A DNA stretch of 64,000 nucleotides from Eucommia ulmoides (Eukaryota > Streptophyta > Magnoliopsida > Garryales > Eucommiaceae): assembly GCA_016647705.1 (NCBI GenBank), contig CM028336.1, positions 7,577,380 to 7,641,379 on the forward strand. Direction: 5' to 3'. Every line of letters starts with the position of its first letter. Positions within the stretch are counted from its first letter, which is position 1. Below, piece by piece: positions 1 to 64,000 of this stretch. Under the pieces are notes generated by a model. The model had not been told where the DNA came from and made no database searches. It saw only the letters and a program-made list of their open reading frames with translations. Both the position numbers and the translations under genes were made by a program.

Positions 1-35
1 TTGTACGTGCTATTAGGAAAACGGATAAGAGTTGG

Positions 36-2548
36 ATGGATGTCAAATATAGATTTAGCGAAGAATACATGAAGGGGGTGGCAGCCTTTATAGAATTTGC
101 GCGAACTAATGCTATCAATAATTCGAACAAGATACATTGTCTTTGTCGAAAGTGTTTGAATTCTGTGTCCAAAACATTCTACGATGTGGAGCGTGACATA
201 CTTATGTATGGATTTCAATTAAGTCACAAAGAATGGATATTTCATGGGGAGAGGGTTTCTTTGACAATTGTTGATCATACGAGCGGCGATGAAATTCTTG
301 AGATGTTGGATGACATGCTAGGCACAAACCATATAGATGTGAGTATGGATGATGGTGATGGTGGAGGGGAAGTTCAAGAGGACTTGCATGATGGTAAAAA
401 TATAGCATTTGAGAGGATGCTTAGAGAATCACAACGTGAATTATATCCCGGTTGTTCTAAGTATTCGACACTTTCATTTGTTGTAAAGCTCATTCACATA
501 AAGGTAATGAACAAGTGGAGTAACAAATCCATCAATTCGTTTTTTCCTTTTTTGAAGGATGCTTTGCCAGAAGGTGAGACAATCCCCTCTTCACACTATG
601 GGGCCAAAAAAATGTTACGGGATTTGGGATTGGGATATTTGTCAATTCATGCTAGCAAATATGATTGTGCTTTGTTCTGGAAAGAGAATGAAAAGGATGA
701 CAATTGTCCGGTATGCTGTGAGTGTAGATGGAAAAGGAATGACAGAAAGGGTAAGAAAATTCTGCATAAAGTGCTATGCTACTTTCCATTGAAACCCAGG
801 TTGCAAAAATTGTTTATGTCGCGAAAAACGGCCGAAGATATGAGGTGGCATAAAGAGAAGCGCGTTGATGATGGTGTTTTGAGGCATCCTGCTGATGCCG
901 AAGGTAGGAAGAATTTGGATAGAAAATTTCTCGCATTTGCTAATGATCATCAAAATGTGAGATTGGGTTTGGCTACGGATGGGTTCAATCCATTTGGGAA
1001 CATGAGTAATTCTTATAGTATGTGGCCTGTCCTGCTCATCCTTTATAATTTGCCACCATGGAAGTGCATGAAAGAGCTAAATATTTTGATGTCATTGTTA
1101 ATTCCAGGACTAAAAGCTCTAGGAGATATCGATTTCTATATGCAACCGTTAGTTGATGAATTGAAAGATTTATGGTCGAATGGGGTGCACACCTACGATG
1201 CCTATATTTCAAGTCATTTCACCCTATATGCTGCACTTCTTTAGACTATAAATGACTTTCCTGCTTATGCCAATATGTCTGGGTGGAGCACATATGGGTT
1301 TAAGGCATGCCCTACATGCAACGATGAAACTCCTTCAACAAGGATACTCTCCAAAACATGTTATATGAGACATCGTCGTTTTTTGCCAGCAAATCATGCT
1401 TGGGGTAATAGTAAGAAATTTAACGGACTGTCAGAGCTTGATCCAAGACCTAAACAAATGTCTGGGCATGATGTATTACAACAACTTTTGGATTTATCGG
1501 GGACTTTCACACGATGAAAACATCCAACCAACAAGAAGAGAAAGCGTCAGGAAGATGAAAGTAACTGGACAAAGAAGAGTATTTTATTTGAACTACTTTA
1601 TTGGGTAAAGCACCAAATGAGAAATTGTCTTGATGTCATGCATATCGAGAAGAATATATGTGATAATGTTGTTGGGACTTTACTCAGTATAGAAGGCAAG
1701 AATAAAGACACAATAAAAGCACAGATGTATTTTGCTGACATGGGAATAAGAACTGAGTTACACCTAAAAAAGCACGGTGATTCCTATGTGAAGCCTCCCG
1801 CATGTTACACTTTGTCTAAGAGTGAGATACAGGGATTTTGTGAGTTTTTGAAATCTGTTCGATACCCAAACGGTTGTGTAGCGCATATATCACGATGTGT
1901 AAGCATTGCTGATGGTAAAGTGTTGGGATTAAAGAGTCACGATTGTCATGTATTGTTGTAACGTCTTGTTCCTGCTGGAATACAAGGTTACTTAGGCAAA
2001 GAAGTATGCACAACACTATTTGAGTTGGGAGAATTTTTTCGGCAATTGTATTAAAAGACACTGCGACTTCAGGTGATAGAATAATTGGAAAAAGATATTG
2101 TTCTCATCCTTGTAAATTGGAGATGATATTTATTCCTGCATTCTTCGATGTGATGATACACTTAGCTGTCCACCTTTCTGCTGAGGCAAAACTCGGGGGA
2201 CCTGTACATTATCGATGGATGTATCCAATTGAGAGATATCTCAAAACTCTGAAAGGCTTCGTTACCAACAAAGCACGTCCTGAAGCATCGATAGCTGAAG
2301 CCTATATCGCTAAAAAAAGTTTGACATCATGTTCAATGTATTTGAAAGGAATCGAAACCAGATTTAATCGGGATGAACGGAATGATGATGGTGGTAACCA
2401 AGATAGAAATATAGGGTTATCAGTTTTTTCACAAAAGGTGCGTCCTTTCGGACATGCACGTGTATGTACTGAATTGAGAACAAATTTCGAACTCGTGCAG
2501 TGGTATGTCTTGAATAACTACGAGGAGGTGAAACCATATATTGAGTAA
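36..2548 (+). pseudogene. CACTA TNP2-type transposase, decayed
   Basis: Product would be the DNA transposase of a CACTA element. Order seen: an N-terminal transposase-associated domain (about residues 1-75, with CLCRKCLN and the YGF...W.FHGE pattern), then the TNP2 core (LGLGYLSIHASKYDCALFW, ATDGFNPFGNMS, YDA..., SGWSTYGFKACPTC, the CLDVMHIEKNICDN block), then a DUF4218-like region (GGPVHYRWMYPIERYLKTLK). The frame starting at 36 continues past stops at 1242 (TAG where the family has Trp: AALL-stop-TINDFPAY), 1515 and 1959, then shifts by one base near 2105-2115 into the DUF4218 part. Relatives often begin MDKSWM; here the matching codon upstream of 36 is ACG, so the true start may be lost or lie in an upstream exon. 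A splice donor follows the GTATTGAG region near 2547. Confidence 0.88.
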
Positions 2549-2624
2549 GTTGAAATTCATTTGTTAATATCTACTAGCAACATTTTTTTTTAATTCTTTA
2601 TGTAATATAAATATTTTTTTCATA

Positions 2625-3825
2625 GTCAGAATGAATATGAATTGATGTTGGAAAGTGAAGAAAACATTCATCAGAGGCAACAACAATATTTCCCTTCGTG
2701 GTTCAAAGCACATGTAAGTATCAAAGTTCGTGTTTAACTAAAAATTACGATACAATGATATAACTAATTAAAATTATGGTATTTGTATTGTTTATCATTT
2801 AGATGAGAAAGTTGCACAGTAAGGGATCTCTTGAAGCTATAGATGAATTGCATGCCTTAACCAACGGCCCTGACAAGAGAGTTAGGTTGTACCCAGCCTG
2901 CATAGTCAATGGTGTATGATTCCACACAAAGGACCGTGATGATCGTCGCACTAGTCAAAATTGTGGATTGATGGTTGAAGGGAATAATCCACGCGAGCAT
3001 CCTTATGAGGACTTGAGCACTAATGTATGGCATAATCTTTGTGATCTCTTTGAGTCGGAAAAATTCCAGGTAGTAAATGCTATGTTTGAGCATTAACATT
3101 AATATCTCGTCAATGATTTAATTGTATACATGTTCATTGACTTTGTATACATATAATGTAGAAGCGATCGGTTGCAAATCAAAGGAATCGCAAGAAACTA
3201 TTGTACAATTATGTATCTGGATCCAAGGCATACGCAACACGCTTGCACACGAAGGTTGTAATAAAGTCATTTATAAATTTTAAATTAATGGTGCAAGTTT
3301 TTTTATTCTATAGTAATATTTTTGAAATGTAGAACCCAGAAACAGGTACATACCCAGATATTTTTGATGTCTATAGGAACACACACCAAAGGGCTGATGG
3401 GACATGGCTTGCACCGACAGCTGAAAATCTATATGTAAGTTTGTAAATATTATATTAAAATTTTAACTTTTAGTATTGCTAAAATCCTCCTAGCCTGTTA
3501 AAATTAAAAAAAAAAAATAAAATCCTTTACTAGTTAATTTTATTTTATAGAGACAAATGATGGAGATGAAAGAAAAGCCTATAGAAGAAGGAAAAAAAAC
3601 CTATGAGTGATGAGGAGATTCATGAGGCCGTTCTAGGCCACAAATCGGGATATGTTAGAGGCCTCGGTCCCGGTCCAAAACCAACCTCCACTCACAGTTC
3701 TACATCTTCCCGTGGGCCAACACAAGAAGATTTTGATAACATGTAGGCTCAAATTGAAGTACTGACACAAATGATAGTACAACAATCATATGGTAGAATG
3801 GGACCGTCATCGTCATCATGGTAAT
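2625..3825 (+). pseudogene. CACTA C-terminal exons, Transposase_24-like
   Basis: A chain of short exon-like blocks separated by AT-rich introns: about 2628-2715 (ending FPSWFKAH), 2803-3069 (MRKLHSKGSLEAIDELHAL, NGPDKRVRLYPACIVNGV, then a TGA, then FHTKDRDDRRTSQNCGLMVE), 3163-3255 (KRSVANQRNRKKLLYNYVSG), 3333-3435 (NPETGTYPDIFDVYRNTHQR) and 3551-3822 (a long polar C-terminus). The last three blocks resemble the plant transposase family Pfam Transposase_24 (Ptta/En/Spm). The block normally seen after the IVNG motif in TNP2 proteins (DUF4216) is not visible here, so the TNP2-like part runs almost directly into the Transposase_24-like part. In-frame stops are present. Exon borders are my reading of AG/GT sites. 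Confidence 0.65.
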
Positions 3826-3829
3826 TTTT

Positions 3830-5100
3830 GTATTTGATTTTCTTATAAGTTAATTAATGTTAATGTATCTAAGAAAAAGGAAACAAAAAGGGGAAAAAAA
3901 AATATTTGCTATTGGAAAAAGGACAGAAGAGAGAACAACTAGAAAAAAAAAAAAAAAAAAGAAGAAGTAAAAGTGCACGGCTTATGAAAGGCGCGTGCCT
4001 TACTGGTTCCGTTCACATTTCTGTTCGCATTTCTGTTCTGTTTCCATTCACGTTTCTGTTCTATTTCGGTTTGCATTTTTGTTCTATTTCTGTTGGCGTT
4101 GTGTTCTGTTTCTGTTTGCATTTTTGTTCTGTTTCCGTTTGGGTTTCTATTCTGTTTCCGTTCACGTTTCTATTCACATTGTTGTTTCTGTTCTTCTGTT
4201 TCTGTTCACGTTACTAATTCTTTTATTATTTAGTTGTTTATTTGTGTTATTTGTATAGTTTTTTATTTAATAGAATTTAATTTATATTGTTTGTTAGAAC
4301 CAAATTAAATGGCTAGTGAATGATCAAAAGACCCCGCGTCTGTTCTGTTTTTTCTGTTTTTGCAATGGAATGCTTAGATTCTAGACACTATTTTTGTTCT
4401 GTTTCTGTTCGTTTTTGCTGTTTCTGTTATGTTTCTTTTATATTTCTGCTTCTGTTCTGTTTTATAATCTATTTTTGTTGTTTCTGTTCTGTTTCTTTTG
4501 CAATGGTATGCTCTGTTTTCTTCTTCTTGCCTTGCGTTTCTGTTCTGTTTTGGTTCGCGTTTCTGTTCACGTTGTTGTTTCTGTTCTTCTGTTTCTGTTC
4601 ACGTTACTAATTATTTTATTATTTAGTTATTTATTTGTGTTATTTGTATAGTTGTTTATTTAATAAAATTTAATTTATATTGTTTGTTAGAACCAAATTA
4701 AATGGCTAGTGAAGGATCAAAAGAGGGGTATGTTCTGTTTTTTTCTGTTTTTGCAATGGAATGCTTAGATTCTAGACACTATTTTTTGTTCTGTTTCTAT
4801 TCGTTTTTGCTGTTTCTGTTATGTTTCTTTTATATTTATGTTTCTGTTCTGTTTTATAATCTATTTTTGCTGTTTCTGTTCTGTTTCTTTTGCAATGGTA
4901 TGCTCTGTTTTCTTCTTCTTGCCTTGCGTTTCTGTTCTGCTTTGGTTCGCGTTTCTGTTCACGTTTCTGTTTTCGTTCTTCTGTTTTTGTTCACGTTTCT
5001 ATTTTTGTTATTATTTAGTTGTTTAGTTGTTTATATAATTGAATTTAATTTCATTAGGATTGTTTATTATAACTCAAATTAAATGGCTAGTGAATGATCA
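3830..5100. repeat. TTCTGTT-rich simple-sequence DNA with a ~390-bp higher-order repeat
   Basis: Pyrimidine-rich degenerate repeats (variants of TTCTGTTTCTGTTC) fill the block. On top is a longer period: AACCAAATTAAATGGCTAGTGA recurs near 4299 and 4691 and, as a variant, near 5073, each followed by a similar stretch. The long predicted reading frames here are translations of low-complexity DNA and are not genes. Position inside the CACTA element suggests internal filler. Confidence 0.8.
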
Positions 5101-5460
5101 AATTTAATGTCGTTAGCCTAGCTTCGCTCAGGCTAGCGCCTTACCTTGCGCCTAGGCTCTCGAACCCCTTGTGCACCTCGGTGCGCCTAGAGCCTTTAAC
5201 AACTATGGGTTCTTAAACAAATTAGTTGTGACTTATCAATTTATCTGATTTGTTTGTGATGCAGATTAATTGTTCGTTGATAAGACTATTTTTGTGCAAG
5301 TGAAAATATTTGATACAAATATTTTGCCTTTTTTTTTTTTTAATTCTTTTTTTTGGGCAAGAATGAGATTGTTATAGATTATGCATGTTATAGATTTTTG
5401 TTTCTCTTTATTTTGGATGTGATAAACAGTTCACATTCTAAATATATGTCTCAAGTTCTA
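5101..5460. other. Non-coding CACTA interior
   Basis: No coding signal. It starts with a GC-richer segment (5110-5205) with repeated GCCTAG/GCGCC words that resembles dispersed plant repeats of the gcgcctag type, then becomes AT-rich. Confidence 0.5.
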
Positions 5461-6070
5461 ATGACGATCGATGTGTGCTTTTATTAGTGAGGAAATTATT
5501 CAAATGAATTTTGTTGCAAATTGTTACTTTTAGCGAGAAATTTAGTTGGTTTCTATACATAAGTTATCAGCGAGAAAATTATTCAAATATATTTTGTTGC
5601 AAATTCTTACTTTTTGCGAGAAATTTAGTTGGTTTCTAAATATGAATTATTAGCAAGGAAATTTTTCAAACAAAATTTGTTGCAGAATCTTACTTTTAGT
5701 GAGAAATTTAGTTTGTTGTTAAATGTGAATTATTAGCGAGGAAATTATTCAAATAAAAGTTGTTGCAAATTGTTACTTTTAGCGAGAAATTTAGTTGGTC
5801 GGTAACTATTAGCGACGAAATTATTCAAATAAATTTTGATACAAAAGATGACTTTTAGCGACCAAGTAGTTCATTTAATGAGGAAATTAGCGACAAGTTA
5901 ATTCCTCGCTAAATATATAGTTTTAGTGAGGAATTTAAAATTCGTCACTAAAGACTTTTAACGACGAAGTTTCTGCAACAACCGTGGCAATGAATCCATT
6001 TCCTCGCTAAAAAGCTTTAGTGACGAATCTAGTACTTTTAGCGACAAATTTTTTTCTCATTAAAAAGCAT
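5461..6070. repeat. CACTA subterminal repeats
   Basis: Repeated units of roughly 80-95 bp contain the words TTAGCGAG(G)AAATTATTCAAAT and GCGAGAAATTTAGTTGGT (for example near 5500, 5575, 5650, 5730, 5800). Towards the end they give way to shorter inverted words (TTAGTGACGAAT / ATTCGTCACTAAA). Subterminal arrays like this are the known binding sites of CACTA TNPA-type proteins; the role here is inferred from position and family. Confidence 0.85.
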
Positions 6071-6083
6071 TTTTCTTGTAGTG
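6071..6083. repeat. CACTA right terminal inverted repeat
   Basis: TTTTCTTGTAGTG reads CACTACAAGAAAA on the minus strand, the standard terminus of plant CACTA elements. Subterminal repeats stop immediately inside it. The next three bases, TCT, would be one copy of the target duplication. Confidence 0.9.
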
Positions 6084-6360
6084 TCTGGTTGTGGCTAAAC
6101 AAGATCCAATAGATTTGGCCAGATCTAGTTCCGATCTAGCCAAATCCATCTCTTTCTCAATATCTGGAAACCAAATCTGGATCAAATTTGGTTTTCAAAT
6201 TTTATATTTTTTTTTTTTTTACTTGTTATTAATACATATATTTTCTATTGATCAAATTGTTACTAAAATGCTTGTTAATTTATTATTGTTTTGGTCCAGT
6301 TTGTATTTTTTTTTTCACACTTTTTGGTGTTTTTAGATGCATAATTTGATATTGGCTGTT
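6084..6360. other. AT-rich flank of the CACTA element
   Basis: Contains a short duplicated GATCTAG/CCAAATC stretch (6105-6170), then T-rich DNA. No gene seen. Confidence 0.6.
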
Positions 6361-6930
6361 GAATTTTTTTTTTTTTTTTGGGTGGTGGTGGCAATAGTAA
6401 ATGTTGGTTGTCGTGGTGACAATCAATATTTGTTGTGACGGTAGGGGTGATAGTGAATGTTTACCCAGTGGTGGTGGCGGTAATAGTAAATGTTTGCTGT
6501 GGTGGTGGAAATAATGATAGTGCATGTCTGTTGTGGCGGCGGAGATTGTAATAGTGAATACTTGCTATGGTGGTGGAGGTGATAGTGGACATTTGTTGTG
6601 GTGGTGAAGGTGATAGTATATGTTTACGTGGCAATGACGGTAATAGGGAATATTTACTAGATTCTGCTGTGGTGGTGGCGGTGATAGTGAATATTTGTTG
6701 TGATGGTGGTGGTTGTAGTGAATGTCTGTTGTCGTGGTACCAATGATAGTCTTGTTGTGGTGGTGGCGGTGGTAGTGAACATTTGTTGTGGTAGTGGGAG
6801 GTGATAATGAATGTTTATTATGGTGGTGGTTGTAATAGGAAATATTTGTTGTGGCGGTGTCGATGATGATAATGAATATTTTGTGTGATGGTGGAGGCGA
6901 TAATGAATATTTTAGTTTTTCCAGTAAGCA
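6361..6930. repeat. GGTGGT/TGTTGTGG minisatellite
   Basis: Degenerate units of about 30-40 bp, built on GTGGTGGTGGCGGTGATAGT then GAATGTTTGTTGT, repeat through the block. Reading frames across it on either strand give His/Thr/Pro-rich or Val/Gly-rich low-complexity peptides and are not genes. Similar sequence recurs at 7985-8240, 8410-8710 and 8815-9150. Confidence 0.8.
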
Positions 6931-6957
6931 ATATATATATATGGGTATCCCTTATTA

Positions 6958-7069
6958 ACAAGGTGTGGCTCAAGTAACAAGTGGTAAAACCCGTTTGAAT
7001 TAAAACAGTTGAGGAACCTCCGCAAGGTTTGTGGATGTGAGGAAACTTGTGGATATTCCAAAAAAAAAA
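6958..7069 (+). mobile_element. Putative tRNA-derived SINE with target duplications
   Basis: A 112-bp body starts near AAGGTGTGGCTCAAGTAACA (an A-box-like GTGGCTCAAGT) and ends in an A run at 7060-7070. A degenerate B-box-like CCGTTTGAATT lies about 30 bp in. The body is flanked by near-identical 19-bp direct repeats, 6939-6957 and 7070-7088 (17 of 19 match, both starting ATATGGGT). Size, A tail and long target duplication fit a SINE. The B box is weak and the family is not recognised. Confidence 0.5.
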
Positions 7070-7088
7070 ATATGGGTCTCCCTTACTA

Positions 7089-7966
7089 CATACCAACAGT
7101 TTGAGAGATTCCACGTATACCTAGAACAACAAACGAATAACCTAATACAAAATAACTGGATCGAGACACTCCTATACAACTGGCTGCCTACCAAAAATAA
7201 ACGCACCGACACGCTCGGATCCAAGACCATAAAACAGATACCACTACACCATGTCCAAGACTTCGATTGGAAACAAAACATTAAATTCAAAACTCAAGCT
7301 AGGAGGCACTCCTCTTCTTGAAAAGGCTTGCCTCCGCTGCACTTGGGAAAGAGGCAGCCAGCGCTGCTGTGCACGGCTCCCCCACCTCTCAGCCGGAACC
7401 AACATCAAATTGACCTGTCAAAACTCCTTCCTTACTGTGCAACAGAGTTGGTACTGCGCTTTTGCAACAGTTCTACTCAGTTAAAGATACAATGTTTGGC
7501 AGATTAGCAAACTACTGACAAAAACAGTAGCAAACTCCTGCAGTTATAGGTCCCTTGACCGACGATAAGCAGCCCAACTCCAACAAAACTCTACCAAACC
7601 CAATCCAAACAGCAGAGTATTTTTCCAGGCAGTTCCAAACAGTCTGCTGCTGCCAAACTTCTGAAGGAATTGTTCCATTCTATCAGATAGCTCGAAGACG
7701 ACACCTTCCCATGCCAATGCTATATAGGGTTGACCAGAGAACGAACGACGTGCTTGAAATCAGCCATTGATTCCTCCACTCAAACACCATTGCTTTGCTT
7801 TGAACTCACCCTTGCTTTTTTCATTATTTTTTTTTCAGCTGTAAAGAAAACAAAAACTTTTTTTTTTCTTCAGTTTTTTATGTTATTCTTTTTCTGATCA
7901 TCCTGATTAAGATTTTTTTTTTCGATTAAGATTTTCCCTTTCTTTTGCTATTTTTTCACTTCTTCT
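7089..7966. other. Non-coding stretch, nothing recognised
   Basis: More balanced base composition than its neighbours (about 7090-7770), then T-rich to 7966. Short open frames occur on the plus strand (for example 7251-7484, Cys/Leu-rich) but none has a recognisable domain or gene-like context. Confidence 0.5.
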
Positions 7967-9165
7967 AATAATCCTTTATGCATCGAGGAATCCTCTACAA
8001 GACAATAGTAGTGAATGTTAGTTGTGGTAGTAATAGTGATAGTCTTATTGTGGTGGTGACGGTGATAAAATATATGATGTTGTGGTGATGGGATGCTATT
8101 TGTGGTAGTGTTAGTGGTGATTGTGAATGTTTGTTGTGGTAGCGGTGATGATTGTGGTGGTGATTTTGATTCAATGACCACAGTGGCGAGGGTGGCGATA
8201 GTGAATGGTTGCTACGGTTGTTGGGGGAATAGTAAATTGTTACTGTGGTGGTAAATTGTTATTTTTTTTTCTTTAGATTTTTGTGATTAAGGTGCATTTT
8301 TTTTTTGATTCAATTTTTCCCGCTCTCTTTTTTTTCCTTCTATTTTTTTCACTTCTTTTCCTTTTTCTAATAATCCTTTATGGACCGAGGGATCCTCTAC
8401 AAGACAGTAGTAGCGAATGTTAGTTGTGGTAGTAACAGTGACAGTCTTATTGTGGTGGTAGGGGCGATAAAAATGTATGCTGTTGTGGTGATGGGATGGT
8501 ATTTGTGGTAGTAGTGGTTACGATGATGGTGAATGTTTGCTGTGGTAACCGTGTGACAATAAATATTTGCAATGATAGTGAATGGTTGTTGTGATAACAG
8601 TGGTGGTAGATGGTTGCGGTAGTGGTGATTTTGATGCAATGGCCACGGTGGCAAGGGCGGTGATAGTGAATAGTTGCTACGGTTGTTGGGGGGATAGTAA
8701 ATTGTTATTATTTTTTTTCCAGATATTTCTGATTAAGTGTTTTGTTTTTTCTCACTACTTCTTATTGTAATAATCCTTTATGGACCGAGGGATCCTCTAC
8801 AAGACAATAGTAGTGAATGTCAGTGGTGGTAGTAGCAGTTATAGTCTTACTGTAGTGGTGGGGGTGATAGAAACGCATGCTATTGTTGTGATGGGATGGC
8901 ATTTGTGGTAGTAGTGGTTGCGGTGATGGTGAATGTTTGTTGTGATAGCCGTGATTGTTGTGGTGGTAGTAAAATTTAATGATGACGATAAATATTTGCA
9001 GTGATGGTGAATGGTTGTTGTGATAACAGTGGTGGTAGGTGGTTGTGGTAGTGGTGATTTTGATGCAATAGCCACGGTGGTGATAGTGGTGATAATAAAT
9101 GGTTGCTATGGCTATTGCGGTGATAGTAAATTGTTAATGCGGCGGTGAGTATCTATTGTGGAAAA
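7967..9165. repeat. Three tandem copies of a ~400-bp block
   Basis: AATAATCCTTTATG begins at 7967, 8369 and 8769, each time followed by (G)GATCCTCTACAAGACA, then the same order of GGT/TGT-rich repeats, then a T-rich tail. The period is 400-402 bp. Copies 2 and 3 (TGGACCGAGG) are closer to each other than to copy 1 (TGCATCGAGG). The third copy ends near 9165 at an A run. The block is itself made of minisatellite, so this is a higher-order repeat. Confidence 0.85.
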
Positions 9166-9633
9166 AAAAAAAAAGATTGCGGGTCATTCTTCTCATGATA
9201 AATTATGAGTTTCCAAAATTGGAATTGGAGTTTTCATTAGAAAAGTAAACTGGGAATAACTAATGAGTTTTGGGGTCACACAACAAATTATCCTATATAT
9301 TTTTAAAACAATTTTATCTTTTATCACAATCAATTACTTTTACTAATTTATTAATCTATTAATAAATTTTAACAGATCAGATTTAAGTGTAGATGATAAA
9401 TAATTAAACTTAATTTTATAAAAACTTTTAAATCTCAACCCACTAAATTATTTTTAAAAAAATAAAATATTTGGGAGAAAATTAGATACGAGAAAAAATA
9501 AGATAATGTAGTAATTACAATTTAACTTTTCCCAAATTTTAATTATAAAACTTACTAGGATTTATAAAAATAAATAAATAAATAAAATAATAGATATTTC
9601 CCAGTCATCATCATCAAATCTATTTATCCAACA
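9166..9633. other. AT-rich DNA upstream of the CHX pseudogene exon
   Basis: Occupies the place of intron 2 of the CHX pseudogene. No trace of CHX exons 1-2 was found upstream, so the 5' part of that pseudogene appears to be missing from this side. Confidence 0.5.
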
Positions 9634-10023
9634 GGAAAACCAGTGAAGAGAGCTTATATCAGTTTCATGACCTTCATCGTGATGCTGGCGGCGACCGGCC
9701 ACAACGTACGTAGGTCTCCCCAACCAACTTTGCCCTTTCCTCTTCGGCCTCTGCGTGCCAGATGGCCCTCCGTTGGGCTGCTCTCTAGTGGACCAGCTGG
9801 AGACCCTAATTTCCGGCATCTTCGTGCCACTCTTTATGGCCTATTGCGGTATGAATATCGATCTGTTCGTAATATATGATATGGCCTTCAATATGCTGCT
9901 GTGAGCCGTCGTCACCTCCGCCGTCCTGATAAAATTCTCGTCGATTCTGTTTCCGGCATTGCTATGTAAAATGCCGATGTGGGATGCCACAACGCTATCT
10001 TTGATCACGAGTGCCCAGGGTAT

Positions 10024-10405
10024 TGATATATGCCATTTACGTGGGCTTGTATGGTCTTGAATGTGGGTCTTGTGTTCTATTGTATTTTCTCTCTCTAGAT
10101 GGTGTAGTTGGTAGTGGGTCTTGGTAGTATATGTTAGTTTATGTAGTGGGTAGTTGTATTTCTCTCTAATTGTGTAAAGAGTGAGTCTAGATAGTTTATA
10201 GTATTTGGTGGTTGTGTTTTACGTGGGTTTGCATGTGGGTTGAGTCTCTCTCTCTCTCTCTCGAGGTAGTTGTGGTCTTGTTTGTATAAAGCCTTGTGGT
10301 GTTGAATGAAAAAGGGCGATTAATTTACGAAAGTTCCTATCTTCTTCTTCTTATTCTTCTTCCCATACTTCTCTCTTTTCCTCAACTCTAAATTCTTTCT
10401 TATCA
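10024..10405. mobile_element. Probable solo LTR inside the pseudogene's exon 3
   Basis: The CHX homology is interrupted exactly here: exon 3 stops before 10024 and resumes at 10406-10411. The 382-bp insert begins TGATAT and ends TTATCA, has a TATA-like GTATAAAG about 110 bp from its right end and a (TC)n tract, and is flanked by GGTAT and CGCAT, a poor 5-bp match (3 of 5). Ends, size and lack of coding sequence fit a solo LTR or TRIM. The degraded flanks suggest an old insertion. Family not identified. Confidence 0.5.
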
Positions 10406-10466
10406 CGCATTGTCCAAATTGCCATGTATTTCAGCGTCTTCACGAACCAGGTAAAGTTGTTGACCT

Positions 10467-10475
10467 GATTATTTC
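10467..10475. repeat. MULE target-site duplication, left copy
   Basis: GATTATTTC, identical to 21039-21047, directly outside the MULE terminus. Confidence 0.9.
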
Positions 10476-10727
10476 GAGTTTTTTACACATTGGGTCCAAA
10501 AAGTTACAAAAATACCAAAATGGATCCCCTTTTCACTTATTTACTAAAATGGGTCTTTCCAGCTTTGCTACAGTCTATTTCATGATTTTTATTTTTATTT
10601 TTTAATTTTTTTAGAAACCAGCCTTGTCAAGGCCGGTTTCTAAAAGAGGGGCTGCCACCTTGGCAGTCTCCCTCGTACCCCCACCCCCACCTCCACCCCC
10701 CATCCCATACCATCCCCATCCATATAT
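10476..10727. repeat. MULE left terminal inverted repeat
   Basis: Matches the reverse complement of 20831-21038. Shared landmarks in order: GGGTCCAAAAAGTTACAAAA, CTTATTTACTAAAATGGGTC, the internal palindrome GCCTTGTCAAGGC, and CATCCCATACCATCCCCATC. The left copy carries about 45 extra bases near 10645-10690. Confidence 0.9.
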
Positions 10728-11534
10728 ATATATATTTTAAATAATAACTAATTTTTTTAAACATTTTTTTAATAAATAATAACTAATTTTTTTTAACTTT
10801 TTTTTTAATTATAAATAATAACAAACAAAAAAAAAATTCTGTTATGGATAGACTATATTTTATCAACTCAAACTTACAAAAACAAAATTGCATCATCATC
10901 AAAATAGCTCATCTAACTAACTTTGACGATTATTTAAAAAAAATTCACTAGTCCATTTTTCAGTGTTATAATTTTTATTGCGTAGTATTACGAACGCAGT
11001 TTATGTACAAAAAAATTGGGATTCATTTATGTTACGGATAGGTCATCGCCTATTAATTACCAAACCCGAGCAAGTCGGAGTTCTCAACCCCGTCAATGCT
11101 AATTTAAAAGTTGGGTCCGAGCCATCACTATGGCATTCAAAGATTTCAGTTGTATCAACGGGACAAAACGCACGCTCGCAATAAAGATTACAAATTTAAT
11201 CACTCAACGCTTCAAATCTAAAATTGAAGGTGAAAATGGACGTTATTTGAAAAAATACTTGACCAAACTGCCTAGATCTCGAAAAAATACCCTATATCAA
11301 AAGAAAAAAAAAATCTGAAACAGACCACCGAACGCAAAGTTATGCCTATCCAAATTTTCAATGGAGATATAAAATATTTCATAGTCTATATGCTTTAATT
11401 TAAGGGACAATCGGTGGGAGATCCTCCATTTAAGTTCTAATTGGTCAAAAGTTCTACATGCGGTAAAAACTTTTGATTTAGTCTCATATGCTTTAAAAAG
11501 ACGGAAGTCTTGCTCACGTAATAGCCACATGCTA
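10728..11534. other. AT-rich MULE interior, no gene recognised
   Basis: A/T tracts to about 10970, then a mixed stretch with short open frames (10978-11184 plus, 11297-11530 minus) that show no recognisable domain. Confidence 0.5.
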
Positions 11535-11777
11535 GTTACATGTAACTACTTTATGTGTAATATTACTGTATTAGTTGCAGGTAACTAATTTTTTTTTTTT
11601 TTTTCCAGTTACATGTTCCAATAATATGTAACTTTTTAGTTACATATCTCTGATATGTAACTAAAAAGTTTGATATTTTTCAGTTATATATTTCAATAAT
11701 ATGTAACTTTTTAGTTACATGTCTCTAATATATAACTAAAAAGTTTGATATTTTTTCAGTTACATCACAAAATATAT

Positions 11778-11821
<44 letters not shown>
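11535..11821. repeat. Inverted GTTACAT/ATGTAAC repeats and an (AT)n tract
   Basis: A unit of about 75-80 bp containing AATATGTAACTTTTTAGTTACAT and its inverted partner ATGTAACTAAAAAGT repeats at least twice between 11600 and 11765, so the DNA is locally self-complementary. It runs into (AT)n at 11778-11820, the Helitron insertion target. Confidence 0.75.
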
Positions 11822-11822
<1 letters not shown>

Positions 11823-11825
11823 TAG

Positions 11826-14780
11826 CGTATAACCCGTGCCTAAAGGCACGGGTGTAAAACAACAAAAAAAATTAAAAAAAATTGTCATAAGCTTATCTAT
11901 TTCAACATTTCACACATATTTCATTTAAATATCAATAATAACTAATAATCGAGATTAACATTATATACCTATTTCATTTGAACAGCAATAGTGACTAATA
12001 ATTGAATATCAATAATAATTAACAATCGAGACAAACTTATAAATGTGAAGAAACTACCAGCAAAACCAATTGAATGAAATACATAAATTCAAGCTATTAT
12101 TATGAAACGAATTAAAATATTCCAAAAAAGCATAAAATGCAGCTAACAAAATGAGAATAAAAATCAAATTGATAAGCTCAAGAGAAATTACACACCGTTT
12201 AGGGCAAGAATCGAACCATGGCAATCGTGTACACCTTTTATCACTGGTGATGGCAGTGAAATTGCTCCGACTGTTCAGTCAATGAAGAGAGGGGTTCTTG
12301 TAGTGAATCAAACGAAACAAATAATCTAAATCAATGAAAGTCGTTCATACATGTGGTTGAGATTAAAATACAAAAAAAAAAAAAAAAAATTAAAAAGAGT
12401 GATAAGCATTTATTAATGTCCACAAAATGATTTATATTCCTCATTATTGGAGAAACAAAAACTATTATATAATACTTCTAGTTAAAAAATACTTTTACTC
12501 ACAGATGGTTTGCCACTTTGTTTTCGATAATAGTACAACATTCCACGGCTATCAAGAACAAAAAATCTTCTTTTCCAGTCACCCCTCAAGTTTGAAGAGC
12601 GTTTGGAAAGACCATGTTCAGAACTGGAAGTGCCACTATTATCTTAAAACCATGTTCAGAACTGGAAGTGCCAAATTTGACTGTTTATTGAATATGAGAA
12701 TTCACTCTATCCTCTAAACAACCAAAACATATCAAAATGGAAAACGTCAAAAATTTCAGATATATAGACTGCTATGAGTCCAAGAAACGCATTTGATACA
12801 CCAGCAAAAGGAGTACAACAGAGAGGGCAACACAACTAAAGGGAGGGAGAATGGACAAAATGGTATTCGTGGTGTAGCTCTTAACCGCAGCCATGGCTTT
12901 CTCCCATCTGCTGGTAGCTCACCAGAAACAGGAGCAAGTGAAGAACATGATCCCTATAGACAAAAAAATGATGTAATTAATTAGGGAAAAAATGGATTAA
13001 TTTTGCAATTATTAAACTCAATTACATGAATAAACAGTGCAAAAAAAAAAAAAAAATCAAACATATATCCATTATCATTTAGCACCCCCCACCCACCCTC
13101 ACGGCCATGGGAGTGGGTCTCCTTGCAATCTTTATGAAATAGTATTAACAATTCATCTTAACTAAACCTCCTATGGCTTAAAAACTCGAATATGTACACA
13201 TAGAGACAAAGATAGAAAGTACCTTTAGTGGTGACGTATGGAGCCGGTGCGATTGATCGGGCTGCCGCAGAAAGGATATCGCATCACCTCTTTCGCAGTT
13301 GTGGCCATTGCAAGGGGTTCGCGAGCTCACCAAATCAACCGCAGCAGTAGTGTGTGCAATCTACTGACATACATCAATCCCCTTCCTCACCTACAAACAA
13401 CTACTCACGCCTCTCCTCTCTCTCTCTCTCATCTCCACCTCCTCATCTCTCTTGCTCTCTCTCTAGGGCTTCTTCTGCTTCAAACGAACAATACAATTTC
13501 TATGGATTTGCAAAATGGATGAAACAGATATGGATTGGGACGGAGTGAGATTTATAGAGAGAGAAAATGAGAAATTGCAGTGAGAGAAATAAGGGAACTG
13601 AGTGGCAACGCCAAATGTTTTGCTGCAACCAGATTCGACCACCGCTTGTCTAGATCCGACCACCGGTAGAACATAATATAAGACAAAACTCGAAAAAAAA
13701 AAAAAAAGAAAAAAAAAGAATGACAAACAGAATTATTTAAAAAAAAAAAAGTTACAAATGTAAAAACATAAAAGAAAAAATATAGGAAAAAACACAGAAT
13801 ACGAAAATAGGAAGGCAGATGGAGGACCGCTAAAAATATAAACTCAAATTATAACAAAACTAATTCAAATTTTTGCACATTACCAACACCAAAAAAAAAA
13901 ATAGAAAAAAAAAAGTTAATTTTAAGTTAATTTTATGCTAAAACTCAAAAATTGAAAACTTTTTGCAAATTGATTTAATGAAAGCTTATCAAGCTTCACT
14001 AACACTTCTAATTAATCCAGAACTAACCAAGTGTTAAAATTGGAGGAATAGTCAAATTACTTCTTGCCAAATGACACAAAGACATTTGAAGGAGAAAAAA
14101 TATATAGACTCATTGCAAACAAAATAAAACATCATTGTATCTATCATAATAATTGAACTCATTCAAGAATACTAATTGAATAATTTGAGTAGTACTAATC
14201 AAAATAACATGACAAAACATTTTCTAAATAAACCAAAGATAATCAAAATGCAAAAGATAAAATTCCAATAAGAAAGAAAGCATGGGGAGAATCGAAATGA
14301 ACTAAGTTAGCTGACAACTTAAAGAATCCAGAAACTTATTTTAGGATAGCAAACAAATTCAAACAATTAAAGAATACCTTAATTCTAAAATTACACCACT
14401 AAATAGAAAACCAAAAAAAAAAAAGAACATATTTCTTAGAAACATGGGACATACATGCTAGTGATAAAGCAAGAGTGAGGAAAAAAGAATACCTGCACAG
14501 GGCGACTGCAATTGCAAATGACTCAAAGGCAAAGGGCCACAACAGACACAATGACAGATCCTCTGGAAAAGAAGAGGAAAATGTTGTCATTAGTTTAGTA
14601 TTTTTATTCCAAGTTTTTCACTTCATAGAAAGCTACATCTAGGTCGAATTTCAAATATTTCGAAAAGTTAAAAAAAACTAACTGACAATTCTAGATTCCA
14701 TTACCTAAAATAGAATAGTAAGACGACATGTGCTTAGTTAACAGTTTAATCATGATTAAGAAACTAAAGAAAGATACTTA
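11826..14780. other. Helitron interior, uncharacterised exon-like pieces
   Basis: Mostly AT-rich. Possible captured pieces: 12845-12958, open on both strands with an acceptor-like CTATAG on the minus strand; 13230-13370, where the minus strand reads MATTAKEVMRYPFCGSPINR up to a GGTACTTT donor-like site; 14400-14590, minus-strand hydrophobic frame. A 25-bp direct repeat lies at 12611-12635 and 12649-12673. I do not recognise the sources. Confidence 0.35.
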
Positions 14781-14851
14781 CAGCTCTATTTTGAGCAACA
14801 ATATCACTAATCAGGACATCTGTTGGCACACCATTGATTTTGCAGTACCCT
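14781..14851 (-). pseudogene. Exon-like fragment in the Helitron (source unknown)
   Basis: On the minus strand a segment with AG before it and GTAAGTAT after it reads GYCKINGVPTDVLISDIVAQ then NRA without a stop. It looks like a real internal exon caught by the Helitron, on the Helitron's own strand. I do not recognise the protein. Confidence 0.45.
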
Positions 14852-15237
14852 AAATAAAATAGAAATATCATAAAAAAACTATACAGCCGAGTGAATTGAA
14901 GGACAACAAAACTGGACCTTAAGAAATGAAGCCGAATTTGACAGCAATCTCAGTCTGTCCTGTTAATTTAGTTAATGTTTCTAATATCATTAGGGCATTA
15001 AAACACATTAAACAATTATCACATGCTCAATGCAATTCCAAATAAAGAAAACAACTAAATATATCAAAAAAAGAAAAAAGAAAAAACAGATCTGAATCGG
15101 TTGAACAATGGGTTTCAGAACAGAAAACGCTGAAGCCGATTTTTTTTTTTAAAAAAACAGAGTAATAAAAAAAAAGTTGAGAGAGATTACATGTTTGAAG
15201 GGAGATCGAGACGGGAAGGGCTTAGAGTCAAAGGGCC

Positions 15238-15505
15238 TGTCCATGTGCGAACATGTCATCAACACAGGCTACACACTCACCATCTTCACCCGAACCCAAT
15301 CCAAAGTCGAATCTCTCCTCTCCAAGGGAGCTCTCTGGGCTACTTCTCCATAGTCCATTGCCTCCCAATCTGACGTCGTATACTCCATCGTCGGCTACCC
15401 CTCCAATGTCCACCACGTTATGCTACAACCCACCACTGGCGCCCTCTTCAGACTCCTTCCGGGCGGAATCCTCGTCGACTATTTTCACGGGCTGCAAAAA
15501 AATAT
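15238..15505 (+). pseudogene. Captured fragment of a 3-hydroxyisobutyrate dehydrogenase / glyoxylate reductase-like gene
   Basis: The plus strand reads SMCEHVINTGYTLTIFTRTQ, SKVESLLSKGALWATSP, stop, SIASQSDVVYSIVGYPSNVH, then GALFRLLPGGILVDYF. This is the N-terminal NAD(P)-binding region of the beta-hydroxyacid dehydrogenase family (HIBADH/GLYR-like; compare GYTVTVFTRT, SDVVFSIVGYPSDV, PGGIIVDMT). The Gly-rich start and the substrate and C-terminal domains are absent. One TAG interrupts about 86 codons. It lies inside the Helitron and opposite to the Helitron's orientation, so it is a captured fragment, not a working gene. Confidence 0.8.
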
Positions 15506-16925
15506 GAATGTCAGCCATACTCAACCAAAGATATGTCAAAAGGCCAATATGAATGAATTTTTCAGCTATACTCAACCAAAGATATGTCAAGTCAAGGATC
15601 ATAGATAACAGAAGCTATGGTTTTAAATATGAAGATCTAAATAATTTGTTAGTATACACTAAACAGAAACAACAAACAAAAACACTGAGCAGAAACAAAA
15701 ACAATAAAGAGAAGCACAAAAGAAGAAGATAAGGAAAACAGAAACAGTAAACAGAAGAAGAAGAATGCCAACAAAGAGACAAAAAGAGATTCAGAAATTA
15801 GGGTTGAACATACCTAAAATTTATGAAATTTTGGAGAAATAGAGAAAGAAAAATTCCTGAAATCGAAGCTACCTGTTCGAAGAGAGAGAGAGAAATGGAC
15901 GTCAGATCAGAGGGATCAGATAAATGAAAACGATGAAACCCAAGCATCAGACAAAACCCAATAAGAGAGAGAGACTCACATTTGTGAAAGGTGGAAACAA
16001 CCTTATATGTTGGAACGGTGGAACCCAAGCATCAATCCTGCAATTATTGTTTGTTAGCCTTGTGATTATCTACTAAAGACCCAATCAGCAACATTAACCT
16101 AATTTTACAGACTCCATTAACCTAATTTTAGATCTAGGGTTCAAGCTAATGAGGAAATACGGCTGAACTCCCAACAACAAAACACAGTGAAATCATGAGA
16201 TATTTGACAATTAAATAAATAAACAAATTGAATCTTCAGGGCAAAACATACCTAATCCACCGAAATAAATAGACATCCAATTAGCCTTACCCTCGGCTAG
16301 ATATGAGCGGTGATGGAGCGGCGAGGAAGACGTCGATGGCGATGGAAGAACACGGCGACGCGACGGTGACGGCGGCGTGGCGTCAGCGTGGAAGATTGAG
16401 ATGGGGTGGGGATGGTGATCGAGATCCGTGAGAGCGAGAGTGAGATAGAGAGAGAGAGAGAAGGTGAGCAACGATAGAGAGAGAGAGAGGGTTGGATTAT
16501 TCAGATACTGTAGATCTGAATGCGACGGTCAGCGATGGCGATGGCGGTGCGCGGCCATGCCCGGCGATGGAGCAACGATGACAGCGACCTTCGCCGACCT
16601 TCGCTGCTCTGCTTGTGTGTTGTTCAGAGGTGAAATCGGTGCTTGGGTATTAGGAGAAAGCAAGAAGAAGGGTGCGGTGGTGCAGTCTGCAAGGAGGAAA
16701 GCTTAGGGTGAGATGGAGAAGAAGAGCGTGGAGTGAGAGAGAAGCGCGGGAGGTGAAAGTGAAAGTGAAAGAGGGAAAGAAAGTGTGGCGGCTACAAATT
16801 GACAACCCTAATTTTTTATTTTGCTTTATAGGCAGCTTAAAATGATCCAACGGCTATGAATGTCTTTGATGTTTGTCTTTTAATCCGACGGTCCTCTTTA
16901 TAAATGAGCTGATTTATTATATAGA
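15506..16925. other. Helitron 5' region
   Basis: A-rich and (GA)n-rich to 16200, then GC-richer DNA (16280-16790) with open frames on both strands but no recognisable domain, then the Helitron 5' end at 16925. The GC rise suggests another captured host segment, possibly promoter, 5' UTR or first exon. Confidence 0.4.
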
Positions 16926-17640
16926 TATATATATAATTGTAACATGTAATTAAAAATACTCAAATATGTGTGAAAGTAACAATTATGAAATTGTAAATAA
17001 CATTAGTTACATATAACAGAATTCATTATAAAAATCGAATGTACTCACTAAAAGGCTCCCTACAATCCTTGTATTATCTTTACAATTCCTGCAATGCAGA
17101 ACTAAAATATAAGTGAAATCTAACTTAAAAAATTAAATCAAAATCTAATTACACGAAAGGACTTTTCACCAATTAGACTTAAAAGATGGAATTTTCACCG
17201 ATTTTTCCTTAATTAAATTACACTTTTTTCCCCTAATGTTTGTAGCAATTACCATTTTGGTCCTTTTTTCTTTTTTTTTTTTGAAATTAGGTCCCTAAAT
17301 TTTTTCAATTTGATCAAATCTTAAAAAGTTTGAAGTTTTGAAATTTAATAAAATTGCATGACTAGTCCCTAATTTTCAAGGTGAGTGTCACTTTCATTAA
17401 TAAATTTTAGAGTTTTTTTTTATTATATAGTCCCTCATAGAGAGACCATTAAAAAAAAATCATTTTCATAAGTTTGGTTAGGATTCAAACCAAACAGTAT
17501 AATCAATTAAGTTTTTAACCCTTAGATGAGACAAAATAAGACATGAAAAGATATATATACCCCTTTCTCATTTACGTTAACTATTTAGTCCTATTTAGTC
17601 AAATGAGATATATCTATCACTCTAAACCTAACATAAAGGA
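16926..17640. other. AT-rich MULE interior
   Basis: Homopolymer-rich non-coding DNA; nothing else seen. Confidence 0.5.
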
Positions 17641-18115
17641 TATGTCTCTCACTCTAAACCTAAAAATCACATTCCCTCTCTCTCTAAAATCGGTGGTCGA
17701 TTTGCGGCGGCGTCGGATCTCCACCAGTGCCACCGCCGCTAGCCATACTCGCTGTCGTCCATGCTTACCGCCATGCTCACCATGGTATTTCTCTCTCTTT
17801 CGATCTTTATCAAATTTGGATTTTCAGATCTGAGATCTGGTTGACCCCCTCTCTCTTTTGCTTCTTTATCTCAACCAAAAGGGAGATCGCCGTTGACAAT
17901 TCATCGTCGTCGCCATACTCGTCGTCGTCCAACCTCGCCGCATTGTTGTCCACGGCTCTCTCTTTACCAAAATGAACTGATCGTGTTTCTCGTCGCCGAG
18001 GACCACGAAGACGAAAGATTTCGAGCAGTTGGATGCAGAGCTCAAGTCGAACGCCGAACAATTGAAGAGAGAGGTGAGAGAGAGACGGACTCTTCAATTT
18101 TATGGCCATGAAGTC
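17641..18115 (+). pseudogene. Exon-like GC-rich segment in the MULE, possibly captured
   Basis: The GC content rises and CG dinucleotides are frequent, unlike the surrounding MULE DNA. One plus-strand frame near 18000-18080 reads KDFEQLDAELKSNAEQLKRE, which looks like a coiled-coil segment, followed by GTGAGAGAG (a donor-like site). Frames break upstream. A captured host exon, as in Pack-MULEs, is the likely explanation. I do not recognise the parent gene. Confidence 0.4.
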
Positions 18116-18620
18116 TTCGGAGATGAACGGTTCGGTGGACTAGTTTTTACCGTATTGAAGTATTTTTGCTTTGGGTTTCTTACTGGTTATTGCATATTCG
18201 TGATTTATATCCGTCTTTATTTTGGTGCTTACGATTTTGTTTTGGATTTGTGGGTATTTTGGTTTGTGGGTTTCTCGAATATTTTTGAAGTGGTGGTTTT
18301 CACGATTATCACTATGTGTTTTGAATTTGTGGGGTTTTTGTATAATTTTTGAAGTGGTGATGGTGGTGGATGGTGGCGGTGGCAGGTATTTCTCTCTCTC
18401 TATATATATATATTTCTCTCTATATATATACATATATTTCTATCTAATTTTTGGTAGTGATGGATGTTGTTAGTTTTGGTGGTATTCTTCGGCGGTGTTG
18501 ATATTTGATTCGGCGGGTGTTGTTGGTGGTGTTGATGTTCATTTCGGACAACCATCAGTCACCACTAGCCAGATCCGGCAACAACCGTCGGTCACTAGTC
18601 AGATTTTATGACAACAATGT
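18116..18620. other. T/G-rich non-coding DNA
   Basis: Intron-like T-rich DNA, then GGTGGT runs (18355-18385), a (CTATATATA)n tract and further GGTGTTGATGTTC words. No supported gene. Confidence 0.5.
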
Positions 18621-19745
18621 AAATGCGTTAATATTAACACAAGAGACCTTAAAAAATGTGTATTAACGTTAACGTTAAAAACCAATAAAACTTGTATTTA
18701 CGTTAACGTAAATATTCAAGTAAAATACGTTAACATACAGTCCTAAAAAATAAAATACGTTAACATTAACGTAATTATTTAATGGGTTGGGTTGTAATTG
18801 CGTTAACATTAACGCAATTAAGTTTGCCTGTAAACAAAAAAGATTTGGATTTCAAAAATATTGCCTATATTAAACGCTAACATTAACGCATTTAACGTCA
18901 GTGGCTGGGTTTGTTCACGTTGGTGATGTTTTTCCAGGGTGTTGATGTTCGATTCGGCAGTGTTGTTCAACGGTGGTGATGTTCATTTTCGATTCGGCGG
19001 TGGGAGTAAAAATGTTCATTAACGTTAACGCACACTATTTTTTTCATTTTGCATAAGTGTTTTTTTTAACAAAATTAAATGCGTTAACGGCTGGATTGTA
19101 ATTATGTTAAACGTTAACGCAACTAAGTTAAATGTGTTGAGTTGGTGTGTGTTAACGTTAACGCAACTAAGTTAAATGTGATGGTTTCGTAATTACGTTA
19201 ACGTTAACGCAATAAGTTGGTTGTAATCGCGTTAACGTTAACACAATTAAATAAAATGTGTTGGGTTGTAATCGCATTAACGTTAACGCAATTAAGTTAA
19301 ATGTGACGGGAGTGTAATTGCATTAACGTTAATGCAACTAAATTTGTCTGTATTGTGAGTGATTTTTATGTCACACATTTTTTGTACAATATTAAATGTA
19401 TTAAAATTTAATACAAAGAGAAATAACAAAATGTGCATTAACGTTAACGTTAATGTACACAAAACAAAATAATGAAAAAGATGGTAATATGAAACATATA
19501 TAAAAATAAAATAAAAAATACATTAACGTTAACACATATACAAATGAACAAAGATGCATTAACGTAAACACACACAAAATATACTACATATTCAAGAGAA
19601 AAAAAACATACAATATGTCTGATGGTAAAAATGAGTTAACGTTAACGTAATGCACAAAAACAGATAAATTGAGAGATGGTGCATTAACTTGCAAAAAACA
19701 AAAAAAAAATGGATTCAACAACGTTAACGTCAATTCCCAATGTAA
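18621..19745. repeat. Array of the palindromic motif GTTAACGTTAAC
   Basis: About 20-25 copies of GTTAACGTTAAC and near variants (ATTAACGTTAACGCA, ACGTTAACGT) are spaced irregularly at about 30-70 bp. Between them lie related fillers such as AAGTTAAATGTG and GGGTTGTAAT. Each copy is self-complementary and contains one or two HpaI-type GTTAAC words. The spacer is much less conserved than the motif. There is no coding potential. Confidence 0.85.
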
Positions 19746-20026
19746 TATTGTAATATAGGTAAGTGGTATTTACTTGAACAAGTTTACATTAATGTTAATA
19801 TCCTTTGTTGTCCAAATTTATCTTCTTGCATAATGATAAAATGACAGACTTGTAAATAAATATTAACAAAAGGGGTCATAATGAATGATTTTTTTCTAAA
19901 AAATTAGTGGGGTCTGAAAACTTAATTGTTCATGTGAGGGGGTCTTTTTTCTCTATTGGGTCTTTATAGATAACTAAAAAATTAATTATCCTAAATTTTA
20001 TTAGGAAAAATTGTTAAAAAAAATTG

Positions 20027-20065
<39 letters not shown>

Positions 20066-20192
20066 TTATTCATAAAACAAATGTTAAAAAAATTAAAAAA
20101 ACTAATTCCGGCCATAGCAGGGTCGGAATTGCCTTCCCCCCCCCCCCCCTCTCCCCGTCCCCGTCCCCGTCCCCGTCCAAAAAAAAACATAT

Positions 20193-20227
<35 letters not shown>

Positions 20228-20729
20228 TATTTGTTTGTTTCTTTAATTTGTTTGGGCATTACTCAACTCATTTTTATCGCTTTTTATTATACTATAATTT
20301 TTTAGACTATATTATAGTCACTATAATTTTTCAAAAGTCCAAATTTATTGTACTATAATAGTCATTATTATATAGTACAATAAATTTAGACTTTTAAAAA
20401 AATTATTATAGTGTATGGACTACATGGAAAAAATTATGTTTGTTAAAAAAATAATAATAATTATTGTATAATAAAAGGGATAAAAATAGGTTGAGTGATG
20501 CTCAAACAATTGTGGTGGGGGCAATTGAAATTATAATTTCACTTAATCCATGATGTGATTATCAAATATAATTTTAAAATTTATATAATATTTTAAAATT
20601 AAAAATTGTATATACAAATTAATTAGTATAAATATATACAAATTATACTAATTAATTTGTATATATAACTAATTAATATTTTAAAATTAAAAATTATATA
20701 TACAAATTTTAAAATATTAAAAAAAAATT

Positions 20730-20776
<47 letters not shown>

Positions 20777-20830
20777 GAAATAAATATATAAAATATAAAC
20801 AAATTTTAAAATTATAAATATAGATATAAA
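19746..20830. repeat. Microsatellites and AT-rich palindromic DNA
   Basis: In order: (TA)n at about 20033-20060, a run of C at about 20136-20149, (CCGTC)n to 20178, (CA)n at about 20195-20225, self-complementary AT-rich stretches at 20290-20400 and 20570-20700, and (TA)n near 20735-20770. Open frames here are repeat translations. Confidence 0.75.
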
Positions 20831-21038
20831 CGGATGGGGATGGCATGGGATAGGGGGGTGAACTTTTTTTGAAACCGGCCTTGACAAGGCCGATTTCTAA
20901 AATAAATTAAAAAAATAAAAATAAAAATCATGAAACCGGTCATAGCAAAGCTGGGAAGACCCATTTTAGTAAATAAGTTAAAAGGGCACTCATTTTGATA
21001 TTTTTGTAACTTTTTGGACCCAAATGGGTAAAGAACTC
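20831..21038. repeat. MULE right terminal inverted repeat
   Basis: Reverse complement of the left repeat at 10476-10727, ending at the GATTATTTC duplication (21039-21047). Confidence 0.9.
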
Positions 21039-21065
21039 GATTATTTCCTGTAACTATAATTATGA

Positions 21066-21137
21066 CCCCTAAACCCTAAAAGCCCTAAACCCTAAAATCT
21101 AATTTATTTCAAAAAAGAAAACCCTAAACCCTAAACC
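21066..21137. repeat. Interstitial telomere-type repeats (CCCTAAA)n
   Basis: Short runs of CCCTAAA, partly degenerate, at 21066-21096 and 21120-21137. They lie in the remaining intron 3 of the CHX pseudogene, 20 bp outside the MULE duplication. Confidence 0.8.
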
Positions 21138-21656
21138 GGTCCTCACAAAGGCAAAACTTAACGTTATCAGATAATAGATCGAGAGGCATTCTCTATGTTA
21201 AAATTATCAGTTATGATTATCGCTTCAATCACATGGATCCTCGTGAGACTCATCTTCGATTATTCAATAACTTACACGGGCTATCAAAAGAGAACCATCC
21301 TCCACACCCATATCAACACCGAACTTGGAATCCTCGCCTGTGCTTATCGCCCCGATGACGCCGTCGCATCCCTAAAACTGCTAGAATTTTGTTACCCAAG
21401 TAAAGAAAGTCTGGTGGCTATTTACGCTATCCACCTTATAGAACTGGCAGGTAGAGCATCGCTGGTCCTGATTAATCACTAGATGGGTAAGAAATCCTCC
21501 ACCAGCTGGTCGCGGTCCTAGAAAATCGTCGAGATATTCTTACAACTACAGAAACAGTATCAGGATTTGGTCAGTCTTCAAGCATTTACCGCCATGTCGA
21601 TGATGAAGTTCATGTACCACGATGTATGTTCACTGGCGTTTGATAAGTCTATGTTG

Positions 21657-22160
21657 CAATTTTTTATTTTATTTATTTATTTCTTTTAAACGGGCCGCTA
21701 GGGCATATTATTGAATAAAGAAGGATTACATCCTGAGCCGAGGAAGTCCCTGATGATCCTCCCGTAAGAACAAACTAATGGAAGGTGGTAAGAAACTCTC
21801 AGAATTAAAGAAAATAACGCTATTAGTAGTGACATTGGCTAGACAGTCCGTTACAAAGTTACATTCACGATAGATGTGAGAAATGGAAATATCAAAAGAT
21901 AAAAGGAAAAATTTAATGGTATTCCAAAGAGTCGACACCGACCAAATTGGACAATCCTTTTTGAAAGTTTGCACGAGCGCCAACGAATCACCTTCCACAA
22001 GAAGCGGATGGAAACTCAAAAGAAGAGCCATTTGGATCCCAATGAATAAACCGAGTAACTCTGCAAGAAAGCTCGAATTAACCGAAAAAGGAGAAGAGAA
22101 CGCAAAAAGCATCTTTCGAATTAACCGAAAAAGGAGAAGAGAACGCAAAAAACATCTTAC
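21657..22160 (-). mobile_element. 5'-truncated LINE, RNase H-like end only
   Basis: The minus-strand frame 22148-21726 (140 aa) matches the C-terminal RNase H-like domain of plant non-LTR retrotransposons: SSFLAELLGLFIGIQMALLL, LLVEGDSLALVQ, IWSVSTLWNTIKFF, ISHIYRECNFVTDCLAN, and the LPPSISLFLREDHQGLP tail, stop TAA at 21726-21728. An AATAAATAAATAAAATAAA-type tail lies at 21660-21685. Upstream LINE parts (endonuclease, RT) are missing. It interrupts exon 4 of the CHX pseudogene. A 37-bp local duplication is present near 22075-22150. Confidence 0.85.
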
Positions 22161-22945
22161 TACCTTTTAATCGGAAATGGAACCACCTCAGCAAATTAGT
22201 GTTCAACAGCAATGCATTGAGAATGGTAAATTTTGAATTTTCACTATTTTGGGATGAAGTTGAATAAAGAGAAATCTTATTTATTAAATTTATATGTTGA
22301 ATTCTCTAAACAGGTAAATGAACAAGTACTGGAAATGGCACCTTATTCAGTCGGAATCCTTATTGACTGTAGCAAAATCAAGAACAACCCCACCAACAAT
22401 CATCCAAGCTAGACAGTCTGCCACAAAATTACATTCATGATAGATGTGAGAAATGAAAATATCAAAAGATAAAAGGAAAAATTTAATAGTATTCCAAAGA
22501 GTCGACATCGACCAAATTGGACAATCTTTCTTGATAGCTTGCACGAGCGCCAGCAAATCACTTTCCACAAAAAGCGGATGAAAATCCAAAAAGAGAGCCA
22601 TTTAGATCCCAATGAATAAACCGAGTAACTCTGTAAGAAAGCTCGAATTAACCGAAAGAGGAGAAGAGAACGTAAAAAGCATCTTACTACCTTTTAATCG
22701 GAAATGGAACCACCTCGGCAAATTAGTGTTCAACAGCAATGCATTGAGAATGGTAAATTTTGAATTTTCACTATTTTGGGATGAAGTTGAATAAAGAGAA
22801 ATCTTATTTATTACATTTATATGTTGAATTCTCGAAACAGGTAAATGAACAAGTACTGGAAATGGCTCTTTATTTAGTCGGAATCCTCATTGACTGTAGC
22901 AAAATCAGGAACAACCCCGCCGACAATTATCCAAGCTCACTATAT
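21839..22945. repeat. Tandem duplication spanning the LINE-CHX junction
   Basis: CTAGACAGTC...GATAGATGTGAGAAATG starts at 21839 and again at 22410. Both copies run through the LINE RNase H part, the CHX exon 4 end, intron 4 and the first part of exon 5 (up to ATCCAAG). The period is 571 bp for copy 1, about 535 bp for copy 2 without the 37-bp extra. Both copies contain the LINE/CHX junction, so the LINE inserted before the duplication. Confidence 0.88.
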
Positions 22946-22967
22946 AACTTCGCCGTCATTTTCTTGG

Positions 22968-23881
22968 TGTTGGGAATTTCGGACTGATATCCAAATTGCC
23001 TCGCACGATCCAATGAGCAGAATATCAAGAATAACTAAGAAATTAAAAAATACAACACAAAAATTGTAGTGAGAACTCCGAAACAGAAGAAAAACCACTG
23101 TTGTTGTTGAAAGACAACCCGAGAAAAATTCACAATGTGAAAATTGTTAGAACCACACTCTCAATAATTTTTCCTCACACTCAAAACCCATAGAATATAA
23201 AATCCCTAAGAACACACTCCTTACGAAGCATACCCATAACCCATATTAGAGAGTTAAATGCTCCCCAATATTTACATGTTTAAAAGCATTTACATTTCTC
23301 TCCACCTTGTAGATTTCTCTCTATTTTGGATACCTCTCCCCCTTTCTCTGCGATATGCAGAGAAGGTTGTTTTTCTCATTGATCATCTCCTCTATTTATA
23401 GAGGAGACTTATGCCCTGTTTTCTGACAAATCAAGAAGCATCATGAATTGTAGGCGCAGCAAAAGAAGACTCCAACTTCCAGTTGAGCTCTCCGGATCCT
23501 TCTGCCTTTTTTTGCTTCTTCTCCTGATGCTTCTTCCATCTTCAATTAGGTGAGAATCCTTGACTTATTTCTCACCTTTTTCATTTGCCACTTCTCCATT
23601 TTTGTTTACTTGTGGCCAATCACTTTCCCCAAAATTAATAGTTTATTAAATAAATTTTGTCCAAAATAAAATATATATATATATAAGTGACACCTCACTT
23701 CACGCTTGGCGGCGGCGGCATGCGCATGGTAAACCAATAGGGATGTAACTCCTCTCCCCTCCACAAAATGTGGGTACCCCTTGGGGCACACCCCAAATAT
23801 CCCACATTTCCACAATTATACTCCTCTAGACCCTTTCTCCCAACTAACGTGGGATAAAAGAAAAGAGGGAAATCTTTGACA
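22968..23881. mobile_element. Probable solo LTR in exon 5 of the CHX pseudogene
   Basis: CHX exon 5 homology stops at TTTTCTTGG (22967). The insert starts TGTTGGGAAT and can be closed at TTTGACA (23881), 914 bp, with CTTGG before and CTTAT after it (3 of 5 match). It has a TATA-like CTATTTATAGAGGAG near 23390 and no coding sequence. Fits an old solo LTR. The right boundary is uncertain because host sequence is missing beside it. Family not identified. Confidence 0.45.
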
Positions 23882-24141
23882 CTTATTATTATTTTTATAT
23901 CTTAATTAAATAAGCAAAAAATCATTATTCTCCAATAGCTTTGATTGTGAACGAGTTCAAGGAAGAGGACGATCTCATAATTGTGAGAATGCGGCACCAG
24001 GAGGACTTGCTGATGTTGACAGGTTTGACGGAGTGGAACGAATTGCCGGAGCTGGGTCCGATTGGAGATATACTGGCGTCGGAAGGAATCAAGAGACCGG
24101 TTTCGGTGTTGTTCATTCAACAACAACTAGTGAAAAAATGA

Positions 24142-25891
24142 GGAAATCGTATTATTAATAACTAAACAGATGTAGGAGACCTAGAATCCTTCACCTCCGA
24201 TAATTCTTTTTAGCAATTAGATATTTTATTTTTAAAAAATGAATTATTGGAAGGAAACAAATCAAGTTTCACCATCTTTAAAGGTTGATGTGTAAGATAT
24301 ATTACAAGGCATCTCAAATGTATTTTGTCCATCTTGAAAAAAAGCGTTTGTTGATACTAGGTCGTGGTTCTCATTCAATCTCAGTCAGCCACAAATTTTG
24401 TATTTGTGGATGGAATCCCTAGGGTAAGAATGGCGGTTTCGGCACTTTGGTCAGTGCCAAATAAATAACTACTTGAGTTTAGGTTTTGTGCATAAAAATT
24501 CCACTGACCAATAAAAAGTAGGCCTAACCCTTGAGGGTGTGGTAATACATTTAGAAAATTATTCCATCAGATGCATTCTCAATTTAGAGGGGTGAATATA
24601 CATACACATCAGTGCATACCCGATGCACAAATTTTAATTTAAACAATTAAATTTAGAGAGAGAAAAAATTAGGATAAGCATCATTCATGATGGTGAGGGC
24701 GGTGGCTGTTTAGTGAAGAGATGAAGAGAAAATGGGGAGTTGATAGGGAGTGGGAATAAAAAGAGGTCGGTCAATAGAAAGATAGGCTGGAGTGAGAACT
24801 AGTGACGATAGTATGAACCTGTTTGGTTGTTTAAATTATCTGATTTTACGAATTGTTTTATTTTTAATGAATTAATTTTACTTTACATTTTCTATTTATC
24901 TATGATTCAGTCCAATTTCTACATTGTTTGTTTTAATAAACAAACACAATTATTTTAGTTTTGTTAAATTTTAAGTTGTATTTTATTCTCATTAAACGAA
25001 AAAATAACAATTGAAGATTAATTTTTAATGGGCTCATAACTTTACTGCATTCTCCCATTTTATTTTATTTTGGTTTCATAGCAAAGTGTGTTAGGGCCAA
25101 TTATATGCACATCGACTAATCACCTACCTAGGCGATGTTAAGAATGCAATCTCCCACATCGGCATAGTGTATTTAGGATTAAATTCGAGATTGAATTTCT
25201 ATAGTAATTTCTAGAAGAGTAGAACCCTGATTGACAAGAAAAGGGAACACATTCTCTTGCCAACCGTACTAACACCTCTTGGTTGCTATAGTCCCTCAAC
25301 TATAGTTACCATTTTAACAAAGAAAAAATTGGAGCTAGTCCTATTTCAATAAATAAATTCACATGAGACATTGGTCCAATAAAAATTTTCAGAAAAAACT
25401 AATTATACTATGTATTTTTTTCCCAAGATTAAGTACCTACATAAAACGTGTTATATATGTATAAAAAAAATTATATGTGTCAGGTTTAATTCTATAAAGA
25501 TGAATAAAAATATAACTACTTGGCTCAAATAAATGTTACTTCTCTATAGGCAACTGATTGTCGTTTGATCGTGAATTAAATAGTTAAAAATTAGTCAAAA
25601 CAGTTTTTTTTTAATAAAGATTTTTGGTATAGCAATTCCAGCCACATTCTATGATAACAACGGAAAAGCTAAAAAATAAAAAGAAAAACCAACTGTCCCG
25701 ATAACATTGTGAGTCTGTCATTTTGGGGTTTTCTACAGCTATATATCTTGACCCCCCCCCCCCCCCCCCCAAAAAAAAACAGCTATATATTTACCTTCAT
25801 GTATTCCATGGTTTATTTTCTGACCTCTCTCTCACTCTCTCATAGTCTGTCAGGTCATCTCGTTGATTTCCTGGTGGCTGCTGAGTTCTTT
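24142..25891. other. Intergenic DNA upstream of the intact CHX gene
   Basis: AT-rich, with no coding signal. A run of about 20 C followed by 9 A lies at 25751-25780, flanked on both sides by CAGCTATATAT. Those TATATAT words lie 110-155 bp upstream of the chosen start and could serve as TATA elements; this is inference. Confidence 0.5.
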
Positions 25892-28800
25892 ATGGGAGAC
25901 GTTCCTGGCCAACAACTACTGGATGGGACTTGTGAGATTAATGTGTTGATTCACTCATCGGGAATATGGTCTCTTTCGGATGCCAAAGCCTTTTTAACCT
26001 ATGCTTTGCCCAGGCTTCAGCTACAGTTGTGTCTCATATTCATTATCACGCAGTGTCTGCATGCATTGTTCAAACACCTATATTTACCTCGCCTTGTCTC
26101 CGAAGTCATGGTAGTTATTTTTTTTCCCTTTCTCTTGCAATATTCCTTTTTTATTTTTTATTTATGTTGGGTTAATCCTGACGTGGAAGAACAAGTGATC
26201 AAGGTATAAGTCAATTTTTCTTTTTGTTTTGTGATTTCTTCATACATTTAGTTTGGACATATTTTTGGAAAAATTAATATTTATCTCTGATGATTTATGT
26301 TTGAACTCAGGCCGGAGTAATTCTAGGACCAACCGTTCTAGGAAGGGTCAGCCCAGGTACAATGAAGACGTTGTTCCCGGAAGAAGGAGAAGTCTTCATC
26401 CGAGGGTTCTCAGTGCTTGGATTCATTTTCTTTATGTTTCTGACCGGAGTCAAGATGGACTCGAGTAAGGTATTCAAGTCCGGAATTAGGGCTTGGATAA
26501 TCGGCCTCGCCGGAGTGGTGATCCCCAGCCTGGCATTTATGGGTGGGATGCCCTTAAACTATCTACCAGGGTTCCGGCTTCCAGTAGTGAAATTGGTCAT
26601 CGGGATACTAGTAAAGACCCCTTTTCCGGTGATTGCGATGCTATTGAACGACTTGAAGATTACAAATTCAGAATTAGGGCGTTTGGCGCTGGCGGCAACC
26701 CTAATCGCTGATTTATTGAACAACGTCGTAGGGGTGCTGATAACGAATGTGAGTATGTCTGTAGCTGGGTGGGCAACTAGCCTAGCAATAAAGCCCCATG
26801 CCGTCACTTTAACTTGCGTCATTTTTATGTTCTCCGCGCGCCCAGTGTTCTGGTATATTGTGCGACATACTCCGGAAGGTAGTGTTTTTAAAACTTCCAT
26901 TACAAAAGTAGTTTTCAAGTTATATTTTTAGTTTTGAACTCATTATACTGATTTAGAAAAAAAAATAAAAAAAAAATTATATTAATGAATTCTCAATATT
27001 TATGGATGAAACAGTTAGGTGAAGTTTGGTTAGTATTTCTATTTCTACTTCTAATAAACTAGGATGAGAATTATTTTCCATTCTGCATTAGTCTCAAAAT
27101 AGAAACATGTTTGGTAACAATCGTTATTCTGAAATTGTTTATTTTAATTAATGAGAACGATAATAAGAAACACGTTTCGTTGCAACATTTTTGTTCTTTT
27201 TTTTTTTTCGTTGAATATATGGTGGCCGTGGTGGTGGTTGGCGTGGTGGTAGTAGAAATAGTTTTGTGGGAGTAAATATGAATCAACATTTTGTTTTTTC
27301 TCAGATTTTTTAAAGAATTCAAAAATTACTCTTAAAATTTTGGGAACAAAAACATGTTTATTAAATGGGTTTTTGTTCATTAATTCCAAAATTTTGGAAG
27401 GGGAAACAAAAATCAGAGAAAGGAAAGAGTAACCAAACGGGGGCTTAGACATTGTGTGGTTATTTTTGGTAGTAATAGCATGCATTTTAAATAAAATTGA
27501 AATTGTAAATGAATGGATGTATTTTTATTTTTTTTTAAATTATGCATTATTTTTTAATTCTTACTTATTCTCTATTTCAACGAACGAATTGGAGTTCTTA
27601 AAAAAGATATGATTGTTAACAGGAAAGCCAGTGAAGAGACAATACATCCGTTTACTTGGTTTTCTGGTGATTGTGGCATCGTTCACCAGCAAAACCTTGG
27701 GTTATGGTTACCATCTTTTTCCTTTGCTCTTCGGTCTCTGCGTGCCAGTCGGCCCTCCGTTGGGCTCTTCTCTGGTGAAAAAGATGGAGACGGTGGTTTC
27801 CGGCATCCTCATGCCGCTACACATGGCCTACAGCGGCAGGAATATCGATTTGTTGGTCGTCTACGACATGGAGTTCACGCGTCTGCTATGGGCCGTTGTC
27901 ATCCTCTCCCTCGTCATTAGAATGTCGTTGGTTCTTTTTACGGCGTTTCTCTCGAAGATGCCCACGAGGGATGCCTTCACACTGTCTCTGATCATGAGCA
28001 CACATGGTAACGTCCAAATTGCTTTCTATTTCAGCATGTACACCAACCAGGTACTGTTATATTCTTTGTGACTTTCATTTTGGTCCTTCAATTTTGACAT
28101 TTAACTGTCGACTTCGTAAAGACTAATAGATATTCGAATTTTTTCTTACCCAAGTTTGATAACCGCTTAAATTTTAAATGTTGTAAGTGTTGAATTTTAA
28201 CTGTTGAAATTATAAGTACTAAAAAACATATTCAATTTTTTAATAGTTTTAGCTTGAAAAAAAAAAATTATTTTTTTTACAAATTTTTATTCCTACAATA
28301 ATTTTTTACAACATTATTTTTCTAAAATATCTTCTTTCTACAACTTTCTCACTATTTTTCTTTTTCAATTTTATATTTTCTTCAACTACAATTTTTTGTT
28401 TATAATTTTTTTTTTTTGTTAGATTTTTCAATATTTGTGTAAAATGTTAGTTGTGATAATTAAATATTTCATGATATTAAGTGATAAGTACTAAAAAATT
28501 AAGTGAATCACATATCACTTAAAATTTTAAACAATTTTTTAATTAATACTTACTTTTTTGGAGATCTTGATGAGAGGTCCCACTATTTCAAAACATCACT
28601 TTTTAAGGACCATCCAAAAGTTTAAAAAATCACTTGGATGGTCCTCTACAAAGTGGTGTTTTCAAGGAGTAAGACTTTTGAAGGAATTTCCCTATTTTTA
28701 GGTGATTACTTAATTTTGTTATCAAACACATTTGATTTGATAAACATTTAATGCATTTAATTTAAGTATTTAATTAGATTATCAAACGGGCTTTAGTCTT

Positions 28801-30744
28801 GTGACATTTACATAAACTCTAGCAACACATACTAGGAAAGTCTCACTAACAAACATTGTTGTGTTGTGTTGCGTTCTCTCTCTCTTCTTGGCGTGCTCTC
28901 TCTGGAATTGAAGAACAGATTATAGATAAAGAATCAGTTTCGCAGTTAATTTTATCATCTATGATAATATCGTCAATTACATGGATCCTCGTGAGATTAT
29001 CCTATGACTATTCGATAACGTATACTGGCTATGAAAAGAGAACCATTCTCCACACCTCTCCCAACGCAGAGCTTCGAATTCTAGCTTGTGCTTACCGGCC
29101 AGATGACGCTGTTGCCTCTCTGAATCTTCTAGCGAAAAACATTTTGAGTAAAGATAGTCCAGTGGCTGTTTACGCACTCCTCCTAATAGAGCTGGTAGGT
29201 CAAGTATCACCGCTCCTGATTAACCACCAGTTAGGTCAAAAATCCTCCACAGGCGAGTCGCGGTTGCAAAAAATCATCGACATCTTCTTACAGTTACAGA
29301 AACAAAACCAGGATATGGTTAGTGTCAATGCTTTCACTGCCATGTCGATGATGAAGTTCATGCACTATGATATATGTTCATTGGCGTTTGATAAGTCAGT
29401 GTCATTGTTAATACTACCTTTCCACAGGAAATGGAACCACCTCGGCAAATTGGTTTTCGACAGTAATGCATTGAGAATGGTAAAACTTCTAATTTTAAAT
29501 TATTTTATATCATTCTAATATTTATTTAACTTAGATCCAAATATTATTTATCACTTAGGCACCATTTTATAACTATTGATGATTAGTCCTAAATAGCGGG
29601 TGCAATATGTTATTAGTCTCCTTGAAAAGATAAGTTTTGATTTAGTGTCTTAAATTGGTTTATGGTTCTGTATTAGTCTCACATGTGCTCACATGTTGCA
29701 TGTGGAGGATAGATAGAGTTTAATAAGTAAATCCGTATTATAGTCTCATGTAACCAAAATTACTTAGAAATTAATAATTATAAATCACATGTAACTATAT
29801 TATATATATCTGTGTAATATTAGTTACACATATTTATGTACTGTTAGTTATACGTAATTAAAAATACATTTAACTATATTATATGTAGTTGTGTAATATT
29901 TGTTTCATCTAACAAATATTTTATACACAAATTAAATACATGTAACTGCCAAAGTGCATGCGTATGTATTGGTTTTTTTTTTTTTTTTTTTCTTTTCTTT
30001 TTTATGCGCAGGAATAAAACTTGTATAAGAGTTTTTAAAATTAAGGGTAAAATAAGGGACATGCCACCGAAATTACTTTGTTTTTTGTTTTGTTTTGAGA
30101 AGTCAAGAAAATACTTAAGAAATGCTATAAAATAATGCTTTAATTTATATTCTGGATTTTCCACACAGGTAAACCAACAAGTACTCGAAATGGCCCCATG
30201 TTCTGTCGGAATCTTTATCGACCGCAGCAAAATTGGGAAACACTCAATCAATACTGCTGGAAACTCACTATATAACGTTGCTGTCATTTTCTTGGGAGGC
30301 GACGACGACCGAGAGGCCCTAGCATATGGAAAACGAATGTCAAAATCGACGGAAGCAATTCAACTAACAATTTTCCATTTTGTCGCTTGGGAAGATGCCA
30401 TAGTTAACCACTGGGACAATGTTCTCGACATCGAGGTTTTGAAAGATTTAAGAGTTATGTGTTCGAACCAAGAAAACATTGATTACCGGGAGGAAAAATT
30501 GAGGGATGGGCCGGAGACGGCATTGAGAGTCAATGAGTTGAAGGAAGAGTATGACCTTATCATTGTAGGGCGGCGCCACCGGGAGGTCTCACCGTTGTTG
30601 ACAGGGCTAACAGAGTGGAATGAATTGCAGGAGTTAGGTCCCATTGGAGATGTATTGGCATCGAAGGAAATCAAGAGACCGGTTTCGGTTTTGGTGGTTC
30701 AACAACAATTGTTGAAGAAAGGAAGAAAGCTTGTCTATAATTGA
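25892..30744 (+). CDS. CHX-family cation/H+ antiporter (CPA2), apparently whole
   Basis: Predicted membrane exchanger of monovalent cations (usually K+) for protons, in an endomembrane or the plasma membrane. Five exons with GT/AG borders in consistent phase: 25892-26110, 26311-26878, 27623-28050, 28919-29479, 30169-30744, giving about 783 residues against a usual 770-850. The N-terminal part (AGVILGPTVLGRVSPG, GVKMDSSKVFKSG, FPVIAMLLNDLKI, VRHTPEGKPVK, VGPPLGSSLV, IMSTHGNVQIAFY) is the Na+/H+ exchanger domain. The C-terminal half (YTGYEKRTILHT, LACAYRPDDAVASL, LILPFHRKWNHLG, APCSVGIFIDRS, LIIVGRRHRE) is the cytosolic CHX region. Where most members have Asn-Asp in a transmembrane helix, this reads AATLIADLLNN. 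The start is the ATG giving MGDVPGQQLLDGTCEIN; the frame is open further upstream through a C tract. Subclade not determined. Confidence 0.88.
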
Positions 30745-31325
30745 ATAGATGTTAGAAATAAGAATTTTTTTTTTCACCTTCAATATACTTTTTTGAATTT
30801 AAAGAAGCACGGATATTTTATCCAGGTTAGTCGGATATTATGTGAATACATGTAGGGCACAACAATCCCTTGATACATACTAGATATATTTAGACATATG
30901 AGGCATATTAGGAATGTGAGATATATATTTTTTTAATAAGAAAAACTTTATTAATAACTTTGAAAAGTCAAAACATACAATAGGACAAAGTCCCAAAATC
31001 ATTTATGCAACACACAGGATAAAAACCAAAATATACAACTCACAACTCCTCCCGCCCTCATTCTCTAATCCGTCATTAAATGTTGCTGCGATAGTGACCC
31101 AAGAGATGATGGTGACGCTGTAGATTTGAATGGCAATTTTGTGGTAGATGATCCGGCGATCCTGACGACGAAGACTCCCAAGAGATTGAGAGGATTGGCC
31201 CAGGCAAGACTACCAAGAGAGACTTTCGCTCTCTAGACTCAATAATTGTTCACTTTTACCAACCCAACAATCAATTCAAGCATCACAAGTCCAAAACCAT
31301 GCCAAAAAACTGAAATTGTATTCCA
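30745..31325. other. 3' flank of the CHX gene
   Basis: AT-rich. A segment at about 30945-31235 is GC-richer and ends abruptly. It starts with an AAACTTTATTAATAAC stretch that looks like a minus-strand polyadenylation region, so it may be the 3' end of a decayed minus-strand transcript. No frame supports a protein. Confidence 0.4.
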
Positions 31326-31860
31326 ATTTTGTCTCTCGGGTTTCACACCAATCAAATTCCGTTTAGGCATTTTGGACACCCGATCCGTTTAATTTCTTTA
31401 AGCGTTGAAATTTTATTTTTTCGCATAAATCCTAAATATTTTATCCAAATTCATTTCCATTTCTTCTTATAACCCTTAATGGTGGGAAATGTGCTAACTC
31501 TCAAGTTTCATGTCAATCCGGCCCTATTTAGACATTTTGGACACCTAGCCCCCCGCATACATTTCTTTACGTGTTAAAATTCTAATTTTTTCTCATAATT
31601 CTTTACATTTCTTTAATTCTGTTCCTACCTACACGTCTTAATTGACGCGTTGGCACCAAGCCCTAAAATTTGTGAAAATCGGATCCTATTTGGCCATTTT
31701 GGACACTGTATATCCAAATTCACTTCTATTTTTTCCTAGAAGTCTTAATGGACGGGGCGACGTTAACCCTCATGTTTTGTGCCAACAGAATCCTGTTTGT
31801 CTATTTTAGACACCCAATATGTTTTTAATTTATTTAAATTCTATTTTTCGCATAAATACT
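31326..31860. repeat. Diverged tandem repeat, about 105-175-bp units
   Basis: A pattern TCGG-(G)TTTC..CAAT.....CC(C/T)(A/G)TTT..(C/G)CATTTTGGACAC, followed by TTTCTTTA..(T/G)TTAAAATT and TTTTTTC(G/T)CATAA, recurs at about 31370, 31540, 31700 and 31805. The copies are strongly diverged. Could be relic satellite or internal repeats of an old LTR. Confidence 0.55.
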
Positions 31861-32330
31861 AAACCGAACAAAATTAAACAAAATGGAAAAAAAATGCAAA
31901 AAATAAAAAGTACTAAAAAAACAGAAACAGAGAAAAAAAACAAAATTGACTTAGCTAGCTAAACAGTTCAGTGGTTGGACACAAGAATTAAAAGCATTAA
32001 AAGCATTTACATTAGCTTGGCTAGGTAACCAGTTTAGTTATAGTTTAAATACAAACTATTTTCTCGTATAACTAAAATAAAGTATAACTTACAAAAAAAT
32101 GAAAAACAATTGTTTGTTTTTTTAAGACAAAAAACAACAAACAATATTAAATCACGAGTAAATAAAAAGAATATGCACATCAAGTAAAGAAAAAAAAAAA
32201 AAAAAGACAATTAGAAAAACAAATAGTCCCTAAATGATCAGGATGCAGACGGCAATAAAAAGACTGTAGAGTGGAAATATCGTCGAAAGCCATTGGATTA
32301 TTGTGGTCACATGAAGAGTACTATTTACGA
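31861..32330. other. A-rich non-coding DNA
   Basis: A-rich tracts. A short plus-strand open stretch at 32235-32330 is too short to assign. Confidence 0.5.
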
Positions 32331-35300
32331 CAAAAATGGGTTAACTTTCTCAAAAACAACATGCATTTTTTCTTCTACTATTAATGTACGTTTATTATAA
32401 ACTCTATAAGTCTTACTGTTAGTAGCATATCCTAAGAAAATCCCATAATCTGATTTAGCATCAAATTTACCAAGATTATTCTTATCATTTTCAAAATAAA
32501 ACACTTACATCCAAATACTTTAAAATAGAAAATATTAGGAGTCTTACCATTCCAGATTTTATATGGGATTTTGTTAAACCCTCTATGAATCGATACTCGA
32601 TTCACTACGCGGCAAGTTGTACTTACTGTTTCGGCCCCGGAAGTAGGTTGGTAAGCGATTTTCATTAAGTATCGTTCTGATCATCTCTTGAAGCGTCATG
32701 TTCTTTATTTCCACTACACCATTTTGTTGTGGTGATCTTGGTGCAAAAAAATTATGAGCATAACCATTCTCATCACAGTAACTTATCACATCATCATTCT
32801 TAAACTTTCTTCCTCTGTTACTTCGAATGTTAATAATGAAACATTGCTTCTCATTTTGAACCCTTTTACAAAATTTAGCAAGAACAAAAACAACCTCACT
32901 TTTTTTAGTAAGAAAAAAATGCCTAGGTAAGTCAGGAATAATTATCAACTATAACAAACGCATAAAACTTATCACAAAAACTAGCAAAAGAATTAGGCCC
33001 AAACAAATCAAGATGCAATAATTCAAGATATCTAGATGTGGACGTCTGTATCTTTTTGTTAAATGATAATCTAACCTGCTTGCCTAATTGACATGCATCA
33101 CATATTTTATATTTCACAAATTTTAAATCAGGTAGGCCACGTACGAGATTCTTCTTAGATAAGTTAGAGATTAACTCCATACTAGCATGCTCAAGTCTTC
33201 TATGCCATAACCAATTATTTTCAGATAAAGCATTCAAACAAGATAAATTTTGAGAATTAAACTCATCAAATGAGCAAGTATAAACATTCTCAAAACGTGA
33301 TACAATTAACAAGATACTATTGTCATGACTATTCTTAATAATGCACCTATCATGATCAAATATAACATTATAACCCTTGTCATATAGTTAACTAATACTA
33401 AGCAAATTATGTTTAAGTCCATCAACTAGTAACACATCTTTAATAATAGTAGTACCATTACGGATATTACCTATACCGATAATTTTATCTTTTGCGTTGT
33501 CTCCAAAAGTCACGTGACCTTCATCTTTAGGTGTCAAAGAATTAAATTTTTTCTTGTCTCCCGTCATATGTCGAGAACAATCACTATCCAAGAACTATTT
33601 GTCCTTACTTATTAAAGCTTTTAGAATAACCTGCAAGGAGTACATCAAATAGTTCCTAAGTGGTACCCAACCTAAATGGGTCCGATCTTGTTAGTTGGGG
33701 CAATTTCAATTCTTTTTGGAACCCAAACTTGTCTACAGTTAGATATTTTAGCAAAATATCTACGAATAATATACCCTACAACATTACATTTAAAACATCT
33801 AATAAGATTTTTTGTTTCAGAAAAGAATTTGTGAAAACGTTTTTGTTTAAGATTTTTTCTAAAATCCAATACCGGCTTTATCAAAAACTCGACGTAAACT
33901 TCCCAAAAGTATTTTCAAGTTATTTTTACTGTCGGTGAATTTGAGAACAACTGATTGCAAATCCATTAATTTAGATTTCAATTCCTTGTTTTCAGATTCG
34001 TAGTCCATCACTTGCTTGTTTAATGTATTAATTGTGCTTTGAAGGATATTTATTTTAGAACACTAGTTTTTATAATCATGAGAAAATTTTTGATAAACAT
34101 CAAATAATTCATCAAAATCTAAAGAACAAGAACTTGAACATTTAGTTACTTCACCACCAGTAGCCATTAATGCAAACATTGACATATCTTCACTATCTTA
34201 TTTTTCTGAGCTACTTGAATCAATATTATCCTAAGTAGTCTTCATATGGATTTCTTCTTACTTTTATTTTCTTTTTTCTTCTTTTCCTTTTCTTTATCCT
34301 TCTTTGGTTCGGGACAGTTATTTTGAAAGTGACCAGTCTTGTAATAGTTGTAACATTCCACTTTAGTCATGTTCAGGTTTCTTCTCCCGCGGAATGTGCG
34401 CCGAGTCATTCTTCTAAAATTCTTTGTAAGAAGCGCTACATTTTTCTTTTGCTCACTGTCAAGACTTTCATCATCACTGTCATTCTCTTCTTCAATTTTT
34501 TGAGTTTTTAGCGCCAAAGATTTCCTCTTGTTATTTCCAGTATCATCCTCATATCCTTTAATTGTCGATTCATGAGTCATCAAGTTGCCTATGAGATCAT
34601 CAATTTCATATTTGCCAAGATCCTTAACTTCCTCAATTGCCTTTACCTTTGACTACTATATTTTTGTTAAAAATCTTAGGACCTTTCGTACTCTATCCTC
34701 CATGGAGTATGGTTTTTCAAGTTGACTCAAGTTATTGCAAATGTTGTTGAAGCGAGTATACATCTTATGAATTGATTCATTTTCTTCCATTCTGAACAAC
34801 TCAAATTTTCTCATAAGAGCGTTGATTTTCTATTGCTTCACTTGACTTGTCCCTTTGTGGGTAACTTGTAACTTATCCCACATCTCCTTTGCAGATTTAC
34901 AACCTGAAACTCTAGAATAGTCATTAGCATCTAAAGAATAGTCTTAGTATTCACATTTAGAAAGTTTCTGCTTATCAGAAGCAGTTAGTTGTTCCTTTTT
35001 CTCCTCAACTCCGTTTTCCATTGGAATAAACGGACTATCCTCGATTGTTAAGCACGCATCGTAATTTGTAGCCTAAAGAAAGGCTATCATTTTGTCTTTC
35101 CAGAATGAATAACTTTCACCTGCAAACAAAGATAATCGATGCATAGACTGTCCCTCAGCTAGTGTGCCTATTATGTGCACCATGTGATCTTTATTAGCTA
35201 AGTGTGTCGAGCTAAACCAACTCTGATGCCAATTGTTGGTCCAGTGAAATACCCAAGATGGAGGGGGTGAATTGGGTAATTAAAATTTTATTAGAGAAAA

Positions 35301-37331
35301 AATACTTTAATAACTCAATTAATTAATTTTAATCCTAAATTAATTATTATTTTATATCACAGCGAAAATATAAAATTAACTAGGTGCACACCAAACAATA
35401 AAAATAAATAAAGTAAAGATTGTAGCATACTAGAAATTTATACTGGTTCACCAAGCTACTCTTAGCTAATCCAGTTTTCCGAGCTCCACAGAGAGTCACA
35501 CCTACTAAACTCAAGATTCCTTTAAAGGAAAGAACCAAACCCTCATAAAGATTCTTTTACAGGCTCAGAATCAACCTTTACAAAATTTCCTTTTCATAGG
35601 CTAATGAATAACCTCTACTTTTTACAAGTTTAAGAATAACTCAATTCTTTTTAACACAAAGGCAAAAGAATCAAAACCTCACTAATACTCTAAATATTCT
35701 TTTACTCGGTAAGGATTGAACCGTTACAAAATTCACACAAAACAATTCAATTCAAGAAGAATTACTACCTCAATCTCTTTACAGGAAGATATTGAAATTA
35801 GCTACTCTTAGATTAAATACTCTCAACAGTATTTAATCTACCACTCAACTTACCGATTAAGAATTGACAAGTGATTTTTCTCACTCGGAGTTTCTACTAC
35901 CTTAGATAAATTAAAACTCAATTAATATCCCAAAACTAGTGATAAAAATGTGAGATACTTAAAATCTGATTTTAAACAAAAATGGATAGCACGTAATTGA
36001 GCACGTAATCAGATTAATTCAAGAAATTGTTTAAAAAATATTTTTCAATAAAAAATCAGAAAACAATTTCTAAAGATCAAATTCCAAAAATTAATCAAGC
36101 AATACTATATAGAAAGTAATTTGGAAAAATCTTACCCAGAATCCACTGAAAAAATAATTAGAGTGATGTTACTTCAAATTTGGTAGCAGTAATGATTTAC
36201 AGCAAATGATTCTCAAGAATGTCTCTTAGAAAAACTCTTACAAAAACTCAATATATTTTCTCTTAGAAAATCTCAATATGATCTCTTGATATCTCTTAAT
36301 CTCTCTTAATGATATGAAAAATACAGGTCTATATAAATGAGATTAAAATAAGTTTTCTAATGACTAGTTCCCATTTGTCATAACATTTAATTTCTCTTTT
36401 AGACCCCTTATATCATTAAGACTTCATTCTGGTTCAATTCACTTAATTATAACTTTTAAACTTCTCAACCTCCAAATATTTCTCAATCATAATTAAATAG
36501 AATAGAAACAATTATATGTACCAAATTGAGAAATATTCAAACTTAATGAATCAAATCTATAGGGATAACATAATAGGTGTTGCATATCTCAAATAATATT
36601 AAATTCTTAAAATCTCTCATGAATCCTAACCAAAAAACGGCTAGTAACGGCTACTTTCGATTGAAATTCGAAATTTCATAATATCTTGAAATAGACACAT
36701 AAGTCGACTGAGCAATCGACCGCTCGATTCAGGATGTAGCCAAGCCAAAGATTTTGTGCCCATCGGTCAACCTATCTATCGACTTAGTGATTCAGAGAGT
36801 TCCATTTCTTTTCAAAGGTCGATCGCTCTATCGACTTATAGATACAAAGAGTTTATTTTTAAATACAGGTTGACCTACCTGTCGACCAAGAGATACTAAG
36901 AGTTTTTCTTCTTTGTCCGGTCAACTTACCTGTCAATTTATGGATGCTGGATCACTTTTCTAAACTCGTTTTTAATTAATTTTTATTGACTTTTTTGCCC
37001 ATTTAACCAATTTCTTTTCTTGATTAACTCAACTAAATACTTAAATTAATTATAAGTATTTCTTTTTTAATTACATATAGGAGCAAATAATTTATCTAAT
37101 TAGAATCCTAAACAACACACAGATTTATAAAAATCATTTAAAAATCTTTTTGTGTCATGTGTGATCTTAATTGGAATATTAAGAGTTGAAATTTAACCTG
37201 AGTTATTTTTTCTAGGTTCTTCAAATTCTTCAACCTCTTAATCCTTCATCATCTTTATCATCATATCTTCATTATTTCGAACTAATAAACTGAAACACTT
37301 AAGCAAACCGTTAGTTCCACAAAAAATATCA
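32330..37331 (-). mobile_element. Copia LTR retrotransposon fossil, partial
   Basis: Minus-strand fossil, broken, with several breaks. Parts from its 5' side (right) to 3' side (left): one LTR at 35234-37331 (2098 bp, read as TGATAT...CCAACA), a primer-binding site next to it (35220-35233, close to the initiator-Met type TTGGTATCAGAG), gag (about 34600-35215) with a zinc-knuckle region near 34240-34380, protease (33388-33591), the pre-integrase His/Cys region (about 33000-33312) and integrase (32430-32950). Reverse transcriptase, RNase H and the second LTR are not present. Its LTR abuts another Copia fossil inside that element's reverse transcriptase region, suggesting it inserted there. Confidence 0.8.
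35234..37331 (-). repeat. LTR of the partial Copia fossil
   Basis: TG...CA ends. The inner end lies directly next to the primer-binding site; the outer end was placed where the neighbouring Copia homology resumes. It contains short internal repeats rich in TCGAC words at 36690-36960. There is no second copy in the window, so age cannot be estimated by LTR comparison. Confidence 0.6.
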
Positions 37332-40300
37332 ACCTTTAATTGTCCATCAAAATCTTAAGATCAACAACCCACTTGTATCCAATAGGAGTTTTCTTTGGGA
37401 AGAGGTCAACAAGATCCTTGGTGTGAGTTTGGCTAGGGCCTGAAGTTCTTTGTCTATTGCTTTCGGCCAAAGAGAATTAGTTCAATCCCTCTTATAAGAT
37501 TGAGGCTTATGTAGACTAAGTATGATAGAAAAACAATGATAATTACAAAGATAATGAGGAGGATGAGTTACGCTGGTAGAGTGGCGGGAGTGATTTGGAG
37601 CATGGGTCTTAGAGGTTGTTGGTATAGAATCATCGGTCACAGGAGAAGTCTCAAGCATGGTCAACGAAGTTGGAGGGATAAAATCAGCTAGTGATTCTAA
37701 AGTGGGTTCAGCTAGTGGCTCTAGAGTGAGTTTAGTTGATGATAGTAGAGTGAACTCAGGGTAAGGTGCAAGGTTGGACTCAGTTGGTGGTACTGGAGTG
37801 GGCTGAACAGTACTTGAAATTGTATTTTCATGAAATAACTCAATAGATGGATCAATAAAAAATCTAGAGTTAGTGATGTTTGACATGTCAAATGACCATA
37901 GGGAGGAAAGCATTTGATGTTCCCAAAAAATGACATGACGTGAGATACGAAGAGTTTTAAAAATGAGATCCCAGCACCGATACCCTTTATGTTCAATATC
38001 ATATCTAAGAAAACAACACAGGTGAGCCATTGGTTCCAGTTTGTTGTGTTCACGTGGTTTAAGAAGAACAAAACAAGCGCAACCAAAGACTCTGAGTTCA
38101 GAGTAATAGGTTTACTGAAAAGATGCTCAAATAAATATTGATGTTGGATTGTGTATACTACAGTGAAGGCAACATCACCCCAAAGACACTTAGGATATGA
38201 TGAATAAATGATGAGAGCACAAACTGTGTCAAGAATGTGTCAATGTTTGTATTCGACTCCTCCATTTTGTTGGTATGTGTCAGGACACGAGCAGTAAGAG
38301 AGTGTGTCATTTCGCGATACAGGTTGAAAAAAGCATGATCCTTTTATTCCATTGTATTATCTGAGCAAAACAAAAATGATATTTCTAGAAAATTGGATTT
38401 GAACCATAGAGGAAAACTCATAATATAATTGAAATAGTTCGAACCGATTTTTTATAAGAAATGACCATGTATTTTGAGAGTAATCATCCACAAAGATAAC
38501 AAAGTAAAGACAACCACCCATTGAGGCATGAGAAGAAGGCCCTCAAATATTGGAATGAATGAGATTAAAGGGTGCAAAAGAAATAGACTGACTTTTATCG
38601 AAAGGTAGGGCTGGTTGTTTTGCAAGTTGGCAATGGATACATTTGAAAGACTTATGTTGACTTACAATAGATACATTTGAAGGACTTATGCTGAACTGAA
38701 TCGAACTGACCGTTGGAGATAAGCGATTTGAGTAAGCTGGATGAAGTGTGGCCTAACAAAGAATGCCAAATATAAGATGGTGATAGCAATAATGGCGACT
38801 GTAGAGATAAGAATGATGGTTGTGGTGATGAGGTTACACAAGTTGATGAATGGACATGGGGTTGTGGTGGTGGTAGGGTTTGAGGTAGAAGGTGCAAACT
38901 GTTGAGTTCAAATAAATGTCCAACTTTACGACCAGTCCCAAGGGTTTCTCTTGTCCGAGGGTCCTTACACACGACAACCATTATTAGAAAATATGACTTG
39001 AAATCTCAATTCACAAAGTTGCCCAACAGATAAGAGATTTAAAGTGAGTTTCCGAATCAAATACGTGTCAAGAATAGAAAGATGTAAAGTAGAAACCTGA
39101 TAGGTATGAGTAACACACATTTGAGAACCATCAGCGGTATAAATACTAGGACCATTCATAGCGGATAATTTGGATAAGAAGATTTTGAGATCAGATGTCA
39201 TGTGATTACAACAAGTAAAATAAAAAAAACTAAGAAGAGTTACATGTAATAAGTGAGAGAACAGGGAAAAAGTTTGTACCATTACTGGAGAAAATTTTTT
39301 GAAAGAGTGAATCTATATCTGCTATAGAGATGGTAACAGCAATGGAGGTAAGATGCAAACCTTCTTTAGCATTGAGAATAATCGAATAAGAGAAAACCCT
39401 AGACATCATTATTGAACCGGATCAAAAATATACAACAAAGTATACTGTATGATATGAATTTAGAAAAATTGAGGCCACGGATGGATTCAGAACACTGAAA
39501 TTGTACAAAAATTGATCTATAATCGTAAAGAACCGATCAAATTTCCATGATAAACAAAATCAACAATATAAAGATAACTATATTGTGTGATCTAAATTTG
39601 ATTAAACAGATGCCACAAATGGATTCAGAACGGAAAAAATTACCCAAAAACTTAGCTATAATCTTGAATAACCATTTGATGGGCCTTTGAACTGATCAAA
39701 CCACTGTGATGAACCGAATCAATAATATAAAAAACATTATACTGTATAATCTAAATTTGAGTAAACAGAGGCTACCAATAGATGTGGAATGTCAAAATTA
39801 GCCAAGACCCACTCTTATATCTTCGATAATCGGCCTAAAATTGGGTGAATTGGTCAATTGAAAATGCTAAAGCGATTTGGCGGCGCGTGATCTAACAACG
39901 ATGGAGCAGTAGAAACTTCGGAGGGTGCGTGAAGGCACGTCCAATGTCATATAGATGTGATTTTGGTGTCACTGGAATTTTCTCGATGAGACTCTTCTGA
40001 TAGTATACTGTATAATTAATTTGGGTTGATATTGAATTCCGTAAGAGTCAACGAAGTTGAATGTGGCGGTGGGAGTATCGAAGGCGCGTGAAGGTGCGTT
40101 CGGACTCTGTTTGAGGTGATTTTGATGGCGTCGAAATCGTATCTTCAATATGAATATGATGATATGATGAAAATTAATATCGGAGTGACAATGTGGCCTA
40201 TCACAGTCAATAGATACCGCGAACCTGTCGTGGCTTGAAGCGGCTCGTGAGAACCCCGATAGAGTTGATTTTGGTGTCGTTGAACTCGTTTTGACGAAAT

Positions 40301-40740
40301 GAGTCTAATGGTGATAATGAATACGATTTTGGGGTGTTGAATGATGAAAACGAGATGGGCAGCAGCGCAACAGAAGACTTAAAAGATTAGGATTAGGAAA
40401 AATTTAGTAGGAACAAGGTCAAGAAGAATTAGCTCTTTATACCATATTAGAATGATTGAGAGACAAAATATTAAGAGAAAATATGGAGTGATATATTGAT
40501 ATTCAGTAAAACAGTACAAATAATAAACTATACAATGGATATATTTTTAGGGGATTAGGGAAATGCTAGGGTTATGGTTTTAATCTAATAGGTCAAGCTC
40601 ATATACATATATTAATAGTCGGCATTGCAGCCTCCGACAACAGTGGTGTTTCCAACATAGAAATAATCATTTTCCGATTGTTCTCTCTCTTCCCCCACAC
40701 CCCATATATATACACCACAACAAAATTGGCTTATTAGAGC
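37332..40740 (-). mobile_element. Second Copia LTR retrotransposon fossil, partial
   Basis: Minus-strand fossil, broken in several places and truncated at its 3' side by the neighbouring element. Parts from right to left: LTR remnant from about 40443 (outer end not resolved), primer-binding-site-like stretch 40428-40442, leader and gag zone (39300-40427) with internal repeats, protease (38965-39282), pre-integrase region (38652-38981), integrase (about 37560-38640) and the first part of the reverse transcriptase (about 37345-37470). It differs in sequence from the first Copia fossil, so it is a different family. Confidence 0.78.
39430..40260. repeat. Short tandem repeats in the leader/gag zone of the Copia fossil
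   Basis: Two sets: a unit of about 140-160 bp beginning TATACTGTATGATATGAATT (near 39437, 39579, 39737) and a unit of about 165 bp with GGCGCGTGA.GG and GATTTTGGTGTC words (near 39880, 40065, 40225). Confidence 0.6.
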
Positions 40741-41265
40741 ACAAAAAAGTGTCGCAATAGAGCTCCTATTGCGACACTTGAGCTTTTTGGGACACTTGGA
40801 CTGGTGTCTTGTAAAAAGCTACCCCAATAGGTTATAAATGCACTATATATTTTCCTTTTTATTTGAACTTGTTAAGGCAATAATAGTGTCCTATAAGATA
40901 GTTATTAGGACACCATATATTGCCTCTATAGCATTTTATATTTTTTAAATTATATATATTAGTACACTACAAAGTATTGTGAAAAATCTCTATTAAGACA
41001 TAAGAATGTATCGCAAAATTGTTAAAGAGAACCAACATATAAGGACACTATTTAGCGTCTCAATATAAACTATTGCGACAGTATATGATGCCCTAATAAC
41101 TATCTTATAAGACACTTTTTAGTGTTCCAATAAACTTTTTATTTATTTTATAAGACAATTTTTAGTTTCCCAAAAAGAGTTTTTTACATAATAAATATTT
41201 TTTTAATACTTATTTTCTGAAAACACCCGTGTTGAAACTTTATTGCAAAAGTTGAGCATCCCGAT
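40741..41265. repeat. Inverted short repeats, possible DNA-transposon remnant
   Basis: AGTGTCGCAATAG and CTATTGCGACACT face each other at 40752-40783, with further GTGTC(C/T)/GGACAC words to 41150 and one CACTACAA at about 40974. Words of this type occur in CACTA subterminal regions, but no terminus pair or target duplication was found. Confidence 0.4.
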
Positions 41266-41284
41266 GATCAGATCACCGGGACTA

Positions 41285-41362
41285 AGATCCCGGTGTTTGA
41301 ACATCGGGATCAATTCGATTTTTTTTTTCGAAAGATCCTGGTATTGTGAACGCCGGGATCAT

Positions 41363-41398
<36 letters not shown>

Positions 41399-41495
41399 AA
41401 AATTTTAATGATCCTGACGTTCACAACGCTGGGATCATTATTTTTTTTTTTTTTTTTACCAAATGGTCCCGGCATTGTGAAAGCCGAGACCATTC
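41285..41495. repeat. Left-end palindrome cluster of MULE A
   Basis: Four imperfect palindromes of about 27 bp of the form GATCCCGGTGTT..GAACATCGGGATC lie at 41288, 41335, 41411 and 41465. They are separated by A/T tracts, one containing (TA)n at 41367-41394. Matching palindromes mark the right end (56255-56384). Confidence 0.8.
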
Positions 41496-41859
41496 AAACG
41501 GCACACCACCGTCCATTTGTGGTGTGCCATTTGTTGTTTTAAGCAGCTGCATTTTGCAACTTTGATGGTCAAAGGCTGCATTTTGCAACTGCTTTTGACC
41601 ATCGGTTGGGTAGTCCTTGTGCTTTGGCTTATAATACTTCCTCCCTCTTTCCTTCTTCATTCATATTGTAATTACTTCCTCATTTCCTCAATTAAAACTG
41701 TCTGTATTCCTTCCTCATTCATACTGCCTTTCCTTCCTCATTTCCTCATTCATACTGTCAGCATTTCGACTCTTCCTCTGCTCTTCCTAAGTATTTAGCC
41801 GATTTTCTTCTTCAAAATTTGACAAATTTCACTACTTCTTCCTTGTACTACAAAGAGGT

Positions 41860-44200
41860 AAGTTTATTTTAAATTTTTTTAATTCATTTATTAGTTTAAT
41901 TAAAAGTTTTTGACTTGTTTAATTATTTAGTTTATTTGTTATTTGTTAGTTTAATTAATTTACTTGTTTTTTACACATTATAATATATTGTTCAAAAAAA
42001 ATAGTTAGATAGTTAATTAATTAGTTTAGTTGTTAATTTAGTTTTTTTTAAAAACATAAAAAAATCATTAGAGTTAGGTTAAATTTGATTAGTATATTTT
42101 TTACTTATTTAATTTGTTAATTAGTTTGCTTGTTTTGTTAGTTAGTTAGTTAATTTAATTTGTTGGTTTAGTTGTTTAATTTGTTAGTTAGTTGGTTAGT
42201 TTAATTTGTTAATTCAGTTGTTAAATTAAAAATTATACTTTGGCTTCTTTCACATGTGTAGGAAAATAAAAATTAATATATTATTTTAAAAAAAAATATT
42301 AGTTAGTTAGTTTAATTTTTTAATTTAGCTATTTAATTAAAAATATACACTTTGACCTCTAAAAGTTTGACAATTAGAAAAATATAAATTTTTAATATAT
42401 GATTTTAAAATAAATTGTTAGTTAGTTTAATTTTTAAATTTAGTTATTTAACTAAAAAATATTTGTTTAATTTGTTAATTTAGTTCTTAAATTAAAAATT
42501 ACACTTTAACCCCTTTCACATGTGTAGGAAAATATAAATTAATATATTATTAAAAAAATTTATTAGTTAGTTAGTTTAATTTTTTAATTTAGCTATTTAA
42601 TTAAAAATATGCATTTTGGTCCCTGAAAGTTTGACAATTAGAAAAATATAAATTTTTAATATATTGTTTTAAAATAAATTGTTAGTTAGTTTCATTTTTG
42701 AATTTAGTTATTTAATGTAAAACATATTTGTTTAATTTGTTAATTTAGTTGTTAAATTAAAAATTACACTTTGGCCCATTTCACATTTGTAGAAAAATAT
42801 AAATTAATATATTATTTGAAAAAATTGTTAATTAGTTAGTTAGTTTAATATTTTAATTTAGCTATTTACTGAAAAATATACACTTTGGCCCCTGAAAGTT
42901 TGACAATTAGAAAAATATAAATTTTAAATATATTTTTTTAAAACAAAGTGTTAGTTAGTTTTATTTTTGAATTTAGTTATTTAATGTAAAATATATTTGT
43001 TTAATTTGTTAATTTAGTTGTTAAATTAAAAATTATACTTTGGCCCCTTTCACATTTGTAGGAAAATGTAAATTAATATATTATTTGAAAAAATTGTTAG
43101 TTAGTTAGTTTAATTTTTTTAATTTAGCTATTTAATTAAAAATATACACTTTGTCTCCTGAAAATTTTACAATTAGAAAAATATAAATTTTTAATATATT
43201 TTTTTAAAACAAATTGTTAGTTAGTTTAATTTTTGAATTTGGTTATTTAATTGAAAAATATTTGTTTAATTTGTTAATTTAGTTGTTAAATTAAAAATTA
43301 CACTTTGGCCCCCTTCACATGTGTAGAAAAATATAAATTAATATATTATTTGAAAAAATTGTTAGTTAGTTAGTTTAATATTTTAATTTAGGTATTTAAT
43401 TAAAAAAGTGCACTTTGACCCCTGAAAGTTTAACAATTCGAAAAATATAAATTTTTAATATATTATTTTGAAATAAATTGTTAGTTAGTTTAATTTATGG
43501 ATTTTGTTATTTAATTAAAAAACATGTTTCTTTAATTTGTTAATTTAGTTGTTAAATTAAAAATTACACTTTCGCCCCTTTCACATGTGTAGGAAAATAT
43601 AAATTAATATATTATTTGAAAAAATTGTTAGTTAATTAGCTTACTTTTTTAATTTAGCTATTTAATTAAAAATTATGCCCTTTGGCCCCTGAAAGTTTGA
43701 CAATTAAAAAAATATAATTTTTTAATATATTATTTTAAAATAAATTGTTAGTTACTTTAATTTTTGAATTTTGTTATTTAATTAAAAAACTTGTTTATTC
43801 AATTTGTTAATTTAGTTGTTAAATTAAAAATTACACTTTAGCCCCTTTCACATGTGTAGGAAAATATAAATTAATATATTATTTGAAAAAATTGTTAGTT
43901 AATTAGTTTAATTTTTTAATTTAACTATTTAATTAAAAAAATATGCACTTTGGCCCTTGAAAGTTTGACAATTAGAAAAATATAAATTTTTAATATATAG
44001 TTTTAAAATAAATTGTAAGTTAGTTTAATTTTTGAATTTATTTTAAATTATTAATTAGTTAGTTTAATTTATGAATTTTGTTATTTAATTAAAAAAATAT
44101 TTCTATAATTTGTTAATTTACTTGTTAAATTAAAAAATATTCTTTGGCCCCTTTCATGTGTGTAGGAAAACAACTAAATTAAAAAATTAAACTCAAATTA
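41860..44200. repeat. Left-arm tandem repeat, period about 268 bp
   Basis: A unit containing CACTTTGGCCCCTGAAAG..TTGACAATTAG..AAATATAAATTT and, later, TTACACTTTGGCCCCTTTCA, CATGTGTAGGAAAATATAAA recurs with starts near 42350, 42613, 42886, 43150, 43410, 43679 and 43950. The spacers are rich in TTAGTTAGTTTAATTT. Inverted copies fill the right arm. Confidence 0.85.
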
Positions 44201-44317
44201 ACTAACAATTCATTTTACAACAATATCAAAATATAAATTTAATTTGTTAAGTATATATAACGAGTTTAATTTGTTACAATGATATTTTTCAACTTCATCA
44301 ATAATCGAATTTAATTT

Positions 44318-44430
44318 ATCAAAATCAGGTTTGAAAATTTCTTCTTTTTCATCTACAACAATATATTAATAGTTACAGATGAGAAAGAAGATATTTTTAA
44401 ACCTGATTCTGATAAGTTAAATAGATTAAT
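44318..44430. repeat. Hairpin with ~39-bp arms
   Basis: TTATCAAAATCAGGTTTGAA (from 44318) through TTTTTCATCT pairs with AGATGAGAAAGAAG...CTGATTCTGATAA (about 44377-44417), with about four mismatches and a loop of roughly 20 nt. Confidence 0.7.
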
Positions 44431-44647
44431 TTTTAATTAAACAACTAAATTAAAAAATTAAACTCAAATTAACTAACTATTCATTTTAAAACAATATATT
44501 AAAATTTATTTTTAATATTTGATGGAGTTGAAAAACATGCATCGACTACATATTTGTAACAAATTGAACTCGTTTTATGTGTGGGAAAATAAAAATTAAT
44601 ACATTGTTTTAGAAAAACTTGTCAATTATATATAACGTATTTAATTT

Positions 44648-44753
44648 GTTACAAATGCGTAGCCGATGCATGTTTTCAACTTCATCAATAATCGACTTTA
44701 ACTGTCTATTATTGATGAAGTTAAAAAATCTGCATCGGCTATATATTTGTAAC
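44648..44753. repeat. Hairpin with ~44-bp arms
   Basis: Left arm 44648-44691 (starts GTTACAAATGCGTAGCCGAT) pairs with right arm 44709-44753 (ends GCATCGGCTATATATTTGTAAC in sense), loop about 17 nt. A related copy of one arm lies near 44525-44560. Confidence 0.75.
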
Positions 44754-44810
44754 AAAACTTTGGCCCCTCACGGTATGACAATTAGGGAAATATGAATTTT
44801 AATTTATTGT

Positions 44811-45776
44811 TACAGTACATCAGTTGTAAAATCATTGGTTGTCCATAGGGGAACAATCTTAAATCAATTAATTGAGATGCTAAAACCATGTGTTCTTGAA
44901 AATGGGGTTACTGAAAATTTGAAACTAAATTGTAGGATGCCGATGACTTTTTTGGGTCGAATTATAAATATACCTTGTTTTCTATTGAGGATGACTCAGC
45001 ATTAAACCAAGTGTTTGAATTACCTCTTTACATACCCTCGCTTCTTGCTATTGATGTTTATGTAGAGATAAAACGTGCATTTGATGATGGTCCAATTTTT
45101 TCCCCCCAAAGTGGTCATTTTACCAACTTAATGACCTAGAGTTTTAATCCGTACAATACCCAATTTGACGGGCAATTTTTTGGCACCGTCCCCCAAGCAG
45201 TCTAGTCTAATTACACCATCCCACCCTCTTATATTCTATAATAATATCATTCCCACAGTACTCCCTTGCCGCGCCGCCAATTACTTGAGTCTAATTATAC
45301 CGTCCCACCCCCTATATTCTAGAATAAAATCATTCTCATAGTATGATAGATCGTGATCATGGAACTAGCTCTACTCTTCCACATCACCACTATTCGTCGA
45401 GTAGTCCACCGCAAGACAACACAAGTAATTATGATGGTGAGTTTGATATAATTGATAGTCTCCATGATGTGTCAGAAAAAGAGTTAGACGTGAATATTGC
45501 GTTTGAGCCAGACGAATATCTAGATGTTGGGCCTAGCAGGTAAGGGAGTCAGAATCAACAATTGGTGTAAGACCCTGATGTTTTTATTTTAGACGTATTT
45601 TAGCACATTTAGAAATAACAGGGTATATGGTATTATCTATTATTTAAACTCAAAATTTTAGGGGTCAATTTGAGATTGGCAAAAGATTAAAATGAGAATT
45701 TGGGGCTAACTAAGAATCCAAAGAAAATTAAGGGATGGATAATGTAATTAGGAAAAATAAAAATAAATTAAGATTA

Positions 45777-45816
<40 letters not shown>

Positions 45817-48800
45817 GCATGTGCAAGCCGAGACCATCCCCCAAAGCATGAACGGAGGCTGAGATCATCCCTAACGCACAATCGGAGAGACGAGACGGAC
45901 GTGGCAGGGCAAGAATCAAGCTCACACCACTTCGTGCATGCATATATATAGGTAAGAGCTGACAAAAAAACACAAAAAAAGAAGAAAAGAAGAAAAACAT
46001 AGCAGAGAAGTGAGGCAGAGGATCGGAGGTGGTGACGTCGGCCGACGGAAGGAGATCATCTGCAGGGGATGTGGGTCTGTGTGTGAGGGTGTTCGGAATG
46101 GGTGTGTGCGTGCCCAATTGATCCGATTATATGGGTAGGTTGCTCTGGCCACGGGTGAGTCGCCGGAGTGGGTAGAGAGAGAAAAGTCCAGTTCGGCGGT
46201 AAGGGCTGTCTGTCGACAGGTGATCGTCATCGGGTGTTGGTTGGCTGTGCAGGTGGTGGTTGGTAAGTGTGGTGGTGTGAGTGGGTGTTCCGAGCAGTGG
46301 GGGTGGTGCGTGTCTTGACCGTCGCCGGAGTGGAGAGAGGGAGAGGGCCTGTCGTTGCCCTGTTGTTAGTGGCTGTGGCATCATGTTTTGTTGAGTAGGG
46401 AGGTTTGCAGTGTGTGTTTCAAAGTGTGTGTGTGTTTCGGAGGTCGCCGGATGTTCGCCGGCGATAAGTTTAAAGAGAGAGAGCATCGTGTGTGTGTGTG
46501 TGTATGTGTGTTACTGTGTGTGTCGTGTGGGTGGATAGTGGGGGTGCATGGAAGGTGGACGTGGTGGTGTATAGGGTCAGTTGTCCGGCGAAGCATGTGT
46601 CCGGTTGGTGGGACGGCGAGGCGTGATCGACGGCAAGACCTTGTCGTCGGCAGCGTGACGGAGGAAAAATAAAAAAACTGTAACACAAAAACAAAAAAAA
46701 AGAGAAAGAAGAAGGAAAAAAAAAAAAAAGGGGGGAAATTACAGAAACCACCCCAGGAAAACCCAAAACCCATCTCGTGGTCGCCAAACGTTTCGAAAAC
46801 AGGTTCGCAGTCACTGGCGTCCAGATAGAGTGCAATCAGTGTCAGTTTTGCAAAACGGATATCGAGGTGAGTGTACTGTCTTCTTACCAAACTATTTTTC
46901 TATGTATATATGATGAAATACGTGTTTACTTAAATTGTATGAATTTGTAAATGATATGGATCAAGCAGGATTTGATTGAGTTGGTAAACTGAGTTTTTGG
47001 AAGATTTCGATGGTTTCCAAAATGAAACTGAAAATGAATTTTTATTGAATTTGGTAAAATCAGACGGTGTTTTTAAAAAGAAATAGAAAACATCTATTCT
47101 CCTAAGGATGTCCGGTTTTCAAAAGGAAAAATAAAGGGTGGAAAAGTTGTTTTGAAAGAATCAGACGTTTTCTCTAAAAAGAAAAGTGGGAAATATGCTT
47201 TTGGACTTAAAAGTTGGTTTTGAGAAAAAGAGATAGACGTGGTGATTTAACAATGTTGATGATATTTATTGAGTTGTGATTTGATGATGCTGTAGTTGAT
47301 TTGACAATGCCCTAGTATTTATCTGTTTCGATAGAGTGAGATTATCCGATTCAGCGGAGTGATGTCATCCGCTACGGCGAAGTGATGTTTATCTGCCTCG
47401 GCAGAGTGATGTTAGACGTTTATACTGCGCAGTGATTATCCGCTTCGGCGGAGTGATGGGTATTCGTAGGAAGGCATATCCTACGGATGGTATGGTACCA
47501 TTGCAAACTCCCGATCGTGAGGTTAAAACGATCATTAGGGCTGGCCAGTGTGTGTGTGTTGGAGGTGTGTGTTTGAGATTGGTGTTTGAGATGTGGTGTT
47601 TTACGTATATTGGTTGATTTGATGTTATTTATCATGATGTTTGGTAGGATTTTGTACTTGATGGATTTGGGGTGGAATTTATCTATATCGCTTTATTTTC
47701 ATTGCTTATTTACTTATGCTTGATCCATACTAAATTGTGGAAATATTTAGAACGTATTAATATTTAAAAAAATATTTTACTAAGAAGGCAGTACACTCGC
47801 AGGTACAACAGCTAGGAGTCGGTCCCTTACTGGCACTAGGTAGAGCTATGTGATGAAGTCATATAGGCGATTGAGAGAAGCTGTTAACGACGAACCTATA
47901 AAAGGTTCAGGGATAAATACTTTTAGTTAATCTAATTTTGGGACGGGTGTGTCCCCCATAGTAGGTATTTGTATTATACAGTAGGTGTATATTGTCATTG
48001 ATATGAAACTTTGGGTATTAGTGATGTCATGTTGTAGTCACGCCCGCCTCGGGATGACGGGTGTCCGGGACGGGTTGTGACAATTGGAGTTAGACAGGAT
48101 TATTCCATTTTTTAATAACTTGAACTGGGGTAACGACGATGACATGGATAAATACGAGCCGAAGTTGTGGAAGAATTTCTGGACACCGAAGATGGATGAA
48201 TTTCCTACTAATACGGTATTTTAGGATAAGGAACATGTCCAGCAGGTCGTCAAATTTTACCGCGTGAAGAAGAACAAAGAGTTTTATGTCTTGGAAACAA
48301 ACAAGAAGGTCTGGTTAGTTCATTATTCACATGGATGCGGTTGGAGGTTGTAGGCAAGTAGGAAAAAAAGTCACGGTATGTTTAAGATTAGGCAATATGA
48401 GGGGCAGCACACATGTTTCTATAATCATACTGTTCTAGATCATAAAAATTTGGATTCTGGACTCATTTTGAACCTAATACTTGGATAAATCGAATAGGAT
48501 CCAGAATTGAAGGTTAGCGTCATTGTGGCTTACGTGAAAGAGTCTTATGGATATACTATCTTCTACCGAAAAGCTTGGTTGGCTAGATCTAAAGCCATCG
48601 AGACCTTGTTCGGAGCTTGGGATGAATCATATCGGAAGTTACTGTAGTTTATGGTCTCGTTACAGCACTACAATTTGGGTACGATTATTGAGTGGAGTAT
48701 TATGTCGACTGATATGCCTAGCTATAGGACATTCGACATGGTATTTTGGGCATTCGAAACTTCAGTAGACAGATGGCATTATTGTCGCCCTGTAATCACC

Positions 48801-50056
48801 ATTGATGAGACCCACTTGTATGGTAAATATGAGGAGAAGATTTTAATCACCATTGAAATCATATTGTCCAACAAGTGCTACCCATTGGCATTCGCTATCG
48901 TACTGACGGAAGACTACCGTTGCTAACGATGGTTCATCTACATACTTAAGCGTCATATTGTCGGTGATTATCATGAGATGACATTGATATCTGACAGAGG
49001 CGTCGGTATTATTAGTGTGGTTGGTAGTATTTGGCTTAATCAACATAACGAGCCCCTCCGATATCATCGATTTTTGTTTGTAGCACTTTTGCAGCAATTT
49101 CAACAAGATTGCTAAAAATTAACATCTCAAAGATTTTGATTGGAATGTGGGTATTGCAACACAAATTCAAAGATATCATGGAAGAGATCAAAACAATTGA
49201 TCTTCGGCTACATAAATGGTTGAACGATATTCCAGCTTACAAATGGACCAGGGCACACGACAATGGTAAGCATTGGGGAGTCATGACGACCAATTACGCA
49301 GAGGTATTTAACAGCTGTTTGAAGGGTGCAAGAAATATTCCAATAACTGCATCCGTCAAGATTACGTTCTACAGGATGGTTAAATACTTTGATATTGGTC
49401 GACAACAAGCTCTAAAGGACTTAATCGACGATTACGTATATGTTAAACATGTCGTTGAAAAAATACAGAAATCTCAAGCCAAGTCTAAAACATACACGAT
49501 TTAAATATTCAATCGATAATTTAGTATTTATTATTATTTTTTTCACGTTACATATAATTGTTGCAACACATATTTTAATAAAATATGTTTTTTTCCTAGA
49601 GAGAATATGATCTACCACTTGAAAACTAGAAAGACTGTCACTAGGGGCTTGATTCCTCACGAAGTCACACTAAGGGATAACGCTGATTACACCTATGACA
49701 AGTATAAAATTTGGCGATATCCGTGCTCCCATATGTTTGCGGCCACCAAGTATAGTGGAGTTAATACATTCTACTAAATTGCAGCTGAGTACACAATGAC
49801 AAATCAATTGATGGCATGGGAGTCATCGTTTCGGCCGATTATTCACGAGGACTCATGGGCAGAGACCAATTTTTCAAACCTGATTCCAGACCATAACAGA
49901 CTTCAAGTTGTGCATCGTGGTCGACCAAATTCCACTAGCATTCAAAACGAGATGGATCAGTTGCAAAGAACAATGACAAATCGTTGCGGTTTATGTTCCC
50001 AAACTGGACATGATAGGTGGAAGTGTCTATCCCGACCCCGCCATACACCCAATTGA
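44811..50056 (+). pseudogene. MULE A mudrA-type transposase, decayed
   Basis: Product would be the MULE transposase. N-terminal frames from about 44811 (HRGTILNQLIEMLKPCVLEN) and 45343-45540 (acidic, PDEYLDVGPSR) are followed, after a solo LTR at 45566-48082, by WKNFWTPKMDEF, a MuDR-type region (SHGCGWRL, FKIRQYEGQHTC), and a transposase core with the first Asp in VITIDETHLYGKY, a second in LISDRGVGII and the Glu in TTNYAEVFNSCLKGARN. The SWIM finger has YTYDKYKIWRYPCSHMFAA, with Tyr where the first two Cys are expected. A complete CX2CX4HX4C knuckle (CGLCSQTGHDRWKC) ends the protein at 50056. Many in-frame stops and shifts show it is dead. Confidence 0.85.
45566..48082. mobile_element. Solo LTR, Gypsy type, inside the MULE A transposase
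   Basis: A 2517-bp insert with ends TGTAAGACCC and GGGTTGTGACA is flanked by a perfect 5-bp duplication ATTGG (45561-45565 and 48083-48087); the transposase frame continues on both sides. The TGTAA-ACC start and the GGG-TGTGACA end resemble LTRs of Tekay/Del-like Gypsy elements. No gag-pol is present. Inside are (CA)n at about 45794-45816, (TG)n near 46490, and repeats of about 30 bp built on TCCGCTTCGGCGGAGTGATG (47340-47460). The perfect duplication suggests it is younger than its degraded host. Confidence 0.85.
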
Positions 50057-50230
50057 TCTTGTTGGTTCATTGTAATGAATGTTTAAGCAACTTTATTTAT
50101 TTGTTATGTCAACTTTTATGTATTATAAATTTCATACACTTGTCACACACATTTCTTTATAATGAATGTTATATTTTATTTATAAATGTGATTAAATTTT
50201 AATTTCATACTAACAAATTTACCACAAGTG

Positions 50231-52603
50231 TTGCGGAAAACAATTTCAACTGTGCATCCTGGGTCTGAAGATACTTCAGTTCTACACCTGCAGGCGGAGC
50301 ACAAGTCCGAACTAGTCTGGACAGCACATGTAAATATTTAGGCTATTGCATTAATTTTTTTATTTTAGTTTTTTAAAATTTTGATGTTATTTATTGTGTC
50401 TTATTAAATGTTTCAGGATATTAGTACTTTTGACTGTGCTGGATATGATATAGGGGAATGGAGAGAAAATATTCCCCCTCGAGTTATACTATTGATAGAA
50501 TCAATCGGTTTGTACGGCCCATTTAAGTTGTGGCCAAAGCGGTTAGATAAGGTCTTCATAACTGCGTTGGTAGAGAGATGGCGTCCGGAGACGTATACTT
50601 TCCATCTACCTGTCGGGGAGATGACCATCACACTACAGAACATGGCCATCTTATTGGGGTTACTCGTGCATGGCTGCCAGTTATCGTCTCTAAGGACTCG
50701 CGACTGGTACACGGCTGGCAGAAACTTTGCGTTGAGCTCCTTAGAGTGGAACCACCAGTGAATAAGATTAAGAATGGGTATTTGACGCTCAAGTGGTTGT
50801 GTAATACCTTTGCTCAAGTTCCTAACAAGGCTGACGAAGAGGTTATGCATTGCTACGCACGTGTGTATTGCCTGATTATGCTTGGTCAGATGTTGTTGCC
50901 TAATAAATTGCACAACAGAGTTAAGCTAGCCTACCTCCCACTGCTTGGTGACTTGACACCTTTTGTCAAGTATAGCTGGGGCAGTGCGACCCTAGTGGTC
51001 CTCTACCACGAGCTATGTAAGGCGACGAAGCCCAACATAAAAGACATAACCGAATGCCTATTTTTGTTGGAGTTTTGGGCTTGGGAGCGATTGCCGAGGC
51101 TTCGGCCTGAAGTTTTCCCTTTCTCCTAGTATGATATATCATTCGAAGAGCTGGACTTCGGTGACAACTTGACGTTCCCAGCTGCTTCGAGGGGTGCTTG
51201 GTAAGTAATTAGTATTTTCTTTTTAATTTCATTTATCATGTAATGGATATTTATTTATGGATATTAAACTTATGGTTTATATTTTTGGTGTACAAGTAGA
51301 CCCTTGAGTTCAATTTGGAAACTTTGCCGATGCATGTTTTGGTGGTGTATCGCGATCAATTATATCGCTTGAAGAATGACAAGGTTAGTTATTTATTTAC
51401 ATCAAATTTTTTTTATTTGTTTGTTTATATTTTATTTTACAGGTCATTTAAATGCCATATACCCTGCCGACTTTGTCTCTATATACTAGAAATGGAGAAT
51501 ATATATGGATGACAAAGTTGTCCCTAATTTTCTATGATATTGTCGAGTACACGTATCCCCTGCGCGTGCTACGACAGTTTGGTTATTGCCAAGGGATTCC
51601 TGAGTCGGTAATTATGGACAAGAACTTGCACAAAATTACTTGGCGGGGATACTTCAGTGTGAACTGAGCTGAGTATCACCACACATATATAGTTGTGTGG
51701 AATTATCGACGAGCACTAGATGTCGAAAACTTCGAGTAATGGTTAGGGGTTGACCAAGAATACATGGACTGGTATTGGAGAATCACACGAAGGTTATTGG
51801 TCAACCCAGCGTACCGAGCTCAATTTAGGTATCTAGCAACAGGAGGACGAGTGGTGTTAGAGGTATGATCACATTGAGTGTACCATCTATTTAGTTATAT
51901 GAGTTTGATTATGTTGTTATTATTCATGTATTAACTTAACGATTATATGTGTTTCGTAGGATTAGAAGGTATCGAACCTGATGCGCATGAGTCATCTAAC
52001 TCTATGGACGCGTATTACGGAATCATACAACGAGTTGGCTCATGTCGTCTACGATACCACCGTCACGGCAATGTACCATTGGGTACCGCGCCATGTGGCA
52101 GCTGACGTTCCTTTATCTCATCATGCTGCTCCTCAGCTTTCTCCTCTACCATGGACTTTTGTGCCTACCATCCAGGTAGTGTGGGTGATATCAAACCTTC
52201 TACATCATACAGCATGGGCACTTATGCTGGATCATCTAGTACGTACGGCATGGGTGACGATGTTGGGTCATCCGACGTATACCAGATGCATAACCCTTAT
52301 TTGCATTACACATCGCAGCTAGGTACACACTCGTCATCATCATTCGTCACTTTGTCGATGGACAAAATTGTCTCAACTTCAGATGTGATTCCTTCGATGC
52401 CATTCGTCCAACCCACAAGATTGGAAAGACAAGTATCATCGGTGCCGTGGTTCGGGGACGATATCGATGCCAACCCAGGGATCATGCAACAGTCGTTCTT
52501 AGGCTATGGAGAAGTTATACAGGTTAATTAGGAGGCTGAGGAACCTCCTATTGCTCAGCGTCAAGGGCGAAGGAACATTCGACGTAGGGGCTGTAGTACA
52601 TAG
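50231..52603 (+). pseudogene. Plant mobile domain (PMD) gene of MULE A, decayed
   Basis: Encodes a protein of the MAIN/MAIL-like plant mobile domain family, found both as host chromatin/silencing factors and as passengers of plant transposons. Exon-like blocks: 50231-50334 (PGSEDTSVLHLQAEHKSELV), 50417 to about 51200 (YDIGEWRENIPPRVI, LVERWRPETYTFHLPVGEM, TITLQNMAILLGL, VKYSWGSATLVVLYHELCKA, LLEFWAWERLPRLRPE), 51300-51384, 51444 to about 51860 (MPYT, YPLRVLRQFGYCQGIPESV) and 51960-52603 (YNELAHVVYD, C-terminal RRNIRRRGCST). The whole PMD order is recognisable. There is one frameshift between about 50660 and 50690 and stops at 51127, about 51450, 51665, 51737, 51961 and 52528, so it is not functional. 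It starts about 175 bp after the transposase stop, same strand. Confidence 0.87.
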
Positions 52604-52708
52604 TTAATTATATAGTTGATAGTTTAGTTATAGGAATGTAGATGCATTTCTTTTGTAAATACATTTTTTTGTAACGTTTATAGATTTAGAAAGTTGTTGA
52701 TCTACTGT

Positions 52709-52932
52709 ATATATTACTTTGCAAATGGATACAGAATTTGATTGCGAGATCGAGCAAGGTGTCTAAGATTCCAGAAATATTCTTAAAAAGGCATACGGTG
52801 TGGAAATTGGTTGCGTCTATATATATTCAACCAATTTCCACTCCATATGCCTTTTTAAGAATCTTTCTTGAATTTTAGACATCTTGCTCGATCTCGCAGT
52901 TAAATTCTGTATCCATTTGCGAAGCAATATAT
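52709..52932. repeat. Long hairpin with 105-bp arms between convergent genes
   Basis: Left arm 52709-52813 and right arm 52828-52932 are inverted copies with about 90% identity (both contain GCAAATGGATACAGAATTT, GCGAGATCGAGCAAG, ATTCTTAAAAAGGCATA, GTGGAAATTGGTTG in sense). The loop is 14 nt. It lies about 105 bp after the PMD stop and about 230 bp beyond the end of the minus-strand small ORF, so transcripts from either side could read into it. A MITE remnant, a convergent 3'-end structure or a small-RNA hairpin are all possible. Confidence 0.85.
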
Positions 52933-53165
52933 ATGGTATATCACCTAATATATTATGGAGCACATTGAAAGAGTATAATATTAAAGGCGAAACAACTTAA
53001 AATAATCATAAATATCATATTAAAAAAAATTACATAAATTAGAAACATGTTTAACGGTGTTTGTTACAAAACTCATAACAAAGACAATACATAAGAAATA
53101 CAGTACATAATATCACAAAAATAATAACAATAAAAACACTTAAAAAAAAATACTAGAGCAAAAAA

Positions 53166-53676
53166 TTATTTATTCTTCATTAGACATGTACTCCTCAGAC
53201 AAATATTCATTGTTATTTATCACATTATGGTATTCGATTAGAGAGAGTGCTCGGTTGCTTACGGCAGCCATTTCATTGGTTAGTTGTAGTAGATAATATC
53301 TTTTCATGCGCAACAACATCCGATTATTCTCTAGGCAAATTCATGTAATAACACCTTCAATCTCGCTTGTGTCATCAATTATACATCGTCTAGGCATCTG
53401 AAGAATTCGACGATGCGGAACTGGTACATTAAGATTTCTCAAACAAGATACAAGATTGTTAGATTCATTCACCCTATATTCCCATTCTTGGCATAGACTG
53501 ACGCGATACTCTATCGGGTTGGTCTCTTGATCACTCCAGTAATCATCATAATATGGTTTTAGAACCCAACATCTTTGGTAATCCCACGGTCCAGGCTAAC
53601 CCCAAACATCATATAAGTTCTTCTCACTTGAAAAATCAAATGAGCTTTCTTCACTTGAATTAATATGTGAAGACAT
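53166..53676 (-). pseudogene. Small acidic-tailed protein of MULE A, ORF S1 (unrecognised)
   Basis: One continuous minus-strand frame of about 170 codons starts ATG at 53676 and ends TAA near 53176. Only two in-frame stops (after NLYDVWG and after EGVIT) and no shift interrupt it. Visible features: Ser/Glu-rich N-terminus, PGPWDYQRCWVLKPYYDDYW, CQEWEYRVNESNNLV, NVPVPHRRILQMPRR, an Asn/Leu-rich helix-like segment, and the acidic end EEYMSNEE. I do not recognise a family. It resembles ORF S2 (53965-54398) in block order. A single-frame, low-damage state suggests it was a real gene of the element. Confidence 0.65.
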
Positions 53677-53964
53677 CACGAAAATTATAGGCTGAACAAT
53701 TTCTTTACAAATATTATACTGCAAATTATGAGTTTCCAAAAAAATTAGTTTTTTTAAAACATAATTAATGAAAAATGATATTTTATAACTTATGTACACG
53801 AGACTTAACTAAAAAAAAAAACTAATCCAACACCACCTATTAATTGAAAGAGAAAAAGTCAGTTGTTTGGTAGAAATAGCGTTATTATAATTTAACGTAG
53901 AAACGATATATTAGATTTTAAAGGAAATACATAATTAAACTACAATTCACCAACGCGAAAACAT

Positions 53965-54398
53965 TAAACATTACTCTCATCATTAGACATTTTAATATCT
54001 GACTGATATTGAGAATTCTTTACGCATTTCATGTAAGTACGTGCTTCAGCAAACAAACCTTATTCGAGATGCTCATGTGCCGTCTTTTCAAGCTCACGTT
54101 AAAAAGTTTGACTTTGCATTCAGTTATTTTATTCGCGGTAGCGATCCAACGCCATTTGAAGGTTATGCGGCGAGTCTATTGGCATTGTTCTGACCAATTG
54201 ACGCACTATTGGAATATTATCTTACCTGTATCCGTCCACCATAACCTCTAATTGGTTGACATGATAAGTGTATTCCTCCCGTATCCTTGCAATTGACCGT
54301 GAAGAGTAACGAACTCTTGGATCTAAAGAGTATGAGAATTCGTCTTCTAAAAGCCAGTGACGTCTCATTGAACGATACAAATCTCTCACCGTGTACAT
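53965..54398 (-). pseudogene. Small acidic-tailed protein of MULE A, ORF S2 (unrecognised)
   Basis: A minus-strand frame from ATG at 54398 of about 145 codons ends with MSNDESNV and TAA near 53965. Five in-frame stops but no shift are seen. Features: RDLYRSMRRHWLLEDEFSYS, REEYTYHVNQLEVMV, NIPIVRQLVRTMP, MALDRYRE, a charged helix-like segment and an acidic tail. GTAAGA at the first stop (after MVDGYR) could instead be a splice donor. Shared pattern with S1: W-L, then EE/EW..Y.VN, then N(I/V)P(I/V)..R..(R/Q)MP, then a MSN(D/E)E tail. Lies upstream of S1 on the same strand, about 290 bp apart. Function unknown. Confidence 0.6.
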
Positions 54399-54419
54399 TT
54401 TTCAATCATTTTCATTTTA

Positions 54420-55850
54420 TTAGTTTTTAAATTATTCAATAATTTAATTTTTTTCAAACACATTAAAAAATAAATTAATTAAGCAACTAACATTTGTTTT
54501 TTTTGAAAATAATCTATTATAATTTCTATTTCAATTTTTAATTTTCCACATGTGTAATTTATCAAACTTTGAGGGGCCAAAGTGCATATTTTTAAATTAA
54601 ACAACTAAATTAAAAATTTAAACTAATTAACTAAATAATATTTTTTTTTTAAAAAAACAATATATTATAATTTATATTTTTTTCACACATGTATAATTTA
54701 CTCAAATTTTGAGGAACCAAAGTGCATAATTTTCAATTAAATAACTAAATTAACAAATTAAACTAACAAACTAACTAAGAAATTAAACAACTAAGCTAAC
54801 AAATTAAATTGACCAGCTAATTAACAAATTAAATAAGTAAACTAACTAACAAACATATTAACTAAATAATTAAACAAGTAAAAAATATAGTAATCAAACT
54901 AAGAAATAAATTAAAAAAAAAAAAATTCTTTTATTTTTATATTTTCTCACATGTGTAATTAATCAAACTTTGAGGCGCCAAAGTGCACATTTTTAATTAA
55001 ATATTTTTTAATTAAACAACTAATTCAAAACTTAAAGTGCACATTTTTAATTAAACAACTAATTCAAAAAATAAACTAACTAACAATTTATTTTAAAACA
55101 ATATATTAAAAATTTATATTTTCCTAATTGTCAAACATTTAGGGGCCAAAGTGTATATTTTTAATTAAATAGATAAATTAAAAAATTAAACTAACTAACT
55201 AACATTTTTTAAAATAATATATTAATTTATATTTTCCTACACATGTGAAAGAAGCAAAAGTGTAATTTTTAATTTTAAATCATTTTAACCAAATTCAAAA
55301 ATTAAACTAACTAACAATTTATTTTAAAATAATATATTAAAAATGTATATTTGTCTAATTGTCAAACTTTCAGGGGCCAAAATGTGTATTTTTAATTAAA
55401 TAGCTAAATTAAAAAAATAAACTAACTAACTAACATTTTTTTTAAATAATATATTAATTTATATTTTTCTACACAAGTGAAAGGGATCAAAGTGTAATTT
55501 TTCATTTAACAACTAAATTAGCAAATTAAACTAACCAATTAACTAACAAATTAAACAGTTAAACCAACAAATTAAATTAACTAACTAACAAAACAAACAA
55601 ACTAACTAATAAATTAAATAAATAACAAATTAAAATTAAACTATCCTGTAATGTTTTAAAAAATAAAATTAACAACTAAACTAATTAACTAACTAACTAA
55701 TTATTTTTTTAAACAGTATATTATAATATGTAAAAAATAAGTAATTAATCAAACTAACAAACATGTAAATTAGTCAAACTAATAAATAACAAGTAAAAAA
55801 CATACTAATCAAATTAACAAATAAATTAAAAAAAAAAAAAACTTACCTTT
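54420..55850. repeat. Right-arm repeats of MULE A, inverted relative to the left arm
   Basis: Units with CTAATTGTCAAACTTTCAGG, GGCCAAA(A/G)TGTGTATTTTTAAT and TACACA(A/T)GTGAAAG read as the reverse complement of the left-arm unit. About four to five copies are recognisable with starts near 54560, 54690, 54950, 55130 and 55360, against about seven in the left arm. Spacers are rich in AAACTAACTAACAA. Confidence 0.85.
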
Positions 55851-56400
55851 GTAGTAGGAGGGTGGAGTTGTGAAATTGTAAATTTGTTTAATTTTGATGA
55901 AGAAAATCGGCCAAATAAATTATGAGCACTTTGATTAAAATGAAGAAAAACTTTGAATGAGAGCAAAACTCTCCTAAGTATGAATGGAGGAAGCATAAGA
56001 AAGAAGGAAATGAGGAAAAAAAAATGAGAAAGAGCAGAGCAACTCAGATAGATAATGTGTAGGAAGGAGAATGAGGGTAGATGTAGGCACCGGGACTAAA
56101 AACCAAAGGAGCTGCATTTTGCAGCTGCAAGGGTCAAAATTTTCTAGCTGCAAAAGGTTGCCTGCAAAAAGCAGGTAGCCTTTGGTCGGTCAAACGGTGT
56201 ACCGTTTGATCGGCCAAACCCAACGGCACATAAAAAACGGCGATGTGCCATTACGGTCCCAGTGTTGTGAACACCAGGACCGCTTAAAAAAAATTATATT
56301 TAATGGTCCTGGCGTTCACAATGTCGGGACCATTTAGTTTAAAGAATTTTTTTTTTATCCCGGCGTTGTGAACGCCGGGATCAAGTTAAATAAAAAAAAG
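55851..56400. repeat. Right-end palindrome cluster of MULE A
   Basis: After a unique stretch containing GCTGCATTTTGCAGCTGCAA words shared with 41545-41590, three 27-bp palindromes lie at 56255, 56304 and 56358. The last is perfect: 12-bp arms GATCCCGGCGTT / AACGCCGGGATC with a GTG loop. They mirror the cluster at 41285-41495. Confidence 0.8.
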
Positions 56401-56409
56401 GGGCGCTGA

Positions 56410-57510
56410 CTGAACAGTCTTAAAAGGCGCTGTAAACTACCAATTAAACCTTCTCACATTTTCTTGCACCGCCTGATCTTTTTGCTATTTTAGTGACGAT
56501 AATACCCCCTTGTTGTGCCTCACGCTGAACAACCCATCTGATCTTGCTAACGTCCCCTGTTTTTCGGGATCTAAATATTGTAACGAATTCAATATATTGC
56601 GGACATTGTATATCGTTTTTATCTCATATTTCCGTTTGAAAAAACATAAAAATTGAAACACTAAATTATATGCGTTTGATTATCCTCGAAATGAAGTGTT
56701 AATTGCATTTTTTGGAGATTTTTTACTTGATGTAACTGATGTTACATGTAACATTTAAAAAGATCAGTAAAAATTTCATGTCATCCGTTTTATAATCATG
56801 TTACATGTAACATTTTCAATAATACATGTAACATCTGTTCACGTTGCATGCATATCCATGGTGTGCAAAAAAAATAATGTCACATGTAACATCCATATAA
56901 CATTACTGAGTAAGTGTCCATGACGATGATTTCATTGACGTTACATGTAACATTTGCGCGTTGTGTCCATGCCAAAATAATTCGTATCCATGGTGTGTGA
57001 AGTTATAAAAATGTTACATGTAACATCCATTTTAATATTACTGAGTATGTGTCCATGACGATAATTTCATTGATGTTACATGTAACATTTGCATGTTCTG
57101 CCAATAATTCCATATCCAAAGTGGGGTTGTCGTTAACATTACTGAATATGTGTGTCCATAACAATGATACATGTAACATACTTTTTGAAACTGGAAAATG
57201 TGAATGTATCTGGAAAATGTTACATGTAACATTTGATCGTTGGTTCTTAAAATTGTCAGTTTTTTCCAGTTTGTGTTTTTGGGATGCAACCCAGACGTTG
57301 CAAATAAGTGTCAACCCACCAAAATAATAGTTCGTGCATCCAAAAAATAGTTGTGTTGCATTTTACACAGCACAAAACAACAAAATACCAATTATACCTT
57401 TCATACAAAAATGAAATCTAGCTATGTATGATGTTTAAACCAAACAAAGACAGGTTAAAAAGCAATTTGTTCTAATCCATTCAAAACAAAACTCTGGTTT
57501 TCAAGTTGTT
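56410..57510. repeat. MULE B 3' non-coding region with TTACATGTAA palindromes
   Basis: Nine or more copies of AATGTTACATGTAACATT or close variants lie between 56740 and 57235, often followed by words such as CATTACTGA(G/A)TA(T/A)GTGTCCATGACGATGATTTCATTGA that repeat with a period of about 120-130 bp (near 56905, 57035, 57140). No gene. Confidence 0.75.
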
Positions 57511-60500
57511 CTATGCTTCTTCAGCACGACGTGTTTCGTTATTTTTCCTTGTTTGGAAGTCATCAAAAGTCCAAGATCTGGGTGGCTCATTGAGGAATTC
57601 GTGCACGACTGCTGCTCTTTCTCTTCTAAAACCTTCAATGCCATAATTAACGTTGATTTGTACGCTGTTGAATATGCTCTTCATGACATGGATTATAGAA
57701 ACACTGCAATCAACGTTGCGAAATATATTATGTTAAGAGAATTCATCAATAACTGGTGTGTTTGGGTAACATAATTAATTAGCGATAAAATGAAGTGCAC
57801 TTACACAGATGATCCCTAATCTTGCACATTATTGGAAGTCATCCAACAGTTGATATTCACTAGCTTCCTTTAATAATAATGCATTAACATAACGAACCTA
57901 CATTTGAACATGGAACAAAATGGTGAGGATTATTCATTCAACATTGGACTAGCAACAAAAAGCTTCAAACCTATGTATTGAAACTCACAAGTCTTTTTGC
58001 ATTCTCGTAAAATCTATCAACATCTCCAGGACATCGGAGGTTGATCGAATTGTAGTGTGTCCACTTCTTCTCTCGCTTATCACAGACAAGCAGTGTCCAG
58101 TGTCCCGTTGATGATGTCAATCCTACAGTATTTATTGGGAAATGCACGAATCTATAGTTGTTGGAAAATGCTTCTATAATTTTTGGGTTAAAATTGTCAG
58201 CTAATACTTTATTGTCCCCCTGTGTAATCCAAAACTGTATATATTGTAAAACATTTCAAAAAATTAGTAACACGCAAATGTGTGCATGCAAATCAAACAA
58301 AAAACACACACACACACACACACTAAAAATGTAAAAAAAAAATGTAACAGTTTGATTACCCAGCAACAACTATTGATGAAATATGACCGATTTGGCAAAT
58401 CATGACCAATCCCTTTTAAATCACTTGCAACCTTTCCTTGATCAAGAAACATCATCTCCATACATCCATTGATGACCTAAAAAACGTTTTATTAGTCACC
58501 AATATAATGTTATAATCATTTGTATATTTTTAAAATAAACAAAAAAAATGTAAGTAACATAACCGTCGTGTTGCATGTTACATGTAACATACATATATAG
58601 GTTTGTAATGTTACATGTAACATTGACAAAAACATCACGAGATATAACTATTAAAATGTTACATGTAACATTACACCTAAAAGTTACATGTAACATCGCA
58701 AAAATGAAATGTTATATGTAACATTTCACCTGTTTTAACAAGAAGTGACTCACAATATTTGATAGTTGAGTCTCCCACATCAACCCAATCAAATCAATAA
58801 TGGATACTTGAGCAAACACCCATTCTACTCCCTAAACAAATGCTCTGGAATAAAAATGAAAAAAGTAAAACAAAAATGATGTACATCTAATGTCCATCAT
58901 TCCAAAAAATAACATATTTGACACTTAAACTTACCTATGTCCATCCTCCCGTATAATCAGATTGAGTTTGTGCCAATCATCGTCTGCAATCATTTTTGCA
59001 ATGGCGCTGTTGCGTGGAGGCAATTCTTGAGGTTCATCACCGTTGTGGGCCAATGTACTTTGCTCATTGCTCTTCATAACATCAGGGATTGGTACATCAT
59101 ATTTTTTCTTCAATCGTCGTGGTTTCTTGACAGGTACATCGTATTTGTGGACTGAATCATCATCAGTCTTCCGTGACCTCACGCAACTCTTGACGTTCTT
59201 TATAAGGGATGTTGGTGTCTTGGTTTCAGCCTTTGTACGCATACTATGCCTAAACTTCGGTTTTGTTGGAATTGACGTCTTTGGTGGTGAATTGTGGGCA
59301 TCAATGATTGATGCTTGCCTGACAATCACGTTGTCTCTATCTTCGAGTTCACACTGGTAAAACTTTGTCAGACTAGACATTTTTTTAGTATGTTCCCTAT
59401 CTTTCTCTACTGTCTGTGTTACCGAATGCACAACAACTTCTTCAAGCTATTCCACCATCCTCTCCTATTACGTAACATTGTAAACTTTGGCTTCGACCAA
59501 CTTCTCGTATGTTTTCTTTTTCTCTTCCATCAACCTCTCTATCTCAGCCTGCAATTGGTTTTTCTCATCAACAATCCGCTCTATCTCACCTTTCAGATGT
59601 TGAATCTCTTTTGTCATTCTTCTCTTCATCTTCTTGCGCTTCACCCTCACTTTATCAACCTTGCGTAATAGTTTCTGATTGCTTTTGACAAGCTCTGTTA
59701 AATTTTGTGAACCGCCACAAAATTTAACAACGTCCTCATCAAATGGATGTGATATTAACAAATCAAAGAACGACATATCGTCAGCAACAGACACCTCATC
59801 TTCTCCCTTAATCTTAGCACTTGTATTAGATGAACTAGCCTCTGTGTCACCGTGCACATGTAGTACAACACCTGTCCTGAGCTCCGACACTAGTTCTGAT
59901 GTTAGTCTCTAGATAACCTAAACTCATCAGTAAAAAAGTGCAAAAAACAATGTCATGTATCAGAAATACACTAAAACACCCCCCCTCCAATTGTGTTACA
60001 TGTAATATTTTTATACCTTGTTTTTTAATGTAACACAAATTGTGTTACATTTAACAACTTCTTTTTTGTTAAAATCATCATGCCAAATTGTATTATATTT
60101 AACATTCTTTTTTGTACATCAACAAAAAAAACCCACCTGGTATATAGTTAAATTGCGAAATCCAAGGTCGGCCGACATCGATGTCATCATGTCCCGTTTC
60201 AGAAAATTAGGGAAAAAAAAACACACCTGATCAACAATTAAATTCGGAAAATCTAATCCGGAAGCAACCGATGTCAACACCATCATATCCCATTTTAAAA
60301 AACGAAGGACTGCAACCATTTTTTATGCCACTGGCGGGATCAATCTTGAGTGTTCGCACAACCAAAAGTGAAAAAACAACATAAAATCATTTTGTAGAAA
60401 AAGGTATATATTTTGCACAATTACTACTGAAAATTAGCACTGTTGTTATTACCTGCAAGACAATGACACATCTAATTACAGAGATCGGTCTCTAATACCC

Positions 60501-62231
60501 ATATTCAATTGATGACATCAAATTTGAATGAATGGCGTTAGCCAATTTGTAAGTTTCCATAACAACCAAATCCTCAACAATGTTTAGGTCTGATACTCGA
60601 ACATACGGCCCCTTATTACTGAAGAAGCAGGTTGTCAACAAAAGAAGACACATTAGTCGAACAACATCATTCGCACTTTCTTCGTCTTCGTGTCTAATGG
60701 CAGCATGTAACATGGCCTTTAACTATATAACACTTACCTTGTTTGTGTTCAAACCTTGTCGCGCTAGGAATACACAGTCTTGCTTCTTTGTGTACCTACT
60801 GGGCAGTTGTACTTTACCACGTGGCAACCCAAAAATAAATTGCACATCATTGCTTGTGAACTCTACGAACCGTGGCCCCAGTTTGAATGTTTTTTTTTTT
60901 CGGATGATAGCACCGGATAATATTCACGATCAGACTGTCGATTCGATGGGTTGAAACCTTGTCATCTTGATCATTCATTAGTGCTTTCATGGTGTTCCAA
61001 AATGGGGTGCGACGTAAATAACATATATGTTCATCACGTAAGTATAATGCATTGATGATTGATGATACCTATGAAAGGTTACATTAGTATTTGATTGGTC
61101 CTGATGGGGCTCGGCCAATTGTCGCTGCTCCTTGTTTGCTTGTTGACGCTGTTGGCACATCTAGAACATGTTTTCCTGAAATGGAAGACACATAAATCAA
61201 TAGATACTAAAATGTTCCGAATTCTAAAAATAAAGCAAATAAGAATAGTGTAAAAATGTTTTTTTTTTTTTTACCATCCTCAATATCATCTGCGCTTATA
61301 GGCGTGTCATAAGCATCAACAGCCGGTATTGTGTTGTGATGAGCATCACCTACAAGTAATGTGTTATCTATGAAATGTATATTAATGCATAAAGCCCCAC
61401 GACAAAAAATGTTACATTTCCTGCATTGTAAATCACTTTCCAACAACATATAATCAAACTTTTTGTATACAAAAACAAGAATAGCCGAAAAATATTACAT
61501 GTAACATCTGTGAACAAATTTTGAAACATCGACAAAAATGAAAAGTATATTAATGTTACATTTCACAACAGCTAAATATTTTATTTTATTTTTTGTACAC
61601 AATAAGATAAGAATAACTGAAAATGTTATATGTAACATCTGTGAACAACTTATAAACATCGACAAATTTTGAGCACACAACCAATAATAAACTGAAATGT
61701 TACATGTAATATTTGTGCAAAAATATTTGAAAAACATCGACAATAGCTGAAGTACTACTTCAAAAATCCGGTAAAAAATGATTCACACCAAATATATGAG
61801 ATTTGTGACTGGCGTATTGTCACCACAACAGATAAATCATGATGTACGGCGAAATCACATATCTGTGCATGAAAAAAATCGATCCAGATTATGTTGACGT
61901 ACTTGTGTGGAGAAATCATTGTACATATACAACTACACTAAGCAAATCGCAGTATCATTTGTAAAAATCACAAAACATGATATGCAAAACAGGACTCTAT
62001 CACGCACAAATGATAACTAAAAATTGTCACTCCTAAATGTTCAATATACGGTTGCATGACGTAAACTACGAGTCCAAATGCATAAACTAAGACCTATCGT
62101 CTGATTTCTACGCCGAAACAGTTGAGATCATCGTTAAAAGTTGCATCAATCTTACCTGTGTCGGAGAGGTTAACGGAATCATCCGCAGTATTGGGGTTCT
62201 TAGTGATCATCTTCCGCCGTGTAGACACCAT
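57511..62231 (-). pseudogene. DUF1985-Ulp1 (peptidase C48-like) gene of MULE B
   Basis: A multi-exon minus-strand gene. Start: ATG at 62231 (MVSTRRKMITKNPNTADDSV), donor at 62155. Further exons: about 61276-61349 (DAHHNTIPAVDAYDTPISAD), about 61110-61180, about 60495-61055 carrying a DUF1985 domain (FVEFTSNDVQFIFGLPRGK, VRLMCLLLLTTCFFSNKGPY), two related small exons in 60132-60318, a long coiled-coil/basic exon 58931-59900, then C48 exons near 58770-58835, 58375-58480, 57989-58225, 57821-57901 and 57511 to about 57780. The C48 part shows the His (STGHWTLLVCDKREKKW), an Asn (THYNSINL) where the catalytic Asp is usual, and a Cys (NVDCSVSIIHVM). Stops occur in the coiled-coil and last exons, so this copy is probably dead. 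Several exon borders are uncertain. Confidence 0.78.
60132..60318 (-). repeat. Tandemly duplicated ~93-bp exon in the Ulp1 gene
   Basis: On the minus strand two adjacent units share TT(T/C)..GGGA(T/C)ATGATG....ACATCG.T, then TTTCG/CCGAATTTAA.T.T, ACCAG/ATCAG followed by GTGGGT/GTGTGT. Each ends in a splice-donor-like GTG(T/G)GT. Confidence 0.6.
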
Positions 62232-62810
62232 TGTGAACTAATTGATACAAATTTCAAGGTTACGGGACCGGCAATGATAGACAACGGCGTTACAAAACGT
62301 TAGGGTTTCGATCGTTTAGGGAATATGGAAGGTTTTCCTTTCCAAAAAAACAAAAAAAGGACGTATTTTTCCTGACAAGTTATCAAATGGCTGTTTAATT
62401 TTGGGGTGTAATCCTGTGTTACATATTTATTTATGTGACCTGTACAATATGTAACAAAAAATCTAACATTGTTACATGTAACATTTAATGCTGCATCCAT
62501 GTTGTATGTAACATTATTTTGTATGAAAATAAAAAGTTAGTTACATTTAGCATTTGCTACAAAAAAAAAAAAAAAAACAAAAAAAAATTAACTAAAAAAG
62601 GATAATGTTACATGTAACAAATCCATTATTGTCGTGTTGAAAAATAGCATCAACAACTTCGCCAAAACACAATTACAAAAAATATGGAATGCAAAAAAAA
62701 AATATTTATTGTTGCATTGTTGAATACAATGTCAATTACTAGATATGCCAAAATCTGTTTTTGTTAAAAAAAAAAAAAGAAATGAAATTCAACTATCCAC
62801 TCTCGAATCC
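62232..62810. other. Intergenic DNA between the MULE B genes
   Basis: AT-rich with A tracts and about three TTACATGTAA-type palindromes (62470, 62505 variant, 62606). Possible promoter of the Ulp1 gene by position only. Confidence 0.5.
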
Positions 62811-62814
62811 AAAA

Positions 62815-64000
62815 ACAGAATCTCTTGATATAACTCAGTCTTATGCCAACGGGTCTTTCCATGTCTTCCTGTTGTGTGTCCCCATTTTTCCACATCTCCC
62901 ACACTTTCTTTCTTTTATCTTACCCCTTGACGGTATTCTTACTTTCTTCGACCGACCCGGTTGCTTCTTTGACAATGGTAGTAATATAATTGCTTCGCTC
63001 TCAACCCACATAGGTTGCTCAATTGTCGGGATTGCATATATTTCTCTCGAATAGGTCTCACAGTAAAATTTGACGCTGAAGTATTCTTCTACGTAATCAT
63101 GTGCTGGCAAGCCGCTCTTGTTATTCACTGCACAACCGTGTATGCAAGAGAACCCATTTATCTGCCATTGTCTACACGAGCATGATTATCCCACCATATC
63201 AACTAGCGCTAATAGAGATGAATGAATCTCATAATTGCCATTACCAGATTAGCTGATATTCCATATTCTTCCTTCATTAATCAACTCGCACAATTTTTTA
63301 TCACAAAACGGTGTTATATCACCATCAATATTTTTAGATTCTTGTCTCCTATCGGACATTATGTCCATCCACCGTATTCTAATTTTCTCAATCAACAATA
63401 TTGCAGTCAAATGACGATATTCATTTATCCAAGAATTGAAACATTCCACCATGTTTGATGTCATCTCACCGTAACATTTTCCCCGAAAAAAAGCATTACT
63501 GAATTTCATTGCAGATAGATCGTGCATGAATTGCTGAACTTTTTCTCCGCCTTCGTACATTTTTTGATCATACAACATTTTATAAACTTCCGGTGTGTGC
63601 GCAAACGCCAACCCGTTTAATTTCTGAATCATTAATTCCTTGAGTGTGGTGTTTCTCCCAACCATTGCAGCCCTCAGATTCATTTTTAAATGCAATAGGC
63701 AGTATGCATGGTGGCAAGATCACGATCTGATATAAACGTGATCACAAGATCCGTCACAACGATCTTTCTGAACTCAAATAAAAACCAATTCCAATTCTCA
63801 TCATTTTCTGCATCCACAATTGCAAATGCAATAGGGAACATCCCTACAAAATCAACCCAATCACAAAAATCTCAATCAATAAACGCGTATGATATATTTG
63901 TTACATGTAACATACATTTAAGTTTTTAGTGTCAGGGAAAAACAATGTTGTACTATACACTAAATATGAAAATCATTTACATACATCACCTTGGTTACTA
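62815..64000 (-). pseudogene. MULE B mudrA-type transposase, C-terminal part
   Basis: Minus-strand frames give the transposase C-terminus; the rest lies beyond 64000. Order: MHLKMNLRAAMVGRN (from 63695), the catalytic-Glu region MTSNMVECFNSWINEYRHL, IRIRWMDIMSDRR, then the SWIM finger CSCRQWQINGFSCIHGC (about 63130-63185), HDYVEEYFSVKFYCETYSRE, and a zinc knuckle KCGRCGKMGTHNRKTW, in which the spacing before His is one residue longer than CX4H and the last Cys is Trp. A probable intron lies between 63195 and 63245. The altered knuckle suggests this copy is decaying. Confidence 0.82.

Follow-up and report, generated by a model that had tools for sequence, protein, structure and literature searches.

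Two small frames in a decayed Mutator-like element (MULE) of Eucommia ulmoides, S1 and S2, are paralogous genes, and the element to which they belong is a PMD-carrying, TIR-bounded and recently mobile MULE. We consider it fairly probable that they form an accessory gene pair of this element, in which they would act as helpers. The pair was noticed in a stretch of 64,000 nucleotides, in the following called the window, where a sequence-only reading had proposed it as an undescribed MULE component. This interpretation is supported here for one MULE family in the Eucommia genome. Accessory genes of MULEs such as mudrB, VANB and ORFR are a puzzle because their functions are partly or wholly obscure and their sequences evolve fast. 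S1 and S2 are paralogues with open copies and measurable constraint, a natural rearrangement alters which gene adjoins the terminal repeat, and the family lends itself to studies of accessory-gene function because its recent insertions are nearly identical.

The S1 and S2 frames and their relationship

S1 and S2 are tandem minus-strand frames inside the decayed MULE. S1 (53170..53676) comprises 168 codons that span positions 53676 to 53173 and a stop codon that ends at 53170, while S2 (53964..54398) comprises 144 codons from 54398 to 53967 and a stop codon ending at 53964. In the window copy, S1 is interrupted by two internal stops (codons 27 and 112) and S2 by five (codons 59, 90, 93, 100 and 113). 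Both the location of the two genes and the earlier claim that each is a single frame broken by stops only were confirmed. When compared with dinucleotide-based shuffles, the S1 frame is more open than expected (2 stops vs 13.5, P 2e-4 for the frame and P 0.028 as the best of six frames), and for the S2 frame taken by itself the openness does not exceed chance (5 vs 8.8 stops, P 0.12; P 0.61 as the best of six frames). A donor-like context noted by eye at the first stop of S2 brought up the possibility of an intron, which was rejected because in-frame homology to S1 crosses this stop and because 22 of the 40 copies scored in the genome are wholly open. It is also unlikely that S2 and S1 are two exons of a single gene, since they align with each other from the middle to the end.

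A local alignment of the S1 and S2 proteins from the window scored 71, compared with 31.0 ± 5.4 for shuffled sequences, and none of 5,000 shuffles reached this value. With the acidic tail left out the score was 55, equalled by three of 5,000 shuffles, and with the loosest gap costs it was 107, equalled by one of 3,000. Among six-frame stretches from the rest of the window, none scored above 52 with S1 (1,725 stretches) or above 48 with S2 (1,473 stretches). Comparison of an open S1 (copy L084) with an open S2 (copy L089) resulted in 33% identity over 108 columns (blastp E 1e-11) and a score of 124 vs 32.6 ± 5.6, which was not reached in 10,000 shuffles, so the similarity lies far above that of shuffled pairs, as the sequence-only reading had anticipated. 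At the DNA level the alignment of S1 with S2 does not surpass shuffled sequences, 147 of 500 of which equal its score, and identity by codon position amounts to 0.40/0.52/0.32 vs 0.25/0.29/0.27 by chance; the likeness is therefore one of proteins. In open copies, both share the blocks R-x-E-(W/Y)-x-Y-R-V-N (K replaces R in one of six sequences), N-x-P, R-x-R-x-E-N-N-R-M and an M-S-x-x-E tail. The order of blocks that had been described for the window thus holds, with the second block corrected to YRVN and ENNRM added on the basis of the open copies. ENNRM is the strongest block and is masked by decay in the window copy.

Neither Pfam nor NCBIfam contains a family matching S1 or S2 above its cut-off. 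The best sub-threshold matches were to NDUF_B5 (E 0.0028, a single S2, below the cut-off) and HEXIM1 (E 0.25). A sequence search of the PDB returned no convincing match for either protein, and the S1 model retrieved nothing from PDB folds with Foldseek at E ≤ 0.001. AlphaFold2 models, built for the read-through window proteins with a two-row alignment, are of low to moderate confidence (the mean pLDDT is 62.5 for S1 and 60.9 for S2) and feature helices at residues 18-25, 54-81 and 103-167 of S1 and seven helices in S2. Both proteins are thus predicted to be mostly helical with an acidic C-terminal tail. The acidity of the tails, already claimed from the window, is borne out by the open copy L025, in which the last 20 residues of each protein carry a net charge of -4; the calculated pI values for this copy are 5.2 (S1) and 7.9 (S2).

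The element, its copies and its two gene orders

The window copy of the element is arranged in the order left arm, transposase (+), PMD (+), S1 (-), S2 (-) and right arm. The decayed transposase (48195..50053, plus strand) features DBD_Tnp_Mut and MULE domains, both of which fall below the curated cut-offs in this copy (E 3.5e-4 for the MULE domain PF10551), and a C-x2-C-x4-H-x4-C knuckle near its end that was recognized by eye. The decayed PMD gene (50408..52603, plus strand) contains its domain (PF10536) at 50408-51129 in two frames; its end was placed by eye from frames and open copies. The domain itself matches in the window, and other copies carry the PMD gene as judged by DNA likeness. 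The element is enclosed by an AT-rich left arm (41792..44811, plus strand) and a right arm (54446..55917, minus strand) that is inverted with respect to the left one. Outside the arms, an inverted-repeat piece on the left (41395..41497, plus strand) pairs with one on the right (56299..56395, minus strand).

All seven copies retrieved with flanks of 1.5 kb (L002-L008) carry the transposase of the window on one side of the S1-S2 block and its PMD gene on the other. A copy on contig C62 constitutes a unit of 14,319 bp with an identical 60 nt at both ends and TTATAAACTC on both flanks, a 10-bp target-site duplication, and S1 and S2 lie inside this unit. The idea that transposase, PMD gene, S1 and S2 make up a four-gene MULE is upheld by this unit and by the co-occurrence in seven of seven flanked copies. 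Terminal repeats together with an 8-11 bp target-site duplication around the S1/S2 unit were found in one of the three copies examined, the one on C62. The twin of the C62 element on C5 sits within a (TA)n run where a duplication is unreadable; the window copy has inverted arms, no target-site duplication was found around it, and its outermost sequence does not match the C62 termini at up to five mismatches. The pair-bearing element is not a Pack-MULE, as a transposase is present within the S1/S2 unit. Loci L094 and L098 (G000:C5:545774-559934) represent a recent copy within a (TA)n run; a MULE family targeting TA microsatellites is described for Medicago in an excerpt of PMC4486113.

The genome searched was the assembly from which the window stems (946.7 Mb, 391 contigs). 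Here, the S1-S2 stretch gave 1,293 first-look candidates, 40 of which were scored; these are the copies most similar to the window and no random sample. Apart from the window itself, all 39 scored matches are full length with 90-92% identity, and a 29-base piece of S1 occurs at 261 places in the genome at up to two mismatches, compared with none for the reversed control. With the window counted, S1 is open in 24 and S2 in 22 of the 40 scored copies, each with unchanged start and stop; both are open in 15, and neither is open in the window copy. Some pairs of copies are 99.8-100% identical across 1.2 kb, and transposition must therefore have been recent. The search for homologues in other MULE copies that had been suggested for S1 and S2 was thus productive, and all homologues found reside within their own MULE family in this one genome. 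Relatives of S1 or S2 were encountered neither in viral_contigs nor in genome_contigs, both of which are collections without plant genomes, and viral_contigs likewise yielded neither the arm pattern nor PMD.

An above-cut-off PF10551 match is present within 8 kb of 25 of the 40 S1-S2 places, among 150 domain matches listed of 2,936 candidates, such that a missing match does not equal absence. In 24 of these cases, among the same 150, the distance is 1,124-1,143 bp and in one it is 4,008 bp. Counted by eye, 18 of the 150 listed matches belong to an open transposase frame of 757 amino acids, and 12 of these frames adjoin an S1-S2 place. None of the best 30 MULE domains of the genome has S1 or S2 within 1.5 kb, a result of little weight given that the distance to the pair is about 4 kb in window-type copies. 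Twelve further transposase copies, chosen by eye from the domain list and not at random, were read downstream. Eight of them are followed by the pair, which is absent from the stretch read in the other four (L079/L090, L080/L091, L081 and L087), and S1-S2 may therefore be dispensable. In the vicinity of one MULE copy where S1/S2 was not found, locus L090 (G000:C1:34752100-34755483) contains an open frame of 434 amino acids (1-1302, plus strand) that by eye resembles a pentatricopeptide-repeat protein.

Two gene orders exist within the family. Read from the transposase-S2 junction, 34 of the 39 fetched copies have the block inverted, giving transposase (+), S2 (+), S1 (+), PMD (-), and five have the S2-arm junction of the window. 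S1 and S2 are thus located on the strand opposite to the transposase in the window copy, as had been claimed, but not in those 34 copies. The further transposase copies contribute five inverted pairs (L078, L082, L084, L088, L089) and three of the window type (L085; L083 with L092; L086 with L093). In a block tree of 48 rows with L093 as the root, all 39 inverted copies fall into a single clade (support 97) that is free of window-type members, and the nine window-type copies branch outside it. In the inverted element on C5, equivalents of the end of the transposase region (50011..50213, plus strand in the window) are present twice and in opposite orientations, once behind the transposase and once beside the right arm, and we interpret the doubled piece as a footprint of the inversion. 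The tree, the doubled piece and four further lineages in which transposase and PMD are collinear (L079, L080, L083, L086) indicate that the gene order of the window is the ancestral one and that the PMD-S1-S2 block was, most simply, inverted once, before the burst. The start codon of S2 lies 48 bp from the inner edge of the right arm in the window, while in the inverted copy L005 roughly 175 bp separate the end of the transposase frame from the start of S2, and it is PMD that faces the arm.

Selection and origin of the pair

The more diverged copy L093, which contains the pair and was found, as was L092, downstream of other transposase copies, allows selection to be assessed between lineages. 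Between the S1 genes of L025 and L093, 23 nonsynonymous changes and the same number of synonymous ones were counted, which corresponds to a dN/dS of 0.22 (Fisher P 2.1e-6); the S1 of L093 holds one stop, and stop-bearing codons were omitted from dN/dS. The other frames on the same strand gave 0.69 and 0.68, those on the opposite strand 0.86, 0.42 (P 5.7e-3) and 1.15. For S2, 22 nonsynonymous and 16 synonymous changes between the same copies correspond to a dN/dS of 0.33 (P 2.6e-3), with 0.61 and 0.74 for the other same-strand frames and 0.50 (P 0.03), 0.40 (P 4e-3) and 1.11 for those on the opposite strand. Two opposite-strand frames of S2 thus also have low values, and the constraint on S2 is therefore less firmly tied to its frame. 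Further comparisons with L093 resulted in 0.26-0.28 for S1 (L088, L082, L084, L092) and 0.34-0.43 for S2 (L088, L089, L078), all of which have the L093 branch in common and are not independent. PMD, serving as a positive control, gave 0.20-0.37 in three pairs.

Values near or above 1 were obtained among the 40 similar copies, with a dN/dS for S1 of 1.08 for singletons and 0.94 for shared changes and nonsynonymous/synonymous ratios for S2 of 1.39 and 1.50; they fit decay after insertion and lend no support to constraint. Window and L025 differ with a dN/dS of 0.49 (S1) and 0.85 (S2). The high ratios between L025 and L092 (for S1 1.26, from 6 changes; for S2 4.4, from 17 changes) may reflect decay and likewise give constraint no support. 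Judged from these substitution patterns, S1 is under purifying selection between lineages and S2 probably is as well, in a less frame-specific manner. The notion that the duplicated pair was kept under selection for a time is accordingly retained for S1 between lineages and, less firmly, for S2.

When L083 with L092 is compared with L086 with L093, dS is 0.285 for S1, 0.19 for S2 and 0.94 for PMD. The possibility that lineages recently exchanged the S1-S2 block was considered because the pair has diverged less than PMD has in these elements; it is not supported, as the order of lineages agrees in the segments compared.

A different origin of the pair, which we regard as unlikely, is that an older MULE took up one or two host-gene fragments, which were duplicated and kept as cargo that has lost its importance for the element. 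MULEs often capture genes, and such cargo would be in line with the lack of the pair in the stretch read of four of the 12 further transposase copies as well as with a dN/dS of about 1 within the burst. Purifying selection on S1 between lineages speaks against mere cargo, as does the presence of the pair in the window-type, inverted, L092 and L093 lineages, across which its divergence follows the order of lineages also seen for transposase and PMD. Early capture of a host gene followed by recruitment may nevertheless be how S1 and S2 originated.

Possible function, the repeat arms and known MULE systems

The role of S1 and S2 as helpers of the transposase or the PMD protein is put forward tentatively, guided by position and by analogy. 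The two proteins would be self- or cross-associating partners of one of these proteins and would aid excision, re-insertion or expression, much as mudrB does in MuDR. In the ancestral order, S2-S1 begin next to the right arm, which would drive them; the inversion places PMD next to this arm and S2-S1 a short way downstream of the transposase, on the same strand as the latter. In MuDR, mudrB starts at the far TIR. By position and selection S1 and S2 would resemble mudrB, a resemblance to be distinguished from shown homology. A more far-reaching version, to which we assign a low probability, envisages an undescribed helical, acid-tailed pair, e.g. a hetero-oligomer serving transposase or PMD protein, with a single inversion that re-timed gene expression and started the burst.

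The arms deserve attention in this context. The left arm consists of 266-bp tandem units and bears 16 forward ACTTTGGCCCCT boxes, the right arm bears six reversed ones. These 22 mirror-oriented boxes (up to two mismatches) are located at 42237-44757 and 54572-55482, whereas shuffles yield fewer than 0.05 per arm. No further ACTTTGGCCCCT box is present outside the arms in the 64-kb window, and the arms of the C5 and C62 elements also bear mirror-oriented boxes of this kind. The box is a candidate binding site for a protein of the element. It is conceivable, but in our view quite improbable, that S1 and S2, instead of assisting the transposase, counteract silencing or exert regulation at the tandem-repeat arms, jointly with the PMD protein or by way of it, comparable to VANC in VANDAL elements. 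VANC targets non-coding tandem repeats that contain short motifs (PMC5735166, PMC10398659), and the arms consist of tandem repeats bearing a short box in mirror orientation, which is absent elsewhere in the window and kept in other copies. However, a Pfam search detected no DNA-binding domain in S1 or S2, binding of the transposase accounts equally well for the boxes, and the link between box and protein is a supposition. DUF1985 and DUF287, the VANC-type domains, were not found in S1 or S2 either. The anti-silencing protein VANC contains DUF1985 (PMC5735166), and a weak match to this domain (E 0.0011, 19.4 bits with a cut-off of 35.1) was noted in a piece of the PMD gene at 50551-51129 of the window.

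Chance open frames in decayed DNA with spurious likeness, which could appeal to the chance-level openness of the S2 frame alone and to the one in 3,000 shuffles that equals the window score at the loosest gap costs, are highly improbable and were rejected together with artefact on the grounds of open copies, paralogy and selection: same-ended open frames in 24 (S1) and 22 (S2) of 40 copies, the score of 124 between open copies with none of 10,000 shuffles reaching it, and selection on S1 refute them unless the copies by luck descend from one unselected ancestor.

Returning to S1 and S2 as an accessory pair, additional MULE ORFs with partly explained or unexplained functions are an accepted category that includes mudrB, vanB and MutB (PMC6446971); this and the following statements on published elements refer to excerpts of the papers cited. 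PMD occurs beside the MULE transposase in sense or antisense orientation depending on the clade, and one clade is tabulated with an 'unknown ORF and PMD (antisens)' (PMC6446971, Table 1). MULEs capture PMD, and an anti-silencing use has been suggested (PMC5418596). Table 1 of PMC6446971 lists PMD-carrying MULEs without a small paralogous pair. While published PMD orientation follows the clade (PMC6446971), the Eucommia MULE family combines both orientations in a single family, joined by one inversion.

Abermu (PMC9168764) comes closest. It resembles the Eucommia element in having a transposase, a second ORF on the same strand and, located between ORF1 and the 3' TIR, an ORF in reverse orientation. 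This ORFR has a Ka/Ks below 1, shows no likeness to MURB and is of unknown function. Abermu differs, as far as a comparison by description goes, in having a single reverse ORF, with no paralogous pair described, and the term 'plant mobile' is absent from PMC9168764. In MuDR, mudrB is convergent to the transposase, as is S2-S1 in the window, and is needed for insertion (PMC6446971, PMC9168764), but by description it is one gene whereas S1 and S2 are two paralogues. VANDAL21, with VANA, VANB and VANC, shares extra genes, among them VANB of no known function, and tandem repeats with short motifs (PMC5735166, PMC10398659, PMC6446971); S1 and S2 differ in being devoid of DUF1985 or any other Pfam domain, and VANB was compared by description only. 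A paralogous pair of this kind is not described in the excerpts of open-licence literature, which is weak evidence of absence, with PMC9168764 the closest report. S1 and S2 may be identical to one of the published unnamed MULE ORFs.

A near-perfect palindrome (52698..52943, 2 x 123 nt, fold z -23), the arms of which are 87% complementary, occupies the interval between PMD and S1, whose 3' ends converge. It matches no Rfam family at the gathering threshold. Both of its arms are also present in L085 and in L093, where an insert separates them, L092 has them in part, and one arm occurs in all 13 inverted copies examined. Possibly, the palindrome serves both genes as a terminator or gives rise to dsRNA. 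Beyond the right arm, the window contains a piece of a Ulp1 peptidase domain at 57971-58255 on the minus strand (PF02902, E 0.0044, below the cut-off) and, by eye, a transposase-like piece at 63249-63871, which perhaps represent a second, ULP1-carrying MULE. A repeated palindrome like ATGTTACATGTAACAT, along with repeated peptides, was recognized by eye in the neighbouring element at about 56730-57000; judged from the frames, it continues to about 62500.
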